From: Methanoculleus chikugoensis
GTDB taxonomy: Archaea; Halobacteriota; Methanomicrobia; Methanomicrobiales; Methanoculleaceae
DNA: 64,000 bases
NCBI RefSeq assembly: GCF_019669965.1
Contig: NZ_AP019781.1
Coordinates: 930,001 to 994,000 of the forward strand
Direction: 5' to 3'
Under the pieces are notes generated by a model that was not told the DNA's origin, made no database searches, and saw only the letters and a list, made by a program, of their open reading frames with translations. Within the stretch, counting starts at the first letter, position 1, and each line of letters begins with the position of its first letter. Shown here piece after piece: positions 1-64,000 of this stretch. The position numbers were made by a program, and so were the translations under genes.

Positions 1-1278
1 TCCCGTGTGCAGGAACGTCGAGTCGCCGATGGTCGAGACCACGGGGCGCTCCTCCCCCGACCGGGCGATCCCGCTCCCGACGGTGATCGAGGCGCCCATG
101 CAGATGGTGGTGTCCACCGCGCCGAGCTGGAGCCCGAGGGTGTAGCACCCGATGTCGCTCGGGAAGATGCCGTCGCGGAAGACCTTCCGCATCGCGTAAA
201 ACGTCGGCCGGTGCATGCACCCGGCGCAGAGGATCGGCGGACGGGGCGGGACTCCCGGGACCGGGGCTGCCGCCGGGAAGGTCGCCGTGGGGGTTATGCC
301 CGCCTTCCCGAGGGCGGCGGCGACGGTCGCCGGGGTGAACTCCCCTTCATACGGAACCGTGCCGTCGATCTTACCGAAGACCTCGGTCTTTGTCGCCACC
401 TGCCGGACAACCTCCTCGACGACCGGATCGAGTTCTTCGACGACGAGAACCTTATCGTGCCGGTCGACGAAGTCCCGGAGCCACTCCTCGTCGATCGGGT
501 AGGCGCCGACGATCGCGAGCGAGACGTCGGCGGGGAGCACTTCCCGGACGTAGGCGGCCGAGACGCCGCTCGCGACGACGGCGGTTTTGCCCCGGATGGT
601 GTGGCGGTTGTAGCCGAGTTCGACCAGCCGCCGCTTGAGGTCTGGCTGTTTTTCGTTCAGTTTCTTGTGCAGCACCCGGGTATGCGCGGGGATGACCACG
701 TACTGCTTCGGGTCGCGCCGGAACTCGGCGGCCCGGTGCTCGGTGCCGACCTCTCCGAGGTCGACGTCGCCCTTCGAGTGACAGATCCGGGTGGTGGGGC
801 GGAAGATCACCGGCAGACCGAACTCTTCGGAGAGGGCGAAGGCGTCCCGCATCATATCGTGCGCCTCCTGAACCGATGCCGGGTCGAGGCAGGGGAGCCG
901 GGCGAAGTGCGCGTAGCGCCGGGTATCCTGCTCGTTCTGGGAACTGTGCGCGAAGGGGTCGTCGGCGGAGAGGATGACGAACCCGCCGGTCACCCCGGTG
1001 TATGCGCTCGTCATCAGGGGGTCGGCCGCCACGTTCAGCCCGACGTGCTTCATGGTGCAGAGCGCGCGAACCCCGCACCAGGCGGCGGCGAGCGCGTTCT
1101 CGAAGGCGACCTTCTCGTTCGTGGACCACTCCACGGTGAAGGGCCGCTCCTTCTGCACCCGGAGGACGTCGATCACTTCGGAGGACGGCGTGCCGGGATA
1201 ACCGCTGGCAAAATCGATGTTTGCCTCAAGGCACGCGTGAGCGATGCCCTCGTTTCCGAGTAGGTACCGTATTGCCAT
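1..1278 (-). CDS. iorA: indolepyruvate ferredoxin oxidoreductase alpha subunit (partial)
   Basis: Cytoplasmic TPP enzyme that oxidatively decarboxylates aryl pyruvates from aromatic amino acids, giving aryl-acetyl-CoA and reduced ferredoxin; methanogens can run it in reverse to assimilate aryl acids. The frame runs off the left edge. It starts at an ATG at 1276-1278, with GAGTGG four bases upstream as a possible ribosome binding site, and 426 codons are present where the family usually has about 600. LLGNEG (residues 6-11) and GYPGTPSSEV (26-35) mark the N-terminal domain, and GDSTF (418-422) is the TPP/Mg motif. The end of the TPP domain and the usual C-terminal 4Fe-4S domain lie outside, as would iorB if it follows. 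Confidence 0.95.
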   Translation of the reverse strand, partial: MAIRYLLGNEGIAHACLEANIDFASGYPGTPSSEVIDVLRVQKERPFTVEWSTNEKVAFENALAAAWCGVRALCTMKHVGLNVAADPLMTSAYTGVTGGFVILSADDPFAHSSQNEQDTRRYAHFARLPCLDPASVQEAHDMMRDAFALSEEFGLPVIFRPTTRICHSKGDVDLGEVGTEHRAAEFRRDPKQYVVIPAHTRVLHKKLNEKQPDLKRRLVELGYNRHTIRGKTAVVASGVSAAYVREVLPADVSLAIVGAYPIDEEWLRDFVDRHDKVLVVEELDPVVEEVVRQVATKTEVFGKIDGTVPYEGEFTPATVAAALGKAGITPTATFPAAAPVPGVPPRPPILCAGCMHRPTFYAMRKVFRDGIFPSDIGCYTLGLQLGAVDTTICMGASITVGSGIARSGEERPVVSTIGDSTFLHTG

Positions 1279-1694
1279 TGTTCCACTCAACTGTACTTCT
1301 ATTGTCGGGTTTCAACATAGCGCTTTGGATGCCTGTCCGGAACAATCCGGTGCCGAAATGCCGGGTATTGGGGGGCAGCCGCGACGGGCCGCATCCGTTG
1401 CAACCCATCGTTCTCCGGGGGATGAAGGCGTTCTCTCCCGGGGTTTGATCACGGACGCCTCTTCCTCAGGATATGCGCATTGCCCGCGGCAGGGGCGGCG
1501 ATGATCGCAACGCCTCTGCTCGCCCCGATGCAGCCATGCGCGACGGTTTTCGTCCCGGGAGGGTACTCACTCCTGGACTGTTGCCCCTGTCGGTTCTTCA
1601 GTGATGTCACACTCAGGCGATTCCGGGCAGGGTTCTTGCACAACCTTTAAATTGAAGATTATACAACATTTATAGGCACTACTACAAGTGCGTC
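1279..1694. other. intergenic stretch, promoters of iorA and tRNA-Ile
   Basis: No gene is supported here. Short open frames have no recognisable product and no conserved start. The left end carries the upstream region of iorA. At the right end, TTTATAGG at 1669-1676 lies about 22 bases before the tRNA-Ile 5' end, the usual TATA spacing for an archaeal tRNA promoter. Confidence 0.6.
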
Positions 1695-1767
1695 GGGCCC
1701 GTAGCATAGCCGGTGGTGCACCCGGCTGATAACCGGGAGGTCGTGCGTTCGAATCGCACCGGGCCCA
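1695..1767 (+). tRNA. tRNA-Ile (GAT anticodon)
   Basis: A complete cloverleaf can be folded. The acceptor GGGCCCG (1695-1701) pairs with CGGGCCC (1760-1766), and A1767 is the discriminator. The D stem is GCAT/GTGC. The anticodon stem CCCGG/CCGGG encloses the loop CTGATAA, giving anticodon GAT at 1728-1730. The variable loop is AGGTC and the T arm is GTGCG-TTCGAAT-CGCAC. CCA is not encoded and there is no intron. A TATA-like TTTATAGG sits about 25 bases upstream. Confidence 0.98.
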
Positions 1768-1809
1768 TCGTTTCTCATTCTAGCTTGTTTTCAGGAGTTG
1801 TTCGAACAC

Positions 1810-1845
1810 GGCTGATAACTAGGTGGTCGTGCGCTCAAATCTCAC
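1810..1845 (+). pseudogene. decayed copy of the tRNA-Ile 3' half
   Basis: These 36 bases match tRNA-Ile positions 1724-1759 (3' side of the anticodon stem, the loop with GAT, the variable loop and most of the T arm) at 30 of 36 positions without gaps. The copy lies 86 bases downstream in the same orientation. It lacks an acceptor stem and D arm, and three of the mismatches break stem pairs, so it is not a functional tRNA. It may be an old att-type duplication left by an integrative element, or a simple tandem duplication remnant. Confidence 0.7.
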
Positions 1846-1979
1846 GGCCTCGCTGTCCTCTTTACTGTATATCTACTTGGTCTCCTATTCAAAATTCATG
1901 CTGTATCCGAGGTTCTCCGGCAATATCGTCTCTCGTTTAACATCGCGGGAAACGGGAGGCGATGCACGAGCGCACCCGT

Positions 1980-3263
1980 TCAGCCCGAAGCCTGTAGCCG
2001 CCGGTAGACGATGTGCTCGAGCAGTAAGACCGTGACAATACCCACAACGAAACCATTCGTGATCAGCGGGCGAATGAGTGCCGGAAACCCTGCGGCGACC
2101 TCCGGGGGCAGGAAGGCCACCAGCGTCCCGAGAAGGAGGGGGATGCCGACGACCAGCCCTCCGTCGAACGTCCCGACCGTCCCGCTCTCCTGGCCGAGCA
2201 TGAGCCCCGCCGCAATCTGGGCGGCCATGACGTAAGTGAGGACGACGCCGATGACGGGTGCCGGGATGCTCTCCAGGTAGCCGATGGCAAGGGGCGATGC
2301 GGCCACGAGCCCGAGCCCGACCGCGGCCGGGACGAGGGCGAACCGTGACGCGCACCCGGTGGCGGCGATGATGCCCGGGGAGAGCGAGAAGTTCACCGGG
2401 CCGATCACTCCTGTAACACCCGCAAGGGCGTTCCCGAGGCCGGTGACGGCCACCCCGCGGTTCACCCGTTCGCCCATTCCCTCGGCTTTGAGCAAACTGC
2501 CCACCGACTGGATCGACCCGAGGTCATTCGTGGCGAGCGCGAGGTAGCAGATCAGGAACGCTGCGAGCACCCCGGCGTCGGGCACGGCGAGCGGTGCGAG
2601 CAGGTTTTCAGGCAGCGCGACGAGAGCGGTATCCGCGGGCGGCAGAGAGACCGCCCCGAAGAGAGCGATGTAGACCGGGGTGCCGAGGAGGATCGCCCAG
2701 AGCGGCAGGGTTGACTTCCATACCCCTTTGAGAAATCCGTGTGCGGCGAAGAGGACGAGCGCAAACGCGACGGCAAAGAGGAAGGTCTGCGTCGCCGGAA
2801 CCGTGCCGCCGCCGTCCGTGATGAGATCGAGGATGATGGGTGCGAGGGTGAACGCGATGAGCATGAGGACGACCGCGATCACCCGGGGCGTGAAGAGGCG
2901 TCTGAGGTGTCCGATGAGGCCGGTCGCCGCAAGTCCGGTGAGGAGGAGCCCGCCGATCGCCAGCGACGCATTGATGGCCGGAAACCCTGCATCGAGGCTT
3001 GCAAGGATGCCGACCAGGAGCACCGTCGCCGGTCCGAGCACCAGGGGGAGCCGGTGCCCGAGATACACCTGCGCGAGCAGCACCAGCGCAACGAGGAGGA
3101 AGAGTCTCTGGAGGTACGGGACGGCCGATCCCCCGGCTTCGAGCCCGGCAACTACCCTGCCGGTGATGAGGACGAGGGGTACGCTCACCGCCAGCCACTG
3201 CAGACCGAAGATGAGGAGCGATGCCGGCCGCGGCCGGTCGTCGATGCCGTAAGAGAACTCCAT
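1980..3263 (-). CDS. NCS2-family (xanthine/uracil-type) permease
   Basis: Integral membrane protein of 427 residues, almost entirely hydrophobic with about 12-14 membrane segments, as expected for nucleobase:cation symporter-2 transporters that import uracil, xanthine or related bases. The N-terminal YGIDDRP followed by LLIFGLQW, and the central NDLGS segment in the position of the substrate-binding helices, fit the family. The usual NXG signature is altered, so the substrate cannot be read from the sequence. The ATG at 3261-3263 has GGAG eight bases upstream. It stands alone, between the tRNA-Ile region and a repeat-containing spacer. Uracil/xanthine is the family default, not shown here. 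Confidence 0.85.
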   Translation of the reverse strand: MEFSYGIDDRPRPASLLIFGLQWLAVSVPLVLITGRVVAGLEAGGSAVPYLQRLFLLVALVLLAQVYLGHRLPLVLGPATVLLVGILASLDAGFPAINASLAIGGLLLTGLAATGLIGHLRRLFTPRVIAVVLMLIAFTLAPIILDLITDGGGTVPATQTFLFAVAFALVLFAAHGFLKGVWKSTLPLWAILLGTPVYIALFGAVSLPPADTALVALPENLLAPLAVPDAGVLAAFLICYLALATNDLGSIQSVGSLLKAEGMGERVNRGVAVTGLGNALAGVTGVIGPVNFSLSPGIIAATGCASRFALVPAAVGLGLVAASPLAIGYLESIPAPVIGVVLTYVMAAQIAAGLMLGQESGTVGTFDGGLVVGIPLLLGTLVAFLPPEVAAGFPALIRPLITNGFVVGIVTVLLLEHIVYRRLQASG

Positions 3264-3880
3264 TGTAGCGGCTCCCGGCGAAACGACCGGCCCCGGGGTG
3301 GAGCACGGAGCGTTCCGGCCTATAATGATGATATTCCCCTCTCAGCCTCCATAATAGTTCCCATTTCAGCGGGAGAAGGCCTGAGCCGGATGGAGGATAT
3401 GGGGCGCGGTGCGCCCGGGTGTTTGGCGGTATCTCTTTGTAGCCCCCACCCCTGCTTCTACCCTGTAGAACTCTCCCGTAGTCACCACCAATTCAGTATA
3501 TCCGTTGTAACCCCGGTGCAGGGCGGAGTACGGTACTGGATCCACCCGTAGTCACCACCAATTCAGTATATCCGTTGTAACCCCCACCCCACCCGGCCTT
3601 CGGCCTGCCCGAGGGGCGGGGGCAGTCATGGCGATACTCCCATGAAAGCCGTACAGGAGAGGTGAGCCATACATTGCTCCCTCCCCCGTCTCTGTCGCGT
3701 AAGAGGGAGGCCTGTCACTCTCCCTCCTACCCTACAGGATAAGGCCCGGCGCCATCTCATGGTCGTTTCCGCACAAACCGATGGTTTGATGCCCCGTGGC
3801 CGGGAATTGATCGGTATGTTTTCACCCGGTCATGCGGCTGGATCCTGTATTCGTCCCGGCATCGAGCGGAGGAGCCGGGC
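3264..3880. other. 617-bp spacer with repeats, no gene
   Basis: No coding region is supported. The stretch holds the 40-bp direct repeat pair (3475-3584) and one copy of a G-rich dispersed element (about 3580-3650) that resembles sequence at 29,705-29,850. The right end contains the upstream region of the ABC transporter operon, including its GGAGGAG ribosome binding site. Confidence 0.6.
3475..3584. repeat. pair of identical 40-bp direct repeats
   Basis: A 40-base unit beginning CCCGTAGTCACCACC and ending CGTTGTAACCCC occurs at 3475-3514 and again, identical, at 3545-3584, separated by 30 unique bases. The unit has no strong internal palindrome, no third copy is seen in this window, and no cas gene is present. 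The repeat/spacer lengths resemble a minimal CRISPR, but two copies are not enough to call one. It could equally be a duplicated regulatory or mobile-element end. Confidence 0.85.
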
Positions 3881-4813
3881 GTGAACGCCGTCGAGGTCCG
3901 GGGCCTCTCGCGGTCCTTCGACGGCCGCGATATCCTCCGCGACGTCTCGTTCACCGTCGGGCATGGGGAGATCTTCGGCTACCTCGGCCCGAACGGCGCC
4001 GGGAAGACCACGACCATCCGGATCCTGCTCGGCCTCCTCGCCCCCGGCGCGGGCGATGTCCGGGTCCTCGGGAGGGACCTCGCCGCCGACGACGATGCGC
4101 GTGCGCGAGTCGGGGTGCTCTTCGAGAACAACGGCCTTGCCGACCGGATGAGCGCCGCGGACAACCTGGCCTACTACGCCGGGCTCTACGGCGTCGACGA
4201 CCCGGCGGAGCGGATCGACGAACTCCTCGCGCTCGTCGATCTCGCCGACCGGCGGAACGACCCGGTCGGGACGTTCTCGACCGGGATGAAGAGGAAACTC
4301 GGTATCGCCCGGGCGATCCTCCACCGCCCGGAGATCCTCTTCCTCGACGAACCCTCTTCCGGCCTCGACCCCGGCGCGCAGAGGATGGTCCGCGACCTCA
4401 TCCTCGAACTCTCCCGCCGGGAGGAGATGACCGTCTTCTTAAACTCCCACCACCTCGACGAGGTCCAGCGGATCTGCTCCACGGTCGCGATCCTCGCCGA
4501 GGGCAGGATCCGCGCCTTCGACTCGGTGGAGAACCTCACCGCGGCATCAGGCCGTCCGGCCGTGACGGTCGCCCTCACCGACCCCGGCGATCGCGCCCGC
4601 GCGTGCGAGACCGTCGGGAGCCTCCCGTTCGTTGCCGGGTGCGACGCAGACGGCGACGCCCTCCGATGCACCCTCGCCGATCCGGCCGCGATACCCGACC
4701 TCGTTGCGGCCCTTGTCGGGGCAGGGTTCCGTATCGAGGAGGTCCGCCGGTCGTCGCGGTCGCTTGAGGAGATCTACCTCGAACACGTCGGCCGGGCGGA
4801 GGGCGGGGCATGA
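3881..4813 (+). CDS. ABC transporter ATP-binding protein (ABC-2 type)
   Basis: Cytoplasmic ATPase of 310 residues that would power the membrane protein encoded immediately downstream. Walker A GPNGAGKTT lies near residue 38, the signature is FSTGMKRKL, Walker B ILFLDEPSSGLDP, and the switch His sits in NSHHLDE. The C-terminal 80 residues form the extra domain common in multidrug or antibiotic exporters of the CcmA/NatA type. The start is GTG at 3881, chosen because GGAGGAG lies about eight bases upstream. The stop overlaps the next start as ATGA. Export of a drug, lipid or Na+ is possible; the substrate cannot be read from sequence. Confidence 0.93.
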   Translation: MNAVEVRGLSRSFDGRDILRDVSFTVGHGEIFGYLGPNGAGKTTTIRILLGLLAPGAGDVRVLGRDLAADDDARARVGVLFENNGLADRMSAADNLAYYAGLYGVDDPAERIDELLALVDLADRRNDPVGTFSTGMKRKLGIARAILHRPEILFLDEPSSGLDPGAQRMVRDLILELSRREEMTVFLNSHHLDEVQRICSTVAILAEGRIRAFDSVENLTAASGRPAVTVALTDPGDRARACETVGSLPFVAGCDADGDALRCTLADPAAIPDLVAALVGAGFRIEEVRRSSRSLEEIYLEHVGRAEGGA

Positions 4814-5511
4814 GCACGCTCTCCGTCATCGCCCGCCGGGAGATAAGGCTCGCCCTCCGGAACCGGGGCGTCCTCATCACCGCGTTCATCTTCGCTATCT
4901 GGTTCCCGGTCATGACCGCCCTCGGCATCGCCGCGGCAGCCGGTGGAGACGCCGCGGCTGTTGCCGGCGGCATCGCAGCGATCACCCTCCCGGTCGGGGT
5001 CTTCATGGGCTATATCTTCTGCTCCGACGCCTTCCTCCGCGAGAAGCGGGACGGCACCATCGAGACCCTCCTCTGCGCCCCGGTCTCGCTCCAGCGTCTC
5101 TGGGAGGGGAAAGCCCTCGGGGTCGTCGTCCCGGCGTACCTGACGACCCTCCTCGCGGCCGCGGTGAGCATGGGGGCAGCCTCTGCTCTGGCGGACGCTC
5201 CCATCGCCGCCGAACCCCTGCTCCTCCTCCACCTCGCGGCCGTCGTTCCGGTCTGGATCGCCGCCGCGGCCGGGCTCATCGGCGCGGCCCAGCTCGCGCT
5301 CGGGATGCGGGAGAACCAGATCCTCGGGTTCGCCTTCATATTCGGGTTCATCTTCCTGATCGGCGGGCTCCAGGCCGTTTTATCCGGCGGGTCGGGAATC
5401 TCGGCGACGGCGGAGGCGGTCCTCGCGGTCGTGGGCCTGGCGTTCCTTGCCCTCGCCCGCTTCATCGCCGGGAAGGTGACGAAGGAGCGGATCGTCCGAA
5501 CAATTCCGTAA
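4810..5511 (+). CDS. ABC-2 type transporter permease
   Basis: Membrane subunit of 233 residues with about six hydrophobic helices, typical of ABC-2 permeases. After the first helix comes a polar stretch with SDAFLREKRDGTIETLL, the conserved cytoplasmic coupling region of ABC-2 proteins. It overlaps the ATPase gene by four bases, so the two are almost certainly co-translated as one exporter. The C terminus is basic and cytoplasmic. It is convergent with the serine hydrolase gene, whose stop lies 19 bases beyond. Substrate unknown. Confidence 0.92.
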   Translation: MSTLSVIARREIRLALRNRGVLITAFIFAIWFPVMTALGIAAAAGGDAAAVAGGIAAITLPVGVFMGYIFCSDAFLREKRDGTIETLLCAPVSLQRLWEGKALGVVVPAYLTTLLAAAVSMGAASALADAPIAAEPLLLLHLAAVVPVWIAAAAGLIGAAQLALGMRENQILGFAFIFGFIFLIGGLQAVLSGGSGISATAEAVLAVVGLAFLALARFIAGKVTKERIVRTIP

Positions 5512-5530
5512 AAATATGGAACGGGCCGGC

Positions 5531-6754
5531 CTATTGCCCGGCCGCCGTCCCTTCCCTGAGATACCGGAGGACCGGGGCGAGGACCTCCTCATTCACCGCG
5601 CCCGCTTTTGCCGCAGAGTTGCTGTTCATGGCGATGTAGGTGTCCTTCTCGGCCCAGTAGTAGAGTATCGTGTACGAGCCGTAGTACCCGCCGGTATGGC
5701 CGTAGAGGGTCAGGCCCTCCGATGCGTTCTGCTGCGTGAAGTATCCATAACCGCACCCGACGCTCAACTCCCCGAGACCGGGCACCAACCCGATCTTCTG
5801 AGACTGCGGGGAGGTGTTCTCCATCGCCGCAAGCGATGCCGGGCTGATCAGCGCTCCCGAGCGGAGTGCACGGTGGAACCTGTTGAGATCGGCCGTCGTG
5901 CTCACGATATCCCCGGCGCCCCGGTCGAACTGGATGTAGAGGTCGCTGAAGTCCATGACGGTGCCGTCTTCTTCGCTTTCCTGTGCCCGCATATGCGGCC
6001 CGGGGATGTGATTGATCCGGTGGACAAACGTATCGTTCATCCCCGCCGGGACGAGGATGTTGCGGGTGACGTAGTCCTCGTAGGGGACGCCGGCCGCCTC
6101 GTCGACGATCAGCGTGAGAAGGATGTAGTTCACGTTCGAGTAGGTGTACCCCGTTCCCGGCGGGTAGAGGGGGCCTGCATCGAGGCCCTGCCGCATCCCT
6201 TCCTGGTAGGGGATCGGGGTATCGGGGTTCATGTACTCTTCGAGGACGATCGCGTTCTCGTCGTAGTCCGCGATCCCGCTCGTGTGGTCGAGGAGGTGGC
6301 GGACGGTGATTGTGTTGCTCTCCGGGATCGCCTCCGCCACGCCCGCCGGGAGCCAGCGGTCGATGGGGTCGTCGAGCGAGAGCTTTCCGTCCTCGGCAAG
6401 CTGCTGAACCGCGACGCTCGTGAAGGTCTTTGTCACGCTCGCGATGATGAACCGCATCTCCGGCGTCGCCGGCATCGCGGGGGAGAGCGAGGCGTTGCCG
6501 GCCGCGTGGCTCCAGGTCCATCCCGGCGTCGAGATCTCGATCAGGGTGCCGGGGACGCCGGCGCTCACAACCCCGGCCGAGACGATCGACTCGAGATCGG
6601 AGGCTACCGCCGTGGGCGGGGGGTTTCGGTAGGCGTCGCCCGCTTCCTGCACGGGTCCGGTGCTCTGCATGCACCCGGAGGTGAGGACTGCCGCGGCTAC
6701 GGTGATGCCGATGAGAAGGAGGATATATGGCTTTGCATAGGGAAAGAGGCGCAT
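5531..6754 (-). CDS. lipoprotein serine hydrolase, beta-lactamase/DD-peptidase family
   Basis: Predicted exported, lipid-anchored hydrolase of 407 residues. The start at 6752-6754 places a signal peptide with lipobox LTSGC (Cys28) at the N terminus; a longer frame upstream adds 38 residues without signal character. The three active-site motifs of class C beta-lactamase-like enzymes are present: SVTK (Ser106, Lys109), YSN near residue 195, and HTG near 353 in place of KTG. Archaea lack murein, so the substrate is probably a peptide or ester rather than a peptidoglycan peptide (inference). It stands alone, divergent from the regulator gene at 6956. Confidence 0.9.
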   Translation of the reverse strand: MRLFPYAKPYILLLIGITVAAAVLTSGCMQSTGPVQEAGDAYRNPPPTAVASDLESIVSAGVVSAGVPGTLIEISTPGWTWSHAAGNASLSPAMPATPEMRFIIASVTKTFTSVAVQQLAEDGKLSLDDPIDRWLPAGVAEAIPESNTITVRHLLDHTSGIADYDENAIVLEEYMNPDTPIPYQEGMRQGLDAGPLYPPGTGYTYSNVNYILLTLIVDEAAGVPYEDYVTRNILVPAGMNDTFVHRINHIPGPHMRAQESEEDGTVMDFSDLYIQFDRGAGDIVSTTADLNRFHRALRSGALISPASLAAMENTSPQSQKIGLVPGLGELSVGCGYGYFTQQNASEGLTLYGHTGGYYGSYTILYYWAEKDTYIAMNSNSAAKAGAVNEEVLAPVLRYLREGTAAGQ

Positions 6755-6921
6755 AGATTTTCGTATGGTTTTTTCGGTTATATGGTATCTCCTTTGAGGG
6801 GCGTATGGTGCATCGCTGCCGGCAGACGTCGGTCCCGGGCTGTTACTCGGCACCTGTGAGGGGAACATCGGGGGGAAAGGCCGTGTGTTCGGGCTGTTTT
6901 ATCCCGGGTGCCGGCGTGGAT

Positions 6922-6955
6922 AAGGTATATATGGTGCTGTACCTTCTCCGCTCCC
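6922..6955 (+). promoter_or_regulatory. TATA promoter of a leaderless regulator gene
   Basis: AAGGTATATATGG around 6922-6934 is a strong archaeal TATA box. Transcription would start about 25 bases on, at or next to the ATG at 6956, and no ribosome binding site is visible. A leaderless mRNA is therefore predicted. Confidence 0.6.
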
Positions 6956-9016
6956 ATGCAGGAGGAGCACGATCTCCCGAACCGGATCCTTCGTGCTCTC
7001 CGGTTCCGGCCGAAGGGCATGACCATCACCGAGGTGGCGAAACAGCTCGGCGTCACCCGGAACTCGGTCTCGAAGCACCTTGAGATCCTCCAAGTTGCCG
7101 GCAAGGTCGACGTCCGGCAGATCGGCAACGCGAAACTCTACTCCCTCGCCCAGCGCGTCCCGATCTCCGCCTTCCTCTGCTTCACGAAGAATCTCATTAT
7201 TATCCTGGATGCCGATCAGCGAATCGTCCAGGTCAACGACCAGTGCCTCCGGCACCTCCTGCGGTCGAAGGACGACCTGATAGGCCGGACCATCCAGGAG
7301 GCCGCCCTCCCCGTCGTCTCCTCTCCGGAAGCACTCGCGGTGATCGAGGGACTCGAGCGGGAGCAGGTGGTCGCCGATATCCGCTACGCGCGGGATGACG
7401 GGGAGTTCTTCTACCAGATGCAGGCGATCCCGACGACCTTCGAGGACGGGGAGAAAGGGTGCACCCTTGTCCTTGAGGATATCACCGAGCGGAAGCGCTA
7501 CGTCAGTGACATGGAATTCCTCGCTCGGACTGGTCGGGACTTCAGGGACATGGATGTGACCGACGACATCTACCAGTACGTTGCACAGGAATTATACACT
7601 CTTGCTCCGGGATTCCTGGTCTGGGTCGGCATCATCGATGAGTCGGACCAGATACTCATTCTAAAAAGCGTCGTCGGAAACCCTGTTGCCATCGCGGTCA
7701 CGGAGCAGTTCGTAGGAATGAAGGTGGAGGGGATGGCGTTTCCTATCACGAAAGCTGATACGGCAGAGCTCATCCGTCACCTGAAACTTGTCAAGGGCCC
7801 TCCCCTCTACAGGCTCATGCACATGGAGATCCCCGAGGAGAGCTGCCAGCAGGTTGAGGAGGCTGCAGGGGGCATCGACACCTACCTGATGGGCCTCGTC
7901 TCCAGGGGGAGAATCGTGGGAGATGTCGGGATAAGCATTCAGGCGGGCACTGAACTGCCGAACCGGGGACTCATAGAGGCATTCGTCCGGCAGGCCGCGA
8001 TTGCAATCGATAGAAAGATCGCCGACGACAGACTCAGGCAGAGCCTCGCGCGCGAACAGGAGCAGGTCCGGAACCTGTTATTCCTCTCCCGGACTGCGAT
8101 GGATTTCATCGAGATGGAAGATTCCGTCGACATCTATCACTACATCGGAGACCGTCTCCATGATCTCACTCCCGACAGCATCATATTTGTCTGCACCCTG
8201 GACGCAGAGCGGCGGGAGATCAGGTTCAGGGGGGTCGTAGGGGACAGAGAACAGATTGAACGCCTGCAGGGTGTTATCGGGACTGAACTTATCGGCATAC
8301 CATTCCCTCTCAGTGAGATGCTCCTATCGGGCTCTGGCGTATCCACGGACAGGATCTTTGAGAGCCCTTCACTCTACGATACTTTCTTTCACCAGATCCC
8401 CGAAGAGCACTGTGTGCAGGCCGAGACAGAACTCGGGCTCGGCAGGGGGTTTGGGAGGAACTTCTCCTGCAGGGAGGGTGTCTCGGGGTGCATAATGATC
8501 AAACTCACGCGGCCGGGTGATCTCGCAAACCGGGAAGTCATTGAGGCGTTCGCCAATCAGGCCTCTGTCGCTCTGTTGCGCCGCCGTGCAAGAGGGAACC
8601 TCCTCCGGAGTGAGCGGCGGTTCCGGGACGTCATCGACTCTTCGCCGTTTGCCGCCGCGATCATCGATTCAGACGGCCGCTATACCTACCTCAACCGGGC
8701 GTTCACCGACCTCTTCGGGTACACGCTTGAGGATATCCCCACCGGAAAGAACTGGTTCCGGCTGGCGTTCCCCGATCCCGTCTGCCGGCGGAAGGCGATC
8801 GCCGTCTGGAAGACCGACCGGGAGCAGGCCGGCCCCGGCCGGCCCCGGCTGCGGACGTTTCAGGTCCGGTGCAGGGACGGGAAGGAGAAGACGATCCGCT
8901 TCTCGCCTGTCGAACTCTCGGACGGGACAGAGTATGTCACCTACGAGGACGTCACCGAGGAGCGCCGGGTCTACAGGACGCTGGTGGGCGAGATAGCCGG
9001 GTTACGAAAAAAGTAA
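6956..9016 (+). CDS. HTH transcriptional regulator with PAS-GAF-GAF-PAS sensors
   Basis: Protein of 686 residues. Residues 1-65 form a winged helix of ArsR/MarR type (MTITEVAKQLGVTRNSVSKH). Next comes a PAS domain (about 70-170, ending VLEDITERKR), then two related GAF-like domains (about 175-360 and 370-550) and a final PAS domain (about 555-680). There is no histidine kinase, phosphoacceptor or output enzyme, so the likely output is DNA binding by the N terminus, controlled by small-ligand or redox sensing. The start at 6956 fits the TATA spacing. The ligand and targets are unknown; the divergent serine hydrolase is one candidate. Confidence 0.85.
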   Translation: MQEEHDLPNRILRALRFRPKGMTITEVAKQLGVTRNSVSKHLEILQVAGKVDVRQIGNAKLYSLAQRVPISAFLCFTKNLIIILDADQRIVQVNDQCLRHLLRSKDDLIGRTIQEAALPVVSSPEALAVIEGLEREQVVADIRYARDDGEFFYQMQAIPTTFEDGEKGCTLVLEDITERKRYVSDMEFLARTGRDFRDMDVTDDIYQYVAQELYTLAPGFLVWVGIIDESDQILILKSVVGNPVAIAVTEQFVGMKVEGMAFPITKADTAELIRHLKLVKGPPLYRLMHMEIPEESCQQVEEAAGGIDTYLMGLVSRGRIVGDVGISIQAGTELPNRGLIEAFVRQAAIAIDRKIADDRLRQSLAREQEQVRNLLFLSRTAMDFIEMEDSVDIYHYIGDRLHDLTPDSIIFVCTLDAERREIRFRGVVGDREQIERLQGVIGTELIGIPFPLSEMLLSGSGVSTDRIFESPSLYDTFFHQIPEEHCVQAETELGLGRGFGRNFSCREGVSGCIMIKLTRPGDLANREVIEAFANQASVALLRRRARGNLLRSERRFRDVIDSSPFAAAIIDSDGRYTYLNRAFTDLFGYTLEDIPTGKNWFRLAFPDPVCRRKAIAVWKTDREQAGPGRPRLRTFQVRCRDGKEKTIRFSPVELSDGTEYVTYEDVTEERRVYRTLVGEIAGLRKK

Positions 9017-9061
9017 TTGTTTGGCGTTCTGCACCTGCCGGAAAGATTGTTGCCGGTCCCG

Positions 9062-10339
9062 CTACAGCGTCTCCTCGCCGTAGAGGTAGGGCCTGAGGGC
9101 CTTCGGGATCGTGACCGAACCGTCCTCGTTCTGGTAGTTCTCGAGGATCGCCCGGATCGCGCGGGAGGTCGCGATTGCAGTGCTGTTCAGGGTGTGCAGG
9201 TAGCGCTTCTCGGTGAACTCGGTCGGATCGCGCACCTTGATGTTCAGCCTGACCGCCTGGTAGGCCGTGCAGTTGGAGCAGGAGACCGCTTCGCGGTAGC
9301 GCTCCTCGCGCGGCATCCAGACCTCGAGGTCGTACTTCTTCGCAGCGACGGTCCCGATATCCCCGGTGCAGATCAGGACGACCCGGTAGGGGAGGCCGAG
9401 TTTCTGGAAGACTGCCTCGGCGTTCGCCATCAGTTCCTCGTGGAGATCCCAGGACTGATCCGGCGTGGCGTAGATGAACTGCTCCACCTTGTGGAACTGG
9501 TGGACGCGGAAGAGCCCTTTCGTATCGAGCCCGTGCGCCCCGATCTCGCGCCGGAAGCACGGGCTCAACCCCGCCAGCCGGAGCGGCAGATCCTTCTCCT
9601 CGAAGATTTCGTCGCTGTACATCGCGGCCATCGGGTGCTCGCTCGTCGCGATCAGGTACTCGTCCTCGCCGTCGATCTTGTACATGACGTTCTCGAAGTC
9701 GGCGAGATCGGTCACGCCCTCGTATGCGGCCCGGTTCATCATGTAGGGAGGGATGATCGGGGTGTATCCGCGCTCGACAAGAATGTCCATCGCAAACCGC
9801 TGGAGCGCCATATCAAGCAGGGCGAGCCTGCCCTTCAAGAAGTAGAACCCGGACCCGGCGATCTTCGCCGCGCGCTCGAAGTCCGCCCAGTCGTGCTCGA
9901 CGGCGAGCGCGCCGTGGTTCTTCAAGTCGAACGCGGGAAGGTTCGGTTCACCCCACCGGCGGATCTCGACGTTCTCGGAATCGTCCTTACCGATGGGCAC
10001 GCTCTCGTGCAGGATGTTCGGGAGCCGCATCAGGCGATACTTTATCGCTTCGGTGAGGTCATCGTATTCCGCCTCGGCCTCGTTGACCCGCGCGGGAAGG
10101 CCCGCCGCCTCGGCAAGGAGCCCCTCGATCTCCTCTCCTGCCTTCCTCGCCTGGCTGATCTCGCGGGATATAACGTTTCTGCGGTTGCGCAGGCTCCCGA
10201 TCGCCACGGTGAGTTCCCGTGCTCTCCGGTCCATCTCCAGCACCTCGTCGACCCAGGCAAGTTTCTCGGTGTCTCCTCTCTTCGTGAGGTCTGCCCTGAC
10301 GATCTCGGGGTGTGCACGAACGAACTTCAACTCAAGCAT
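9062..10339 (-). CDS. serS: seryl-tRNA synthetase
   Basis: Cytoplasmic class II synthetase of 425 residues that charges tRNA-Ser (and tRNA-Sec where present). The N terminus MLELKFVRAHPEIV leads into the long helical arm (about residues 30-100) that grips the tRNA. Motif 2 is FRREIGAHGLDTKG and motif 3 includes LNSTAIATSRAIRAILEN. This is the common bacterial/eukaryal-like SerRS, not the rare methanogen-type SerRS of Methanococcus. The start at 10337-10339 matches the family; an in-frame extension upstream has no family similarity. Monocistronic, divergent from the membrane protein gene at 10500. Confidence 0.97.
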   Translation of the reverse strand: MLELKFVRAHPEIVRADLTKRGDTEKLAWVDEVLEMDRRARELTVAIGSLRNRRNVISREISQARKAGEEIEGLLAEAAGLPARVNEAEAEYDDLTEAIKYRLMRLPNILHESVPIGKDDSENVEIRRWGEPNLPAFDLKNHGALAVEHDWADFERAAKIAGSGFYFLKGRLALLDMALQRFAMDILVERGYTPIIPPYMMNRAAYEGVTDLADFENVMYKIDGEDEYLIATSEHPMAAMYSDEIFEEKDLPLRLAGLSPCFRREIGAHGLDTKGLFRVHQFHKVEQFIYATPDQSWDLHEELMANAEAVFQKLGLPYRVVLICTGDIGTVAAKKYDLEVWMPREERYREAVSCSNCTAYQAVRLNIKVRDPTEFTEKRYLHTLNSTAIATSRAIRAILENYQNEDGSVTIPKALRPYLYGEETL

Positions 10340-10467
10340 GCTGTCTCTCGTACATACTTCGGCATGACGGTATAATAGGGTCGTGTTGCCCCTCTGCAGG
10401 ATGGGTGCCGGGGACTCCGGGGCCGAGCGCCCGGACTGCATCCTGCCGCCCCCGTCCGAAACCTACT

Positions 10468-10499
10468 CTTATAATTTCCGGCGAACCAACTCATCTGGT
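10468..10499 (+). promoter_or_regulatory. TATA promoter, leaderless gene at 10500
   Basis: CTTATAAT at 10468-10475 lies about 26 bases before the ATG at 10500, with no ribosome binding site between. This is the spacing of a leaderless archaeal transcript. Confidence 0.55.
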
Positions 10500-10952
10500 A
10501 TGGAAAAGAACCAGAAGATCGTCCTGGCGACGGCTGCCCTCATCACGCTCGGACTGCTCTTCATCGAGCCCATCTTCGCCCTCATCGCACTCGTCTTCGT
10601 GATCGTTCTCCTGATGAGTTTCCATATCATGGGAGATACGGCGAACTACCCGCTCGTCATCGCGGAGCTCTCGGAGAATGCGCGGGAGATCACCGTCATC
10701 AATACCGGGACTGCGAGGGCGCAGAAGATCCATGTCGCACTCGTCCCGCTCGACATCGAGTTCGAGGTCGCCTCGCTCGACCCGGACGAGAAGTCCCGGT
10801 TCAGCCTGGCGTCGATGGTCTCGGAGGCAAAAGCGGTCGTCACCTACGAGAATGCCGAAGGCCGGGAGTTCCGGCGCTCATATTCGATCACGGCGCTCGG
10901 GGCCGGGCGCGATCCTACCGAACCGCTCATCCCCATCTTCGGGCGCCGGTGA
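10500..10952 (+). CDS. conserved membrane protein, unknown function
   Basis: Protein of 150 residues that I do not recognise by family. Residues 8-45 form two adjacent hydrophobic helices (hairpin). The remainder is a soluble beta-rich domain (residues 50-140) resembling an Ig/CARDB-like fold, with alternating strands such as AREITVINTG and KAVVTYENAEG. The topology suggests an anchored domain, with its side of the membrane undetermined. The start at 10500 was chosen for the TATA box 26 bases upstream; the longer frame adds 39 low-complexity residues. It stands alone. Confidence 0.7.
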   Translation: MEKNQKIVLATAALITLGLLFIEPIFALIALVFVIVLLMSFHIMGDTANYPLVIAELSENAREITVINTGTARAQKIHVALVPLDIEFEVASLDPDEKSRFSLASMVSEAKAVVTYENAEGREFRRSYSITALGAGRDPTEPLIPIFGRR

Positions 10953-11326
10953 GGGGTTGGGTGGCGGGGAGGGCAGCGTGTTGATAACGGTGGCCTGCCT
11001 CTGCCGGTCGCCCCACTATGTCCTGCGGGTGCCAAAGCCTGCCGAAGCCTCGGGGTGTCCCGCCGATTGCTCATAGGGGCACCACGAACCCGTGCACGGA
11101 TTCCCATTGGGTATCGCCACGGGGGGAGGGGACAGGGGGGGGTCCCCCTCCCTGCAACCCTCCCCCTCCCAAGGCGATTCTCCCATGGTCCAATTGCACC
11201 GGGCTTTTGATCGAGTCCTGCCTGTCCTTCTATGGGGGTAACACGCATGCAGCGATCAAATCCCCGGGGCGGCCCGCTAAACCTGGATCTCCTCGACATC
11301 CGGGGCGCTTTCAAAAAAAATGATTT
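10953..11326. other. intergenic stretch with G-rich element and T-tract
   Basis: No gene is supported. Around 11,095-11,185 is a G/C-tract element containing CCCATTGGGTATCGCC and runs of G and C, similar in character to elements near 29,930 and 43,965. An A8 run at 11313-11320 reads as T8 on the minus strand just after the stop of the gene at 11327, the usual form of an archaeal terminator. Confidence 0.55.
11313..11320 (-). terminator. oligo-T terminator for the 11327-11851 gene
   Basis: Eight consecutive T residues on the minus strand begin six bases after the stop codon. Oligo-T tracts without a hairpin are the common archaeal termination signal. Confidence 0.5.
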
Positions 11327-11851
11327 TCAGGAGGCGAGATACTCGAGCGTCCGCGCGAGCGCGGCCGTCAGTTCCTCGTCTTTCTCTGCGTACTCGTAGA
11401 GCGCCCTGTAGAGCATGAAGACGAGTTCGTAGCCGTAGATGTCGAACGCCTCCTCCGGCGCGAGCGATGCGAGGTAGGAGTCCGTCCGGATCTCGATGTT
11501 GGTGTACATCAGTTCGTGGAAGGCCCCGTCCTCGTCGAGGACGCAGATCTGGGCATCGACGGGCATGCTCGGGTCGTCGGGGCGGTAGGGGAGCGGGTCG
11601 CCCTTCCCGAGAACGATCATCTTCTTCTCGTAGAACTCCTGGTCGTAGAGTTCCCCTGACGCCTCCCTCTTTGCGCGCCGGAGCATCTCGAGCCCGATCT
11701 GCTTCACGACCGGCGCCGTATCGGCAGCCATCCGCGCAAGGAGGGCTCCCATGCTGCCCCGGAGTTCCGAGGCCGATTCTTCCTTCTTCGCCTGCAGGTC
11801 CTCAAGGGTTTCGAGGAGGCGGGCGTATCCCTCTTCGATGATCGGATCCAT
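11327..11851 (-). CDS. conserved hypothetical protein
   Basis: Protein of 174 residues with no domain that I recognise. The first 70 residues are highly charged and helical (EEGYARLLETLEDLQAKKEE), probably a coiled coil. The C-terminal half is acidic with mixed structure (YGYELVFMLYRALYEYAEKDEELT). No signal peptide or membrane segment is seen. The ATG at 11849-11851 has GAGGTGA seven bases upstream. It lies 50 bases downstream of the metal ABC permease on the same strand, so it could be a distal member of that operon, though a separate promoter is possible. Confidence 0.75.
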   Translation of the reverse strand: MDPIIEEGYARLLETLEDLQAKKEESASELRGSMGALLARMAADTAPVVKQIGLEMLRRAKREASGELYDQEFYEKKMIVLGKGDPLPYRPDDPSMPVDAQICVLDEDGAFHELMYTNIEIRTDSYLASLAPEEAFDIYGYELVFMLYRALYEYAEKDEELTAALARTLEYLAS

Positions 11852-11901
11852 TGCTCACTCACCTCTTGCGTATGCCGGCATAAGCGCACCGGTTTGTCCC
11901 G

Positions 11902-12717
11902 CTAGTCGCCCTGCCGGAGGCGCTCGGCCCCGAGGGCGCCCGCATACGCGAGCGTGCTCACGAGGATGATCGTCGCACCCGAGGGGACGTCGAGAAGGTA
12001 GGAGAGCCCTATCCCCGCCAGGGTGAAGACGATGCCGAGGGCGACGGCGAGGATCATCATGCTCCGGATCCGGGTGGTGTAGAGGCGGCTGATCGCCGCC
12101 GGGAGTGTCAGGAGCGCGATCACCAGGATGATCCCCACCACCCGGATCAGCATCACCACCGTGAGCGCAATCAGCACGAGGAGGAGGAGCGAAAGCCGCT
12201 CGACCGGGAGGTTCAGGACCCTCGCGTAGTCCGGGTCGAAGGTGACCGCCTGGAGCTCCCGGTAGAGGAGGGCCACGACGGCGACGATGATGGCGACGAG
12301 CACCCCCATCAGCAGGATGTCTCCCCGCGGCACGAGGAGGATGTTCCCGAAGAGGTAGGAGAAGAGGTCGGGGGCGAATCCCGGTGTCAGGTAGACGAAG
12401 AGGATCCCGACGGCCATCCCCGCCGCCCAGACCGCACCGATGATGGTGTCCATCTGCTGCCGGGCCCGGAGCTGGAGCGCGCCCATCCCGAGCGCCGTCG
12501 CCACGGTGAATCCGGCTGCGCCGAGGAGCGGGTCTATCCCGAAGAAGTAGCCGAGGCCGATCCCGCCGAAGGCCGCGTGCGATATGCCGCCGCTGACCGA
12601 GACCATCCGCCGCACCACGACGTAGGTCCCGATGATGCCGCAGGCCACGCTCGCGAGCACCCCGGCGATGAGGGCGTTCCTGAAGAACTCGAACCCGAGC
12701 ACCTCGAACATGCTCAC
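11902..12717 (-). CDS. metal ABC transporter permease (ZnuB type)
   Basis: Membrane subunit of a zinc/manganese importer, 271 residues with about eight or nine hydrophobic helices and the family features SGGISHAAFGGIGLGYF and LLPAAISRLYT-like segments. It starts at 12715-12717, overlapping the end of the ATPase gene by four bases. Gene order is regulator, binding protein, ATPase, permease in one direction. Manganese and zinc transporters of this family are hard to separate by sequence, so the metal is not assigned. Confidence 0.92.
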   Translation of the reverse strand: MSMFEVLGFEFFRNALIAGVLASVACGIIGTYVVVRRMVSVSGGISHAAFGGIGLGYFFGIDPLLGAAGFTVATALGMGALQLRARQQMDTIIGAVWAAGMAVGILFVYLTPGFAPDLFSYLFGNILLVPRGDILLMGVLVAIIVAVVALLYRELQAVTFDPDYARVLNLPVERLSLLLLVLIALTVVMLIRVVGIILVIALLTLPAAISRLYTTRIRSMMILAVALGIVFTLAGIGLSYLLDVPSGATIILVSTLAYAGALGAERLRQGD

Positions 12718-13478
12718 TCCTCCCGGTGCTCTGAAAAGACCCGGTGCGGAACCCCGTGGGCGATGAGATCGACCGGGCAGTGGTATGCGGCTTCAAGCAT
12801 ATCCGGCGTGATCTCGTTTGTGTCGTGCGTATAGAGGCGCCTGTTTAAGCAGGCGACCCGGGTCACATGCTCCGGGATCACCCCGATGTCGTGGGTCACG
12901 AGGACGATCGCCATCCGTTCGCGGAGCCCGTCAAGGATGCTGTAGAACTGCGCCGCCGTCGGCGCGTCCACGTAGACCGTCGGTTCGTCGAGGAGCAGCA
13001 CCTTCGGGTCGCCGACGAGCGCCCGGGCAATGATCGCCCGCTGCTGCTCCCCGCCGGAGAGATCCCGGATCTGCCGGTCGGCGAGACCGGCGATGCCCAT
13101 CGTCTCGAGCGCCTCCTCCGTCCGGGCGTGGTCTTCGGCCCCGTAACGCCGCGGGATTCGGGTGATGTGACCGAGGCGGCCGGAGAGAACCATCTCCCGC
13201 ACGGTGATGGGATACTCGAAGTCGAACGTCCGGAACTGCGGGACGTAGCCGAGATCCCTCCTCGCCGCCGCCCCCGTGCCGCCGAGGATCCTGACCGTGC
13301 CGCGGGAGGGTTGGAGGAGACCGAGAATCACCTTGAGAAGCGTCGTCTTCCCGCCGCCGTTCGGCCCGATGATCGCGTAGAAGTCGTCCGGGTAGACGGC
13401 GAGGTTCACGTCTTCGAGGACGGTATGGCCGCGCAGCCTGACCCGGACGTCCTCGACCTCGATCACGGGTGCGGTCAT
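12714..13478 (-). CDS. metal ABC transporter ATP-binding protein (ZnuC type)
   Basis: ATPase of 254 residues. Walker A GPNGGGKTT lies near residue 35, the Q-loop in YVPQFRTFD, the signature LSGGEQQR near 145, Walker B VLLLDEPTVYVD, and the switch His in VTHDIG. These and the length fit ZnuC/MntB. The start at 13476-13478 overlaps the binding-protein stop as ATGA, and the downstream stop overlaps the permease start in the same way. A 90-residue upstream extension of the frame has no family similarity and overlaps the binding-protein gene. Confidence 0.93.
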   Translation of the reverse strand: MTAPVIEVEDVRVRLRGHTVLEDVNLAVYPDDFYAIIGPNGGGKTTLLKVILGLLQPSRGTVRILGGTGAAARRDLGYVPQFRTFDFEYPITVREMVLSGRLGHITRIPRRYGAEDHARTEEALETMGIAGLADRQIRDLSGGEQQRAIIARALVGDPKVLLLDEPTVYVDAPTAAQFYSILDGLRERMAIVLVTHDIGVIPEHVTRVACLNRRLYTHDTNEITPDMLEAAYHCPVDLIAHGVPHRVFSEHREE

Positions 13479-14377
13479 GGTCTGTTGCTCTCCGCAAACG
13501 CCGAGGCCACGTGCCGCATGTTCGCGAGGTAGTCCTTCGCGAGCGGGCTCACCGTCACCACGGTGCCCCCGATCGCGTCCGCGATCACCTCGGCGCTCCG
13601 GGTGGAATGCTCGGGCGACGCGAATATCACTCGGATCTTCTCCTCCTCCGCCTGCTTGATGAGGTGCTCTATCCTCTGCGGCGAGGGCTCCTTTCCCTCG
13701 CTCTCGATCGGAACCTCGGTAAAGCCGTAGTCCCGGGCGAGGTAGGCCCACGACGAGTGGTAGACCATGACCGTCTTCACCCCCGATGCGGCAAGCGCAC
13801 CGGCGATCTCCGTGTCAAGGGCGTCGAGTTCCCCGAGATAGGCATCGGCGTTCCGGCGGTAGTCTTCGGCGTTTGCCGGGTCGACCGCAATGAGCCCATC
13901 GCGGATGTTCCCGACCATGATCTTCGCGTTCTTGGGGGATGTCCAGATGTGGGGGTCGGCCCCCGCGTGCTCGCCGTCACCGGCCGTGATCAGGTCGACG
14001 CCGCGCGAACAGTCGACGACCAGCATCTCGGGGTTCAGGGCGGCGATCTTCTCCCGCCAGGCGAGTTCGAACTCGATCCCCGAGCCGACCACGGCATACA
14101 TATCTGCCCCTGCGACGTCGGCGAGAACTCCCGGCGGGGGTTCGTAGGTGTGCGGGTCGGCCCCCGGCGGCACCAGCAGGATCACCCGGACGTGATCGCC
14201 CCCCACCCGTTCCACGAACTCCTGTTCGGGCGGTATGGTGACCGCGACGACGACGTCTCCGGTGTTCTGCCGGTCGGTGCCGGTACACCCTGCCGTGGCT
14301 GCTGCCAGCAAAAGGACTGTAAATACGGCTGCGACGAGAGATAGAGAAGTGGTATTGTTGTTATCCTGCGACCTCAT
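13475..14377 (-). CDS. metal ABC transporter substrate-binding lipoprotein (ZnuA type)
   Basis: Cluster A-I metal-binding protein of 300 residues, exported and lipid-anchored through a lipobox ending in Cys31. Likely metal ligands are the His in ADPHTYEP and ADPHIWTS, the YHSSW segment and the acidic/His patch SPEHSTRS. The long His-rich loop of many ZnuA proteins is missing, leaving only GDGEHAGADPH. The start at 14375-14377 was chosen because GGAGTGA lies six bases upstream; a GTG nine bases earlier falls inside that site. It leads the znuA-C-B operon, 66 bases after the DtxR-type gene. Confidence 0.92.
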   Translation of the reverse strand: MRSQDNNNTTSLSLVAAVFTVLLLAAATAGCTGTDRQNTGDVVVAVTIPPEQEFVERVGGDHVRVILLVPPGADPHTYEPPPGVLADVAGADMYAVVGSGIEFELAWREKIAALNPEMLVVDCSRGVDLITAGDGEHAGADPHIWTSPKNAKIMVGNIRDGLIAVDPANAEDYRRNADAYLGELDALDTEIAGALAASGVKTVMVYHSSWAYLARDYGFTEVPIESEGKEPSPQRIEHLIKQAEEEKIRVIFASPEHSTRSAEVIADAIGGTVVTVSPLAKDYLANMRHVASAFAESNRP

Positions 14378-14443
14378 CGATCTCACTCCGGATTTGGTAT
14401 CTATCTAAATTTTTCCCGCACAAACGACAAAGGCGTTTCGCCG
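14378..14443 (-). promoter_or_regulatory. znuA upstream region with TATA-like sequence
   Basis: Reading on the minus strand, AAAAATTTAGATAG (about 14,403-14,416) is the only AT-rich stretch before the znuA ribosome binding site and is the likely TATA element. The neighbouring metalloregulator could bind here; no clear palindrome is visible. Confidence 0.4.
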
Positions 14444-14887
14444 TCACCCGCGGTACCCGCCAAAAGACCCGCAGCAGTGGCGATCGTGCTCGATCTCCCC
14501 GCAGACGCTCATCATCGGGTGCCCGAGCGACGTGCACATCCTGTCGGTGAGGTCTTTCGAGAAACACTGTTCGATCTTCCTCGCTTCCCTGCAGGCTTCT
14601 TCGGGTTCGAGCCCGTGGCGACTGAGCACCAGGGCGACGATCCGGTGGCGGCGAATCAGGAACCGGGCGTACTCTGTGCCGCGAGAGGTGAGCCTCACCC
14701 CGTGGTAGGGCGTATGCTCGATGTATCCCGCTTTTGCAATCTCCGTGAGCGCTTTCGTCACCGTCGAGGGCGCGACGGAGAAGTGGGCGGCGATCTCGGT
14801 CGTCTTCACGACGTCGCCCTGCATGTGGATGTATTTGAGGTATTCCGCCTTCTTCGAGGAGAGTTCTTGCCCGGTGATCCCCTGCAT
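14444..14887 (-). CDS. DtxR/MntR-family metal-dependent transcriptional regulator
   Basis: Protein of 147 residues. The N-terminal winged helix (KTTEIAAHFSVAPSTVTKAL, residues 28-47, with TSRGTEYA at the wing) is followed by the dimerisation and metal-binding domain (LRRHR-like helix, then EEACREARKIEQ). The C terminus has CGEIEHDRHCC, a Cys/His cluster that could bind a metal. No SH3-like third domain is present, so it is the short MntR/TroR form. It lies directly upstream of the znuA-C-B genes and probably represses them when metal is plentiful (inference). A TTGATAAG box about 25 bases upstream suggests a leaderless mRNA. Confidence 0.9.
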   Translation of the reverse strand: MQGITGQELSSKKAEYLKYIHMQGDVVKTTEIAAHFSVAPSTVTKALTEIAKAGYIEHTPYHGVRLTSRGTEYARFLIRRHRIVALVLSRHGLEPEEACREARKIEQCFSKDLTDRMCTSLGHPMMSVCGEIEHDRHCCGSFGGYRG

Positions 14888-14930
14888 GGAGAGAGGATAC
14901 GCCTTATCAAAAGAAAAAGTTTCGCCGCGG

Positions 14931-16169
14931 CTAAACCTTCTCGTCGTCGGAAGGAATCAGTTCGGCGGTGACGTAGTGCCGGCGGTTTTTGGTTATCACC
15001 GCCCTCCCGGTGAATCCGAACGGCAGATCCTCTTCTACGACGACGTTGAGGTAGCAGGGATTTCGGCAGACGGTCGATCCCGGCGCGTTCTTCTCGGTCG
15101 CAACGATCGCTGTCTCCCGCCCGATCCAGCGCTCATTGTAGGAGTCGTAGATCCGGTTTGCTTCGGCAAGCAGCGCCCGGGAGCGGTCTTTGCGTATCCG
15201 CTCGGGGAGGTCTTTTAGGGCCGCGGCGGGCGTTCCGGGCCGCCGGGAGTAGCGGGTGATATTCACCTTCACGAACGCCGCTCTCCGGAGGAGTTCGAGC
15301 GTCTGTGAAAACTCTTCGTCCGTCTCCCCGGGAAACCCGGTGATGAAGTCGGAGGAGATCATCATATCCGGGTAGCAGTCCCGGAACGTATCGACGATCC
15401 GGACGACGTCGGCCGCAGCGTAGCCGCGCTGCATCCGGTCGAGGACGGTATCGGAGCCCGACTGGACGGGGAGGTGGAGGAACCGGAAGATCTTTTCGCT
15501 CTCGTACGCCCTGACGAGTGGATCGAGGATCCCGAGCACCGTAGCCGGGTGCATCATCCCCGGCCTGACGGCGAACCTTCCGGGGATCTTTGCTATCTCC
15601 TGCAGAAGATCGGGGAGCAACTCACCCCGCTCAAGCCCCCATGCGGCCACGTCCTGCCCGGTCAGCTGGATCTCATAGGCGCCCGAGGCGACGAGAGCCC
15701 GGACGGCATCGAGTATATCCTCTGCAGGCGCACTTGCGAGCCGTCCCCGGGCGAACCGGGTGATGCAGTAACTGCACCGGCCGACGCATCCGCTCGCCAC
15801 CTGCACCACGCCGGTCGCCCCCGGCCCCCGGGTGCCGACGCCGGCGGCTCGCTCACGGATCTCGTCAGGATAGATGACGTGCGGCGTGCAGACCGAACGA
15901 ATCTTATCCATCTGGACAACCGGCATGCACCCGGTCACGTAGAGGTCGCGGTCGGCGAATAGAGCGAGGCGCCGGAGCATCTTACGTTCGGTCGCGCCGA
16001 TCACCGTGCAGGTGTTGACGATGACGGCATCCGCCTCCTTCGGCCGTTCGGTCAGCGTGCAGCCGAAACCTTCCAGTATCGCCACGAGCCTCTGTGTGTC
16101 GGCATGGTTGTAGGTGCACCCGTAGGTCTCGATGTAGATCCGTCTTCCCCGCAGTTCCTCAAACGTGAT
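14931..16169 (-). CDS. tRNA t6A methylthiotransferase (MtaB/CDKAL1 family), no standard start codon
   Basis: Radical-SAM enzyme that converts t6A37 of tRNA to ms2t6A using two Fe-S clusters. The UPF0004 domain has Cys in TYGC, NTC and VTGC; the radical-SAM motif is CVGRCSYC; a TRAM-like domain ends the protein. The conserved N terminus RRIYIETYGCTYNHAD is in frame, yet no ATG, GTG or TTG occurs between the in-frame stop (16233-16235) and it. ATC at 16167-16169, nine bases after GGAGAG, is the position where ATG would be expected and is used here. The first GTG (16083-16085) would remove a cluster cysteine. About 412 residues. Confidence 0.85.
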   Translation of the reverse strand: MTFEELRGRRIYIETYGCTYNHADTQRLVAILEGFGCTLTERPKEADAVIVNTCTVIGATERKMLRRLALFADRDLYVTGCMPVVQMDKIRSVCTPHVIYPDEIRERAAGVGTRGPGATGVVQVASGCVGRCSYCITRFARGRLASAPAEDILDAVRALVASGAYEIQLTGQDVAAWGLERGELLPDLLQEIAKIPGRFAVRPGMMHPATVLGILDPLVRAYESEKIFRFLHLPVQSGSDTVLDRMQRGYAAADVVRIVDTFRDCYPDMMISSDFITGFPGETDEEFSQTLELLRRAAFVKVNITRYSRRPGTPAAALKDLPERIRKDRSRALLAEANRIYDSYNERWIGRETAIVATEKNAPGSTVCRNPCYLNVVVEEDLPFGFTGRAVITKNRRHYVTAELIPSDDEKV

Positions 16170-16321
16170 GGCGATCGACTCTCCTTGCGCGCGGTCGGCG
16201 GCCGGCCCGGGCTCCCGGCGGTCCGGTTGCCTCTATCGGTCGGAGGATAGTTTGCTCCTCTTTCGACCGGTTCCGTGCCGAGCACAATACTTAACCGCTG
16301 ACATTACAACTTCTTTATTCG

Positions 16322-17080
16322 ATGATTAAAATAGGGTTGCTGGGATGCGGCAACGTCGGGCATATCATCGCCACACACGCCGAGAGCATCCGGGTCGCCG
16401 CCGTCTTCGATATCCTCCCCGGGCGGGCGGAGGAACTGGCGGCGCTCTGCCATGCCCGGCCATACACGGACTTCGACGCCTTTATGCGGGAAGACTTCTC
16501 GATCGTCGTAGAGGCCGCCTCGGTCGACGCCGTCAGGATATACGGCGAGGCGGTTCTCCGGTCGGGACGGGACATCATCGTCCTCTCCGGGGGGGCTCTT
16601 GCGGACGACGAGTTCCGCGAGCACCTTGTCGAGGTTGCACGGGAGGCGGGAAAGAAGATCCGCATCCCGAGCGGCGCCATCATCGGACTCGACAACCTCA
16701 AGATCGGGCAGGTCTCGCCGCCGAGCCGCCTCCTCCTGCGGACGACGAAACCTCCCGCGTCGCTCGGGATGACCGCCGAAGCCCGGACAGAGATATTTAA
16801 GGGGCTGGCGCACGACTGTATAAAGCAATACCCTAAAAATATCAACGTCGCGGTAGCGTTGGGACTCGCCGCCGGCAGGGATGCCGACGTGGAACTCTGG
16901 GTCGACCCTGCGGCGGAGAGGAACATCCACGAGATATTCGTCGAGGGGGACTTCGGGGACATCTACGTCCGGGTCAGGAACGTCCCGAGCCCCGATAACC
17001 CTGCGACGAGCTATATGGCGGCCCTCTCCATCCTGACGCTCTTAAAGAACCTCGAGAACCCTCTGGTGGTGGGTACGTAA
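16322..17080 (+). CDS. nadX: L-aspartate dehydrogenase
   Basis: Cytoplasmic NAD(P)-dependent enzyme of 252 residues that oxidises aspartate to iminoaspartate, the first step of NAD synthesis in many archaea, replacing NadB. The N-terminal Rossmann motif is GLLGCGNVGH (residues 5-14); PSGAIIGLDNLK and the catalytic His in ERNIHEIFVEG match the family. It is the first gene of nadX-nadA-nadC, with two bases between its stop and nadA. An AATACTTAA element about 33 bases before the ATG may be the promoter. Confidence 0.96.
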   Translation: MIKIGLLGCGNVGHIIATHAESIRVAAVFDILPGRAEELAALCHARPYTDFDAFMREDFSIVVEAASVDAVRIYGEAVLRSGRDIIVLSGGALADDEFREHLVEVAREAGKKIRIPSGAIIGLDNLKIGQVSPPSRLLLRTTKPPASLGMTAEARTEIFKGLAHDCIKQYPKNINVAVALGLAAGRDADVELWVDPAAERNIHEIFVEGDFGDIYVRVRNVPSPDNPATSYMAALSILTLLKNLENPLVVGT

Positions 17081-17082
17081 CA

Positions 17083-17979
17083 ATGGAAAAGGAGATTCGT
17101 GCGCTCAAGGCCGAGAAGAACGCAGTAATCATGGCGCATAACTACCAGCCTCCTGAGATCCAGGCGCTCGCCGACGTGGTGGGCGACAGCCTCGAGCTTG
17201 CGGTGAAGGCGAAGGAGACTGCGGCGGACCTGATCGTCGTCTGCGGTGTCCGGTTTATGGCCGAGACGGCAAAGATCCTCAACTCAGCTCGGAAGGTGGT
17301 CATCCCGGTTGAGGACGCCGGATGCCCGCTTGCCGACTTCCTGACCCCGGATATGATCCGGGAGGCGCGCCGGCGGCACCCCGACGCGGCCGTGGTGGTC
17401 TACGTCAACAGCACGGCGGAGAGCAAGGCGCTCGCCGACATCACCTGCACCTCGGCAAACGCGGTTCGTGTCGTAGCGTCCCTGCCGAATGACACGATCC
17501 TCTTCGGGCCGGACGCAAACCTCGCGGCGTACGTCCAGCGGGAACTCCCCGAAAAGACGATTATTCCCCTGCCTCCCGGCGGCCACTGCTACGTCCATAC
17601 GGGGTTCACCCTTGCCGACGTCGAGGCTGCCCGGAAGAAAGGCGGCACAATCGTCTGCCACCCCGAATGCCCGCCGGAGGTTCAGATGCAGGCCGACCTG
17701 ATAGCCTCCACGGGGGGCATGGTCCGCGGCGCAGCCGCCGGCGGGGAGGAGCCCTGGTGGGTCTTCACCGAGCGGGAGATGGCCTCCCGTCTGCGGGTGC
17801 TCTATCCCGGAAGGATCTTTTACGAGAAGCCGGAGGCCGTCTGCGCGGATATGAAGAAGATCTCTCTTGAAGACCTCCGCCGGGCGCTCGAGTCCGGGGA
17901 GCACGAAGTCGTCCTCCCCCCGGAGGTCATGGACCGGGCACGGCGGGCGATCGAGCGGATGATCGCCGTCGGGGCGTGA
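17083..17979 (+). CDS. nadA: quinolinate synthase
   Basis: 4Fe-4S enzyme of 298 residues that condenses iminoaspartate with dihydroxyacetone phosphate to give quinolinate. Cys81 (AGCPLAD), Cys169 (GGHCYVH) and Cys254 (AVCADM) are spaced as the three cluster ligands of short archaeal/Thermotoga NadA. MAHNYQPPEIQ near the N terminus and HPECPPEV are further family motifs. It sits between nadX and nadC in a tight operon and should act directly on the NadX product. Confidence 0.97.
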   Translation: MEKEIRALKAEKNAVIMAHNYQPPEIQALADVVGDSLELAVKAKETAADLIVVCGVRFMAETAKILNSARKVVIPVEDAGCPLADFLTPDMIREARRRHPDAAVVVYVNSTAESKALADITCTSANAVRVVASLPNDTILFGPDANLAAYVQRELPEKTIIPLPPGGHCYVHTGFTLADVEAARKKGGTIVCHPECPPEVQMQADLIASTGGMVRGAAAGGEEPWWVFTEREMASRLRVLYPGRIFYEKPEAVCADMKKISLEDLRRALESGEHEVVLPPEVMDRARRAIERMIAVGA

Positions 17980-17985
17980 GTACGG

Positions 17986-18840
17986 ATGATTCCGATCGAG
18001 GACCTGCTCCGTTTTGTCCGGGAGGATGCGCCGTGGGGCGACGTCACCTCCGAAGCGGTCGTCCCCGACGTCGCCTGCCGGGCGGTGATCCGGGCGAAGG
18101 ATACGGGGACCGTCGCCGGCATCGAGGAGGCACGGGCGCTCTTCGAGCATTTCGGGATCGAGGTGCGTCAGCGTATCCCTGACGGCAGGTCGGTTGCTCC
18201 CGGAGCGGTTCTCCTCGAACTCGAGGGCCGCGCGAGGCCGATCCTTCTCCTGGAGCGGACGGCGCTCAACATCATCGGGCGGATGAGCGGGATTGCAACC
18301 CGGACCCGGGAGGCGGTCGAGGCCGTCCGGGCGGTCTCCCCCGACATCCGGGTTGCCGCGACGCGGAAGACCGCCCCGGGACTCCGGATGCTCGATAAGA
18401 AGGCGGTGGTTCTCGGCGGGGGCGACCCGCACCGCTACTGCCTCTCGGATATGGTCCTGATCAAGGATAACCACCTCGCACTGGTGCCGCTTTCGGAGGC
18501 GATCCGAAAGGCAAAGGGGCGGAGCCGCTACCGGGCGGTCGAGGTGGAGGTCGAGACGTCACGGGACGCCGTCGAGGCGGCACTTGCCGGTGCCGACATC
18601 GTCCTTCTCGACAACATGGCGCCGGATGCCGTCCGGGAGACGGTCGGGGCGCTGGCCGCCCGTGGTCTCCGGGAGCAGGTCACCCTCGAGGTCTCGGGGG
18701 GCGTCGCCGGCGACGATCTTGCCGGGTATGCCGCGACCGGGATCGATATCATCAGCATGGGTGCCCTCACCCATACGGTCAGGAACTTCGACGTGAGCCT
18801 GGATATCCTGAAGGGCGCGGGCACCGTCAGGCTTCCGTAA
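17986..18840 (+). CDS. nadC: nicotinate-nucleotide pyrophosphorylase (carboxylating)
   Basis: Quinolinate phosphoribosyltransferase of 284 residues that converts quinolinate and PRPP to nicotinate mononucleotide with loss of CO2. Family motifs include ERTALNIIGRMSGIAT, ATRKTAPGLR, the substrate-binding LIKDNH, EVEVET and DNMAPD. It is the last gene of the nadX-nadA-nadC operon, six bases after nadA. The ATG at 17986 is the first in frame after the nadA stop. Length matches the family. Confidence 0.97.
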   Translation: MIPIEDLLRFVREDAPWGDVTSEAVVPDVACRAVIRAKDTGTVAGIEEARALFEHFGIEVRQRIPDGRSVAPGAVLLELEGRARPILLLERTALNIIGRMSGIATRTREAVEAVRAVSPDIRVAATRKTAPGLRMLDKKAVVLGGGDPHRYCLSDMVLIKDNHLALVPLSEAIRKAKGRSRYRAVEVEVETSRDAVEAALAGADIVLLDNMAPDAVRETVGALAARGLREQVTLEVSGGVAGDDLAGYAATGIDIISMGALTHTVRNFDVSLDILKGAGTVRLP

Positions 18841-18850
18841 AAGAGAGGGT

Positions 18851-19276
18851 TCAGGATGCGATCCCGGAATCCTCCATCGTGAGTTCGTCCAGAAACGGCA
18901 TCAGCCCTTTGACGTACGGCATGAGTTTGCCCTCCTCTGTCCTGAGTTCCCCGTAGGCCGTGACCTCGATGACCAGCGGAAGTTCGTCCAGGCGCCGGGT
19001 GAAGAGGGGGTCCTGCTCGGCGGCGAACCGGAGGAACGCATTCAGGTTGACGAACGGGCGGTCCAGGTCGGGAACGTCGCGGTATTCCTGCAGGTCTTCC
19101 CGGAGCGTGGAGTCTCTGGCTAGATCCTCCTCGAAGTAGAGAAAGACATGGAAGTTGTGGCGGCGACCCATCGCATCGAGATCTCTGATATCGATCTTCG
19201 CTCCGGCAACGATGCCGAGACGTTCCAGATCCGGGGGAAATGCTGTACCCTCCGGTGTAACCGTCGGACTCTCCAT
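18851..19276 (-). CDS. hypothetical protein
   Basis: Protein of 141 residues, not recognised. It is soluble, acidic and aromatic-rich with no signal peptide, membrane helix or metal motif. Mixed alpha/beta character is suggested by NFHVFLYFEEDLA and PLVIEVTAYGELRTEEGK. It is convergent with nadC (stops ten bases apart) and divergent from the HEAT-repeat gene. The ATG at 19274-19276 has no ribosome binding site upstream, so a leaderless transcript is likely. Codon use matches the neighbours. Confidence 0.7.
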   Translation of the reverse strand: MESPTVTPEGTAFPPDLERLGIVAGAKIDIRDLDAMGRRHNFHVFLYFEEDLARDSTLREDLQEYRDVPDLDRPFVNLNAFLRFAAEQDPLFTRRLDELPLVIEVTAYGELRTEEGKLMPYVKGLMPFLDELTMEDSGIAS

Positions 19277-19377
19277 ACTATGGTGAAGGCAGGGAGAGGA
19301 GAAAAATGCACCCCCTGTGCGTATCTTCCGGGCAAAACCTTATACCCGGCCGACCCCAGATGGGCGTGAGGTGGCCC

Positions 19378-19920
19378 ATGGCAGGGAGGGATCCGCCGGT
19401 GCCGGAGAGAGAGACCGAAGGCCTTGAGAGGGAGAAGAAACTCCACAGGTACCTCTCGATGCTTGCGTCCGGGAATCTCAACGAGCGGTGGCGGGCTGCC
19501 GACGCGCTCGGGGAACTCGGCGACAGTCGCGCGGTAAGGCCGCTCATCGAGGCGCTGGAGGACGAATACGTCGATGTCCGGTGGAAGGCGGCGAAGGCGC
19601 TCGGGCTCCTCGATGGGCGCGAACCCGTCCTCCCGCTGATACGGAGCCTGGAAGACGACAGCCCCTGGGTTCGGATGGGGGCAGCCTGGGCGCTCGGGGA
19701 GATCGGCGATCCCCGGGCGGTCGAGCCGTTGATCCGGCTGCTTGACGACACGAAACCCCGGGTCAGGAGGATGGCGGCCTGGGCGCTCGGCCGGATAGGC
19801 AACCCGCGGGCGCGGGAACCACTGTTGCGCCTCCTCGGGGATGCCGATCGCGACGTCAGGATTGCCGGCCGGCTGGCGCTCGATGAGATCGGAACCGAGC
19901 GGGAGATCCCGAGCGTCTGA
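19378..19920 (+). CDS. HEAT-repeat (PBS lyase-type) protein
   Basis: Protein of 180 residues built of about four 31-residue HEAT-like repeats from residue 35 onward. Repeat cores are RWRAADALGELGDSRAVRPL, RWKAAKALGLLDG, RMGAAWALGEIGDPRAVEPL and RMAAWALGRIGNPRAREPL. Such proteins are scaffolds for protein-protein contacts; some act with phycobilin lyases, but no pigment pathway is present here. ATG at 19378 was chosen over the one at 19360 because GAGGTG lies five bases before it. A CTTATACC box near 19,338-19,346 is a plausible TATA. Partner unknown. Confidence 0.85.
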   Translation: MAGRDPPVPERETEGLEREKKLHRYLSMLASGNLNERWRAADALGELGDSRAVRPLIEALEDEYVDVRWKAAKALGLLDGREPVLPLIRSLEDDSPWVRMGAAWALGEIGDPRAVEPLIRLLDDTKPRVRRMAAWALGRIGNPRAREPLLRLLGDADRDVRIAGRLALDEIGTEREIPSV

Positions 19921-20010
19921 AGAAGGTGCGGCTCTCAGTCCCGATACTTCGCCGTCAGTCCCCCGGGCTGCCGTTCTTGTCCCGTATGCGTTTATAATCC
20001 AGAAACGTCT

Positions 20011-20018
20011 TTTTATAT
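20011..20018 (+). promoter_or_regulatory. TATA box of the cytosine deaminase operon
   Basis: TTTTATAT at 20011-20018 is the strongest TATA match upstream. Transcription would start near 20,040, giving a leader of about 35 bases that carries the GGAAGAG ribosome binding site before the ATG at 20076. Confidence 0.5.
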
Positions 20019-20075
20019 CTGATAGGGTGTTGCAATCGATGTATTATGCAATTGTGCGCCCGGGAAGAGATGGAT

Positions 20076-20510
20076 ATGGACATATTCATGAAATGCGCCG
20101 TCGAAGAAGCGGAAGCGGGCCTGCGTGAAGGCGGAATACCCATCGGGTCGGTGCTGGTGCGCGACGGCCGGATCATCGGGCGCGGCCGGAACCGCCGGGT
20201 CCAGGCTGACGATCCCGTACTCCACGCCGAGATTGACTGCCTGAGGAACGCCGGGAGGATTGGTAACTACGCAGATTGCACGCTCTACTCCACGCTGATG
20301 CCCTGCTACCTCTGTGCGGGAGCGGTCGTCCAGTTCGGGATCGGGAAGGTCGTGGCGGGGGAGTCGGTAAATTTCGCGGGAGCGCGGGAGTTCCTCGAGT
20401 CGCACGGGGTCGAGGTGCTCGATCTGGATCTCGACGTCTGCAAGGAGATGATGGGCGCGTTCATCGAGCAGCATCCCGATCTCTGGGATGAGGATATCGG
20501 GGAGTTGTGA
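20076..20510 (+). CDS. cytosine deaminase, yeast Fcy1-like
   Basis: Zinc deaminase of about 144 residues. Zn ligands and catalytic Glu are HAE (His50, Glu52) and PCYLC (Cys77, Cys80). Overall layout follows yeast cytosine deaminase rather than tRNA adenosine deaminase or CDA: GGIPIGSVLV, RGRNRRV with the Asn that holds the pyrimidine, GESVNF, and a C-terminal helix ending WDEDIGEL, comparable to WFEDIGE in yeast. It should convert cytosine to uracil for pyrimidine salvage. Two earlier in-frame ATGs (20046, 20070) exist; 20076 has GGAAG eight bases upstream. Ten bases separate it from the next gene. Confidence 0.85.
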   Translation: MDIFMKCAVEEAEAGLREGGIPIGSVLVRDGRIIGRGRNRRVQADDPVLHAEIDCLRNAGRIGNYADCTLYSTLMPCYLCAGAVVQFGIGKVVAGESVNFAGAREFLESHGVEVLDLDLDVCKEMMGAFIEQHPDLWDEDIGEL

Positions 20511-20520
20511 GGCGGTTCTT

Positions 20521-21333
20521 ATGGGTGGGGACAGATTGCTCCGTTACGCGGTCGTTGCCGTCGCCTTCCTCCTCGCCGGGGTCTGGATCGGCCTTGCGGC
20601 CGCTCCTCTCCCGGCCGTCCCCGCGTGCGAAGATAGGGATACGCTCTTTCAGGTCTCGACCATCGATGCGCTCCTCCAGGGCACCTACGACGGCAGCATG
20701 GCGTTTGACGAACTCGCGAGGCACGGTGACTTCGGGATCGGGTGCGGCGACCGGCTCGACGGGGAACTGATCGGCATCGACGGCGAGTGGTACCTGATCC
20801 GGGTCGACGGACGGCCCTACCTGGCTTCCGGAAGCGCGACGACGCCGTTTGCGGCCGCGACCTTCTTTGATCCGGAGATCACGGTCGCGGTCGACGAGCC
20901 GATGAATCTGACCGCTCTCCAGAGCCGCGTGGAGGCGAAATTTCCTTCAGAGAACCTCTTCTACGCGATCAGGGTGGACGGCACCTTCCCGCACGTGGTA
21001 ACCCGGAGCGTGCCCGCCCAGGAGAAGCCTTATCCGCGGCTCATCGACGTGACGGCAAATCAGACGGTCTTTACGCTCGAGAACGTCACCGGAACCGCAA
21101 TCGGGTTCTGGACGCCGGCACTGGCAGAAGGTGTCAACGTCCCCGGCTACCACCTTCACTTCATCACCGGCGATCGCGCCGCCGGCGGTCACGTGCTCGA
21201 TATGACCCTGGCGGAGGGCACCGTGCAGGTCGACACCACGGCGAACTTCACCATGGCGCTCCCGTCCGGCGGCGACTTCCTGACGGTTGATCTCTCTGCA
21301 GACCTCTCAGACGACCTTGAGCAGGTGGAATAA
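20521..21333 (+). CDS. budA: alpha-acetolactate decarboxylase, exported or membrane-anchored
   Basis: Enzyme of 270 residues that decarboxylates acetolactate to acetoin. Zinc ligands are His211 and His213 (YHLHF) and His224 (GGHVLD) in the usual order, and FTLENVTGTAIGFWTP precedes them as in the family. Residues 6-28 are hydrophobic (YAVVAVAFLLAGVWIGLAAA), a signal peptide or anchor, which is also seen in some bacterial relatives; activity outside the membrane is implied. ATG at 20521 follows GAGGCGG. It is probably co-transcribed with the cytosine deaminase, though no pathway links them. T6 at 21348-21353 may end the transcript. Confidence 0.88.
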   Translation: MGGDRLLRYAVVAVAFLLAGVWIGLAAAPLPAVPACEDRDTLFQVSTIDALLQGTYDGSMAFDELARHGDFGIGCGDRLDGELIGIDGEWYLIRVDGRPYLASGSATTPFAAATFFDPEITVAVDEPMNLTALQSRVEAKFPSENLFYAIRVDGTFPHVVTRSVPAQEKPYPRLIDVTANQTVFTLENVTGTAIGFWTPALAEGVNVPGYHLHFITGDRAAGGHVLDMTLAEGTVQVDTTANFTMALPSGGDFLTVDLSADLSDDLEQVE

Positions 21334-21347
21334 GCCGGAGAGACTAC

Positions 21348-21353
21348 TTTTTT
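21348..21353 (+). terminator. oligo-T tract after budA
   Basis: Six T residues lie 15 bases after the budA stop, without a clear hairpin. This is a typical archaeal termination tract. Confidence 0.4.
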
Positions 21354-21413
21354 CCTCGCACCTGATGGTGCTTGAGTTCTGGTTCTCACGAACTGTTGCC
21401 GGATAAGGCTAAA

Positions 21414-21648
21414 GGCCTCACGCGAAGAGCGACGGATGGGACATCCGGAGCGTGAACACCACCCGGTGCGAAGAGCGCGAAGCCGCGAAGGGGAGTTGCC
21501 ATACCCATCTGCCGAACTTCGCGTTCTTCGCGCCTTCGCGTGAGATGGCGGGGCTGAGCAACGATACGACCTCACGCGAAAGACGCGAAGCCGCGAAGGA
21601 GCCTCTCGCCGACAGTTGACCGAACTTCGTTCGCGTCCTTCGCATCAC
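21414..21648. repeat. cttcgcg-type dispersed intergenic repeat, copy 1
   Basis: This stretch is made of short alternating direct and inverted units such as TCACGCGAAGAGCG, GCGAAGCCGCGAAG and their complements CTTCGCGCCTTCGCGTGAG. It fills most of the 333-bp gap 21334-21666, which otherwise holds no gene. The same units recur at 25,136-25,560 and 58,778-58,860. Open frames across it are artefacts of the repeat. On transcription it would fold into long hairpins. Confidence 0.8.
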
Positions 21649-21659
21649 CGCGGCCCGAC

Positions 21660-21665
21660 AAAAAA
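21660..21665 (-). terminator. oligo-T tract after the Usp gene
   Basis: Six T residues on the minus strand follow immediately after the stop codon of the gene at 21667. Confidence 0.4.
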
Positions 21666-21666
21666 G

Positions 21667-22116
21667 TTACCGGACGACCAGCAGCGGCGGTCTGACCGCA
21701 CCGCCGATCTGCTCGAGCAGGGCGCCGATCCGGGACTTCCCGCTCCTGCCGAAAGCACCCATGACGATCAGCCCGTATTCGCCGGAGTTTGCCTCCTCAA
21801 GGATCTCCTCCCTGATTGCCCCCTCGACGATCTTTGTCGAACACCGGATCCTCTCACCCTGGTAGCGGGTGAGAATGCTGTTCTGGTCATCTTCGATGCT
21901 CTTCCGCATATCCTTCCATATCTGCCCTTCGTAGCCCTTCAACTGGTCGCAGATCCCGCTCTGGGCGCAGAAGTTGAACGCCATCGCCTTGGCCTCCGCG
22001 ATATCCAGCACCGAGAAGAGGACTACCTCGGCATTCTTCGGCTTTGCCAGTCCAATCGCATGCAGAGCCGCTTTCTGGCTCCACTTCGAACCATCGATAA
22101 GCACAAGAATCTTCAT
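21667..22116 (-). CDS. universal stress protein (UspA family)
   Basis: Small cytoplasmic alpha/beta protein of 149 residues. N-terminal MKILVLIDGSKWSQKAALHA and C-terminal GLIVMGAFGRSGKSRIGALL (residues about 120-140) give the G-2X-G-9X-G-type nucleotide-binding signature of ATP-binding Usp proteins. ATG at 22114-22116 lies five bases after the antiporter stop; a GTG at 22123-22125 overlapping that stop is an alternative. It is the last of three genes with an antiporter and a second Usp-like protein, so it may gate or report on ion transport (inference). Confidence 0.88.
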   Translation of the reverse strand: MKILVLIDGSKWSQKAALHAIGLAKPKNAEVVLFSVLDIAEAKAMAFNFCAQSGICDQLKGYEGQIWKDMRKSIEDDQNSILTRYQGERIRCSTKIVEGAIREEILEEANSGEYGLIVMGAFGRSGKSRIGALLEQIGGAVRPPLLVVR

Positions 22117-22121
22117 GTTAT

Positions 22122-23444
22122 TCACATCACAAATTTCAGCCAGAGCATTCCGAATCCTACCCCCACCGTCACGAAGAGCACGAGCATCCCTACTTTCAGG
22201 AAGTCGACGAAGGTGATGCCGAACCCCTCGCGCTCGGCGATACCGATGACGACGACGTTTGCCGACGCCCCGATGGCGGTCCCGTTACCGCCGAGGCACG
22301 CACCGAGGGCGAGCGCCCACCAGAGCGGGTAGACGTCCATCGTCGCCCCAAGGTCGTGGATGAGCGGGATCATCGCCGCGGTGAGAGGGATGTTGTCCAC
22401 GATCGCCGAGGCGATCGCGGCGAACCATGTCACGATGAACATCGCCTCCCCGGTCGAACCCATGTTCTCGATCATGACCCGGGCAATGCTCGAGATGATG
22501 CCGGTCTCGACGAGGGCGCCCACGATGACGAAGAGCCCGCCGAAGAAGAAGAGGGCCGGCCACTCGATCTTCTCGAAGATCTCCTCGGGCGACTGCCTGC
22601 TCCAGAAGAGGAGGATTGCCGCCCCGATGAGGGCCACCTCTGCGGGTTCGAGCCCCATCGCCGGGTCGACGAACGGCAGGACAATGTGCAGGATCTCTCC
22701 GATCCGGTCGTGGACAAAGAAGAGGAGGACCACGAAGACGATGACGGCCACCGACTTGTTGAAGAGCGACCGGTCGACGACCGCCGCCCGTTCATCGAGA
22801 CCGTTGAGCGTCCGGACCATCTCCTGCCGCTCGTCGGCGCTCACCTTCATGGAACGGCCGTAGATGAGGTACATCAACCCGATGAGAATCGCCATATCGA
22901 CGACCATGATGGGGGCAAGGTGGATCAGGAACTCGTTGAACGTCAGTCCTGCCGACGATGCGATCATGATGTTCGGGGGGTCGCCGATGAGCGTCGCCGC
23001 CCCACCGATGTTGGAGGCGAAGATCTCCGTGACCAGGAAGGGGATGGGGTTGAGGTTCATCACTCTCGCGACGTAGAGGAGCATCGGGGTGAGCAGGAGG
23101 ACGGTGGTGACGTTGTCGAGGAATGCGCTCACGATCGCCGTTACAACCGCAAAGAGGATGAGAATCCGGATCGGGCTTCCCCCCGCGAGTTTTGCGGTCC
23201 GTATCGCGATATACTCGAAGAGGCCGCTGCCCCGCGCGGTGTTGACGATGATCATCATCCCGAGGAGCAGGAAGATCGTTCCGAAGTCGACGTGCTCGAG
23301 GAGCGCCTCCCAGGGGACGATCCCGACAAAGACCACGATCGCCGCACCGAGCATGGCGGCGACCGCCCGGTGAATCCGCTCGTCGATGATCAGCGCATAG
23401 GTGAAGAGGAAGACCGCTACCGCGATCAGTGCAACCGTATCCAC
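22122..23444 (-). CDS. ArsB/NhaD-type ion transporter
   Basis: Membrane protein of 440 residues with about 12 hydrophobic helices in two inverted halves. Each half has a family loop: DNVTTVLLLTPML with SNIGGAATLIGDPPNIM, and DNIPLTAAMIPL with GNGTAIGASANVV. These are hallmarks of the ion-transporter superfamily holding ArsB arsenite pumps, NhaD Na+/H+ antiporters and the P protein. A charged loop near residues 200-220 separates the halves. No ars genes are nearby; the flanking Usp-like genes favour a regulated Na+/H+ or organic-ion role, but this is not decided by sequence. Confidence 0.9.
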   Translation of the reverse strand: MDTVALIAVAVFLFTYALIIDERIHRAVAAMLGAAIVVFVGIVPWEALLEHVDFGTIFLLLGMMIIVNTARGSGLFEYIAIRTAKLAGGSPIRILILFAVVTAIVSAFLDNVTTVLLLTPMLLYVARVMNLNPIPFLVTEIFASNIGGAATLIGDPPNIMIASSAGLTFNEFLIHLAPIMVVDMAILIGLMYLIYGRSMKVSADERQEMVRTLNGLDERAAVVDRSLFNKSVAVIVFVVLLFFVHDRIGEILHIVLPFVDPAMGLEPAEVALIGAAILLFWSRQSPEEIFEKIEWPALFFFGGLFVIVGALVETGIISSIARVMIENMGSTGEAMFIVTWFAAIASAIVDNIPLTAAMIPLIHDLGATMDVYPLWWALALGACLGGNGTAIGASANVVVIGIAEREGFGITFVDFLKVGMLVLFVTVGVGFGMLWLKFVM

Positions 23445-23454
23445 TATGCACCCT

Positions 23455-23997
23455 TCAGTAGATGAGCACGGGGGTCTCCACCCGCTGGCAGATGCGCAGA
23501 ACGATCGGGCTTACCGAGACGTCGGTCGACTCCCCGTCGGCGTAGCGGCGGCAGAGCGCGACCATGTCGTGGTTCTTCGCCATCCGGACGACGTCGTCGC
23601 CTTTATGCCCGACAAACATCCGTGTCTGGGTCGAAAAGCCGTGTTCTTCGAGTCTTGCGGCAGTCCGTTCGAGGAGTTTCCGACCGTACTCTTCCTTCTT
23701 TGACCGGAACTCCTCCGTCGATTCACGGTCGAGCGCCTGTTTGAGGAGTTCGATCACCTCGGCGTCGGTGATGTAGGCGAGCGAGATTGTGGCGTCGTAG
23801 GCGGAGAGTACGTCGATTGCTTCGTCGGTGATGTCGTGAACGAAGAGATCGAGCGGCACCAGGATCGACCGGATCTCGGGAACGACCATCTCTTCGTCGG
23901 TCAGCAGGAACTCGCTGTAATCCTTCAGGACCGAGTCATACCGCTTCCCGACGATATCTTTGAACTTTCGCTGGATCAAGGACGAAGAGTATCCCAT
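23455..23997 (-). CDS. universal stress protein-like protein
   Basis: Protein of 180 residues with a Usp-like alpha/beta fold from about residue 42 (IRSILVPLDLFVHDITDEAI) to the C terminus (PIVLRICQRVETPVLIY). The N-terminal 40 residues are an unusual charged helical extension (QRKFKDIVGKRYDSVLKDY). The G-2X-G-9X-G ATP loop is poorly kept, so it may not bind ATP. It opens the three-gene operon with the transporter and second Usp. A GTATTAAAAC box about 25 bases before the ATG predicts a leaderless start. Confidence 0.8.
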   Translation of the reverse strand: MGYSSSLIQRKFKDIVGKRYDSVLKDYSEFLLTDEEMVVPEIRSILVPLDLFVHDITDEAIDVLSAYDATISLAYITDAEVIELLKQALDRESTEEFRSKKEEYGRKLLERTAARLEEHGFSTQTRMFVGHKGDDVVRMAKNHDMVALCRRYADGESTDVSVSPIVLRICQRVETPVLIY

Positions 23998-24141
23998 TGT
24001 GATCTAGGTATCCCGGCGCGCTGTTTTAATACTTTTGTTTGCCCGATTCCGGGCCCATATCCTGTCAAAATGCCGGAAGACGCTCTCTCGGCGGGAATTT
24101 CTGGCACCGGGAACCAGCTTTTTGATGCACCGGGTTTGCCG

Positions 24142-24681
24142 TCAACGCCCGCCTAACGACGCGAGCGCCTCCCGGCAGGCCGGACAGAGCCTCTTCCTCT
24201 TCCGGTCCAGTTCGTCCAGGGTCTTCGGCCGGAACATGACGCACTCGGGGTCGGGGCAGTGGTCGAGCCCGAGGAGGTGCCCGAGTTCGTGCGCGCCTTC
24301 TTTTGCCGTCCGGTCGATGAGGTCGGTGTCGTCCGGCACCCTGTCGTAGTAGTCGTTTCCGAGACGGGCGGTCGAGACGATGGCGACGCCGCATGGCGGT
24401 CTCGCGAGGCCGAAGACGAAGTCAAATCCGTTGACGTAGAGGTCGCGGGAGGTGACGAGCAGCAGGGGGCCGTCGATATCGTATCTGCGCGTGAGGGTGT
24501 CCTGCAGGCGGTCCAGGATCTTTTGAGCATCGTGCTGGTCGCGGTTCCGGTCGTACCCGTCGATGAGAAACGGGTATTCGACGAGCGCGGGTTTTTTCCC
24601 GAGGATCATCGCGATCATCCTGACGACCGGGAGTTCGATACCTCCCGGTGCCTGTGGGTCCCAAAGAATATTGATGCCCAT
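24142..24681 (-). CDS. amzA: archaemetzincin metalloprotease
   Basis: Zinc protease of 179 residues of the archaemetzincin family. The core motif HELGHLLGLDHC (His131, Glu132, His135, His141) is followed by Cys142, Cys147 and Met149 (CVM) and CPAC near the C terminus. The four cysteines form the second zinc site typical of the family. No signal peptide is seen, so it is cytoplasmic; the physiological substrate of archaeal members is unknown. Its ATG at 24679-24681 lies inside an inverted repeat shared with the divergent gene at 24699. The likely TATA (TTTATAGTG on the minus strand) lies inside that neighbour. Confidence 0.94.
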   Translation of the reverse strand: MGINILWDPQAPGGIELPVVRMIAMILGKKPALVEYPFLIDGYDRNRDQHDAQKILDRLQDTLTRRYDIDGPLLLVTSRDLYVNGFDFVFGLARPPCGVAIVSTARLGNDYYDRVPDDTDLIDRTAKEGAHELGHLLGLDHCPDPECVMFRPKTLDELDRKRKRLCPACREALASLGGR

Positions 24682-24701
24682 TACCTAATCTCTGGGTAAT
24701 G
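24679..24701. promoter_or_regulatory. inverted repeat spanning both divergent start codons
   Basis: CATTACC (24679-24685) and its exact complement GGTAATG (24695-24701) flank nine bases. The outer three bases of each arm are the start codons of amzA (minus) and the UPF0146 gene (plus). Only 17 bases separate the genes, so each promoter must lie inside the other gene. Confidence 0.75.
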
Positions 24702-25106
24702 TGTCACTATAAACGTATTGAACGGAGTATCGGGGAGTATATCGCCGCCCGGTATCGCCGGGCTGTCGAGGTGGGTATCGGCAACAATCCCGAGGCCGCA
24801 AGGCTGATCAGAGCTGCCGGTGCCCTGGTGCTCTGCACCGACGTCCGGGCGGGCATCCGGCACGACGGGCTTACTGTGGTGACCGACGACGTCTTTGAAC
24901 CGGATATCCGGCTGTATGAGGGCGCGGACCTGATCTACGCTGTGCGACCCGGCGTGGAGATGGTCCCGCCGCTGATCGCGCTTGCCGACCGGATCGACAG
25001 CGATCTCCTGGTCTACCACCTGGGATGCGAGATCTACGGGGACGGCGGCGAGGTCGTGGACTGCGGCCCGGTCCTCCTTCACCGCTACCGCCGGCGTGCC
25101 CCGTAG
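24699..25106 (+). CDS. UPF0146 family protein
   Basis: Protein of 135 residues, conserved in methanogens and other euryarchaea. The SAM-methyltransferase-like core has AVEVGIGNNPEAARLI as motif I, CTDVR at the end of strand 2 and DLIYAVRPGVEMVPPL as motif IV-like. It lacks the rest of a full methyltransferase fold, so activity is unproven. No signal peptide. ATG at 24699 is the only reasonable start and lies within the inverted repeat; GAATATTG about 28 bases upstream (inside amzA) is a possible TATA, predicting a leaderless mRNA. Confidence 0.85.
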   Translation: MCHYKRIERSIGEYIAARYRRAVEVGIGNNPEAARLIRAAGALVLCTDVRAGIRHDGLTVVTDDVFEPDIRLYEGADLIYAVRPGVEMVPPLIALADRIDSDLLVYHLGCEIYGDGGEVVDCGPVLLHRYRRRAP

Positions 25107-25576
25107 TTGAGCCATTTCGTCTATACGCTCACGTGCATCATACCCTCACGCGAAGAGCGACGTTTCCAGACTGGCCGGTTTCGCGATCACCTGCGCCATC
25201 ATACCCTCACGCGAAGAGCGACGTTCCTCAAGAAACGACTGTCTGAAGGACAGGAGTTCGAGAAACCCGAAGGGTTTCGAGGAACGGAGCATGAGCACTC
25301 GAAGAGTGCGAATTCCGCAAAGAGGGCTGTCAGCACCCGTTAACCAGACTTCGCGCCCTTCGCGACTTCGCGTGAGATGGCGGGGCTGAGCGACAATACG
25401 GCCTCACGCGAAGTGGGATGTTCCGCAAGGAACGGAGCATGAGCACCGCAGGTGCGAAGAGCGCGAAGCCGCGAAGTGGACTGTAATGCCCAGCCATCAC
25501 CCTTCGCGGCTCGCACCTACGGTGCTCAAGCTCGCTACGCTCGCTCTTTGCGTGCGCCTTCCGGCTCCCCGGTCCA
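25107..25576. repeat. cttcgcg-type dispersed intergenic repeat, copy 2
   Basis: No gene is seen in this 470-bp gap. From about 25,136 to 25,560 it is composed of the same units as 21,414-21,648: TCACGCGAAGAGCGACG, GCGAAGCCGCGAAG and CTTCGCGACTTCGCGTGAG. A long imperfect inverted repeat pairs 25,441-25,476 with 25,502-25,527 (GAGCACCG[C/T]AGGTGCGA on one strand). Segments such as ATACCCTCACGCGAAGAGCG are repeated in tandem near 25,140 and 25,200. Confidence 0.8.
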
Positions 25577-26941
25577 CTAGAAGAGCGTCGCCTGGCCCGG
25601 GGGAGGGTCCCGTCGGGATTCACCGGTATCGGCAGGCGGATCGTCGTCCCGGGACTTCCTGCCTTTCCCAGTTGCCTTCTCTTTTGCTGAGGCCTTCTTC
25701 TCCTTTGCTTTCTCTTCCTTTGCCACGTCTTTGACGACCTTCGTCGCCCGGGCTTTGTCGTGGATGAAGAGGGTCAGCTCGTCGGCGTCGAGCTCGAACC
25801 CGCGGACGTATTTTGCAGGATCCTGCTCGACGAGGATGCTGATTGCGGTGAAGAAGTCTTCCCGCAGCGTATCCTCCGGGGTATGGGTCATCTCGCTGAG
25901 CTTCCGGGAGAGGCCGGCCCGGACCGCCTTCTGCTTCTTCGACGCCCCCATCTTCTGCCAGCGCGACGGCGGCATGATGCGGCCGCGGACGCCGTGCCCG
26001 CCGGCGGCGTCGGCGACGCCGAGGAGCATGACCGCACTCGCGTAGCGCCAGAGGGTGTAATACTGACGGCGGTAGGTCCTGCCGATATACTCGTCCGCCC
26101 GCGAGAGGCAGGCGTAGCCTTTCGCCCGGGAGGCGAGATCCGGCATGTGGTCGAGGTTCCCCTCGAGCCACTGTTCGACGGTGTCGGGGGTATCCTCGAC
26201 CTCCACCGCCATGCGGAGCAGGTCGGCGTCCCTCCTCTCTTTATAGACCGATCCGACGAGTTCGAAGATGGTCGAGCGCTCGTCTTTTGCGGAGGTGTGG
26301 ACGTCGCCCGCCGCGAGGTGCTCCTTCCCGATGGCCGCGGCGTAGAGCATGTTCACCGCGGCCCGCATGTCGCCGTCGGCGCGGCTCGCGATCTCGTCGA
26401 GCGCGGCGGGATCGCATGTCATCCCTTCCGCGGCGCAGATCTGGCGGAGGCGGGGAACGATCGAGCGGGCCTGGAGCGCCCGGAACTGCACCGGCTCCGT
26501 GACCGCCTTGAGATCTCTCGTGAGGGAGTAGTAGTCGTTTGCAATCAGGATGATCGGCTGCTGCGCCGCCGCGATGATCTCCACGATCGCCTTCGCCCCG
26601 CCCCGGTCGGCCTGCCCGTGCAGGTTGTCGGCCTCATCCAGCAGGATGAGTTTGCGGCTCGCGCCGGAGAGGCTCGCCGTGGTGGAGCCCGAGCCCGCCA
26701 CCTTCTCGAGGGCCGCTTTCGTCCGCTGGTCGGAGGCGTTCAGTTCCACCACCTCCCAGTTCATGTCGTTTGCGAGGGCATACGCGCTCGAGGTCTTGCC
26801 GGTGCCGGGTTTTCCGTACAGGATGAGCGGCTTCTTCTGCCGCGACCAGTCCCGCGCCCATTCGTATATCTGCCTGACGGCGCCGGAGTTCCCCACGACA
26901 TCCTGAAGATGCTGCGGCCTGTACTTCTCCACCCAGTCCAT
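25577..26941 (-). CDS. rfcL: replication factor C large subunit
   Basis: Clamp-loader subunit of 454 residues that helps load PCNA at primer-template junctions. Walker A is GKPGTGKTS (near residue 43), Walker [11 protein letters not shown], sensor 1 LIANDYYS, and sensor 2 GDMRAAVN. The C-terminal 60 residues are Lys/Glu-rich and end in GQATLF, a PIP-box-like PCNA-binding tail. It starts with MDWVEKYRP, the usual RfcL N terminus. Monocistronic, divergent from the methanogenesis-marker genes across 222 bases. The small subunit gene is not in the window. Confidence 0.97.
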
Positions 26942-27163
26942 ACCAGACTATTCGACGCGGGGTATCAAAAATGCCACCCCGGTGCGATGCAAAACGATCT
27001 CGAGGACGCGCCGCAGGGGAGCCGTACCCGTTCCGGCCGGATTCCTGTCGGCAGTTCCCTTCCCGATCGGTTCCGGGAACGGAGTGCATAATACCGGTGA
27101 ATCAAATACATTATCTCTGATGAGGCAGAATACCATAAAGAAACCTGGAGTGTTGGTGTTCTT

Positions 27164-28174
27164 GTGGTGAAGGATTGCTCCACCGATACGGTAGCACGGG
27201 CCGTCAGGGAATACGAAGGCGTCACCCGGAAGAGGGAGATCGGGGATATGATCCGGTCTCTCCGGATAGAGAGCCCTGATATTGTCGCTTCCTTCGGTGA
27301 GGATGCCGCGGTCATCCGGCATAATGCAGAGGACGCGCTGCTTCTTGCGGCGGACGGTATCTGGAGCAGGTTGATGGAGGCGGACCCGTTCTGGGCGGGG
27401 TACTGCGCCGTGCTCGTGAACGTTCACGACATCGCCGCCATGGGCGGAAGGCCGGTTGCGATGGTCGATATCCTCTCCGTTACGGACGACCGGATCCGCG
27501 ACGAGGTGACCCGGGGTATGGTCGCAGCGTCCGCACAGTTCGGCGTCCCGATCGTGGGAGGGCACCTCCACCCGGAGACGCCCTACAGCGTTGTGGACGT
27601 GGCGATCCTCGGGACGGCCAGGATGGATCAGCTCATCTTCTCGAACACGGCAGAGGAGGGGGACGTGGTCGTCGCGGCGATTGACCTCGACGGCCGGGTG
27701 CACCCGGCGTGCTGCTTCAACTGGGACTCGGTCACGATGAAGTCGGCGGAAGCGGTGCGAGCCCAGATCCGGGTGATGGAGGATCTGGGAAAAGAGCGCC
27801 TGGTGACGGCCGGCAAGGACATCAGCAACCCGGGCGTCATCGGAACCCTCGGTATGCTCCTTGAGGTGAGCGGGAAGGGCGCGGTGATCGACCTCGAGGC
27901 GATACCCCGGCCGGATCTCTCGGCGATCGGCCTCTCCTTCGAGCAATGGGTGCGCATGTACCCCGGCATGGGGTTCATCCTGACCGTCAATCCGGCGAAC
28001 GTGGAGGAGGTCTGCCGCCGGTTTGCCGACGTCGGAATCACCGCCGCTGCCATCGGTGAGGTTAACGGGACCGGGAGGCTCTCTGTCAGGTACCTGGGCC
28101 GGGAGACACAGGTCTTCGATCTCGACCGGAACGGCATCATGGGGATCTTTTCGGACGGAGGGGTATGCCGGTAA
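27164..28174 (+). CDS. methanogenesis marker protein 2 (AIR synthase-like)
   Basis: Protein of 336 residues of the PurM/SelD-like ATP-binding fold, in the group conserved in methanogens as marker protein 2. Visible features are FGEDAAVIRH, AADGIWSRLMEADPFWAGYCAVLVNVHDIAAMGG and the C-terminal IGEVNGTGRLSV. The reaction is not established; relatives bind ATP and activate carbonyl or selenide groups. The first start is GTG at 27164, with a second GTG at 27167. CCATAAAGAA about 26 bases upstream may be the TATA. Its last ten bases overlap the start of the marker 4 gene. Confidence 0.92.
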   Translation: MVKDCSTDTVARAVREYEGVTRKREIGDMIRSLRIESPDIVASFGEDAAVIRHNAEDALLLAADGIWSRLMEADPFWAGYCAVLVNVHDIAAMGGRPVAMVDILSVTDDRIRDEVTRGMVAASAQFGVPIVGGHLHPETPYSVVDVAILGTARMDQLIFSNTAEEGDVVVAAIDLDGRVHPACCFNWDSVTMKSAEAVRAQIRVMEDLGKERLVTAGKDISNPGVIGTLGMLLEVSGKGAVIDLEAIPRPDLSAIGLSFEQWVRMYPGMGFILTVNPANVEEVCRRFADVGITAAAIGEVNGTGRLSVRYLGRETQVFDLDRNGIMGIFSDGGVCR

Positions 28175-28926
28175 CGGTCGGTCTTGGTGCGGCGTCTCCC
28201 GACGCGAAGATCCTCTCGACCGTCCGGGCGGTCGGCCGGGAGGTCGATCTCATCCTTTTCTCCCCGCCGGGAACCGCCGGAACGTTCGGTGATGCGGTTA
28301 CGGTCGTCGAGGCCGCGGAACCACAGATCGCCCTCATCGAAGCTCTTTATGCCGGCAGGATCGATGCAGCCGTCAGGGGCACTCTCCCCGCGTCATCCAC
28401 CCTGAAAGCCCTCAAGCAGGCTGCAGGCGTCGATCATCTGGAACGGATTGCCCTCCTCGAGACCGCTGACGGGCATCTCTTCCTCCTCGCCCCGGTCGGG
28501 GTCGACGAGGGCTGGACGGTCGAGGAAAAGGTGCGGTTCGCCAGAGTCGGCAGGGATATCGCCCGGAGTTTCGGGCTCCCCGAGGGGGTGGCGGTCCTCT
28601 CGGGAGGACGGCTCGGGGATCTCGGGCGGCACCCGGTCGTCGACCGGACGATGGCGGATGCCGAGCTCGTCGCACGCCTGACCGGGGCGGAGCACGCCGA
28701 GATCCTGATCGAGGGGGCGGCGGGAAGGTACGGGATGGTCGTGGCTCCCGACGGGATATCCGGGAACCTGATCTTTCGCACGCTCACGTTCCTCGGAGCC
28801 GGGGCGGGGCATGGTGCTCCAGTGGTAAATATCGATAGAATTTTCGTGGATACGTCGCGCGCCTCTGCAGATTATACCAATGCAATAATTCTGGCGAAAT
28901 CTCTGGCGCAATCGGAAAGTCCCTGA
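28165..28926 (+). CDS. mtxX: methanogenesis marker protein 4 (MtxX-like)
   Basis: Protein of 253 residues of the phosphotransacetylase-like family known as methanogenesis marker 4, first named methyltransferase subunit X. Motifs include AVRGTLPASSTLKAL, VLSGGRLGDLGRHPVVDRT and the C-terminal GAPVVNIDRIFVDTSRA. The role is unresolved. ATG at 28165 overlaps the marker 2 gene by ten bases, so the two are translationally coupled, an arrangement that supports a joint function in methanogenesis or coenzyme biology. Confidence 0.92.
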   Translation: MPVTVGLGAASPDAKILSTVRAVGREVDLILFSPPGTAGTFGDAVTVVEAAEPQIALIEALYAGRIDAAVRGTLPASSTLKALKQAAGVDHLERIALLETADGHLFLLAPVGVDEGWTVEEKVRFARVGRDIARSFGLPEGVAVLSGGRLGDLGRHPVVDRTMADAELVARLTGAEHAEILIEGAAGRYGMVVAPDGISGNLIFRTLTFLGAGAGHGAPVVNIDRIFVDTSRASADYTNAIILAKSLAQSESP

Positions 28927-29060
28927 TTATGCTCTCGATATGTGATTGGGGCTCTTATACCCGTTTTAAAAATCGGCACCGTTCCCTGCCGATTATCGGG
29001 GTGCCCTGTCCGGACATACCCTCAATGGTAAAGAGAAACGCAAATTCCCGAGATTATCCC

Positions 29061-29112
29061 GAAACGTTTAAATATTAACTGATACACCTCTTTTTAGAGG
29101 TGGAATGAGATT
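29061..29112 (+). promoter_or_regulatory. histone gene promoter and ribosome binding site
   Basis: CGAAACG (BRE-like) followed by TTTAAATA at 29067-29074 is a strong archaeal promoter. The predicted start near 29,096 gives a short leader with AGAGGTGG about nine bases before the ATG. A CCTCT/AGAGG match flanks T5 here, but its left arm lies upstream of the predicted transcript start. Confidence 0.6.
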
Positions 29113-29319
29113 ATGGCAGATCTACCTATTGCTGCGGTTGTACGTATCGCAAAGAAGAATGGTGCTGAGAGAGTCGGCAGCGACGCCGCTGCCGCACTGG
29201 TTACCAAGGCTGAGGCGTACATCGCCGAGCTGACCAAGGAAGCCAACAGGCTTGCCCAGCACGCGGGACGCAAGACGATCAAGGCGGAAGATGTCGACCT
29301 CGCGGTTAAGTCCGCGTAA
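29113..29319 (+). CDS. archaeal histone
   Basis: Histone-fold protein of 68 residues of the HMf family. It forms dimers and longer stacks that wrap DNA. The N terminus ADLPIAAVVRIAKKNGAERV, the central helix DAAAALVTKAEAYIAELTKEAN and the C-terminal AGRKTIKAEDVDLAVKS follow the HMfB pattern, including the RKT loop that contacts DNA. Length is typical, with no tail. It has its own strong promoter and ribosome binding site, fitting high expression. No other histone gene is in the window. Confidence 0.98.
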   Translation: MADLPIAAVVRIAKKNGAERVGSDAAAALVTKAEAYIAELTKEANRLAQHAGRKTIKAEDVDLAVKSA

Positions 29320-30119
29320 ATCGACCCATCTTTCCTTCTCTTTACCGGGGTTCCTATGGGCCCCCTTTCATATCCTGTTCCGGCAGCATACATGCCGAAC
29401 GCCCGGACGGTCTATCTTTCGTTCCGGGAGCGTGCCGGGTACTGCGTTTCGCTCCCGTGAAGCCGGCAGACAGATCGCGGATACGTGTCAGACGCTCACA
29501 GCGGCGATTCCAGCCGGGTTGTCCCGAGATGTCAGGAGTATTCACGTCTGCTGCACCGTGCAGGTTCTACGGGCCGCTACAGCGCTCCCGGGCGAAACCT
29601 TTCCACTTCAGGAAGGCGGGCCGGATCCGGGTAGTGCATGGTGGATATCGCCCCGTGGGATGGCGTCTCTGGGAAGTCTTCCCCCCCCTGTCTCTACCTG
29701 TCCGGGATGACTGTAGCCCCCACCCCGCCCGGCCTCCTCACTCACACCTGCGGTGCTTGAACTCCTGCCGTTCCGGCAGTCGTTCCCCGCCCGCGAGGGG
29801 CGGGGGCAGTCATGGCGATAGCCGGTGGGAAGCCGTGCATGGTTCTTCGCCGGTATCTCTCCGTGCAGTGGACCGTGGGGGCTGCGCACCTTCGGTGCTC
29901 GTGCTCCTGCCCTTCGGCCAGTCACATATCGCCATTGGGGGAGGCGGCTCGCGGGGAGGGGGAGCATCCCCCCTCCCCTGTCTCTACCCCAAACGGATCT
30001 TCTCGTAGCCCCCGCCTGCGCTCCCCTTTCCTGAGAGCAAAACTGCGGCCCTCACAGCCCTGCGAGAGCCAACAACCGTGTGCAATGCACCACTGACAAA
30101 AAAGTATCGTTTTCGGGGC
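29320..30119. other. 800-bp non-coding region with G-rich elements
   Basis: This is the largest gene-free stretch in the window. No frame shows a family motif. From about 29,705 to 29,850 it holds a copy of the element at 3,580-3,650 (GAGGGGCGGGGGCAGTCATGGCGATA in part), with CACCTGCGGTGC-type hairpins inserted. A second G-rich element around 29,930-29,990 includes CCATTGGGGGAGG. T6 on the minus strand at 30098-30103 terminates hisB. A non-coding RNA cannot be excluded. Confidence 0.5.
30098..30103 (-). terminator. oligo-T tract after hisB
   Basis: Six T residues on the minus strand lie about 17 bases after the hisB stop, marking the likely 3' end of the long operon that begins upstream. Confidence 0.4.
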
Positions 30120-30701
30120 TCACAGCGTCCCCTTGGTGCTCGGCACGTCGCCTATCGTGGGATCGATCGCCGCGGCCGCCCGGAGCGCCCGGGCGAACGC
30201 CTTGAACGCCGCCTCGCAGACGTGGTGGTCGTTCCTGCCCGAGACCGCGATGTGGGCGGTGATCCCGGCGTTGGTGCAGAGGCTGTAGAAGAAGTGCTCG
30301 ATGAGGTCGCCGGGGATGCCGCCCGGGCCCACCGGCGAGAAGCCACCCTCGAAGACGAGGTAGCCCCGGCCGCCGAGATCGAGCGCCACCCGGGCGAGCG
30401 CCTCGTCCATCGGGACGGCGGCGTCGGCGAAGCGGGTGATCCCCCTCCCGTCTCCGACCGCTTCGGCAAGAGCCGTCCCGAGGACGATCCCGATATCCTC
30501 GATGGTATGGTGAGCGTCCACGGCGAGGTCGCCGGTCGCGCGGACGGAGAGATCGAGCCGCCCGTGCCGGGCAAACGATGTCAGCATGTGGTCGAAGAAC
30601 GGTATCCCGGTCTCGATGGTTCCTGCCCCGGTCCCGTCGAGGTCGAGGGAGAGCCTGATATCGGTCTCCCGTGTCGTGCGGTGGATTTCACTCGTTCGCA
30701 T
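30120..30701 (-). CDS. hisB: imidazoleglycerol-phosphate dehydratase
   Basis: Histidine pathway enzyme of 193 residues that dehydrates imidazoleglycerol phosphate to imidazole acetol phosphate. The duplicated metal-binding motifs [11 protein letters not shown] and [13 protein letters not shown] hold the two Mn sites. The N terminus has RTTRETDI and FFDHML, and the C terminus ends STKGTL as usual. It is the monofunctional form without a HisB phosphatase domain. Its start overlaps the hisA end by 14 bases; it is the last gene of the minus-strand array. Confidence 0.97.
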
Positions 30702-31407
30702 GCGCAGCCTCCATGGCCTCCGAGAGCCGAACCTTCCCGGCGTAGAGGGCGGACCCGAGGACCGCTCCTGCCGCTCCGGCTTTCCGGAGCGCCGCGACGT
30801 CCCCGGGACTCGATATCCCGCCCGAGACGACGACCGGAACCTTCACCCGGCGGAGGAGTTCCGTCACGGGTTCGATGGCGATCCCCTGCTGGAGCCCCTC
30901 CACGTCCACGTTCGTGTAGAGGAGGGATCCCGCGCCGAGGCTCTCGAACCGCTCCGCCCAGGCGAGGTAACTCCCGGCAGGGCGCTCCCATCCCTCGATC
31001 ATCACCTCGCCGGCCCGGGCGTCGATGCCCGCCATCACCCGTTCGCCGCCGAACTCATCGGCAAGCGTCCGGACGATCGCCGGCTCCCGGACGGCCTGGG
31101 TCGAGACGATCACCCGGTCGACGCCGGCCTCAAGCCACCCCGCGGCATCCTCCACACTCCTGATACCGCCGCCGAGTTCGACGAACGTCTCTGTCTCGCG
31201 GGTGAACGCCCGGATCAGATCGGCGTTTTTGCGCGCCCGGCCGAACGCCCCGTCGAGGTTGACGACGTGAAGGCCGTCCGCTCCCTGGTCAAGCCACCGG
31301 TGCGCCCAGGCGGCCGGATCGCCGTAGACCGTCGCCGCCTCCGGCCGCCCCTGCACCAGCTGCACGCACCGGCCGTCCAGAATATCGACTGCAGGATAGA
31401 TCTCCAT
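30688..31407 (-). CDS. hisA: phosphoribosylformimino-5-aminoimidazole carboxamide ribotide isomerase
   Basis: TIM-barrel isomerase of 239 residues (ProFAR isomerase), step four of histidine synthesis. The N terminus [20 protein letters not shown] carries the catalytic Asp8, and [14 protein letters not shown] has the second catalytic Asp. Phosphate-binding glycine motifs are ELGGGIRS and VSGGISS. ATG at 31405-31407 was chosen because family proteins begin here; an upstream in-frame ATG adds eight residues and runs into hisG. Four bases separate it from hisG, and it overlaps hisB. Confidence 0.96.
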
Positions 31408-31411
31408 GTTC

Positions 31412-32314
31412 TCAGCGTATGATCCGTTCAATAGGCATAACTAATATGTCTTTTGCGCCGGCGCGCTTTAACTGGTTTATCAACTGATAGACCCGCTCTT
31501 CTTTCACGACGGCGTGAACGGCAACCAGATTCTCGTCGGATGCCACGTCCATCACCGTCGGGCCGGAGAGGCCGGGCAGCACCTCCCGCACGTCCGCAAG
31601 AGCGTTCCGGTGGACGTTCATCATCAGGTAGCACTGTCCCTTCGCCCGGATGACGCTCTCGAGGGCGAGGACAATCTCGTCGATCTTCTCGCGCTTGGCC
31701 GTGAGCGAAGCGGGGTTCGCCACCAGAATGGTCGTGGAGGCGAGCACCTCGTCGACGACGCGGAGGTGGTTTGTCCGCAGCGTCGTCCCCGAGGAGGAGA
31801 GGTCGACGATGGCGTCGGCGATCCCGAGGTGCGGCGTCGCCTCGCATGCCCCGCCGACGGTCACGATCGTGACGGCGACCCCGTGCCCGGCGAAGAACGC
31901 GCGGGTGATCGCCGGGAACTCGGTCGCCACCTTTGCGCCTGCAAGGTCGGCGACGGTCTCGACGTCCGACTCCTCAGGCACGGCGACGACGAGCGTGGCC
32001 TTCCCGGTCTGCAGGTCGAGAACCTGTTCGACCGCGGAACCCCGCTCCATCACCATATCCTTCCCGGTAATCCCGAGATCGGCGACGCCGCTCGCCACGT
32101 ACTCAGGTATGTCGATCGGGCGGGCGAAGAGGATCTCCACGTTCGGGTCGCGGGTCCGGGTGATGAGCCTCCGATCGCTCCCGCCTTCGGCCAGGTGGAG
32201 GCCGCTCTTCTCGATCAGTTCGTTGATGGGCCCGGAAATCCTTCCTTTGTTCGGGATGGCGAGACGAACGAGCCCGGGTCCGGGCACGGGCTGCCGGGGT
32301 GACGGTTTACTCAT
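31412..32314 (-). CDS. hisG: ATP phosphoribosyltransferase, long form
   Basis: First and committed enzyme of histidine synthesis, 300 residues, joining ATP and PRPP. Motifs include LAIPNKGRI near the N terminus, [12 protein letters not shown] and the PRPP loop [14 protein letters not shown]. The last 75 residues ([11 protein letters not shown] to the end) form the ACT-like regulatory domain of long HisG, so HisZ is not needed and feedback by histidine is expected. The gene follows metK after 32 bases and precedes hisA by four bases. Confidence 0.96.
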
Positions 32315-32346
32315 GGGTTAGAACAACTCCAAAAATGTTAGAAGGG

Positions 32347-33549
32347 TTAGAAGGTAGAGAGTTCTCCCCTGATAACCTTCTCGGTGATGGCGGGGGTCTT
32401 CTCCAGCCATTCGTCGATGATGCCCTCGACGTCGGGCTTTATGGACTTGATGTCGTAGCCGGGTTTCGTGAGGATCTGGGCGCTCGCCACGTGCGGCTGG
32501 TCGATCGGGTAGCCGATCTGGGAGAGCATGCGGACGTACATCTCCTCGATCCCGTCGACCTTCGCGACGCAGTCCTGCGCGACCTGGGTCGCGAGGAGGT
32601 TGTAGATCTTGCCGATGTGGTTGATCGGGTTCTTGCCGCTCGTCGCCTCCATGCTCATCGGGCGGTTCGGGGTGATCAGCCCGTTCGCGCGGTTGCCGCG
32701 GCCGACCGAGCCGTCGTCGCCCATCTCGGCGGAGGTGCCCGAGACCGTCAGGAAGACGCTGGCGGCCTCGAGGTCGTCGGCGGTGTTGATGGCGACGTTG
32801 ACCGATCTTCTGGTGAACTGTTTTGCGACCGCCGCGATCTGCTCCGTCAGGAAGTTCTTCTGCTCGATGTACTCGGCGATGCTTGAGCAGTAGCGGTCCA
32901 CGAACGCCATCGCGATGGTCAGAGTGATGGCGTCGCCGTCACGCAGGCACATGATCTTGCAGTCCTGGCCGATGACGGGATACTTCGGGCGGAGCGTGTC
33001 GTCGATGTATGCGGCGACGCCCCTGACAATGCTCTCCGCCTCGCTGAACGGCGCGTGCCCGACACCGAACGAGGTGTCGTTCGCCCGCGGGACTTTCCCT
33101 TCGCATGACCGGAAGACGTCCTGCAGGTCGGTCGACCCCTTCCCCATCCGGCAGTCGACGATGATGTCGCGCTCCATGTTGAGGGTGGGGAGGATCTGTT
33201 TGATGTAATCCCGCGCTGCCTCGACGGCGATCGCGTCCGCGGGGATATTTATGCCGTTGAAGGTCTTCGTGGCCCGGCCCGATATGAGGAAGTAGATCGG
33301 CTTCGTGATCCGGCCGCCGCCGAACTTCGGGATCGACTCTCCCGCAACGACCTCGCCCTGATCGGTGTTGTGGTGCAGGACGCTGCCGCACTCTTCCAGG
33401 TACGACCTGCTGAGCGCTCTGCTGATCGACTCCGCGATGCCGTCCGCGAGACTGTCCGGGTGGCCGAGGCACTTCCTCTCCACCAGCTCTATCCGCTGCT
33501 TCTCGATCGGGATCTGGTCAAGCCCTTCTACGCTGATGTTTCTGGTCAT
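32347..33549 (-). CDS. metK: S-adenosylmethionine synthetase, archaeal type
   Basis: Cytoplasmic enzyme of 400 residues that makes AdoMet from methionine and ATP. It belongs to the archaeal family, which is highly divergent from bacterial MetK; markers are [35 protein letters not shown], and [23 protein letters not shown] at 33547-33549 has GGTGGA five bases upstream; an in-frame extension of 15 residues is not family-like. It sits between dacZ (60 bases) and hisG. AdoMet feeds the methylthiotransferase and coenzyme synthesis. Confidence 0.97.
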
Positions 33550-33609
33550 CAAATCCACCGTAGTTCTAAAGTATGATAAGAGAAATGATTGCAATTCATA
33601 TAACCATTT

Positions 33610-34422
33610 CTAACCGTCACTACGGAGGCGGATATCGGAACGGATGCTGATCTTGCATTGCCCGTCCCTGAAGATGCGCACCATGCCTCCGCTCTCGGAG
33701 ACCGTGATGCCGATGACCGGGATCTCGTGGGTAATGGACGCGGTTGCGCGGTGCCGCCCCCCGAGACCCCCGGGGAGAGAGATGCCCCGCCCGGTGACGT
33801 CCAGGTAGCGGCCCGCCGCCCGCACCTCGCCGGTTTTATCGATGACGAAGACCCCGTCGAGCTGGGCGAACTCTTTGACGCTCTCCCAGTTGTCCCGGTT
33901 CTTGAGGTCCCGGAGTGTTCCGGGCTGCCCCTGGTAGGGGTTGAGGATCGCCTGGTGGGAGTGCCGGAAGATCTCCTCCGGGTCTCCTATGATGAACGCG
34001 GTGCCGATGGCTCTACCCTCCCTCCCCTCGACCGCGATCTCGAGGGCGAGCGAGAGAGCCGCATGGAGCACCTCGCGGGGGACGATGTCGGAGAAGTCTT
34101 TGAGGTTGATGAAGTTCTTCCCCTCCTCGATGTCGTAGAGGATGACGGCGTAGGGGAAGACGCCGACGACGAGGCCGGTTTCCAGGTTGCGCCGGAGGTA
34201 GAGGTGGACGGCGGCGTCGAGCATATGCCGCTCGCTCACCTCCAGGATATCGTGCATGGTGAGGTCTTTTAAAACGTCGAGCTGGAGTTCCTGCACCCGG
34301 ATTATCGGGATATCGGGCACCTTTGCAAGAACCGGGGCCGGTTCGACGAACGAGACGACCGCCCGCGCCCCGATCTTCTCCGCCACGTCGCAGGCAGTTG
34401 CAAGCATCAGGTCGCCGTTCAT
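33610..34422 (-). CDS. dacZ: diadenylate cyclase (c-di-AMP synthase), DacZ type
   Basis: Protein of 270 residues. The N-terminal 110 residues form a pyruvate-kinase-C-like domain (MLATACDVAEKIGARAVVSF). Residues about 115-265 form the DisA_N cyclase domain with LDGVFVIDKTGEV (Asp189) and GGRHRATASIT (Arg-His-Arg 223-225). The usual DGA motif reads DGV, a conservative change. The product c-di-AMP regulates osmolyte and K+ homeostasis in euryarchaea. ATG at 34420-34422 overlaps the sucD stop by four bases, which couples it to a metabolic operon. A long upstream extension of the frame is not coding. Confidence 0.92.
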   Translation of the reverse strand: MNGDLMLATACDVAEKIGARAVVSFVEPAPVLAKVPDIPIIRVQELQLDVLKDLTMHDILEVSERHMLDAAVHLYLRRNLETGLVVGVFPYAVILYDIEEGKNFINLKDFSDIVPREVLHAALSLALEIAVEGREGRAIGTAFIIGDPEEIFRHSHQAILNPYQGQPGTLRDLKNRDNWESVKEFAQLDGVFVIDKTGEVRAAGRYLDVTGRGISLPGGLGGRHRATASITHEIPVIGITVSESGGMVRIFRDGQCKISIRSDIRLRSDG

Positions 34423-35285
34423 ACGACCTCGCGGATCAGCCCCGGTATCTCCGATGGACGGGACGCGACGGGGATGTTCAGGGCTCGGAGCCGCCGGACC
34501 TTGGATCGGGCGTCGCCCTCGCCTCCCTCGATGATCGCGCCGGCGTGGCCCATCCTCTTCTCGGGCGGGGCGCTCACGCCGGCGATGTAGGTGACGACGG
34601 GGAGATCGGTCGACCGGACGCCTTCCTCCTCGAGGTTGCCGCCCACCTCGCCGATGACGACGACGGCCTTCGTCTGCGGGTCTTCCTCGAACCGCGCGAG
34701 GACGTCCACGAACGTCTGGCCGATCACCGGGTCGCCGCCGATCCCGACGACCGTGCTCTGGCCGATGCCGGCGCGGGTGAGCTCGTCGACCACCTCGTAG
34801 GTGAGGGTGCCGCTCCGGGAGACAACGCCGACGTTGCCGCGGCGGGCGAGGTGTGCCGGCATGATCCCGAGTTTGCACTCTCCCGGTGAGAGGAGGCCCG
34901 GGCAGTTCGGGCCGATGACCGTGCAGTCGTGGAGTTTCGCGTAGGCGATCGCCGACATAGCGTCATGGACCGGGATGTGCTCGGTGATGACGACGGCAAG
35001 TTCGATCCCCGCGTGCGCCGCCTCCATGACTGCGTCGCCGGCAGCGCCTGCCGGGACGAAGACGACGCTTGCGGTCGCGTCGTGCTCGCGGAGCGCCTCG
35101 CGGACCGTGTTATAGACCGGGACGCCGTGAACCTCCCTCCCGGCCTTCCCGGGTGCAACCCCCGCGACGACGCCCCGTCCCCCGACCTCGCGGGCGTAGG
35201 CGTTCATCAGTTCCGTGTGGAACGTCCCCTGCTTGCCGGTGATGTTCTGGACGATCACGCCGAGATTTTTGTCTCCGTAGATCAT
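34419..35285 (-). CDS. sucD: succinyl-CoA synthetase alpha subunit (ADP-forming)
   Basis: Subunit of 288 residues that binds CoA and carries the phosphohistidine. N-terminal [11 protein letters not shown] replaces the more common [10 protein letters not shown]; the CoA domain includes [15 protein letters not shown] and [17 protein letters not shown]. The active-site His is in [15 protein letters not shown]. It starts with [12 protein letters not shown] at 35283-35285, overlapping the sucC stop as ATGA, and its own stop overlaps dacZ in the same way. Together with SucC it makes succinyl-CoA for the 2-oxoglutarate synthase encoded upstream. Confidence 0.97.
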
Positions 35286-36367
35286 TCTGCGACCTCCATC
35301 GCCGCTTTCACGGCAGCATCCATGCTCTCGAGCATCCGGTAGCCGCATTCGGCGAGCAGCCGCCGGCCTTCCTCCTCGTTCGTCCCGGCCATCCGGACGA
35401 TGACCGTCGGCGCGACGCCGGCGGCGATGATCCCCTTCGCCACCTCGTCGCACCGGGTGATGCCCCCGAGGAGGTTGACGACGATCACGTTGACCCCGGG
35501 CATGCTCGCGACGAGTTTGACGGCGTGCATCACGCGTTCCTGGTCGGCGCCGCCCCCGACGTCGAGGAAGTTCGCGGCCCGGCCGTTGTAAAACTCGATC
35601 AGGTCGAGCGTCGACATCGTGAGCCCGGCGCCGTTGCCGATGACCCCGATGGTTCCGTCCAGTTCCACGTAGGAGAAGCCGTGCTTCTCGGCCTCGCGCT
35701 CGCGCTCCGAGAGGTCGCGGTTGACGGTTATCCCCTGGCGGGCGAGGGCGTTGTCGTCGATGATCAGTTTCGCGTCCGCCGCGTAGACCCCCCGTGCCGT
35801 CGTCACGAGCGGGTTTATCTCCGCAAGCATGGCATCCTTCCCCTGGAATACGTGGTAGAGGCTGTTGATGACGGGCGCGAGTTCCTTCGGCGCGCCGCCG
35901 AGGAGCTCCCGCATCAGGAACGGCGGGATGTCGCGGAGGAGGGGGGATACGACGACCCTCCGTACGGCGGACTCGTCCTCCTCCGCCATCTTCTCGATCT
36001 CCACACCGCCGGCGTCGGCGAAGAGCACCACCGGCTGTCTGCTCGACCGGTCGACGGCGATGCTCACGTAGTACTCGTGCTCGATGGGGAGGCGCTCCTC
36101 TGCGAGGATCTCCCTGACCGGGACGCCCTTGATCTCCCGGGAGAAGAGTTCCCGGGCGGTCTCGGCCGCCGTCGCGCGGTCGGCCATCAGGACGCCGCCG
36201 GCCTTGCCGCGCCCGCCGACGTCCACCTGGGCTTTCAGGACCACACCGTCGCCGAGGTCCGGCAGGTGTGCCGCGACCTCCTCCGGCGCCCGTATGACGA
36301 CCCCTTTCGGGACCGGTATCCCGTACTCTGCAAAGACCCGTTTTGCCTCGTATTCCAGTAACTTCAT
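35282..36367 (-). CDS. sucC: succinyl-CoA synthetase beta subunit (ADP-forming)
   Basis: ATP-grasp subunit of 361 residues. KAQVDVGGRGKAGGV is the nucleotide-binding segment, and ML[A]EINPLVTT holds the Mg site. GVIGNGAGLTMSTLD and FLDVGGGADQERV belong to the C-terminal phosphate/CoA domain, with VNLLGGITRCDEVA. Length is slightly shorter than bacterial SucC. It begins four bases after the korC stop and overlaps sucD by four bases, so it is translated with both. Confidence 0.97.
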   Translation of the reverse strand: MKLLEYEAKRVFAEYGIPVPKGVVIRAPEEVAAHLPDLGDGVVLKAQVDVGGRGKAGGVLMADRATAAETARELFSREIKGVPVREILAEERLPIEHEYYVSIAVDRSSRQPVVLFADAGGVEIEKMAEEDESAVRRVVVSPLLRDIPPFLMRELLGGAPKELAPVINSLYHVFQGKDAMLAEINPLVTTARGVYAADAKLIIDDNALARQGITVNRDLSEREREAEKHGFSYVELDGTIGVIGNGAGLTMSTLDLIEFYNGRAANFLDVGGGADQERVMHAVKLVASMPGVNVIVVNLLGGITRCDEVAKGIIAAGVAPTVIVRMAGTNEEEGRRLLAECGYRMLESMDAAVKAAMEVAE

Positions 36368-36371
36368 AGGT

Positions 36372-36902
36372 TCACGCTCGTTCTCCGAGTTCGAATCCCC
36401 GCTTTAGCGCTTTCAAGTTCAGTTCCTCGGTGCCTTTCGGGACGCTGTCGAGCACCGCACGCTCGATCGCCTCCCTGCTCACGACCCCGGTTGCGGTCAC
36501 GAGAGCGCCCATCATCACGATGTTCGCGACGATCTCCCGCCCGAGAGTGCCTTTCGCCTCCGATGTCGCCGGGATCTCGTAGTAACGGCAGGTCGGCCGC
36601 GACCGGACGAGGTCGGCATCGATGAGCATGACCGCGTCCTCTCCGGCACGAATTCCATACTTCTCGAACCCCTGCTGGGACATGATGACGTAGATGTCCG
36701 GTTCGGTCACCTCGGGGTAGAGGATCGGCGTATCATCGATCACCACCTGCCCCATCGAGGCCCCGCCCCGCGCCTCCGGGCCGTAGACCTGCGTCTGGAC
36801 GGCGTATTTGCCGTCGTAGAGCGCCGCCGCCCGCCCGAGGATGACCGCGGAGAGGATGATCCCCTGTCCTCCGTATCCCGAGAACCGGATCTCGTGCCTC
36901 AT
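36372..36902 (-). CDS. korC: 2-oxoglutarate:ferredoxin oxidoreductase gamma subunit
   Basis: Gamma subunit of 176 residues of the four-subunit KGOR. FSGYGGQGIILSAVILGRAA is the family start, and QTQVYGPEARGGASMGQVVI the conserved CoA-domain segment. The enzyme links succinyl-CoA, CO2 and reduced ferredoxin to 2-oxoglutarate. In methanogens without a full cycle it runs reductively to supply glutamate carbon. It overlaps korB by four bases and precedes sucC by four. Confidence 0.95.
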   Translation of the reverse strand: MRHEIRFSGYGGQGIILSAVILGRAAALYDGKYAVQTQVYGPEARGGASMGQVVIDDTPILYPEVTEPDIYVIMSQQGFEKYGIRAGEDAVMLIDADLVRSRPTCRYYEIPATSEAKGTLGREIVANIVMMGALVTATGVVSREAIERAVLDSVPKGTEELNLKALKRGFELGERA

Positions 36903-37687
36903 CTCTGCACCCCCATCGCCGGCCGGTTCCGCCGGACGAGTTCCCCGACGGTGAACGTCCCTTCGGGGATCGGCTTTCCTTCCGCGACCAGCCGATCACG
37001 CTTCGCGACGAGTATCGCGTGGCTCCGGAGATGCTCGATCATGGCCGGGACGGTCCGGAGTTTGTTGTGGCGGCCGTAGTTGGTCGGGCACTGGGTTCTC
37101 GCCTCGATGAAGGAGAGCCCCGGCGTCTGCATCCCGGCGGCGACGGCCTTCGTCAGTTCCTTGACGTGGTAGGACGTCCAGCGGGCGACGTAGTTCGCGC
37201 CGGCGGCGACGGCGAGTTCCGCGAGGTCGAAGGCCGGTTCGCTCGCCCCGTACGGCGTTGTCGACGATATGGCTCCCGGCGGGGTCGTCGGGCTCCCCTG
37301 CCCGCCGGTCATGCCGTAGATGTGGTTGTTCATGCAGATCACGGTCATGTCCACGTTCCGGCGGCAGGCGTGAATGAAGTGGTTCCCGCCGATGGCGGCG
37401 AGGTCGCCGTCTCCCGTGAAGACGACGACGTGCAGGTCCGGCCGCGCCATCTTCACGCCCGTAGCGAACGCGAGCGCCCGGCCGTGAGTGGTGTGGAGCG
37501 AGTCGGTGAGGATGTAGCCGGGAGCGCGGGAGGAGCACCCGATCCCGGAGACGAAGACCGTCTCATCCCGTTTCCAGCCCATCTCCTCGACCGCCGCGAG
37601 GGTGCAGTTGATGATCGTCCCGTTCCCGCACCCGGTACAGTAGATGTGCGGCAGGCGGTCTTCCCGGAACCAGTCGGGCGCGATCAT
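36899..37687 (-). CDS. korB: 2-oxoglutarate:ferredoxin oxidoreductase beta subunit
   Basis: TPP-binding subunit of 262 residues. CTGCGNG near residue 17 and the TPP/Mg motif GDGDLAAIGGNHF (about 93-105) followed by NN are diagnostic; GIGCSSRAPGY and HTTHGRALAFATGVK bind cofactor. The conserved Cys residues (17, 20, 51 and one near 200 in TQCPT) fit the ligands of the beta-subunit 4Fe-4S cluster. ATG at 37685-37687 overlaps the korA stop, and the stop overlaps korC. Confidence 0.96.
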   Translation of the reverse strand: MIAPDWFREDRLPHIYCTGCGNGTIINCTLAAVEEMGWKRDETVFVSGIGCSSRAPGYILTDSLHTTHGRALAFATGVKMARPDLHVVVFTGDGDLAAIGGNHFIHACRRNVDMTVICMNNHIYGMTGGQGSPTTPPGAISSTTPYGASEPAFDLAELAVAAGANYVARWTSYHVKELTKAVAAGMQTPGLSFIEARTQCPTNYGRHNKLRTVPAMIEHLRSHAILVAKRDRLVAEGKPIPEGTFTVGELVRRNRPAMGVQR

Positions 37688-38784
37688 CGGTACACCTCCA
37701 GCACCCGCACGAGTTCGGCGGGGGTATGCAGTTCGCCGCCGATCTTCGGGATGGAGATGACCGGCTGGTCGACGTGGCGCTGGACCTCCCGCACCATCTG
37801 GCCCATGTTCAGTTCCGGCATCAGGAAGGTCCTGGCGTTCGGGAAGACCTTGAGGGCGAACTCCGGGAACGGCCAGACGACGCGGAGGCGCAGGTGCCCG
37901 ATCGAGTCGTCGGGACGGTCGCGCATCACCTGCTCCACCGTCCGCGACGGCGGGCCGTAGGTGACGAAGACCGTCTCGGCGTCGGGGTTTACAACCTCGT
38001 AGTCGGCGATATCGCGGCGTGCCGACTCAATCTTCGCGACCAACCGCCGCACAAGTTTATCGTGCGCCTCGGGATCGGTCGTGTCCGGGTATCCGCGCTC
38101 GTCGTGGGTAAGGCCGGTCACGTGGACGGCCCTCCCCGAGCCGAAGGGTGCGAACCCGGGGACGCCGTCGTCCCCTGCCTCGAAGGGGAGGCTCCCCTCC
38201 GCGAGCGGGCGGGGGCGTTCGACCTCGACCGCGTCGGGGATGGTTACCCGCTCGCGCATATGCCCGACGATCTCGTCGGACATCAGGAATGTGGGGACCC
38301 GGAACCGGTCCGCGAGGTCGAACGCCTTCACCGTCAGGTCGAACATCTCCTGGACGGAGTTCGGGGTGAGTGCGATGGTGCTGTAGTCGCCGTGCGACCC
38401 GAACCGGCACTGGAGCATATCCCCCTGCGCCGCCCGTGTCGGCTGCCCGGTGCTCGGGCCGCCGCGCTGGATGTTGACGACGACGCACGGCGTCTCGGTC
38501 ATGGCCGCGTAGCCGATATTCTCCATCATCAGCGAGAACCCGGGACCGCTCGTCGCGGTCATGGCCCTCGCCCCCGTCCAGGCGGCGCCGATGACGGCGG
38601 CGATGCTCGCGAGTTCGTCCTCCATGGAGATGAAGACCCCGCCGGCTTTCGGGAGTCTCCGGGCCATCGTCTCGGCGATCTCGGTCGACGGCGTGATCGG
38701 GTAGCCGCCGAAGAACCTGCACCCGGCGGCGAGCGCCCCCTCGGCGCACGCGGCGTTCCCCTGCATGAACTCGGTTCTGCTCAA
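37684..38784 (-). CDS. korA: 2-oxoglutarate:ferredoxin oxidoreductase alpha subunit
   Basis: Alpha subunit of 366 residues that binds the 2-oxo acid. FMQGNAACAEGALAAGCRFFGGYPITPSTEI in part (residues 6-36) is the family signature, with the substrate-contacting YPITP loop; SGPGFSLMMENIG follows. The start is taken as TTG at 38782-38784, overlapping the korD stop as TTGA, because family proteins begin a few residues before EFMQGN and GGAGGTGGAG lies just upstream. A shorter ATG start at 38764-38766 (Met7) would cut the conserved N terminus. Confidence 0.94.
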   Translation of the reverse strand: MSRTEFMQGNAACAEGALAAGCRFFGGYPITPSTEIAETMARRLPKAGGVFISMEDELASIAAVIGAAWTGARAMTATSGPGFSLMMENIGYAAMTETPCVVVNIQRGGPSTGQPTRAAQGDMLQCRFGSHGDYSTIALTPNSVQEMFDLTVKAFDLADRFRVPTFLMSDEIVGHMRERVTIPDAVEVERPRPLAEGSLPFEAGDDGVPGFAPFGSGRAVHVTGLTHDERGYPDTTDPEAHDKLVRRLVAKIESARRDIADYEVVNPDAETVFVTYGPPSRTVEQVMRDRPDDSIGHLRLRVVWPFPEFALKVFPNARTFLMPELNMGQMVREVQRHVDQPVISIPKIGGELHTPAELVRVLEVYR

Positions 38785-39053
38785 AACTCCACCTCCACTT
38801 TGTGCGGTTCGAACGGCTTCTCTTCGACCCAGGAGATGGCCTGGTCGGGGCAGATCATGTGGCAGACCCCGCAGAGCATCCTGCCGTAGAGGGCCTGCAG
38901 CCTGCAGTTCGCACACCGTTCGGGGCGGTCGAGGACCGGGGCCACGATTCCCCGGCTGTTGAGTTCCGTTCCCTCCCGAAATATACCGTAGGGGCAGACC
39001 AGCACGCAGAGATTGCATCCTTTGCAGCGGCTTTCATCGATGACGAGTTTCAT
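38781..39053 (-). CDS. korD: 2-oxoglutarate:ferredoxin oxidoreductase delta subunit (ferredoxin)
   Basis: Two-cluster ferredoxin subunit of 90 residues. The first cluster is standard, CKGCNLCVLVCP at about residues 10-21. The second is expanded: CANC, ten residues, then CGVCHMICP, giving C-x2-C-x10-C-x2-C-x3-C in place of the compact spacing. It passes electrons between KorB and the ferredoxin pool. ATG at 39051-39053 overlaps the fumB stop, and its stop overlaps the TTG of korA. A longer upstream frame lies within fumB. Confidence 0.92.
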   Translation of the reverse strand: MKLVIDESRCKGCNLCVLVCPYGIFREGTELNSRGIVAPVLDRPERCANCRLQALYGRMLCGVCHMICPDQAISWVEEKPFEPHKVEVEF

Positions 39054-39607
39054 GAGACGGTATCCTGGTTGATATTGAATCGCTGGTGAAATTGTGTTTT
39101 CGCTTTCTCGCGTACGGCACGGAAGAGATCGCCACCGTGGGCGTCGATCCCGACCGTCAGCGGCAGGTGATCGGCCTCGATTATCCAGACAGCCTCGGCC
39201 ATGCCGAGGTCTTCGAAATAGACGCCGGACAGGCGCATGCGTGCGGCGGCGAGCGCGGCGCACCCGCCCGTGAGCGCGAGGTAGACTCCGCGCCCCCGGA
39301 GTTGCTCGACCACCTCAGGCCCCATGCCGCCTTTGCCGACGAGGGCGCGGACGCCCGCGTCGATGAGAAATCCCGTGAGCCTGTTCATCCGGGCGGATGT
39401 CGTGGGGCCGGCGACGACGAGGCGGCCGTCCTGCACCACCGGGCCGCAGTGGTAGACCACGGCGCCCTCCGGATCGAAGGGGATGCCTTCTTCCATCATC
39501 CGCAGGTGAGCCTCGTCCCGGGCGGTGTAGATCGTCCCCGAGAGGGTGACCGTATCCCCTGCCCGGAGGTCGAGCACCTCGGCGCCGAGCGGTGTCCGGA
39601 GATTCAC
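39050..39607 (-). CDS. fumB: fumarate hydratase, beta subunit (class I, C-terminal type)
   Basis: Subunit of 185 residues of the two-subunit Fe-S fumarase. LRTPLGAEVLDLRAGDTVTLSGTIYTARDEAH in part, and YHCGPVV, AGPTTSARMN, LVGKGGM and ALTGGCAAL are family motifs. Start is GTG at 39605-39607, overlapping the fumA stop as GTGA, with GGAGGTG five bases upstream. The stop overlaps korD. With FumA it interconverts malate and fumarate. The symbol here marks the beta subunit, not E. coli FumB. Confidence 0.92.
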   Translation of the reverse strand: MNLRTPLGAEVLDLRAGDTVTLSGTIYTARDEAHLRMMEEGIPFDPEGAVVYHCGPVVQDGRLVVAGPTTSARMNRLTGFLIDAGVRALVGKGGMGPEVVEQLRGRGVYLALTGGCAALAAARMRLSGVYFEDLGMAEAVWIIEADHLPLTVGIDAHGGDLFRAVREKAKTQFHQRFNINQDTVS

Positions 39608-40443
39608 CGCTTCACCTCCACGGTCGCCCGGCGGCAGGCCCAGCACTGCACGTTCACCGCCACCGGGAGGGAGGCGGTGTGGCAGCCGGCGCGCTTCACC
39701 TTCACTGCGAGCGCCGTCGTGTCGCCGCCGAGCCCCATCGGCCCGATCCCGAGGGCGTTGACTGCGTCGCAGAGTTCCTGCTCGTAATCGTCCATGGTGT
39801 CGACCGGGAGGAGGAGCGCTTCCTTTGCAAGCGCGGCCGCCATATCGAACGTCCCGCCGATCCCGACGCCGAGGATCACGGGGGGGCAGGGTTTCCCTCC
39901 CGCAAGAAGCATCGTCTCCGCGACGAAGCGGGGGATCTCCCCTGCCTGCGAGGGGAGGAGCATCCCGATCCTCGAGACGTTCTCGGAACCCGCGCCTTTC
40001 GGGAGAACCGTCACCGTGAGCCTCTCCCCGGGCGTCACGTGGACCGCAGGCATCCCCACACCGGTGTTGTCCCCGGTATTCTCCCGGGTAAGGGGGTCGA
40101 CGACGTTCGGACGGAGGGGGATCGCGGCCGTCGCTCTCTGCACCCCTTCCCGCACCCCGTCAAAGAGGGCGGGTGAGAACGGGACGTCGGGCGGAAGGGT
40201 GAGGTAGACCACCGGCACGCCGGTATCCTGGCAGATCGGCACCTGCCGCTCCGCTGCGAGCGCGATGTTCTCGAGAATGTTGCCGAGTTCCCGGCGTGCG
40301 ATCTCGTCCCTCTCGGCTGCCGCCGCCCTCCGGAGCGCCGCGAGCACATCGGGGGGCAGCCGGATCTCGGCCTCTTGCAGCGCTCTCTCTGTGGCGTCTG
40401 CCAGTGCGCTCGAAAGCGCCGGATCTGCCGGATTAACCATCAT
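39604..40443 (-). CDS. fumA: fumarate hydratase, alpha subunit (class I, N-terminal type)
   Basis: Fe-S subunit of 279 residues. Cluster cysteines are expected in ICQDTG, GKPCPP and the C-terminal AGCHTASLPVAV segment; NVQCWACRRA adds two more. GAGSENVSRI and GVGIGGTFDMAA are conserved active-site stretches. It is the first gene of the operon. TTTATAGT (minus strand, about 40,463-40,470) is 25 bases before ATG at 40441-40443, so translation is probably leaderless; a second ATG follows directly. The symbol marks the alpha subunit, not E. coli FumA. Confidence 0.92.
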   Translation of the reverse strand: MMVNPADPALSSALADATERALQEAEIRLPPDVLAALRRAAAAERDEIARRELGNILENIALAAERQVPICQDTGVPVVYLTLPPDVPFSPALFDGVREGVQRATAAIPLRPNVVDPLTRENTGDNTGVGMPAVHVTPGERLTVTVLPKGAGSENVSRIGMLLPSQAGEIPRFVAETMLLAGGKPCPPVILGVGIGGTFDMAAALAKEALLLPVDTMDDYEQELCDAVNALGIGPMGLGGDTTALAVKVKRAGCHTASLPVAVNVQCWACRRATVEVKR

Positions 40444-40475
40444 GTATACTGGTGGGAAGAGACTATAAATACCTA
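40444..40475 (-). promoter_or_regulatory. promoter of the fum-kor-suc-dacZ operon
   Basis: On the minus strand, ATAGGTATTTATAGTC provides a TATA box about 25 bases before the fumA ATG with no ribosome binding site between. It is the only good promoter seen upstream of the array down to sucD. Confidence 0.5.
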
Positions 40476-40520
40476 TATTTCTCCCGGTAACGGATACGCC
40501 GCCTGCGGGGAGTTCCCCGG

Positions 40521-40526
40521 AAAAAA
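40521..40526 (-). terminator. oligo-T tract after rpl10e
   Basis: Six T residues on the minus strand lie 20 bases after the rpl10e stop and before the fumA promoter. Confidence 0.4.
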
Positions 40527-40545
40527 GATGGGAAGTGATGTGGGT

Positions 40546-41058
40546 TTATGCTGTCGGCGCCCGCTCTTCGACAATCCTTGCGGGAGTCGGAAGTTTGTAC
40601 GTGCCGCGCTTGAGCGAGACCTTGGCCTTCTCGACATACTGCGGGCTCGTCCAGACGGAGAAGACCTTCTGGCCCTTCTCCACTCGCGCCGCGGTGCCGA
40701 CGGCTTTCCCGAAGGCGAGTCGCATGCCTTCCGAGACACGGTCCGCACCTGCGCCGGTCGCCTGCTTGTTCTCGCGGAGAACGTGGTGCGGGAAGGTCCG
40801 GATCTTTAAGTGGAAGTTTGCCCTCCCGACCTCCTTCTGGAGTTGCCGGTTGATGCCGATACGGGCGGCCTCAAGGGCCGTGTGGCGTATCTGGCAGGTC
40901 TCCTCGGCGACGATGGAGAGTTCGACCGGGTAACTCTCGGTGAGGTTGCCCATATCGAACTGCACGATCTTGCTGCCCGGCACGCCGCCCATATATTCCC
41001 TGCGTGTATATGCTTTCTTTGCGAGATTCCTGTACATCTTCGCTGGTTTTCGTACCAT
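40546..41058 (-). CDS. rpl10e: 50S ribosomal protein L10e (uL16 family)
   Basis: Large-subunit ribosomal protein of 170 residues, the archaeal/eukaryal counterpart of bacterial L16. [11 protein letters not shown], the [10 protein letters not shown] stretch, [43 protein letters not shown] in part and KGQKVF are conserved. It binds near the A and P sites of 23S rRNA. AGGAG precedes the ATG at 41056-41058. TTTATAAAG (41,090-41,097, minus strand) is the likely TATA. Monocistronic. Confidence 0.98.
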
Positions 41059-41119
41059 CGTTAAAAACTCCTGCCGATCTTTGAGTGCTTTATAAAATGG
41101 AGATGTCTTCTAATAAACC

Positions 41120-41881
41120 TTACTGGGTGTTTTCGGTCTCGTCGATCATCCGGAGCACCCTTCGCCGGACTTCTGCGAACTCTGCACTGGTGCGATCCCG
41201 CGGGTGCGGCCAGGGGATCTCGATGACCTCCCGGACGGAACCCGGCCTTGGGGAGAGGACGACGATCCTGGTGGCGAGGTAGACCGCTTCGTCGACGCTG
41301 TGGGTGACGAAGACGATCGTCTTCTTCGTCTGTTCCCAGAGGGAGAGGAGCTCTTTCTGCATCCTGTTCCGGGTCTGGGCGTCCAGCGCCCCGAACGGTT
41401 CGTCCATGAGGAGAACGTCGGGGTCGTTTGCGAGCGCTCGTGCAATCGCCACCCGCTGCCGCATCCCCCCGGAGAGTTCGTAGGGGTAGGCGTCCCGGAA
41501 CTGGGAGAGGCCGACCATCTCGATGTAGCGGTCGGCCGTCCGCCGCCGCTCCTCTTTTGCGACGCCTTTCATCTCGAGGCCGAAGGCGACGTTGTCGATC
41601 ACCCTCCGCCAGGGGAAGAGGGAGTACTCCTGAAAGACCATCCCGCGCTTCGGGTCCGGGCCGGTGACCGCGTGGCCGTCGACGGTCACGCTTCCGGTGG
41701 TCGCGGTCTCGAGTCCGGCGATGATCCGGAGAAGCGTCGTCTTCCCGCACCCCGACGGCCCGACCAGGCAGATGAACTCAGTATCGCCGATCTCCAGGTT
41801 GACGCCCTCGAGCGCCTGCGTGAAGGTGCCGTCCTCCTTCGGGAAGGCCTTGCCGACGTTCGCGACCGAGACTCCGCTCAT
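41120..41881 (-). CDS. ABC transporter ATPase (NitT/TauT family)
   Basis: ATPase of 253 residues of the SsuB/TauB type. Walker A GPSGCGKTT, signature LSGGMRQRVAIARAL, Walker B DVLLMDEPFGALD, and switch His in VTHSVDEA are all intact. It energises the permease encoded upstream (one base between the genes). The family imports nitrate, sulfonates, taurine, aliphatic amines or thiamine precursors; the residues here do not tell which. It is the last gene of binding protein, permease, ATPase. Confidence 0.92.
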   Translation of the reverse strand: MSGVSVANVGKAFPKEDGTFTQALEGVNLEIGDTEFICLVGPSGCGKTTLLRIIAGLETATTGSVTVDGHAVTGPDPKRGMVFQEYSLFPWRRVIDNVAFGLEMKGVAKEERRRTADRYIEMVGLSQFRDAYPYELSGGMRQRVAIARALANDPDVLLMDEPFGALDAQTRNRMQKELLSLWEQTKKTIVFVTHSVDEAVYLATRIVVLSPRPGSVREVIEIPWPHPRDRTSAEFAEVRRRVLRMIDETENTQ

Positions 41882-41882
41882 T

Positions 41883-42659
41883 TCAGGCCACCTCTCCTGC
41901 CCGCCACCGCAGGAGCTGCTTATCGACGTAGTTCCTGAAGATGCGGTCGATGATGAGCCCCGTAAATCCGAGGATCAGCATGTAGACGACGACATTGGGC
42001 ATCTGGTGGAGGTAGTAGTTATGCCAGAGCTGGTAGCCGAGGCCGTAGGTGGAGACGCCGAACATCTCGGCGGCCACGAGACACATCCAGCCGACACCCA
42101 TGGCGATCCTGACGCCGGAGGCGATCGCCGGGACGGCGGCGGGCAGGGCGACATGGCGGATCAGCTCAAACGAGGTGTCGCACCCGAGCACCTTGCCCGC
42201 CTCGACGAAGACCTTCGGGACGTCCCGGAACGCGGCGTAGGTCGCGGTCAGGATCGGGAAGAACGCTCCTGCAAAGATGACGAAGCCTGCCGCCTGGGTG
42301 GTGAGCCCGAACCAGATGATGGCGAACGGGATCCAGGCGAGCGGCGGGATGGGGCGGAGGGTCTCGATGATCGGGTCGAGGAGGTGGTCCGCCACCCGGA
42401 ACCATCCCATCAGGATCCCGAGGGGGACGCCGAGGATGAACGCCGCGATGATCCCGATCCCGAAATGTTCGAGGCTCACTGCAAGGTCGGTGAGGAGCGT
42501 GCCGGACCCGAGGAGGTTTATGAATGCGCTGGCGACGTCGGTGACGCTCGGGAGGATGAATGATCGCCCCACCACGTACTCGGCGATGATCTGCCATACT
42601 ATCGCCACGACGGCGACCGCTGCGATGCCGAGGAGTCGTTTCTGTGTCTGCTGCTTCAT
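41883..42659 (-). CDS. ABC transporter permease (NitT/TauT family)
   Basis: Membrane subunit of 258 residues with about six helices. The cytoplasmic coupling loop is EAGKVLGCDTSFELIRHVALPAAVPAIASGVRIA in part (residues about 165-195), the EAA-like motif of this family. It begins at 42657-42659. A gap of 129 bases separates it from the binding-protein gene, containing no other frame; a weak internal promoter is possible there. Confidence 0.92.
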   Translation of the reverse strand: MKQQTQKRLLGIAAVAVVAIVWQIIAEYVVGRSFILPSVTDVASAFINLLGSGTLLTDLAVSLEHFGIGIIAAFILGVPLGILMGWFRVADHLLDPIIETLRPIPPLAWIPFAIIWFGLTTQAAGFVIFAGAFFPILTATYAAFRDVPKVFVEAGKVLGCDTSFELIRHVALPAAVPAIASGVRIAMGVGWMCLVAAEMFGVSTYGLGYQLWHNYYLHQMPNVVVYMLILGFTGLIIDRIFRNYVDKQLLRWRAGEVA

Positions 42660-42788
42660 GGTTCTATTCCGCTGCTCATGACGGGTGCCGGAGTGGATCG
42701 CTGGCCGATCACCTCAGGAACCTTTTCTATTACTTCATCGGCATCGCCGTAAAAGATACTTTTGGAGAAGAAATGGAGAGGTCCCGGG

Positions 42789-43775
42789 TTATGCCCGGGC
42801 CTTCTCGTAGAACGAGAGGTCGAAGAGGTCGTCCTGGGTCAGGGGCTTGTTGATGTAGCCGAGCTCGTACTGGAGGTTCGTATACTCGACCACCGAGGTC
42901 GTGATGACGTTCGGGTCGGCGGTCCAGGTGCCGTCCCAGTCCCGGAAGGATGCCTTCACGGTCTCGACGTTCTGTCCGGTCTTTGCGGAGTAGATGGATG
43001 CGGCCTCGTCGGGGTGTTCGAGGTTGTACTCCGTCGCCCTGATGTGCGTCTTCACGATCTGCTCGACGATCTCGGGGTGCTCGCGGATCAAAGAACCGCT
43101 CGCCACGAGGACACAGCAGGCATGGTCCTTCATCATCTCGCCCGACTGCACCACGGTCCTCCCCGTGCCCTCCGCCGCGATGATGGACGGAGACGGGTGG
43201 GGCAGGAAGACGCCGTCGACCTGGCCGGCGGAGATGGCGGTGGTTGCGGCGCCGGGGTCCATGGCGACGATGGTGACGCTTGCGGGGTCGACGCCGTTCT
43301 CTTCAAGCCAGGATCGCAGGATGGTGTCCTGGATCGTTCCCGGTGGGAAGGTGGCGATCTTCTTGCCGACGAGGTCTGCAGGGCCCGTATAGGGAACCTC
43401 GTTCCTGAGTACCAGATCGGATCCTTGAGTCTGCACCGCTGCGATGATCTTCGCGTCGAGCCCGGTGCTCACGGCCGCGATGAACGGGGCGGCGCCGACG
43501 TAGGCGATATCAAGGTCCCCGGAGAGCATCGCCTGCATCTCGGGCGCGCCGGTGGGGAAGTTGTAGTCGGTCACCTGCGTGATGCCGAAGGGTGCGAGGT
43601 CCTCCTGCCACCATCCCTTCTCCATCGCGGTCACGTGGGCGACCTGATGGGTGCTCGGTTGGTAGCCGATCCGCAGATGCGTCACGTCGCCGGTATTTGT
43701 TCCGGTGCATCCGCTTACAAATGTGAACGCCGCGACCAGGGCCACGGCCAGAAGAATTGCAGTAAGTTGCTTCAT
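42789..43775 (-). CDS. ABC transporter substrate-binding lipoprotein (NitT/TauT family)
   Basis: Exported solute-binding protein of 328 residues. The signal peptide ends in lipobox VSGC and the mature protein begins with CTGTNTGD. LRIGYQPSTHQVAHVTAMEKGWW, LSGDLDIAYVGAAPFIAA and PGAATTAISAGQVDGVFLPHP follow the SsuA/TauA fold with its two lobes. ATG at 43773-43775 was chosen because GGAGA lies six bases before it; another ATG 12 bases earlier has none. The ligand is unknown: sulfonates, amines or other small anions are possible. Confidence 0.92.
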   Translation of the reverse strand: MKQLTAILLAVALVAAFTFVSGCTGTNTGDVTHLRIGYQPSTHQVAHVTAMEKGWWQEDLAPFGITQVTDYNFPTGAPEMQAMLSGDLDIAYVGAAPFIAAVSTGLDAKIIAAVQTQGSDLVLRNEVPYTGPADLVGKKIATFPPGTIQDTILRSWLEENGVDPASVTIVAMDPGAATTAISAGQVDGVFLPHPSPSIIAAEGTGRTVVQSGEMMKDHACCVLVASGSLIREHPEIVEQIVKTHIRATEYNLEHPDEAASIYSAKTGQNVETVKASFRDWDGTWTADPNVITTSVVEYTNLQYELGYINKPLTQDDLFDLSFYEKARA

Positions 43776-43840
43776 GCGTATCTCCATCAGTATGGGTTAC
43801 TGTATAATGAGTAATCATCAACGCTGTCGGTATATAGTAG

Positions 43841-43891
43841 TGTCGAAAATTGGCAGTATAATTATACTATGATATTAAAATTTGTTCGACA
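43841..43891. promoter_or_regulatory. nested palindromes upstream of the importer promoter
   Basis: AGTATAATTATACT at 43855-43868 is a perfect 14-base palindrome. It lies between TGTCGAA (43841-43847) and its complement TTCGACA (43885-43891). The set sits just upstream of CTACTATATACCG, the likely TATA of the binding-protein gene on the minus strand, a position suited to an activator or repressor site. Confidence 0.65.
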
Positions 43892-44132
43892 TTTTCCCCT
43901 ATTGGAGAAACGGGTGCGAGGTAATGTGGAGGCGGAGGCGCACTTTGCCGGGTGAGGTCGTCCCCGGATGCCTCTACCGGGGCCCCCCTCCCGGTCCCTC
44001 CCCCGTCCAGGCGCATACCCAATGGAACGGCGTTTCACCATCTTTGCCCGGGAATATATCCGGGAAATCAGCGCTCTGATAAGGGCGTATCGAAGGTCCG
44101 GAGATCCTTTCGGGACAACCTCTTACTTAACC

Positions 44133-44159
44133 TACAGTATCCTACTGTAATCTACCGTA
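44133..44159. promoter_or_regulatory. triple TACNGTA operator of the metal module
   Basis: TACAGTA, TACTGTA and TACCGTA follow one another at 44133-44139, 44143-44149 and 44153-44159, each separated by three bases, so the period is exactly ten. Each unit is itself a palindrome about its middle base, and the first two also form an inverted pair. TTACTTAA just upstream may be the TATA, which would place the sites over the transcript start, as for a repressor. Confidence 0.7.
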
Positions 44160-44225
44160 CATGAGTTGGATGCCCGGATATGGTTGCCGGAAACAATCAA
44201 TCTGTAAAAACCGGAGGAAGAAAAA

Positions 44226-44528
44226 ATGACAAATGACTTAACATTTGACGAGGCGATGAAAAAGCATCTTCAGACATTGAAACAGTATGTGCCGATTGTA
44301 GCAAGAGTTCATGGGGGAAATCACCCGGAATTTCATGAAGTTCGCAAATTGTTTGATACAATCGTTAAGAAAACAAAAGACGCAGGTTCAGATAAACCCG
44401 AGTTAAACGAAGAGTTTGCCAAACTGCGGGAGATTACGGATACATACACAGTCCCGGGAGATGTGTGCGAAAGTTATGAGGCTGTTTACAGTATGTTGGC
44501 CGAGCTGGATAGGGCATACCGTGCTTAA
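44226..44528 (+). CDS. small hemerythrin-like (HHE) domain protein
   Basis: Protein of 100 residues resembling the C-terminal part of ScdA/YtfE iron-sulfur repair proteins. VARVHGGNHPEFHEVRKLF (residues about 25-43) holds three His, and LREITDTYTVPGDVCESYEAVYSMLAELD matches the final helices in part. The early HH-Y motif of full HHE domains is missing, so a complete di-iron site is uncertain. Role is perhaps metal or NO/redox sensing. GGAGG precedes the ATG. Codons are AT-rich (ACA, TTA, AAA), unlike flanking genes; it is 20 bases from the ATPase gene. Confidence 0.7.
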   Translation: MTNDLTFDEAMKKHLQTLKQYVPIVARVHGGNHPEFHEVRKLFDTIVKKTKDAGSDKPELNEEFAKLREITDTYTVPGDVCESYEAVYSMLAELDRAYRA

Positions 44529-44548
44529 ATCGTTATAATGCAGAGAAG

Positions 44549-46408
44549 ATGGTGAGATTTGTGCAGAGGTTTATACTCAGCAAGAAAAATCATATAACGC
44601 TGATCAGCGCCATCTTAATCGTTTTCGGATTTATCAGTGGACTGGGTTTTCAAAATGAGACCGTAGCTATCTGGTTCCTGGCTATCGCCTCAATGTTAGG
44701 GATTGCGCCTATTGCAATTCAGGCCTATCAGGCATTGAAGATTAGAGTCGTCAGTATCGATGTTTTAGTTACCGTCGCGGTTATCGGGGCGTTTCTCCTT
44801 CAAAATTTTGAGGAGTCCGCCATTGTCACCTTCTTATTCTTGTTTGGCGCTTTTCTGGAACAGCGGACATTGAACAAGACGCGTTCGGCCATAAAAGAGC
44901 TGACGGAGATGGCGCCGGAGAGCGCTTTAAAACAGATGGAGAATGGTGTATTTGAAGAAGTATTAGTGGATGAGGTTGACGTCGGCGATATCTTACTGGT
45001 GAAAACCGGCGCGAAAGTTCCTGTTGATGGAACCGTTCTGTCGGGAGAAGGCCACATTAACGAGGCAAGTATCACCGGCGAGTCTGTCCCGGTTGGCAAA
45101 AAGAAAGATTCGGGCGTATATGCCGGAACGATTCTGGAGAATGGAACGCTTCAAATTGTTGCCGACCGTGTAGGTGAAGATACTACTTTTGGCAGAATTA
45201 TAGAGTTAGTTGAAGAAGCGCAGGATTCAAAATCCGAAGCGGAACGCTTCATTGACAGATTTTCTAAATACTACACTCCGGCAGTTTTAGGGCTTGCAAT
45301 TATCACATGGTTATTTTCACGAGATGTTGAACTGGCCATTACATTGTTAGTTCTGGGATGCCCCGGCGCACTGGTTATCGGCGTACCTGTTTCAAACGTA
45401 GCGGGCATTGGCAACGGAGCACGGCACGGCGTTCTTTTAAAAGGCAGTGAAGTTATTGGGGATTTTAGCAGGGTTGATACAATCGTTTTCGACAAAACAG
45501 GTACGTTGACAATAGGCAATCCTGAAGTCGCAGACAAAGAATTTTACACAGACAACGTTGGAGGGGTATTAGCTTACCTTGCAAGCGTTGAAAAAGAATC
45601 GGACCATCCCCTGGCCAACGCGATTGTAGAACATATCGGTGATACGACATTATGTCGAGTAGAACGAACGGATGTTGTAAAAGGCGCCGGAATTGTCGCT
45701 TACATCGAGGGACATAGGGTTGCGGTAGGCAATGTTACGCTCATGGAGCGGGAGAATGTTCATTTAGCTGAAAAGGCCCGTGCAGATATTGCCCGATTCG
45801 AAAAGAACGGAAACTCACTCGTTTTAATATCCGTCGATGGTGAACTAAAAGCACTGATGGGTATCCGTGACCAGATTCGCCCGGGCGTAAAAGAAGACCT
45901 GCAAAAATTAAAGAAATTGGGCGTTAAAAATCTGGTAGTTCTCTCGGGAGACAACCAGGGGACAGTTGATCTGGTGGCGGGTGAACTGGGGCTGACAGAA
46001 GCGCACGGACATATGTTACCGGGAGATAAGTCGAAATATATTGAAAAATTAAAAACTAAAGGTCATATAGTGGCATTCGTTGGAGACGGAGTGAATGATA
46101 GCCCCTCTCTGGCTCTGGCACAGATCGGAATTGCTATGGGAAGCGGCACAGATGTCGCAATTGAGACCTCGGACGTCGTCCTGATGAATTCGGATTTCAG
46201 TCGCTTGCCACACGCACTGGGCTTAACAAAAGCAACAGCTGCTAATATGCACCAGAATATTGTTATCGCAGTAGGAGTTGTGCTGATCCTGCTTGCAAGT
46301 GTATTTTTAAGTGAATGGATGAACATGTCTATAGCGATGCTGGTACACGAAGCAAGCATATTAGCCGTGATTCTAAACGGGATGCGGCTTCTCCGTTACC
46401 AATTATGA
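44549..46408 (+). CDS. heavy-metal P1B-type ATPase with CPG motif
   Basis: Membrane pump of 619 residues that moves a soft or transition metal ion across the membrane with ATP. TGES is at 176-179, the phosphorylation site DKTGT starts at Asp315, the P1B HP dipeptide follows at His353, and GDGVND is at 512-517. The membrane metal-binding motif is Cys271-Pro-Gly, GCPGALVIG, not CPC. There is no N-terminal HMA domain; the separate chaperone downstream may supply it. About eight helices. Codon use is AT-rich and Firmicutes-like, so horizontal transfer is likely. Metal not assigned; Zn, Cd, Fe or Mn are possible. Confidence 0.93.
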   Translation: MVRFVQRFILSKKNHITLISAILIVFGFISGLGFQNETVAIWFLAIASMLGIAPIAIQAYQALKIRVVSIDVLVTVAVIGAFLLQNFEESAIVTFLFLFGAFLEQRTLNKTRSAIKELTEMAPESALKQMENGVFEEVLVDEVDVGDILLVKTGAKVPVDGTVLSGEGHINEASITGESVPVGKKKDSGVYAGTILENGTLQIVADRVGEDTTFGRIIELVEEAQDSKSEAERFIDRFSKYYTPAVLGLAIITWLFSRDVELAITLLVLGCPGALVIGVPVSNVAGIGNGARHGVLLKGSEVIGDFSRVDTIVFDKTGTLTIGNPEVADKEFYTDNVGGVLAYLASVEKESDHPLANAIVEHIGDTTLCRVERTDVVKGAGIVAYIEGHRVAVGNVTLMERENVHLAEKARADIARFEKNGNSLVLISVDGELKALMGIRDQIRPGVKEDLQKLKKLGVKNLVVLSGDNQGTVDLVAGELGLTEAHGHMLPGDKSKYIEKLKTKGHIVAFVGDGVNDSPSLALAQIGIAMGSGTDVAIETSDVVLMNSDFSRLPHALGLTKATAANMHQNIVIAVGVVLILLASVFLSEWMNMSIAMLVHEASILAVILNGMRLLRYQL

Positions 46409-46431
46409 TATTAGAATAAGGAGAGATGAAC

Positions 46432-46665
46432 ATGAAAAAAGCAACGATTCAATTAGAAACATTGGCTTGCCCGTCATGTGTTCAGAAGATTGAAAAAGCA
46501 ACAAAATCTTTGGCCGGTGTGGATAAAGATAGCGTAAAGGTGCTGTTTAACTCAAGCAAAGTAAAATTTGACTTTGATACTGAAAAAATATCCATCGGGG
46601 ATGTCGAAAAGGCCATTACCGCGCTTGGATACGTTGTTCTAAAATCTCAAGTTAAAGATAAGTGA
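46432..46665 (+). CDS. heavy-metal-associated (HMA) domain chaperone
   Basis: Small cytoplasmic metal-binding protein of 77 residues with a ferredoxin-like beta-alpha-beta fold. The metal site is CPSC in ETLACPSCVQKIEKA, and KVKFDFDTEKISIGDVEKAITALGY completes the domain. It should deliver or sense the ion handled by the ATPase encoded 23 bases upstream. ATG at 46432 has AAGGAGAG eight bases before it; an ATG at 46426 falls too close. AT-rich codon use as in the two preceding genes. Met of the usual MxCxxC site is Leu-Ala here. Confidence 0.88.
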   Translation: MKKATIQLETLACPSCVQKIEKATKSLAGVDKDSVKVLFNSSKVKFDFDTEKISIGDVEKAITALGYVVLKSQVKDK

Positions 46666-46920
46666 ATTGCCCCGCGCCTGTTGGGAGGGGCTTCCTGCTT
46701 CATCCCCCTCCCCTTCGGGAGCAGGTCCGCAGGCTCGACGGCGCGTTCCGCACCTGTTACCCCGACCTTGCAGGGCGAATTTCTTAACGGTGATCGCCGC
46801 GTTGATGTCGCGCTCATGATGAGCGCCACAGTCAGGACGGACTCATTTTCTCTCAGAGATCCGGCTTGAGATACCACATTTGCTGCATATCTTCGAGGAG
46901 GGATCGAATCTGCCCATCTT
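46647..46920 (-). pseudogene. C-terminal remnant of an IS200/IS605-type TnpB
   Basis: On the minus strand the frame reads KMGRFDPSSKICSKCG, then SERK, a TGA at 46843-46845, then VRPDCGAHHERDINAA and a Gly/Arg-rich tail ending MKQEAPP. This is the zinc ribbon and third RuvC Asp of TnpB. The TGA replaces the usual Trp codon and Arg replaces the first Cys of the second CxxC. Everything upstream of the ribbon is missing and no terminal ends are recognised. It overlaps the last 19 bases of the chaperone gene, tying the AT-rich module to mobile DNA. Confidence 0.85.
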
Positions 46921-47061
46921 GAGATCTCTTTTTAAAACGACCTCGATCTCTATCCGCCGGGCGGACACATGTTCCTCTCCTCTCTCACTCCTCCTCCCCA
47001 GCCCCGGGCGTGGTTTTAATCTCTCCAGGGGTCAAACGATACAGACAGGACTGTTGATATA
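46921..47061. other. argH upstream region
   Basis: No gene beyond the tnpB remnant is seen. GGTTTTAATCTC near 47,010-47,021 is a candidate TATA for argH, which would give a leader of about 20 bases. Confidence 0.4.
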
Positions 47062-48540
47062 ATGCGTTCGGATCAGATTCGGCAGGGCCGTCTCGCCGGC
47101 GAGCGGTCGGGCGATCTCGAGCATTTTCTTGCATCGATGGACGCCGACCGGTGGATCGCAAGGGCGGACCTCCTCGTGGATATGGCGCACCTCCTCGGCC
47201 TCTCGCGGCAGGAGATCATCGACGAGACCCCGGCACGTGCGCTGATGGCGGCGCTCCTCGATCTCTACGACCACGGCCTCCCGGAGGAGGCGTTCGACGA
47301 GCGGTTCGAGGACATCCACGCGGGCAAGGAGGCCTACCTCATCGACCGGGTCGGCGAGGACTTCGGCGGCCGCCTCCACATGGGGCGATCACGGAACGAC
47401 GAGGTTGCGACCTGCATCAGGATTCGGTTGAAAGAGGAGATCCTTGCCCTCGTCCGGTCGCTTGCCGATCTCAGGGCGACCCTGCTCGACGTCGCCGCCG
47501 GCCATACGGAGACAGTGATGCCGGGCTTCACCCACCTCCAGCACGCCCAGCCCACGACGCTCGCCCACTACCTCCTCGCCTACGAGCAGGCCTTCTCCCG
47601 CGATACGGCCCGGCTCCGTGAGGCGTATGCCCGGGTGGACGCCTCGCCGCTCGGTTCGGCGGCGTTCGCCTCGACCGGCTTCCCCCTCGACCGCGACTAC
47701 ACCGCCCGGCTCCTCGGGTTCGCCCGCCCGGCGCCGAACAGCATGGACGCGGTCGCCGCACGGGACTTCGCCGTCGAGGTGCTTGCCGATGCCTCCATCT
47801 GCATGACGACGGCGAGCCGCCTCTGCGAGGAGCTCGTCCTCTGGAGCACGGCGTTCGTCGGGTTCGTCCGGCTCGACGACGCCTACTGCTCCTCCTCCTC
47901 GATCATGCCCCAGAAGAAGAACCCGGACGTGGCGGAGATCATGCGGGCGAAGGCCGGATCGGTTGCCGGAGAACTTACAGCGGCGATCACGATCACGAAG
48001 GGTCTCCCGATGAGTTACAACCGCGACCTCCAGGAACTGACCCCGCACCTCTGGCGCGGCGTCGAAGCCGCCCGGCAGAGCATCCCGCTTCTCGCCGGGA
48101 TGCTCGGGTCAGCGGCCTTCGATACCGGGCGGATGGCCGCCGAGGCGGACAGGGGCTTCTCCACCGCGACGGAACTCGCCGACGTCCTCGTCCGGGAGTA
48201 CGGGCTCCCCTTCCGCACCGCCCATCGGATCGTCGGGCGGGCGGTCAGGCACGGGTCGCTCGACCTGGCCACGCTCGAGGCCGCCGCTCGCGAATCTGCC
48301 GACCTCTCGGTTGTGGAACTGGGGCTAACCCGGGAGAAGATCGATGCAGCCCTCGACCCGCGCCACGCCGTCGCCGTGCGGAACATCGTCGGCGGCCCGG
48401 CACCCGCGGCGGTTGCCGTTCAGATCGACGAGCAGAAAGAACTCCTCGCCCGGGACGCAGGCTGGGTGGAGGAGACGGAATCAGCACTATCGAGCGCATT
48501 CGAAGACCTTATCCTTGAAGCACGGAGGTTTGCAGCATAA
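47062..48540 (+). CDS. argH: argininosuccinate lyase
   Basis: Cytoplasmic enzyme of 492 residues that splits argininosuccinate into arginine and fumarate. The superfamily signature SSSIMPQKKNPDVAE (near 283-297) carries the catalytic Ser loop; HMGRSRNDEVATCIRIR and GFTHLQHAQPTTLAHYL supply substrate and catalytic His residues. Length is slightly above the 450-470 usual, owing to the C-terminal part. Its stop overlaps the gatD start by one base, so argH, gatD and gatE form an operon. Confidence 0.97.
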   Translation: MRSDQIRQGRLAGERSGDLEHFLASMDADRWIARADLLVDMAHLLGLSRQEIIDETPARALMAALLDLYDHGLPEEAFDERFEDIHAGKEAYLIDRVGEDFGGRLHMGRSRNDEVATCIRIRLKEEILALVRSLADLRATLLDVAAGHTETVMPGFTHLQHAQPTTLAHYLLAYEQAFSRDTARLREAYARVDASPLGSAAFASTGFPLDRDYTARLLGFARPAPNSMDAVAARDFAVEVLADASICMTTASRLCEELVLWSTAFVGFVRLDDAYCSSSSIMPQKKNPDVAEIMRAKAGSVAGELTAAITITKGLPMSYNRDLQELTPHLWRGVEAARQSIPLLAGMLGSAAFDTGRMAAEADRGFSTATELADVLVREYGLPFRTAHRIVGRAVRHGSLDLATLEAAARESADLSVVELGLTREKIDAALDPRHAVAVRNIVGGPAPAAVAVQIDEQKELLARDAGWVEETESALSSAFEDLILEARRFAA

Positions 48541-49769
48541 TGGAGAGACTCGAGACCGGAGATCTGGTGCGGTATGCAAACGGCGGTACCGCGCTCACCG
48601 GCACCTATATCGCCGAACGGGACGGGATGGCCGTCGTCAAACTGGAAAGCGGCTACAACATCGGGACGTCGTTTGAGAAGATCGCGTTCGTCGAGCGCCC
48701 GGCCCCCCAGCCGCCGGCAGGCGCCGGGGTCGTCGTCCAGAACCCCGACCTCCCGGAACTCGCCGTCATCTCCACCGGCGGGACGATTGCAAGCCGGGTG
48801 GACTACCGGACCGGCGCGGTGATGAGCCAGTTCTCGGCGAGCGATATCCTGCGGGCGATCCCGGAACTCGGGGACGTCGCCCGCTACCGCGACTGCCAGA
48901 TTGCAAGCATCCTCTCGGAGAACATGCAGCCGACACTCTGGCGGGAACTTGCCCGGGCGGTCTACGACGAGATCCGGGCCGGCGTCGCCGGGGTGATCGT
49001 CACCCACGGCACCGACACGATGGCCTACTCGGCTGCAGCGGTCAGGTTCATGCTCAAGACGCCGGTACCGGTCGTCTTTGTCGGGTCGCAGCGGTCTGCC
49101 GATCGCCCGAGTTCCGACAACGCCATGAACACCCTCTGCAGCGCCGCCGTTGCCGCCGGCAACCTCGGCGAGGTGGCGGTGGTGATGCACGCGACGACGA
49201 ACGACGACCGGTGCGCAATCCACCGGGCGACGAGAGTCCGTAAGATGCACACCTCCCGGCGCGATGCGTTCCAGAGCGCAGGCATGGATCCGCTCGGCTA
49301 CGTCGACTACCCCTCGCTCTCCGTCACCCTCTCGGACGAGGCGGTCCGGCGGGGCGCGGAGGAGCCCGAACTCCGTGATACGCTCGAAGAGCGGTGCGCC
49401 CTCATCCACTTCTACCCCGGGATGCCTTCCAGCGTCCTCGACGTCTTCGAGGGTTACGCCGGCCTGGTCATATCGGGGACGGGGCTCGGGCACGTGGCGA
49501 CCGGGTGGGTCCCGAAGCTCCGGGAGATGATCGAGGACGGGACGACGGTCGTCATGACGTCGCAGTGCCTGCACGGCCGGGTCTGCGACCGGGTCTACAA
49601 CACAGGTAGGGATCTCCTCGCCGCCGGGGTCGTCGAGGGTGAGGATATGCTGCCTGAAGCGGCGCTCGTCAAACTGATGTGGGTGCTCGGAAACGAACCC
49701 GACCCCGAACGGGCGAAGACGCTGATGCAGACCGATCTTGCGGGCGAGATCCGGCGGAGGTCGGTATGA
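48540..49769 (+). CDS. gatD: glutamyl-tRNA(Gln) amidotransferase subunit D
   Basis: Asparaginase-like subunit of 409 residues that hydrolyses Gln and hands ammonia to GatE to make Gln-tRNA(Gln) in archaea. The N-terminal 75 residues form a beta domain (TGDLVRYANGGTALTGTYI). The active-site motifs ELAVISTGGTIASRVD and VTHGTDTMAYSAAAV hold the catalytic Thr residues, and GSQRSADRPSSDNAMN follows. The start overlaps the argH stop (TAATG), and the end overlaps gatE by four bases. Confidence 0.97.
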   Translation: MERLETGDLVRYANGGTALTGTYIAERDGMAVVKLESGYNIGTSFEKIAFVERPAPQPPAGAGVVVQNPDLPELAVISTGGTIASRVDYRTGAVMSQFSASDILRAIPELGDVARYRDCQIASILSENMQPTLWRELARAVYDEIRAGVAGVIVTHGTDTMAYSAAAVRFMLKTPVPVVFVGSQRSADRPSSDNAMNTLCSAAVAAGNLGEVAVVMHATTNDDRCAIHRATRVRKMHTSRRDAFQSAGMDPLGYVDYPSLSVTLSDEAVRRGAEEPELRDTLEERCALIHFYPGMPSSVLDVFEGYAGLVISGTGLGHVATGWVPKLREMIEDGTTVVMTSQCLHGRVCDRVYNTGRDLLAAGVVEGEDMLPEAALVKLMWVLGNEPDPERAKTLMQTDLAGEIRRRSV

Positions 49770-51625
49770 TGGACTACGAGAAACTCGGCCTCAAAGCCGG
49801 CATCGAGATCCACCAGCAGCTCGATACCGCCGAGAAGCTCTTCTGCCGGTGCCCGACCTGCCTCCGGGAGACCTCGGAGCGAAACGGGGAGTTCCACCGC
49901 TACCTCCGGGCGACGGAGAGCGAGCTTGGCGAGATCGACCGGGCGGCGCGCGAGGAGATGAAACTCGTCCGGAAGTTCTGCTACTACACCTACGACACGG
50001 TCTGCCTGGTGGAGCACGACGAGGAGCCCCCGACCCCGATGAACCCCGAGGCGCTCGAAGTCTGCCTCACGATAGCAAAGATGCTCGGTATGACCCCGGT
50101 CGAGCAGGTCCACACGATGAGGAAACTCGTCATCGACGGCTCGAACACCAGCGGGTTCCAGCGGACGGCGCTCGTCGCGCTCTCCGGCGCCCTTCCCGGC
50201 GGGTGCCGCATCGAGACGATCTGCCTTGAAGAGGAGGCGGCGCAGCGGGTGGAGGACGAGACCTTCTCCCTCGACCGCCTGGGGATCCCGCTCGTCGAGA
50301 TCACCACCGCCCCCTGCATGCGCACCCCCGAGGCCGTCCAGGAGGTCGCGGGGCATATCGGGATGATCCTCCGCTCCACGGGGAGGGTGAAGCGCGGGCT
50401 CGGGACGATCCGGCAGGACATCAACGTCTCCATCGCCGACGGCGCCCGGGTGGAGATCAAGGGCGTCCAGGAACTCGACCTGATCGCCGAGGTGGTGCGG
50501 CGCGAGGTCGAGCGGCAGGTCAATCTGCTTGAGATCCGGGACGCCCTCCGTGAGAGGGGCGCCCGGGTCGATCACACCGTCATCGACGTCACCGCTCTCT
50601 TTGCCGGGACGAAATCCTCGATCCTGAAGAAGGCGAAAGCCGTCCTCGCCGTCCGGCTCTGTGGGTTCGCGGGCCTCGTTGGGCGCGAGATCCAGCCCGG
50701 CAGGCGGCTCGGAAGCGAGATGTCGGACTACGCAAAGAAGTGCGGCGTCGGCGGGATCTTCCACACCGACGAGCTCCCCGCCTACGGCGTCACGGCAGAA
50801 GAGGTGGCGTGCCTGCGCGAGTTCGTCGGCGCCGCGGAGGAGGACTGCGTCGTCATCGTCGCGGCGGGAAGAGAGCGTGCCGGGTGTGCCGCCGAGCAGG
50901 TGATGGTCCGCGCCGAGATGGGCCTCTCGGGCGTCCCCGAAGAGACCCGGAAGATGCTCGAGGAGGGGAATTCCGCCTATATGCGCCCGCTCCCGGGAGC
51001 CGCCCGGATGTACCCCGAGACCGACGTCTTTGCGGTCACGATCGACGAGGAGCACTGGGAGAGCATCGATATCCCCGAACTCCTCACCGACCGCGCGGAG
51101 CGGTTCGTCCGGGAGTTCCGGCTCGACGAAGGGCTGGCGCGGCAGGTGGCGTTCTCCGAGCGGCTGCCGCTCTTCGAGAAGGCGGTCGCCTCCGGTGTCC
51201 GTCCCACCCTTGCTGCACGGACGCTGCTTGCCACCTGCCGGGAACTCGCCCGCGACGGCGTCGAGGTCGCCCGGGTAAGCGAGGAGGAGATCCTAGCCCT
51301 TCTCTCGGCGGTCGAGGCCGGCCGGGCGGCGAAGGAGGCGATCCCCGATCTCCTCACCGAACTCGCGCGGACTGCCGGAGGTGCCGGGACTCCCGGCGAG
51401 CGGGTGGACGCGGCGATCGAGAAGATGGGGCCCGCCGTCTCGCAGGCGGACGTGGAGGAGATCGTGAGTCGTATCGTGGCCGAGCGTGAGGCGTTCGCCC
51501 GGGAGAAGGGTATGGGCGCGCTCGGCCCCCTGATGGGCGTCGTCATGCAGGAACTCCGCGGGAGCGTCGACGGGAAGGTCATCAGCGAGACCCTCCGACG
51601 CGAGCTCCAGCGGTTACTCTCCTGA
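49766..51625 (+). CDS. gatE: glutamyl-tRNA(Gln) amidotransferase subunit E
   Basis: Kinase/amidase-tail subunit of 619 residues that phosphorylates Glu-tRNA(Gln) before amidation. It begins MMDYEKLGLKAGIEIHQQLDT, with the Zn-site cysteines in FCRCPTC. TSGFQRTALVALSG and the GAD-like insertion mark GatE and not GatB. The C-terminal YqeY-like tail (residues about 470-619) binds the tRNA. The first ATG at 49766 overlaps the gatD stop; a second follows at 49769. Confidence 0.97.
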   Translation: MMDYEKLGLKAGIEIHQQLDTAEKLFCRCPTCLRETSERNGEFHRYLRATESELGEIDRAAREEMKLVRKFCYYTYDTVCLVEHDEEPPTPMNPEALEVCLTIAKMLGMTPVEQVHTMRKLVIDGSNTSGFQRTALVALSGALPGGCRIETICLEEEAAQRVEDETFSLDRLGIPLVEITTAPCMRTPEAVQEVAGHIGMILRSTGRVKRGLGTIRQDINVSIADGARVEIKGVQELDLIAEVVRREVERQVNLLEIRDALRERGARVDHTVIDVTALFAGTKSSILKKAKAVLAVRLCGFAGLVGREIQPGRRLGSEMSDYAKKCGVGGIFHTDELPAYGVTAEEVACLREFVGAAEEDCVVIVAAGRERAGCAAEQVMVRAEMGLSGVPEETRKMLEEGNSAYMRPLPGAARMYPETDVFAVTIDEEHWESIDIPELLTDRAERFVREFRLDEGLARQVAFSERLPLFEKAVASGVRPTLAARTLLATCRELARDGVEVARVSEEEILALLSAVEAGRAAKEAIPDLLTELARTAGGAGTPGERVDAAIEKMGPAVSQADVEEIVSRIVAEREAFAREKGMGALGPLMGVVMQELRGSVDGKVISETLRRELQRLLS

Positions 51626-51652
51626 TCCCCGGCCCGGGTCCGTCCCGGCCGG

Positions 51653-51699
51653 GTTACTTTTATCTCCGGTTCCGTGCATAAATATAAAGGAGTTTTATC
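51653..51699 (+). promoter_or_regulatory. promoter and ribosome binding site of the DUF5350 gene
   Basis: TTACTTTTATCTCC at about 51,653-51,666 is a TATA-like element. AAGGAG lies seven bases before the ATG at 51700. Confidence 0.45.
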
Positions 51700-52005
51700 A
51701 TGGGAAAGACAGGCAGTGTCCAGTGGGCCCAGGTCAAGGGCGTTAAGGGGCAGATTCGGCTCGTCCCTGCAAGTGAAGGCGAAGTGAAGAAACCCGGCCC
51801 GAACCAGCGGTTCAAGGCGGCAGCGGATATCCAGAAGCGTGCGAGCAGGGAAGGGCAGGACCAGCGCCGCGGCGGTCGCGGTGGACGCGGCGGACGCGGT
51901 GGCCGGGGCCGGGGAGCAAGCGGCCCGACGGTGGATGTGCGGGTGCGCCGCGGCATACGCCGCGCGAAGGTTTCGGCTCTCGGGACAAAGCAGAAATCGA
52001 GATAA
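51700..52005 (+). CDS. DUF5350-type Arg/Gly-rich small basic protein
   Basis: Protein of 101 residues found in methanogens. The first 50 residues are ordered (GKTGSVQWAQVKGVKGQIRLV, then KPGPNQRFKAAADIQKRA). Residues about 56-72 are an RGG-type tract of GGRG repeats, and the C terminus is basic (VRVRRGIRRAKVSALGTKQK). RGG tracts bind RNA, so an RNA- or ribosome-linked role is likely, but no function is established. It has its own promoter and strong ribosome binding site. Confidence 0.85.
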   Translation: MGKTGSVQWAQVKGVKGQIRLVPASEGEVKKPGPNQRFKAAADIQKRASREGQDQRRGGRGGRGGRGGRGRGASGPTVDVRVRRGIRRAKVSALGTKQKSR

Positions 52006-52061
52006 GCCGTCCCTCTCTTCTCCTTCAATACTTTTTATACTTGAGAGTTCCAGTATGTGGT

Positions 52062-52418
52062 ATGGATCTCAAATCCGCCATCAAGACCTATCAGTTTGCC
52101 GAACGGGCGAAATCCGAACTGATTGTGGGGTCGCACCTGACGACAGCCCTGATCCAGTTTCCGCTCGCGGAGAAGCCCGGCGGAAAACGGATGCTCGTGA
52201 TGGTGCTCCAGTCGATCCGCTCGGAACTCGATTTTGCGTATGGCGATACGGGACTTTCCGAGTTTAAGAAGGCCATCGATCACCTCAACGAGGCGATCAG
52301 CCTGACGGAGAGTATGGATCTCGGGGCCGCGTCGGAGCGGATAGGGAGGGCCGTCAGCGCCGCCACGACCGCAGCCCAGGCCGCATGGGAGACGCTCAAC
52401 GAGCATGAACTCCTCTGA
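52062..52418 (+). CDS. conserved hypothetical helical protein
   Basis: Protein of 118 residues, not recognised. It is largely helical and soluble (MDLKSAIKTYQFAERAKSEL, FKKAIDHLNEAISLTESMD, AASERIGRAVSAATTAAQAAW). The pattern suggests a helical bundle, perhaps a binding partner. ATG at 52062 was chosen because CTTTTTATACTTG at 52,028-52,040 is about 25 bases upstream, a leaderless arrangement. The final 14 bases overlap the nitroreductase gene. Confidence 0.75.
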   Translation: MDLKSAIKTYQFAERAKSELIVGSHLTTALIQFPLAEKPGGKRMLVMVLQSIRSELDFAYGDTGLSEFKKAIDHLNEAISLTESMDLGAASERIGRAVSAATTAAQAAWETLNEHELL

Positions 52419-52932
52419 TCTCCTCCGTTTCCTGAGAGCACGGTCTTCTGTCCGGGAATACTCCGGGGAGCCGCTCGATCCGGAGGATATCGACTACATC
52501 CTCGCCTGCGCGAGTACGGCGCCGAGCGCCGGCAACCGCGAGGCATGGGATGTCGTCATCGTCACCGACGACGATGTCAGGCTGGAACTCGCGTCGGCGG
52601 CCCTGGAGCAGGTGCACATCCGTGAAGCCCCGGCGGTCTTCGTGGTCTGTGCGAACTACGTCCGGTCGATGTCGCACTACGGGGAGCGGGGGATCCTCTA
52701 CGCGCTCGAGGACGCCACGATCGCCTGCACCTACATGATGCTCGCCGCCCACGCCCGGGACCTGCACTCGTGCTGGACGGGGGCGTTCGAGGAGAGCGAG
52801 GTTCGCGATCTTCTCGGCCTTCCGCAGCATATCCGCCCCGTCGCGCTTCTCGCGGTCGGGAAGGGGAGGCCGCCGCTCGAACCTATGGAGCGGATGCCGG
52901 TGGACGAGCACGTGCACCGCGAGACCTGGTAG
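52405..52932 (+). CDS. nitroreductase-family flavoprotein
   Basis: FMN-dependent oxidoreductase of 175 residues. RARSSVREYSGEPLDPED is the N-terminal FMN-binding stretch (Arg phosphate contacts), STAPSAGNREAWDVVIV the second, and SCWTGAFEES with LLAVGKG the C-terminal one. The dimer uses NAD(P)H or a reduced cofactor to reduce quinones or nitro compounds; the true substrate is unknown. ATG at 52405 overlaps the preceding gene by 14 bases. 24 bases separate it from the UPF0212 gene. Confidence 0.9.
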   Translation: MNSSDLLRFLRARSSVREYSGEPLDPEDIDYILACASTAPSAGNREAWDVVIVTDDDVRLELASAALEQVHIREAPAVFVVCANYVRSMSHYGERGILYALEDATIACTYMMLAAHARDLHSCWTGAFEESEVRDLLGLPQHIRPVALLAVGKGRPPLEPMERMPVDEHVHRETW

Positions 52933-52956
52933 GATCAAACATTCTCGGAGAGAATA

Positions 52957-53295
52957 ATGTCGGATTATTTGGTTACGCTTGAATCAGCGTGGATAATTAA
53001 AGATGTCAAGTCTATGGACGACGCCGTGAGCATCGCGATCAGCGAGGCCGGGAAGCGGCTCAACCCCTCGGCGAAGTTCGTGGAGATCGAGGCGGGGATG
53101 ATCGCCTGCCCCTTCTGCGAGGGGGAGTTGAACACCGCGCTCGTGGTCGCCGGCACCGCCCTCGTCGGGCTCGTGCTGCAGATGAAGGTCTTCCGTGCGG
53201 AGTCCGAAGAGCACGCGGCAAGGATAGCGAAGTCGGTCGTCGGGAAGGCGCTGCACGACGTGCCGCTGAAGGTCCAGGAAGTGCAGGAGTTATGA
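52957..53295 (+). CDS. UPF0212 (DUF555) family protein
   Basis: Protein of 112 residues, conserved in methanogens. The start [28 protein letters not shown] in part and the central ACPFCEGEL with a CPFC metal-like knuckle are family features, followed by a helical tail. No function is established. The end overlaps the PfkB gene by four bases (ATGA), coupling the two. GGAGAG lies about six bases before the ATG. Confidence 0.9.
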
Positions 53296-54182
53296 TCTCC
53301 GTCGTCGGGCATACCGCCATCGACCACCTCTTCCGGGTGCCGAAACTCCCCGGGCGGCATAACTCGACCTACATCACCGGTCACGAGGTCTACTTCGGCG
53401 GCGGGGCGGCGAACATCGCGGCCGGGATTGCGATGCTCGGGGAGCGGTGCCGGCTGGTCTCCACGGTCGGCGGCGACTTCCCGGGGAGCGACTACGACCG
53501 GTGGCTGCACGGTCTCGAGATCGTGCAGGACTTCACCCAGGTGAAGGATGCCCGGACCGCGACCGCGTACGTCTTCACGGACGACGACGGCGACCAGGAG
53601 ACCTTCTTCGAGTGGGGCGCTTCCGCCGCGTTCTCCCGTGCGGAGGCTCCCGCTCTCGACTTCGTCCACATGGCGACGGCCGATCCCGACTTCAACGTCC
53701 GGGTGGCCCAGAAGAGCAGGTTCGCCTCCTTCGACCCGGGGCAGGATCTCCTCTGCTACACCCCCGATCAGCTCGAGATCATCCTCGCGAACATCGATAT
53801 CCTCTTCTCGAACAACCACGAGATGGACCGGATGTGCGAGATGCTGGGGCTGGAGCGGACCGCACTCGTCGCGTCGATCCCGATGACGGTCACGACCCGG
53901 GGGGCGGAGGGGAGCATCCTCTGCATGGACGGCGAGGAGTACCACGTTCCGGCCGTCACCGTCGAGGCCGTCGACCCCACCGGTGCCGGTGACGGCTACC
54001 GTGCCGGGTTCCTCACGGCGTTCCGGAAGGGCTACGCCCCGCTCGACTGCTGCCGCGCGGGGGCGGTGGTCTCTTCCTTCGTCGTCGAGCGGCCGGGCAC
54101 CCAGACGAACCTCCCCGACTGGGAGCGGATGCTTGCGCGGTACCGGAAAGTCTTTGGCGAGCCCGGCGAAATTATCATCTGA
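53292..54182 (+). CDS. PfkB-family sugar/nucleoside kinase
   Basis: Ribokinase-like kinase of 296 residues. The N-terminal GG pair is in [17 protein letters not shown] and the C-terminal catalytic motif is [13 protein letters not shown] (near 222-234) with the base Asp and anion hole. Archaeal relatives phosphorylate nucleosides or ribose-type sugars; the substrate is not decided here. ATG at 53292 overlaps the UPF0212 stop by four bases. No lid beta-sheet anomaly is apparent. 80 bases separate it from the DUF2070 gene. Confidence 0.92.
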
Positions 54183-54262
54183 ATTATGGGAAATACAGCG
54201 CTAATGGCCGGCATCTCTCTGCCGGCCGCCGTTTCCGGCCCGAGGATACCCGGAGGCGCCTG

Positions 54263-56002
54263 ATGGAGTCCGGCCCCGACGTGCGTGTCGAGCGGCTCAC
54301 CCGCTACATCTTCTCCGCTCCATCCTGGCCGCGGTCGCTTGCACTCATCGTTGTGCTTGGTTTCGTCATCGATGCTGCCACCTACCGGGTGGGGGACGAG
54401 TTGTTCCTGATCGGCACCCTCGGGTTCTCGGTCCCGGCACTGGTCGCTTTCCTGCTGACGGTGCCGCTGGTGCGGGTCTTCGGCGGCTACATCACCTGGA
54501 ACCGGTCGGCGCTCCTCGCCCTGGCCTGCACGGTTCTTGCGGTGATCCTGAGCCTTTCCCCGGTGCTTGTCTTTGGTCGTGCTCTCTTTCCCATGCTTTA
54601 TGCGGTCGCGTTCGGCCTGGCCTTCGGCCTCCGGCTGCTGGTTCTCGCGGCCGTTGCCGACTACCGGATCAGCCGGATGGTCCTCCCCGCGTTCACCCAG
54701 AGCGCAGCCGCCATAGCGGTCGGAACCTGGTTCTTCACCCCCGGGTTCGTCCCCTATGCCCTCCTGCTCCAGGCGGTCTTCGGGCTGGTCTTCATCTTTC
54801 TGATCTGGCTGATCGAGCGGCCGCTGAAGCGGGCGTTCCAGATCAGCGGGCTCAATTTCCTCAACACCTTCATCGCCCACCTGACCGACGGGTCGAAGAA
54901 CATGGAGGACTTCTTCCGCGAGATCGGCGAGGAGGTCTATGTGCCCCAGATCTCGCTCTTCTTCTCCCGCGACGCCGGAAAAGACGTCCTCTTCACCGTC
55001 CCGAACGTCCACCCCGGCCCGATGGGGGACGTCGGCGGCGGGAACCTCCCCCGGATCCTCCACGATACGTTCCCCGAGGAGACGCTCGTCGCCCACGGCT
55101 GCGCCACCCACGATTTCAACCTGGTCTCGGAGAGCGAGATCGAGAAGATCGCTCGCGCCGTTGAGGCGTCCCGTGAAGGGCTCGCCTTCTCCGCCGTCGC
55201 GAGCCGTCCCGTCCGGGTCGAATCGGGCTCGGTCTCGATCCTCTGCCAGCGGTTCGGGGACGCTCTCCTGATGGTGAGCACCCGGTCACCGGAGCGGACG
55301 GAGGATCTCGACTACTCGGTCGGGATGGCGATCATGGCCGAAGGGCGGTGCGCCTTCTCGGAGGTCGCGTTCGTGGACGCTCACAACTGCATGACCAGCG
55401 TGGGCTCCCCGGTCCTCCCGGCGACGCGGATCGCGACGGAGTACATCGCCGCCGCACGCGAGGGATTCCGGGCTGCACGGGACCTCCCGGCGGAGCCGCT
55501 CGCGATCGGTGTCTCGCATGTCCGGGTTCCGTTCACCCGCGAGCAGGGGTTCGGGTCGCTCGGGGTGCAGGCGCTGGTGACGGAGGTCGAGGGGAAGCGG
55601 GCGGCCTACGTCCTGATCGACGGGAACAACATGGCCCCGGGCGTCCGGGAGCAACTGCGGGCCGTGGCGCTCGAAGACGTCGACGAGGCGGAGATCATGA
55701 CGACCGATACGCACACGGTGAACACGATCACCGGGAAGAACCCGGTCGGCTACGTGGTGCCGGCGAAGGCGATCGTCCCCTACATCGAGCAGGCAGTCCG
55801 CGAAGCGATCGCCGATCTCGCGCTGGCCCGCGTGGGGGCGGCGACGGCCTCGTGCGAGGGGGTTGTCGTCTTCGGGTCGCAGCGGGTCTCGCAGCTCGCG
55901 AGCACCGTGAACGCGATGCTCGTGTTCATCGCCCCGCTGAGCCTGATGATCCTCATCCTCGCGTTCCTGCTCTCGGTCATCGCCTATATCGCGCTCCAGT
56001 AG
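54263..56002 (+). CDS. DUF2070 family membrane protein
   Basis: Protein of 579 residues of an archaeal family with no established function. About six N-terminal helices (residues 20-190) are followed by a large soluble domain (about 200-540) with FTVPNVHPGPMGDVGGGNLP, VDAHNCM and a His/Asp-rich pattern (HGCATHDFN, TTDTHTVNTITG) suggesting metal binding and possible hydrolase activity. Two C-terminal helices end it (MLVFIAPLSLMILILAFLLSV). ATG at 54263 follows GGAGGCGCCTG. A hairpin terminator lies right after. Confidence 0.9.
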   Translation: MESGPDVRVERLTRYIFSAPSWPRSLALIVVLGFVIDAATYRVGDELFLIGTLGFSVPALVAFLLTVPLVRVFGGYITWNRSALLALACTVLAVILSLSPVLVFGRALFPMLYAVAFGLAFGLRLLVLAAVADYRISRMVLPAFTQSAAAIAVGTWFFTPGFVPYALLLQAVFGLVFIFLIWLIERPLKRAFQISGLNFLNTFIAHLTDGSKNMEDFFREIGEEVYVPQISLFFSRDAGKDVLFTVPNVHPGPMGDVGGGNLPRILHDTFPEETLVAHGCATHDFNLVSESEIEKIARAVEASREGLAFSAVASRPVRVESGSVSILCQRFGDALLMVSTRSPERTEDLDYSVGMAIMAEGRCAFSEVAFVDAHNCMTSVGSPVLPATRIATEYIAAAREGFRAARDLPAEPLAIGVSHVRVPFTREQGFGSLGVQALVTEVEGKRAAYVLIDGNNMAPGVREQLRAVALEDVDEAEIMTTDTHTVNTITGKNPVGYVVPAKAIVPYIEQAVREAIADLALARVGAATASCEGVVVFGSQRVSQLASTVNAMLVFIAPLSLMILILAFLLSVIAYIALQ

Positions 56003-56027
56003 GGGCGGGAACGCCCTTTTTCTTTTT
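56003..56027 (+). terminator. hairpin and T-tract terminator after DUF2070
   Basis: GGGCG (56003-56007), loop GGAA, CGCCC (56012-56016), followed by T5CT5 (56017-56027). It begins directly after the stop codon and 19 bases before the next gene. A bacterial-like hairpin with a long T tract is present. Confidence 0.7.
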
Positions 56028-56045
56028 GCACGCCCAACCCCTATC

Positions 56046-57224
56046 ATGAACTACCGGTTCGCTGGTCGGATGGGGTGTGCCCCGGAGTCGTTCCTCGAAG
56101 AGCTCTTCCGTGTCTCGGCGGTGCCCGGGGTGATATCGTTTGCAGGAGGCCTGCCGGGCTCGGCCTACATCGACGTCGAGGGGATCCGGGAGGCGGCCCG
56201 CGAGGTCTTTGCCGAAGAGGGGCGGACGGCGCTCCAGTACACGACGACGGACGGCTACCCCCCCCTCCGGGAGTTCATCGCCGACCGTTACCAAAGAAGG
56301 CTCGGCCTCCCGGCGACGCCCGAGGAGATCCAGATCGTGAACGGCTCGCAGCAGTGCCTCGACCTGGTCGCGAAGATCTTCCTCGACCCGGGGGACGCCG
56401 TCGGGATGGAGCGGCCGGGCTACCTCGGCGCGATCGAGGCCTTCTCCCTCTACGAACCTGTCGTTCATTCGGTTCCCCTGGAGGAGGACGGCCCGGACCT
56501 CGCGGCGTTTGCGTCGCTCGTCCACGACCACGCGCCGAAGTTCTTCTACGGCATCCCGAACTCGCAGAATCCGTCGGGGACGACCTACTCGGAAGGGAAG
56601 CGTCGGGCGGTCGCGGAGATCCTCGAAGGAACGGATACGGTCTTCTACGAGGACGACGCCTTTGGGGAGCTCTTCTTCGACGGGAAACCGCGGCCGCCGG
56701 TGAAGCGCTACCTCCCGGAGCAGACGGTGATCTCGGGGTCGTTCTCGAAGATTGTCGCACCCGGGATGCGGATCGGCTGGATATATGCGCCGGTACCGGT
56801 CCTTCGTGAGTTCAACGTCGCGAAGCAGGCGGCCGACCTCCACTCGAACTTCCTCTGCCAGGTGATCCTGCACCGCTACCTTTCGACGCACGATCTCGAT
56901 GCCCACGTCGCCCGCGTTGCGGCGGTCTACGGCGCAAACTGCCGGCTGATGTGCGACCTCCTCGACGACCTGATGCCGCCGGGGACGACCCATACGAACC
57001 CCGAGGGCGGGATGTTCATGACGGCGGCCCTGCCGGACGGCGTCTCGTCGATGGAGGTCTTCCGTGAGGGCGTCAAAGAGGGCGTCGCGGTCCTTCCCGG
57101 GGTTCCGTTCTACGTCGACGGCGGCGGGGAGGATACGATCCGGCTGAACTTCTCTGCGGCCGGCGAGGAGGAGATCGCGGAGGGGATCCACCGGCTGGCG
57201 AGGGTGGTGCGGCGGCTGGCCTGA
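56046..57224 (+). CDS. class I/II aminotransferase (2-aminoadipate/MocR-like)
   Basis: PLP enzyme of 392 residues. ISFAGGLPGSAYIDVEGIREA in part is the family start, LQYTTTDGYPPLRE the tetrad loop, and the Schiff-base Lys sits in SGSFSKIVAPGMRIGW (near 237). NPSGTTYSEGKR and EDDAFGEL hold the Asn and Asp that grip PLP. It resembles LysN and aromatic aminotransferases of archaea. No DNA-binding domain is attached. Substrate is uncertain; aromatic or branched 2-oxo acids would suit the iorA elsewhere in the window. Confidence 0.92.
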   Translation: MNYRFAGRMGCAPESFLEELFRVSAVPGVISFAGGLPGSAYIDVEGIREAAREVFAEEGRTALQYTTTDGYPPLREFIADRYQRRLGLPATPEEIQIVNGSQQCLDLVAKIFLDPGDAVGMERPGYLGAIEAFSLYEPVVHSVPLEEDGPDLAAFASLVHDHAPKFFYGIPNSQNPSGTTYSEGKRRAVAEILEGTDTVFYEDDAFGELFFDGKPRPPVKRYLPEQTVISGSFSKIVAPGMRIGWIYAPVPVLREFNVAKQAADLHSNFLCQVILHRYLSTHDLDAHVARVAAVYGANCRLMCDLLDDLMPPGTTHTNPEGGMFMTAALPDGVSSMEVFREGVKEGVAVLPGVPFYVDGGGEDTIRLNFSAAGEEEIAEGIHRLARVVRRLA

Positions 57225-57271
57225 TCTCTGTTTCACAATATTTAACGGCAGCGAGAGTCCTGTACTCTTCA

Positions 57272-58018
57272 ATGACCTCCTTCTCCTCGCATCCGGGCTA
57301 CTTCCGGTTCTGCACCGCTCTCCTCATCTTCCTGCTCGTCGTCCCCGGCTGCTGCCTCGCCGCGGCCGACCCCGACGCCCGGGCCTCGGCCGCCGTCGCG
57401 GAGGAGGACTGGGACGGGGTCCTCATCGCGACCGGCGAGGGGCTTGTCGACGAGCCCGGGAACGCCGCCCTCCTCTGCATGGAGGGATACGCCCTGCGCA
57501 AACTCGGGCGCTACCCGGAGGCGGCGGCCGTGGTGAGCAAGGCGATCGCCCTCGACCCAAAACCCGTCCGCTACACGAACCGCGGGTATGCGTACCTCGC
57601 GATGGGGAACTATTCCGCCGCGCTCGCCGACGCGGAGGCCGCGCTCCTCCTCGACCCTGCAGACGCCACGTCCTGGGGCATGAAGGCGATGGCGCTCGCC
57701 GGGATGGACGACCTTGCCGGCGCAGAGTCGGCCATCGACCGGGCACTCGCCCTCGCTCCGGAGAGCGCCCACCTCTGGCACGTCCGGGGTGAGGTCCTCC
57801 TTGCCGCCGGCAGCGCCGCGGAGGCGGCCGCGGCCCTGAACCGCTCGCTCACGCTCGACCCTGACTACAGCCTTCCCTGGCCGGATATGCCGGACGCCCG
57901 CGAGGACCTGGCGGCGGCGATGCAGGCTGCTACTCCTCCGACGGCGGTGCCGGTCGGGAGTTTGATCGCAGTCGCCGGCCTGCTTGCGGTTGGTGCGTGG
58001 TCTCTCCGGCGGCGTTGA
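57272..58018 (+). CDS. exported TPR protein with C-terminal anchor
   Basis: Protein of 248 residues. A signal peptide (FCTALLIFLLVVPGCCLAAA, residues 13-32) precedes about four TPR repeats (residues 40-200; ALRKLGRYPEAAAVVSKAIALDP, AYLAMGNYSAALADAEAALLLDP and similar). The C-terminal segment VPVGSLIAVAGLLAVGAWS followed by RRR is a membrane helix with a basic end, like archaeosortase-processed tails, although the PGF motif is absent. It probably displays a protein-binding solenoid outside the cell. TATTTAAC lies about 30 bases upstream. Confidence 0.85.
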   Translation: MTSFSSHPGYFRFCTALLIFLLVVPGCCLAAADPDARASAAVAEEDWDGVLIATGEGLVDEPGNAALLCMEGYALRKLGRYPEAAAVVSKAIALDPKPVRYTNRGYAYLAMGNYSAALADAEAALLLDPADATSWGMKAMALAGMDDLAGAESAIDRALALAPESAHLWHVRGEVLLAAGSAAEAAAALNRSLTLDPDYSLPWPDMPDAREDLAAAMQAATPPTAVPVGSLIAVAGLLAVGAWSLRRR

Positions 58019-58078
58019 CCCGTGCGTCGTGCCCGGAACGCCTCCGCCGGGTAAACGGATCGCCGTAACGCAACTCCT

Positions 58079-58750
58079 CTATCGCGATCCGTCTGACCCG
58101 GCCCGGTCTTCCCTTTCTCCTGTTTTGGCGTTCACCATACTCCACGCCACGAGCCAGCACCCGATCATGACGAGCAGCCCGTGGGCGATACGGGCCGGCG
58201 GGGGCGTGAAGAACTGCGGGAGGAAGAGTGCAAAACCGAGCGCGAGCGGGATGCCGCTCCACCGGGGGAGGATGCCCGAGCGCCAGATCGCGGCTGCGAA
58301 GAGGATGCTGCCTGCCGCAAGAGCGAGGAGGCCGGCCGCGAAGAACCAGACGCCTTCCCCGAACCGGATCGCGTCCGTGAGCGTTACCAGAAGATCGACG
58401 CTGTTCTGCTCGATCGCCTCCCGGCCCACGGCGGCGAGTGCAAACGTTTCGGCCCCGTAATAGGGGAGGACCAGCCCGACGCCGGTCCAGGTCAGGACGA
58501 GCGCCGCGATGCCCTGGGGTTCGGCCTTTGTCTCGCGCAGGGCACCGTAGAGGCCGAGCAATCCGAGCACGAGCAGGATGAACCCCACCATGGCGAGCGT
58601 GTGCGAGAGGAGCCAGGCGGGGGAGGCGAATGCCCCGGCGCCGGCGAGGGACGCTTCGTCGGTGTACGGTCGGATCGCGGGATACGCGAAGAAGCAGGCG
58701 CCTGCAACCGCGAGCGAGAGCGCCGATAGATGGATCCTGGTGCCCGTCAT
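58079..58750 (-). CDS. integral membrane protein, unknown function
   Basis: Protein of 223 residues with about six hydrophobic helices (for example LLSHTLAMVGFILLVLGLLG and VWFFAAGLLALAAGSILF) and a charged cytoplasmic tail (NAKTGEREDRAGSDG). No conserved catalytic or transport motif is recognised. The helix pattern resembles small DUF4386-type membrane proteins, but this is not certain. It is convergent with the TPR gene, 60 bases apart. Upstream (58,751-58,893) is a cttcgcg-type repeat. Confidence 0.75.
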   Translation of the reverse strand: MTGTRIHLSALSLAVAGACFFAYPAIRPYTDEASLAGAGAFASPAWLLSHTLAMVGFILLVLGLLGLYGALRETKAEPQGIAALVLTWTGVGLVLPYYGAETFALAAVGREAIEQNSVDLLVTLTDAIRFGEGVWFFAAGLLALAAGSILFAAAIWRSGILPRWSGIPLALGFALFLPQFFTPPPARIAHGLLVMIGCWLVAWSMVNAKTGEREDRAGSDGSR

Positions 58751-58777
58751 TGTTTTCTCCGGGTTCGTATCCCTTTC

Positions 58778-58860
58778 GCGTCTTCGCGTCCTTCGCGTGA
58801 GGCTGTTTCGGTGCTCAACCCAATTATCTCACGCGAAGCCGCGAAGAACGTGAAGTTCAG
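58778..58860. repeat. cttcgcg-type dispersed intergenic repeat, copy 3
   Basis: CGCGTCTTCGCGTCCTTCGCGTGAGG is followed after about 35 bases by TCACGCGAAGCCGCGAAGAACG in part, an inverted arrangement of the units seen at 21,414-21,648 and 25,136-25,560. It can fold as a hairpin between the membrane protein and cupin genes. Confidence 0.8.
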
Positions 58861-58893
58861 TAGACAGATCTGTGCCTCCCCTATCCGGTCTTG

Positions 58894-59355
58894 CTATTCC
58901 TGCCGGCAGGGCTTACCGGGGACGGGGCTCCTCTTCACCTGGACGAGCATCAGCACCGCGTCCTCGTCGCCCACCGTCCCCGACCGGTGGCCCCTGCGCC
59001 CCTCTTCGTCGGGCCGGGTGTTCTGGTCGTTCCCGAACGAGAGTTCCCCCGGCCCCATCTCCACGCGGGTGCTGTCCATCGTCTCGACGAACCAGTGCCC
59101 CGAGAGCGGCACGATCCACTGCGGCTCCGGGTTCTCGTGCCACTCGCCCACCCAGCCCGCGGGGAGGACGAGGATGACGACGCGGCGGGCCGGGTCGCCG
59201 GGTCTCCCGATCCACGACGGGGCGGCACCGCTCGATACGCTTGCAAATTCAAAGTCGCTCATCCGGCAACGGTCCTGCCGGCTCACGCCGTTCTCGTCGG
59301 TCCAGACGTGCCAGTAGGGCACTTCGGGACTGTCCGGGTTACGGTCTCTCTCCAT
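58894..59355 (-). CDS. cupin-domain protein
   Basis: Soluble protein of 153 residues with a single cupin barrel. WVGEWHENPEPQWIVPLSGHWFVETMDS in part supplies the first motif (His, Glu) and ELSFGNDQNT sits where the second motif should be, but its expected His is absent or shifted, so metal binding may be incomplete. No enzyme activity can be assigned. ATG at 59353-59355 was chosen since GGTGGG lies nearby upstream; an ATG at 59368-59370 is the alternative. A GGTATTTGAG box lies about 30 bases up. Confidence 0.8.
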   Translation of the reverse strand: MERDRNPDSPEVPYWHVWTDENGVSRQDRCRMSDFEFASVSSGAAPSWIGRPGDPARRVVILVLPAGWVGEWHENPEPQWIVPLSGHWFVETMDSTRVEMGPGELSFGNDQNTRPDEEGRRGHRSGTVGDEDAVLMLVQVKRSPVPGKPCRQE

Positions 59356-59504
59356 GGTAGTTCCCACCATTCGGGCCCGTCCTCAAATACCTTTGGGGCC
59401 GGGAGTTGCCCTGGAGAACGGTTGCCGAAGCGGGTTTTTCCCCGGCGGGGTGCGGGCGCTGGACTTAATACATGCGGTGGAGAATAGGTAATGGCACTTT
59501 TCGA

Positions 59505-59589
59505 GCGAGGGTAGCCAAGCCCGGCCAAAGGCGGTGGACTTAAGATCCACTCCCGCAGGGGTCCGTGGGTTCGAATCCCACCCCTCGCA
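59505..59589 (+). tRNA. tRNA-Leu (TAA anticodon)
   Basis: Type II tRNA of 85 bases. The acceptor GCGAGGG (59505-59511) pairs with CCCTCGC (59582-59588), and A59589 is the discriminator. The anticodon stem GTGGA/TCCAC encloses CTTAAGA, anticodon TAA. A long variable arm (CTCCCGCAGGGGTCC region) precedes the T arm GTGGG-TTCGAAT-CCCAC. CCA is not encoded. It marks the left edge of the accessory region; no copy of its 3' end was found downstream. Confidence 0.97.
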
Positions 59590-59742
59590 TTCTGGAATTT
59601 GGGTTATATCTCTGCATATTCTGGTTGTTCGAGAGGTGGCCGGGGCAAACAAAGTGATTTCCGGCCAGACAAGGTACTTTCCTGCGCTTTTTCACCGTAA
59701 AGTCATTGCCTTATCTTTTATTCCATAATATTATATGTTCAC

Positions 59743-60324
59743 ATGTATTCTAGTGCCCCGCTGGAGATGGGTGAGAAGGGTATGGTGCCTGAACAGCTGT
59801 CGCCGTCACTTCAACTGTGGTCTATTTATCTCGCCGAGAATGTGATACCCGACGAATCTGATTTTGCCCCGTTGCTTGTCAGTGCCTATATCGCCGGAGG
59901 AAAGCGGCGGGAGGCACTCTTCAAAATGGATGACGCCCCTGAAGGTTCGTTTGTGCCTGGGGGAATAGTCTTTCTTCTTCCCCACATTCTTGCGGGAATT
60001 TTTGCCGCAGTTCCATACATTCTCAAACTCCTGGATTCGACGGCATCAATAAACAATACCTTGACGACGGTCTGCAATATCCTCTCGCTACACGACAGGG
60101 CAAAAGAATCCTTTGTCGGGCCCGAACTTCAGCAGGGTGGAGATCGGGTGCAAGAACCGGTTTACTCGATCAGACAGGTAGTATCCATCCTCGACGAACA
60201 ACTAAAAAACGTCCCTCTTCCGGATGAAGAGCGTGACTGCATTGCATATCGGATAATCCGCGCACTTTTGGAACGGCCCGACGGGACCATCGAAGTTATT
60301 GGGCACCTTCAGAGGAGTGTATGA
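59743..60324 (+). CDS. unknown membrane-associated partner of the M48 protease
   Basis: Protein of 193 residues, not recognised. The N-terminal 70 residues are soluble. GGIVFLLPHILAGIFAAVPYIL (about 77-98) is a hydrophobic helix, and the C-terminal 95 residues are helical and charged (ILDEQLKNVPLPDEERDCIA). It overlaps the protease gene by four bases (ATGA), so the two are co-translated. Later starts at 59767 or 59782 are possible, the latter with GGTGAG six bases upstream. Base composition is lower in G+C than core genes. A role as regulator or substrate adaptor of the protease is inference. Confidence 0.7.
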   Translation: MYSSAPLEMGEKGMVPEQLSPSLQLWSIYLAENVIPDESDFAPLLVSAYIAGGKRREALFKMDDAPEGSFVPGGIVFLLPHILAGIFAAVPYILKLLDSTASINNTLTTVCNILSLHDRAKESFVGPELQQGGDRVQEPVYSIRQVVSILDEQLKNVPLPDEERDCIAYRIIRALLERPDGTIEVIGHLQRSV

Positions 60325-61646
60325 ATACTATTCCCGAGGAAGGGAAACTGTACTCTCTCCCCCCTTATCTCTGGATATGGCTCATAATCTTTGTAGTGAC
60401 TCTCCCTTTCAACCTGACTTTCCTCCAGATACTGCTTTCTGACGTTTTTTCAACGACACCTCTCCCGGGAGAAGATATCCTTCCATTTGGATTTCTTTTG
60501 CGGATGGCAAATTTCGTTGAGTTGTTCCCGCTGCTGATAATAATTATCGGCGTTCTCTCTCTTGCGGCTCCGTCTATCAGGCGATCGTACGTACGGCGGA
60601 AGTATGGCCTCACGGACGACGTTCAGATCGCAACCCTCCTGGAGATCTCCGCGTTTATCCGGAACTACCTGCCCGATGTATCCATATCGAACAACCCGTT
60701 ACGCGGAGATCAGGTCGCTTTCATATATCCTGTTGGTTTTCGGAAGGCGGGTATGGGACTCATGGGGGGTGTGGTGAAACTCTGGAAATCGGATAACGAG
60801 GGTGCGCGGGGAGTCCTCCTTCATGAGATCGCCCATGTCCGAAACGGTGACACCCTGATCATCGGTGCAGGAAGCGGTTTCCGAATCCTGTTCAACTTCT
60901 GGCCCGTCCTCTTTGTTGTTACAGTCGTTGTCTCGGTCATCATCGTATGGCTTATGACGTCGTATCTGCTCTTCACCGAACTCTCCGGACTGATGCCTCC
61001 CGGGGAAATTATCACCTATAAATTTGAACAGGTTCTGTTCCTGACTCTCCCGTCTCTATTCTTCATGCTGCTGACAAGCCTGATGTGGGTTGCGAGTATT
61101 ATCTTCCTGCCGCTGGCAGCCCTCTGGTACTCAGAACTGGCAGCCGACTGTATTGCAGCCCGGTACCAGGGAGCGCCAGCACCTCTTGTCAGAGCGTTAA
61201 GTTTGCATTCCATGCCGGTTTCCCGATGGAGATGGCTCCTTGCACGTGCGACACATCCTCCTACAAGGCTCCGGTTGTTTATACTACAACATGTCTCTTC
61301 GCCTTTCATCCACATGTTACTGCTCATTTTAACATTCCCGGCTGCTATGGTCATATCTATGCTTTTTACAGTCCTGTACTACGCCTCTTTCGATCTGTCG
61401 GTTCTCTTGACTAACCAGGTGTCGCTTTCCACCACAGCGGGTATTCTTCCGAGAGTGACCGTCATCACTGCAGCGTCGCTTTTCTTCGTCGGCATCAGCA
61501 TCCTGCTGTGGCCTTCCGTCGTGAAATTTCTGCATGGGTTGTCGTCGGACGACAGTGATCTTCTCCGGTGGAAAAGAGCGCATCTTACGGGTGGGATAAT
61601 TACGTTCATTCTAGCCGTACTCTTAATGGGCACTTTACTCACGTGA
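60321..61646 (+). CDS. M48-family membrane metalloprotease
   Basis: Membrane protein of 441 residues with about eight helices, a zinc peptidase domain inserted after the second or third. The zinc motif HEIAHVRNGD lies near residue 173, the third ligand is the Glu in YSELAADCIAARY, and THPPTRLRL near 310 is the conserved C-terminal substrate-groove motif of HtpX/Ste24/BlaR1-type enzymes. It probably cleaves membrane or signalling proteins at the cytoplasmic face. It follows the 193-residue partner with an ATGA overlap. It differs from a simple HtpX by its extra C-terminal helices. Confidence 0.88.
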   Translation: MNTIPEEGKLYSLPPYLWIWLIIFVVTLPFNLTFLQILLSDVFSTTPLPGEDILPFGFLLRMANFVELFPLLIIIIGVLSLAAPSIRRSYVRRKYGLTDDVQIATLLEISAFIRNYLPDVSISNNPLRGDQVAFIYPVGFRKAGMGLMGGVVKLWKSDNEGARGVLLHEIAHVRNGDTLIIGAGSGFRILFNFWPVLFVVTVVVSVIIVWLMTSYLLFTELSGLMPPGEIITYKFEQVLFLTLPSLFFMLLTSLMWVASIIFLPLAALWYSELAADCIAARYQGAPAPLVRALSLHSMPVSRWRWLLARATHPPTRLRLFILQHVSSPFIHMLLLILTFPAAMVISMLFTVLYYASFDLSVLLTNQVSLSTTAGILPRVTVITAASLFFVGISILLWPSVVKFLHGLSSDDSDLLRWKRAHLTGGIITFILAVLLMGTLLT

Positions 61647-61891
61647 CGGTACTTCTGGCTTTCATAACTCGCCCACAACAGCCTCAGATACGGCCCCATC
61701 CTTAGATCAACACTAACCCGAATTTTGCATATTCCTCGCATTCTGAATTGCTGACTGTGGATCTCCAAATACCCGGCGTCCTCATGGGATCCGGTCGACG
61801 CCAAAGCGGTCCCGCACACGTCTCCGGCGAGTCTGACCAGGTAACGCGATGCATACGAAATTTATTATGCTACTTTTATTAATGTGCCGCC

Positions 61892-62275
61892 ATGTCTCCC
61901 ACATTCCGTGATGCAACCATCAACTCCGTAGAAGCGACTGCCACGGTCAGCGGCAGCACGGGCGGCGGCCGCGACGAGAAGGGCAACGTGTATTTCTTCC
62001 CGAACGTCTCGGTGAGCATCGGCTACTGGTTCGACAACGAAGGAGTTCCGTCTTCGGACTGGGACACGCACTTCAAGGCGCAGCTGTGGATCAACGGCGA
62101 GCTGGTCGGCAAGAAACAGGATCTCTCTGCCGGCGGCCCGCAGACCTACACGTTCTTCGCGCACAAGTTCCCGGCAGCGGGCACCTACAAGGTGGAGGTT
62201 CGCGGGAAGAACGCGAAGTCGGTCGACGTTACGATCAAGGACCCCCCGGTGCAGGAGAAGAAGGCGGCGCAGTGA
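61892..62275 (+). CDS. small Ig-like beta-sandwich protein
   Basis: Protein of 127 residues, not assigned to a family. Alternating strands (VSVSIGYWFDNEG, HFKAQLWINGELVGKKQ, QTYTFFAHKFPAAGTYKVEVRGK) suggest a CARDB- or Ig-like fold. No signal peptide or anchor is seen, so it may be cytoplasmic or exported by another route. The tail KDPPVQEKKAAQ is charged. AATTTATTATG about 28 bases upstream of the ATG is a clear TATA, giving a nearly leaderless mRNA. It stands alone between the protease and the remnant at 62,540. Confidence 0.75.
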   Translation: MSPTFRDATINSVEATATVSGSTGGGRDEKGNVYFFPNVSVSIGYWFDNEGVPSSDWDTHFKAQLWINGELVGKKQDLSAGGPQTYTFFAHKFPAAGTYKVEVRGKNAKSVDVTIKDPPVQEKKAAQ

Positions 62276-62539
62276 CGGGGAGAGCGTCTAAATTTTCGCT
62301 AATCTATAACCGCCCTGTTCTGGATCTGTTGAGCACCGAAAACCACTTATGAGATTGTGCAATATGTGTACCTGTTATACTCGCTACTGTCCTCGTTTTG
62401 GACGGTAGTCTGTTCTTTTGTTCATTCCCATATCATGAGCAGGTTCAGGTAGCCCGGGCAACACCTCCTCACGGAGCCGGTCTCCCTCGATCATGTCGGC
62501 AGCTCACTGTCCTGGGGATGAAGCATGCTTCGGTGAAGA

Positions 62540-62980
62540 TCATTCCCGAACCTCCCAGTGACCGCCTCGGGCAGAACCGATGCGACGGAGCCGACCATCT
62601 TCACGAAGGTTGGCGATCTGCTTTTCAACCGCTCTTTGCGTGATTTCCAGCCTCTCTGCGATCTCTCTGGCGGCTAGCCGGGGTTCGGCCTTCAGAAGCA
62701 CGAGGATTTTCTCCGAACTTTTCTCCGAACGCTCCTCTTCCTTTCGGTTAACCGTGACGGTAAAGAGGCAACCGTCCCGGTCGTCGGTAAAGTCGATCTC
62801 GGGCCAGTCTTCGAGTGCCCGCTTGATACCGGAGCCAAGGCCGCGGTACAGTAGCAGTCCCTTTGCGACGTACGATGCAAGGATCGGGTTCCTGATATTG
62901 GAGTTGCCGGCCCGAATCTTTTCCACCGTCAGGTTGTTCGGGAGGTGGCTGGGGCTGATGCTCCCACGAAGAACAATAGA
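62540..62980 (-). pseudogene. C-terminal fragment of an AlbA_2/HATPase_c_4-type regulator
   Basis: The open frame begins just after an in-frame TAA at 62981-62983 and reads SIVLRGSISPSHLPNNLTVE, then NIRNPILASYVAKGLLLYRGLGSGIKRAL in part. This is the HATPase_c_4-like segment of Schlafen/AlbA_2 transcriptional regulators. It continues into a C-terminal winged helix (AAREIAERLEITQRAVEKQI). The N-terminal AlbA_2 domain and most of the middle are missing, and only a GTG at 62924-62926 could start it. It is likely a decayed gene, though a short HTH protein could still be made. Confidence 0.8.
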
Positions 62981-63030
62981 TTAAAGCAATCCGCGAGCGT
63001 AAGAGGACATACAGCAGGAGCGTTGCGCAC

Positions 63031-63324
63031 ATGAAAACCCGCACCGAAGTCCTCGAGGTCCTTCGCTCCCTGAAGGCCGAACTCAGAGAGCGATATCACG
63101 TCGAGAGCATCGCCCTCTTCGGATCATATGCCCGTGAAGAACAGGGGGAGGGCAGCGATATCGACGTACTCGTCGAGTTCGGTTCCGGTGCGGATCTCTT
63201 CGATTTTGTCGGGCTGTCACAGTACCTCGAAGAAAAACTCGGGTCCGGCGTGGACGTCGTGCCGAAGGCGGCACTTCGCCCGGAGATCCGGAGATCGGTC
63301 ACCCGGGACCTCCTCGTCGCATGA
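63031..63324 (+). CDS. mntA: MNT-family nucleotidyltransferase antitoxin
   Basis: Small minimal nucleotidyltransferase of 97 residues. The active site is [20 protein letters not shown] with Gly31-Ser32 and Asp43-x-Asp45; a third acidic residue is expected in VDVVPK. In HEPN/MNT pairs this enzyme adds AMP to a Tyr on the HEPN toxin and silences it. It overlaps the HEPN gene by four bases (ATGA). ATG at 63031 is first in frame. The pair sits beside the AlbA_2 fragment in accessory DNA. Confidence 0.92.
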
Positions 63325-63665
63325 GATCGCATACTCTCTATCTCTCGGACCTTGCTGCTGCGCTTGAGAGGATTGAGGAGTTTACCGTTGGCATGACCTA
63401 TGATCAGTTCCTGCATGACGACAGGACTCAGAGCGCCGTCATCAGGAAGTTCGAGATCATCGGCGAAGCGGCAAAAAAGATTCCGCTGCCCGTCCGGGAG
63501 AAGTATCCCGCCGTTCCCTGGCGTGAGATGGCGGGGATGCGGGACAAACTGATTCACACGTATTTCGGTGTCGACACGCAGCTTGTCTGGCGGACTGTCG
63601 TCAATCGCGTTCCGGAGCTCCGGCAGGAGATCCGCCGCATCCTCGAGCAGGAGCGCGGGCGGTAA
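63321..63665 (+). CDS. hepT: HEPN-family toxin (HepT, DUF86)
   Basis: Helical ribonuclease-type toxin of 114 residues. The catalytic RX4HXY motif is complete: Arg74, His79, Tyr81 in [11 protein letters not shown]. By analogy with studied HepT proteins, Tyr81 is the AMPylation target of the MNT partner. [12 protein letters not shown] and [14 protein letters not shown] are typical DUF86 stretches. It overlaps the antitoxin gene by four bases, with antitoxin first. It probably cleaves RNA when not modified. Confidence 0.93.
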
Positions 63666-63743
63666 CTTCGGGATGGCGCTGCCTGACACGCGGATGACGC
63701 GATAGCCGTTCACCGCCGCATTCCGAACCCCGGGGCACTCCAA

Positions 63744-63759
63744 TTGATAACCATATCAA
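63744..63759. promoter_or_regulatory. inverted repeat upstream of the last gene
   Basis: TTGATA and TATCAA enclose ACCA at 63744-63759. It lies about 30 bases before the ATG at 63791 and overlaps the only AT-rich stretch there, so it may be both TATA and operator. Confidence 0.4.
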
Positions 63760-63790
63760 CCTCCCCCTCCATACTCGCTATGGAGATTCG

Positions 63791-64000
63791 ATGCCCGCGA
63801 TACGAATAGGCGAAGGGAGCGAACTGGCCCAGCAGCCGGAACCCTTCAGGAACGAGTACGAACTGCAGGAGATCCTTGCCGGGCACCCGGTGCTCCTCGT
63901 CGACCGGGACGATTCCGCGCTCGTCACGATCTGCCGGGAGTTTCCGCTTGGAAACGGGTTCGCCGATATTGTTCTCATCGACAGCAACGGGCTGCCGGTC
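63791..64000 (+). CDS. nuclease-like protein, N-terminal part (cut by window edge)
   Basis: Seventy codons are present before the right edge. The sequence MPAIRIGEGSELAQQPEPF leads to ILAGHPVLLVDRDDSALV and then GNGFADIVLIDSNGLPV. A GFADIVLID-type strand followed by a second strand is the start of many PD-(D/E)xK nuclease cores, where the catalytic Asp is in this stretch and an ExK motif follows. That part lies outside the window, so the call is tentative. Confidence 0.5.
   Translation, partial: MPAIRIGEGSELAQQPEPFRNEYELQEILAGHPVLLVDRDDSALVTICREFPLGNGFADIVLIDSNGLPV

Follow-up and report, generated by a model that had tools for sequence, protein, structure and literature searches.

Within the 64,000-nucleotide stretch of genomic DNA analysed here (the window), mtaB is most probably translated from a non-canonical AUC codon at 16167-16169, replaced by AUU in several relatives and read by the ordinary initiator tRNA; we place the probability of this reading at roughly 0.88. 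Start position, conservation, ribosome-binding-site spacing and the absence of a conserved alternative are well supported by comparison of the aligned sequences. The original prediction had pointed out that no ATG, GTG or TTG precedes the conserved N terminus and that an ATC stands nine bases after GGAGAG. Reading of the frame agrees on both points and on every position given there, the first canonical codon being the GTG at 16083-16085, past the first cysteine codon. The non-standard start that it offered as one option is backed by conservation across the genus, by a coding boundary at the ATC and by Shine-Dalgarno spacing.

Identity of the gene and its enzyme

The window derives from a complete genome of 2.62 Mb, whose named relatives are Methanoculleus, the closest being M. 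chikugoensis with 95% protein identity. The open frame extends along the minus strand from the upstream stop at 16233-16235 to the terminal stop at 14931-14933. Its product matches TIGR01578 with 367.9 bits (curated cut-off 314.7, full length), and Pfam assigns it the UPF0004 domain (PF00919, matched from profile position 1) and the radical SAM domain (PF04055). A TRAM domain found no Pfam match at an E-value of 0.001, yet the TIGR01578 alignment reaches position 419 of 421. Structures of MiaB and RimO also align with the protein, and in the case of MiaB the aligned part takes in the IETYGC segment. The three UPF0004 cysteines for the auxiliary Fe-S cluster are present (ETYGC, VNTC and TGC), and all three are included only if translation begins upstream of ETYGC; the radical SAM CxxxCxxC motif reads CVGRCSYC. 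The gene is an archaeal t6A-tRNA methylthiotransferase (e-MtaB, TIGR01578) by these matches, with a predicted activity for its product. The archaeal methylthiotransferases MJ0867 and MA1153 belong to the same family and methylthiolate A37 derivatives in tRNA (PMC10702137); the paper describing them is silent on start codons. The enzyme family itself is ordinary, and the unusual start characterises Methanoculleus rather than the family as a whole.

mtaB is the first gene of its unit, with a divergent neighbour (16322-17080) that points away from it, so that no upstream gene can provide its start by coupling or fusion. Folding found no special mRNA structure around the start (z +1.7), and a sigma-70 promoter scan was uninformative here, the model not being suited to archaea.

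Table 1. Features of the mtaB locus (window positions) and further genes with candidate non-canonical starts (genome and locus positions)
Feature	Position	Strand	Basis and remarks
e-MtaB/CDKAL1-like tRNA t6A37 methylthiotransferase, coding sequence from the putative AUC start	14931..16169	-	412 codons + stop; TIGR01578, PF00919 + PF04055, MiaB/RimO structure alignment
Proposed AUC start codon (codon -13, counted from the E of ETYGC)	16167..16169	-	Genus alignment; Shine-Dalgarno spacing
GGAGAG, Shine-Dalgarno-like, 9 nt 5' of AUC	16179..16184	-	Direct reading; region kept in relatives; spacing test
Second ATC (codon -15), unlikely start	16173..16175	-	Spacing too short, less conserved; ATG there in only 2 genomes
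GTG, first canonical in-frame start	16083..16085	-	Not conserved; GCG in G007; UPF0004 match shortened from it
First N-terminal Fe-S cysteine codon (TGC, in ETYGC)	16116..16118	-	Invariant in genus
In-frame stop bounding the open frame 5'	16233..16235	-	Frame reading
Leader and divergent intergenic region	16170..16321	.	Neighbour 16322-17080 (+) faces away
ABC-transporter ATPase	G000:762681-763592; L100:12684-13592 (G000:C1:762684-763592)	-	Loci L170-L198
Initiation factor aIF1A, copy 1	G000:C1:1457323-1457637 (L211:3323-3637)	+	Loci L249-L277
Second aIF1A copy	G000:C1:110300-111100 (L334; also L336, L337, L338)	-	In-frame CTG after GGGGTTGATGAA-type sequence

Start codon of mtaB across Methanoculleus

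The start region was compared in 34 distinct Methanoculleus genomes, namely those containing it, which come from separate assemblies and include complete genomes. Codon -13 reads ATC in 20 of them, ATT in nine, ATG in three, GTG in one and ACC in one; the sole genome with ACC carries an ATG two codons upstream. The alignment of close relatives that the original prediction had proposed as a check for ATG at this codon found ATG in 3 of the 34 genomes and ATC or ATT in 29. No ATG, GTG or TTG is present within the eight codons where the start is expected in 26 of the 34 genomes, and sporadic canonical codons occur further upstream in the open frame in a few relatives.

Coding constraint begins sharply at codon -13 across the 34 genomes. 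Upstream of it all three codon positions vary and no codon periodicity is seen; at codons -13 and -12 the first two positions are nearly fixed and the third is variable, and most later codons share this coding pattern. In two basal genomes codon -16, three codons 5' of the ATC, is an in-frame TGA, so that the start must lie at codon -15 or downstream of it; codon -15 itself reads GCA or GCG in these two. Wherever it could be measured, the distance from the Shine-Dalgarno site to codon -13 is, with few exceptions, 7-11 nt, which falls inside the range of genes that start with ATG in the same genome (mostly 6-10 nt); from codon -15 it would be 1-5 nt and from codon -11 mostly 13-17 nt. Judged by this measure, codon -13 is the only one among the tested codons to sit at the usual distance.

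Alternative explanations

The original prediction had left room for two other readings of the locus, an error of one base in the assembly and a start at the GTG with loss of the N-terminal cysteine. A single base change does separate ATC from ATG, so that a sequencing or assembly error could hide a real ATG; with ATC or ATT at the same codon in about 30 separate species assemblies, this reading is already refuted by the relatives and is next to impossible. Initiation at the GTG would yield a protein that lacks the first Fe-S cysteine. In its favour, no canonical start precedes this GTG in the frame, and gene callers limited to ATG, GTG and TTG would choose it. In the close relative G007, however, GCG stands in place of the GTG, and the codons upstream of it are under strong amino-acid constraint, including the invariant cysteine. 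The conserved N terminus would be lost and the UPF0004 match would miss profile positions 1-20, which makes such a start highly unlikely.

Another near-cognate codon in the vicinity could serve in place of the AUC: ATC at 16173, ACG at 16164 and CTG at 16152 are all one base from AUG or known as weak starts elsewhere. None of the three is kept in all genomes, codon -15 being also TTT, GCG or TCT, codon -12 mostly ACC and codon -8 variable; the Shine-Dalgarno spacing is wrong at -15 and -11, and the two genomes with TGA at -16 have no such codon at -15, where they read GCA or GCG. We consider initiation at one of these codons very unlikely. A start out of frame or further upstream, followed by a programmed frameshift or stop read-through, could draw on an out-of-frame TTG located two to three codons downstream of codon -13 and on an ATG in frame upstream of the stop. 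That TTG is the best case found of a canonical triplet in another frame and occurs in 16 of the 34 genomes, so that no out-of-frame start is conserved; moreover, the upstream stop varies between species and the region upstream lacks codon periodicity, leaving very little probability for this route. Initiation at the AUC/AUU of codon -13 is the reading that we retain.

History of the AUC/AUU start

In the gene tree, ATC or ATT is found throughout the basal Methanoculleus lineages, ATG at codon -13 is confined to one clade and GTG to one tip, and three other tips have an ATG two codons upstream or downstream of codon -13. Replacement of this codon by ATG or GTG is the behaviour that would be expected of a start codon. 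The outgroups Methanofollis, Methanocorpusculum, Methanocalculus and other Methanomicrobiaceae carry ATG in the vicinity, and the distribution over the tree suggests that the AUC/AUU start was probably inherited from the last common ancestor shared by all Methanoculleus. In one related genus (L092, G036:C9:108800-111000), mtaB has ATG at codon -11 together with ATT at codon -13, an arrangement that may have been the precursor of the start seen in Methanoculleus.

Two transversion-type changes affected the third base of codon -13; the fourfold-degenerate sites of mtaB average 2.2. Tested by this rate of change, no selection against AUG was detected at the third base; since that base changes at the average fourfold-degenerate rate, AUG is also not strongly favoured at this codon.

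Further genes with apparent non-canonical starts

A blind scan compared 1.26 Mb of the source genome G000 (350001-1614000) with 1.2 Mb of G007 (200001-1400000), covering 898 conserved genes. Candidates were ranked by codon log-odds, a 60% third-position filter having missed mtaB. Of the credible hits among these 898 genes, mtaB ranked first in evidence that coding sequence precedes the first canonical start codon. Other high-ranking open reading frames were dropped as antisense, as pseudogene-like or as having a plausible GTG or ATG start, for example G000:1097317-1098375.

Two further genes show a comparable arrangement. In the gene for an ABC-transporter ATPase, a GGAGG-type site is followed at the start position by ATC in 25 and by ATA in three of the 28 Methanoculleus genomes, and 27 of these 28 have no canonical start there. 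Outside Methanoculleus, ATC recurs in this gene in one related genus (L239). In the first copy of the gene for initiation factor aIF1A, the start position is CTG in 29 of 29 Methanoculleus genomes, behind GGAGTTGAT; it directly follows an in-frame stop (TAA or TGA) in 27 of them, and no ATG, GTG or TTG occurs in the first 15 codons. In each of the four genomes examined for it, the second aIF1A copy likewise carries CTG, without a canonical start nearby upstream. The pattern GGNGTTGATNAACTG coincides with these aIF1A positions in Methanoculleus; of the sampled families of the same order, none of the others has it at aIF1A. Genus-wide non-canonical starts in the ABC-transporter ATPase and in aIF1A indicate that Methanoculleus tolerates such starts.

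Proposed mode of initiation and possible regulation

Initiation at mtaB would begin with the placement of the 30S subunit by the GGAGAG site, after which the ordinary CAU initiator tRNA would pair with the first two bases (A and U) of AUC or AUU and insert methionine. The tRNA complement is consistent with this: the initiator-like tRNA has A1-U72 and reads CAU, the methionine tRNAs look ordinary and tRNA-Ile(GAU) begins with G1. Among the 44 of 45 tRNA genes that were assigned, none was seen to encode an initiator-like tRNA whose anticodon would read AUC. The 45th (L167/L335, G000:C1:1774619-1774728, 110 bases) was found by Rfam, not by ARAGORN, and probably contains an intron.

Output of MtaB from such a codon would be expected to lie below that from AUG. 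Initiation would depend on the fidelity factors aIF1 and aIF1A, giving a low output that may respond to the stringency of initiation. In Sulfolobus, aIF1 is reported, as cited in PMC6237735, to favour discrimination against non-canonical starts; if so, mtaB expression may depend on the levels of aIF1 and aIF1A. The start codon of the aIF1 gene seems to be ATG. Regulation of mtaB via its start codon is an unproven possibility that these sequences would allow.

Bacterial genes offer the closest parallels. The gene for IF3, infC, starts with AUU in E. coli and with ATC in Streptomyces and is autoregulated (PMC5472188). It resembles mtaB in having, behind a Shine-Dalgarno site, a near-cognate AUU or AUC that differs from AUG in the third base only (PMC5472188), whereas it is bacterial, discriminated by IF3 and encodes a fidelity factor with proven autoregulation, mtaB being archaeal and encoding a tRNA-modifying enzyme. 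Streptomyces sigR has a GUC start that is repressed by IF3, with GTC in 32 and GTT in two of 34 species (PMC5472188). Like mtaB, it keeps a non-canonical start genus-wide behind a conserved ribosome-binding site and was missed by annotation (PMC5472188); unlike mtaB, whose AUC/AUU start is known from sequence, it is a bacterial gene with an experimentally proven GUC/GUU start. Among 61,358 ancestral AUG starts in 36 prokaryote groups, two switches to CUG and one to AUU were recorded (PMC5622118). Such switches are rare and were seen in close genome triplets, whereas the state of mtaB in Methanoculleus is old and kept across the genus.

The apparent CUG start of aIF1A recalls IF3, given the AUU start of infC (PMC5472188). 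One tentative interpretation, which we regard as possible but rather doubtful, is that Methanoculleus runs a circuit based on start-codon stringency. In such a circuit, CUG-started aIF1A could limit its own synthesis, its second copy apparently also starting with CUG, and mtaB and the ABC-transporter ATPase (AUC/AUU/AUA) would answer to the same stringency. The whole would be an archaeal, independently evolved counterpart of the control of infC and sigR by IF3.

Implications for start-codon selection in archaea

Non-canonical starts conserved throughout a bacterial genus were known already, and the start of mtaB extends this kind to a domain with other initiation factors. As far as the literature searched shows, the Methanoculleus genes would be the first genus-wide cases of archaeal initiation at AUC/AUU and, in aIF1A, at CUG. 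That search yielded no precedent for an archaeal AUC/AUU start, with thin coverage of subscription journals, so that earlier reports are possible. For annotation, the consequence is that gene callers limited to ATG, GTG and TTG would shorten MtaB and drop its first Fe-S cysteine. Bacterial IF3 is not known to take part in archaeal initiation. Start selection in these organisms proceeds via aIF1 and aIF1A, not IF3, and genes of this kind open the fidelity of archaeal start choice, with its possible autoregulation, to direct experiment.
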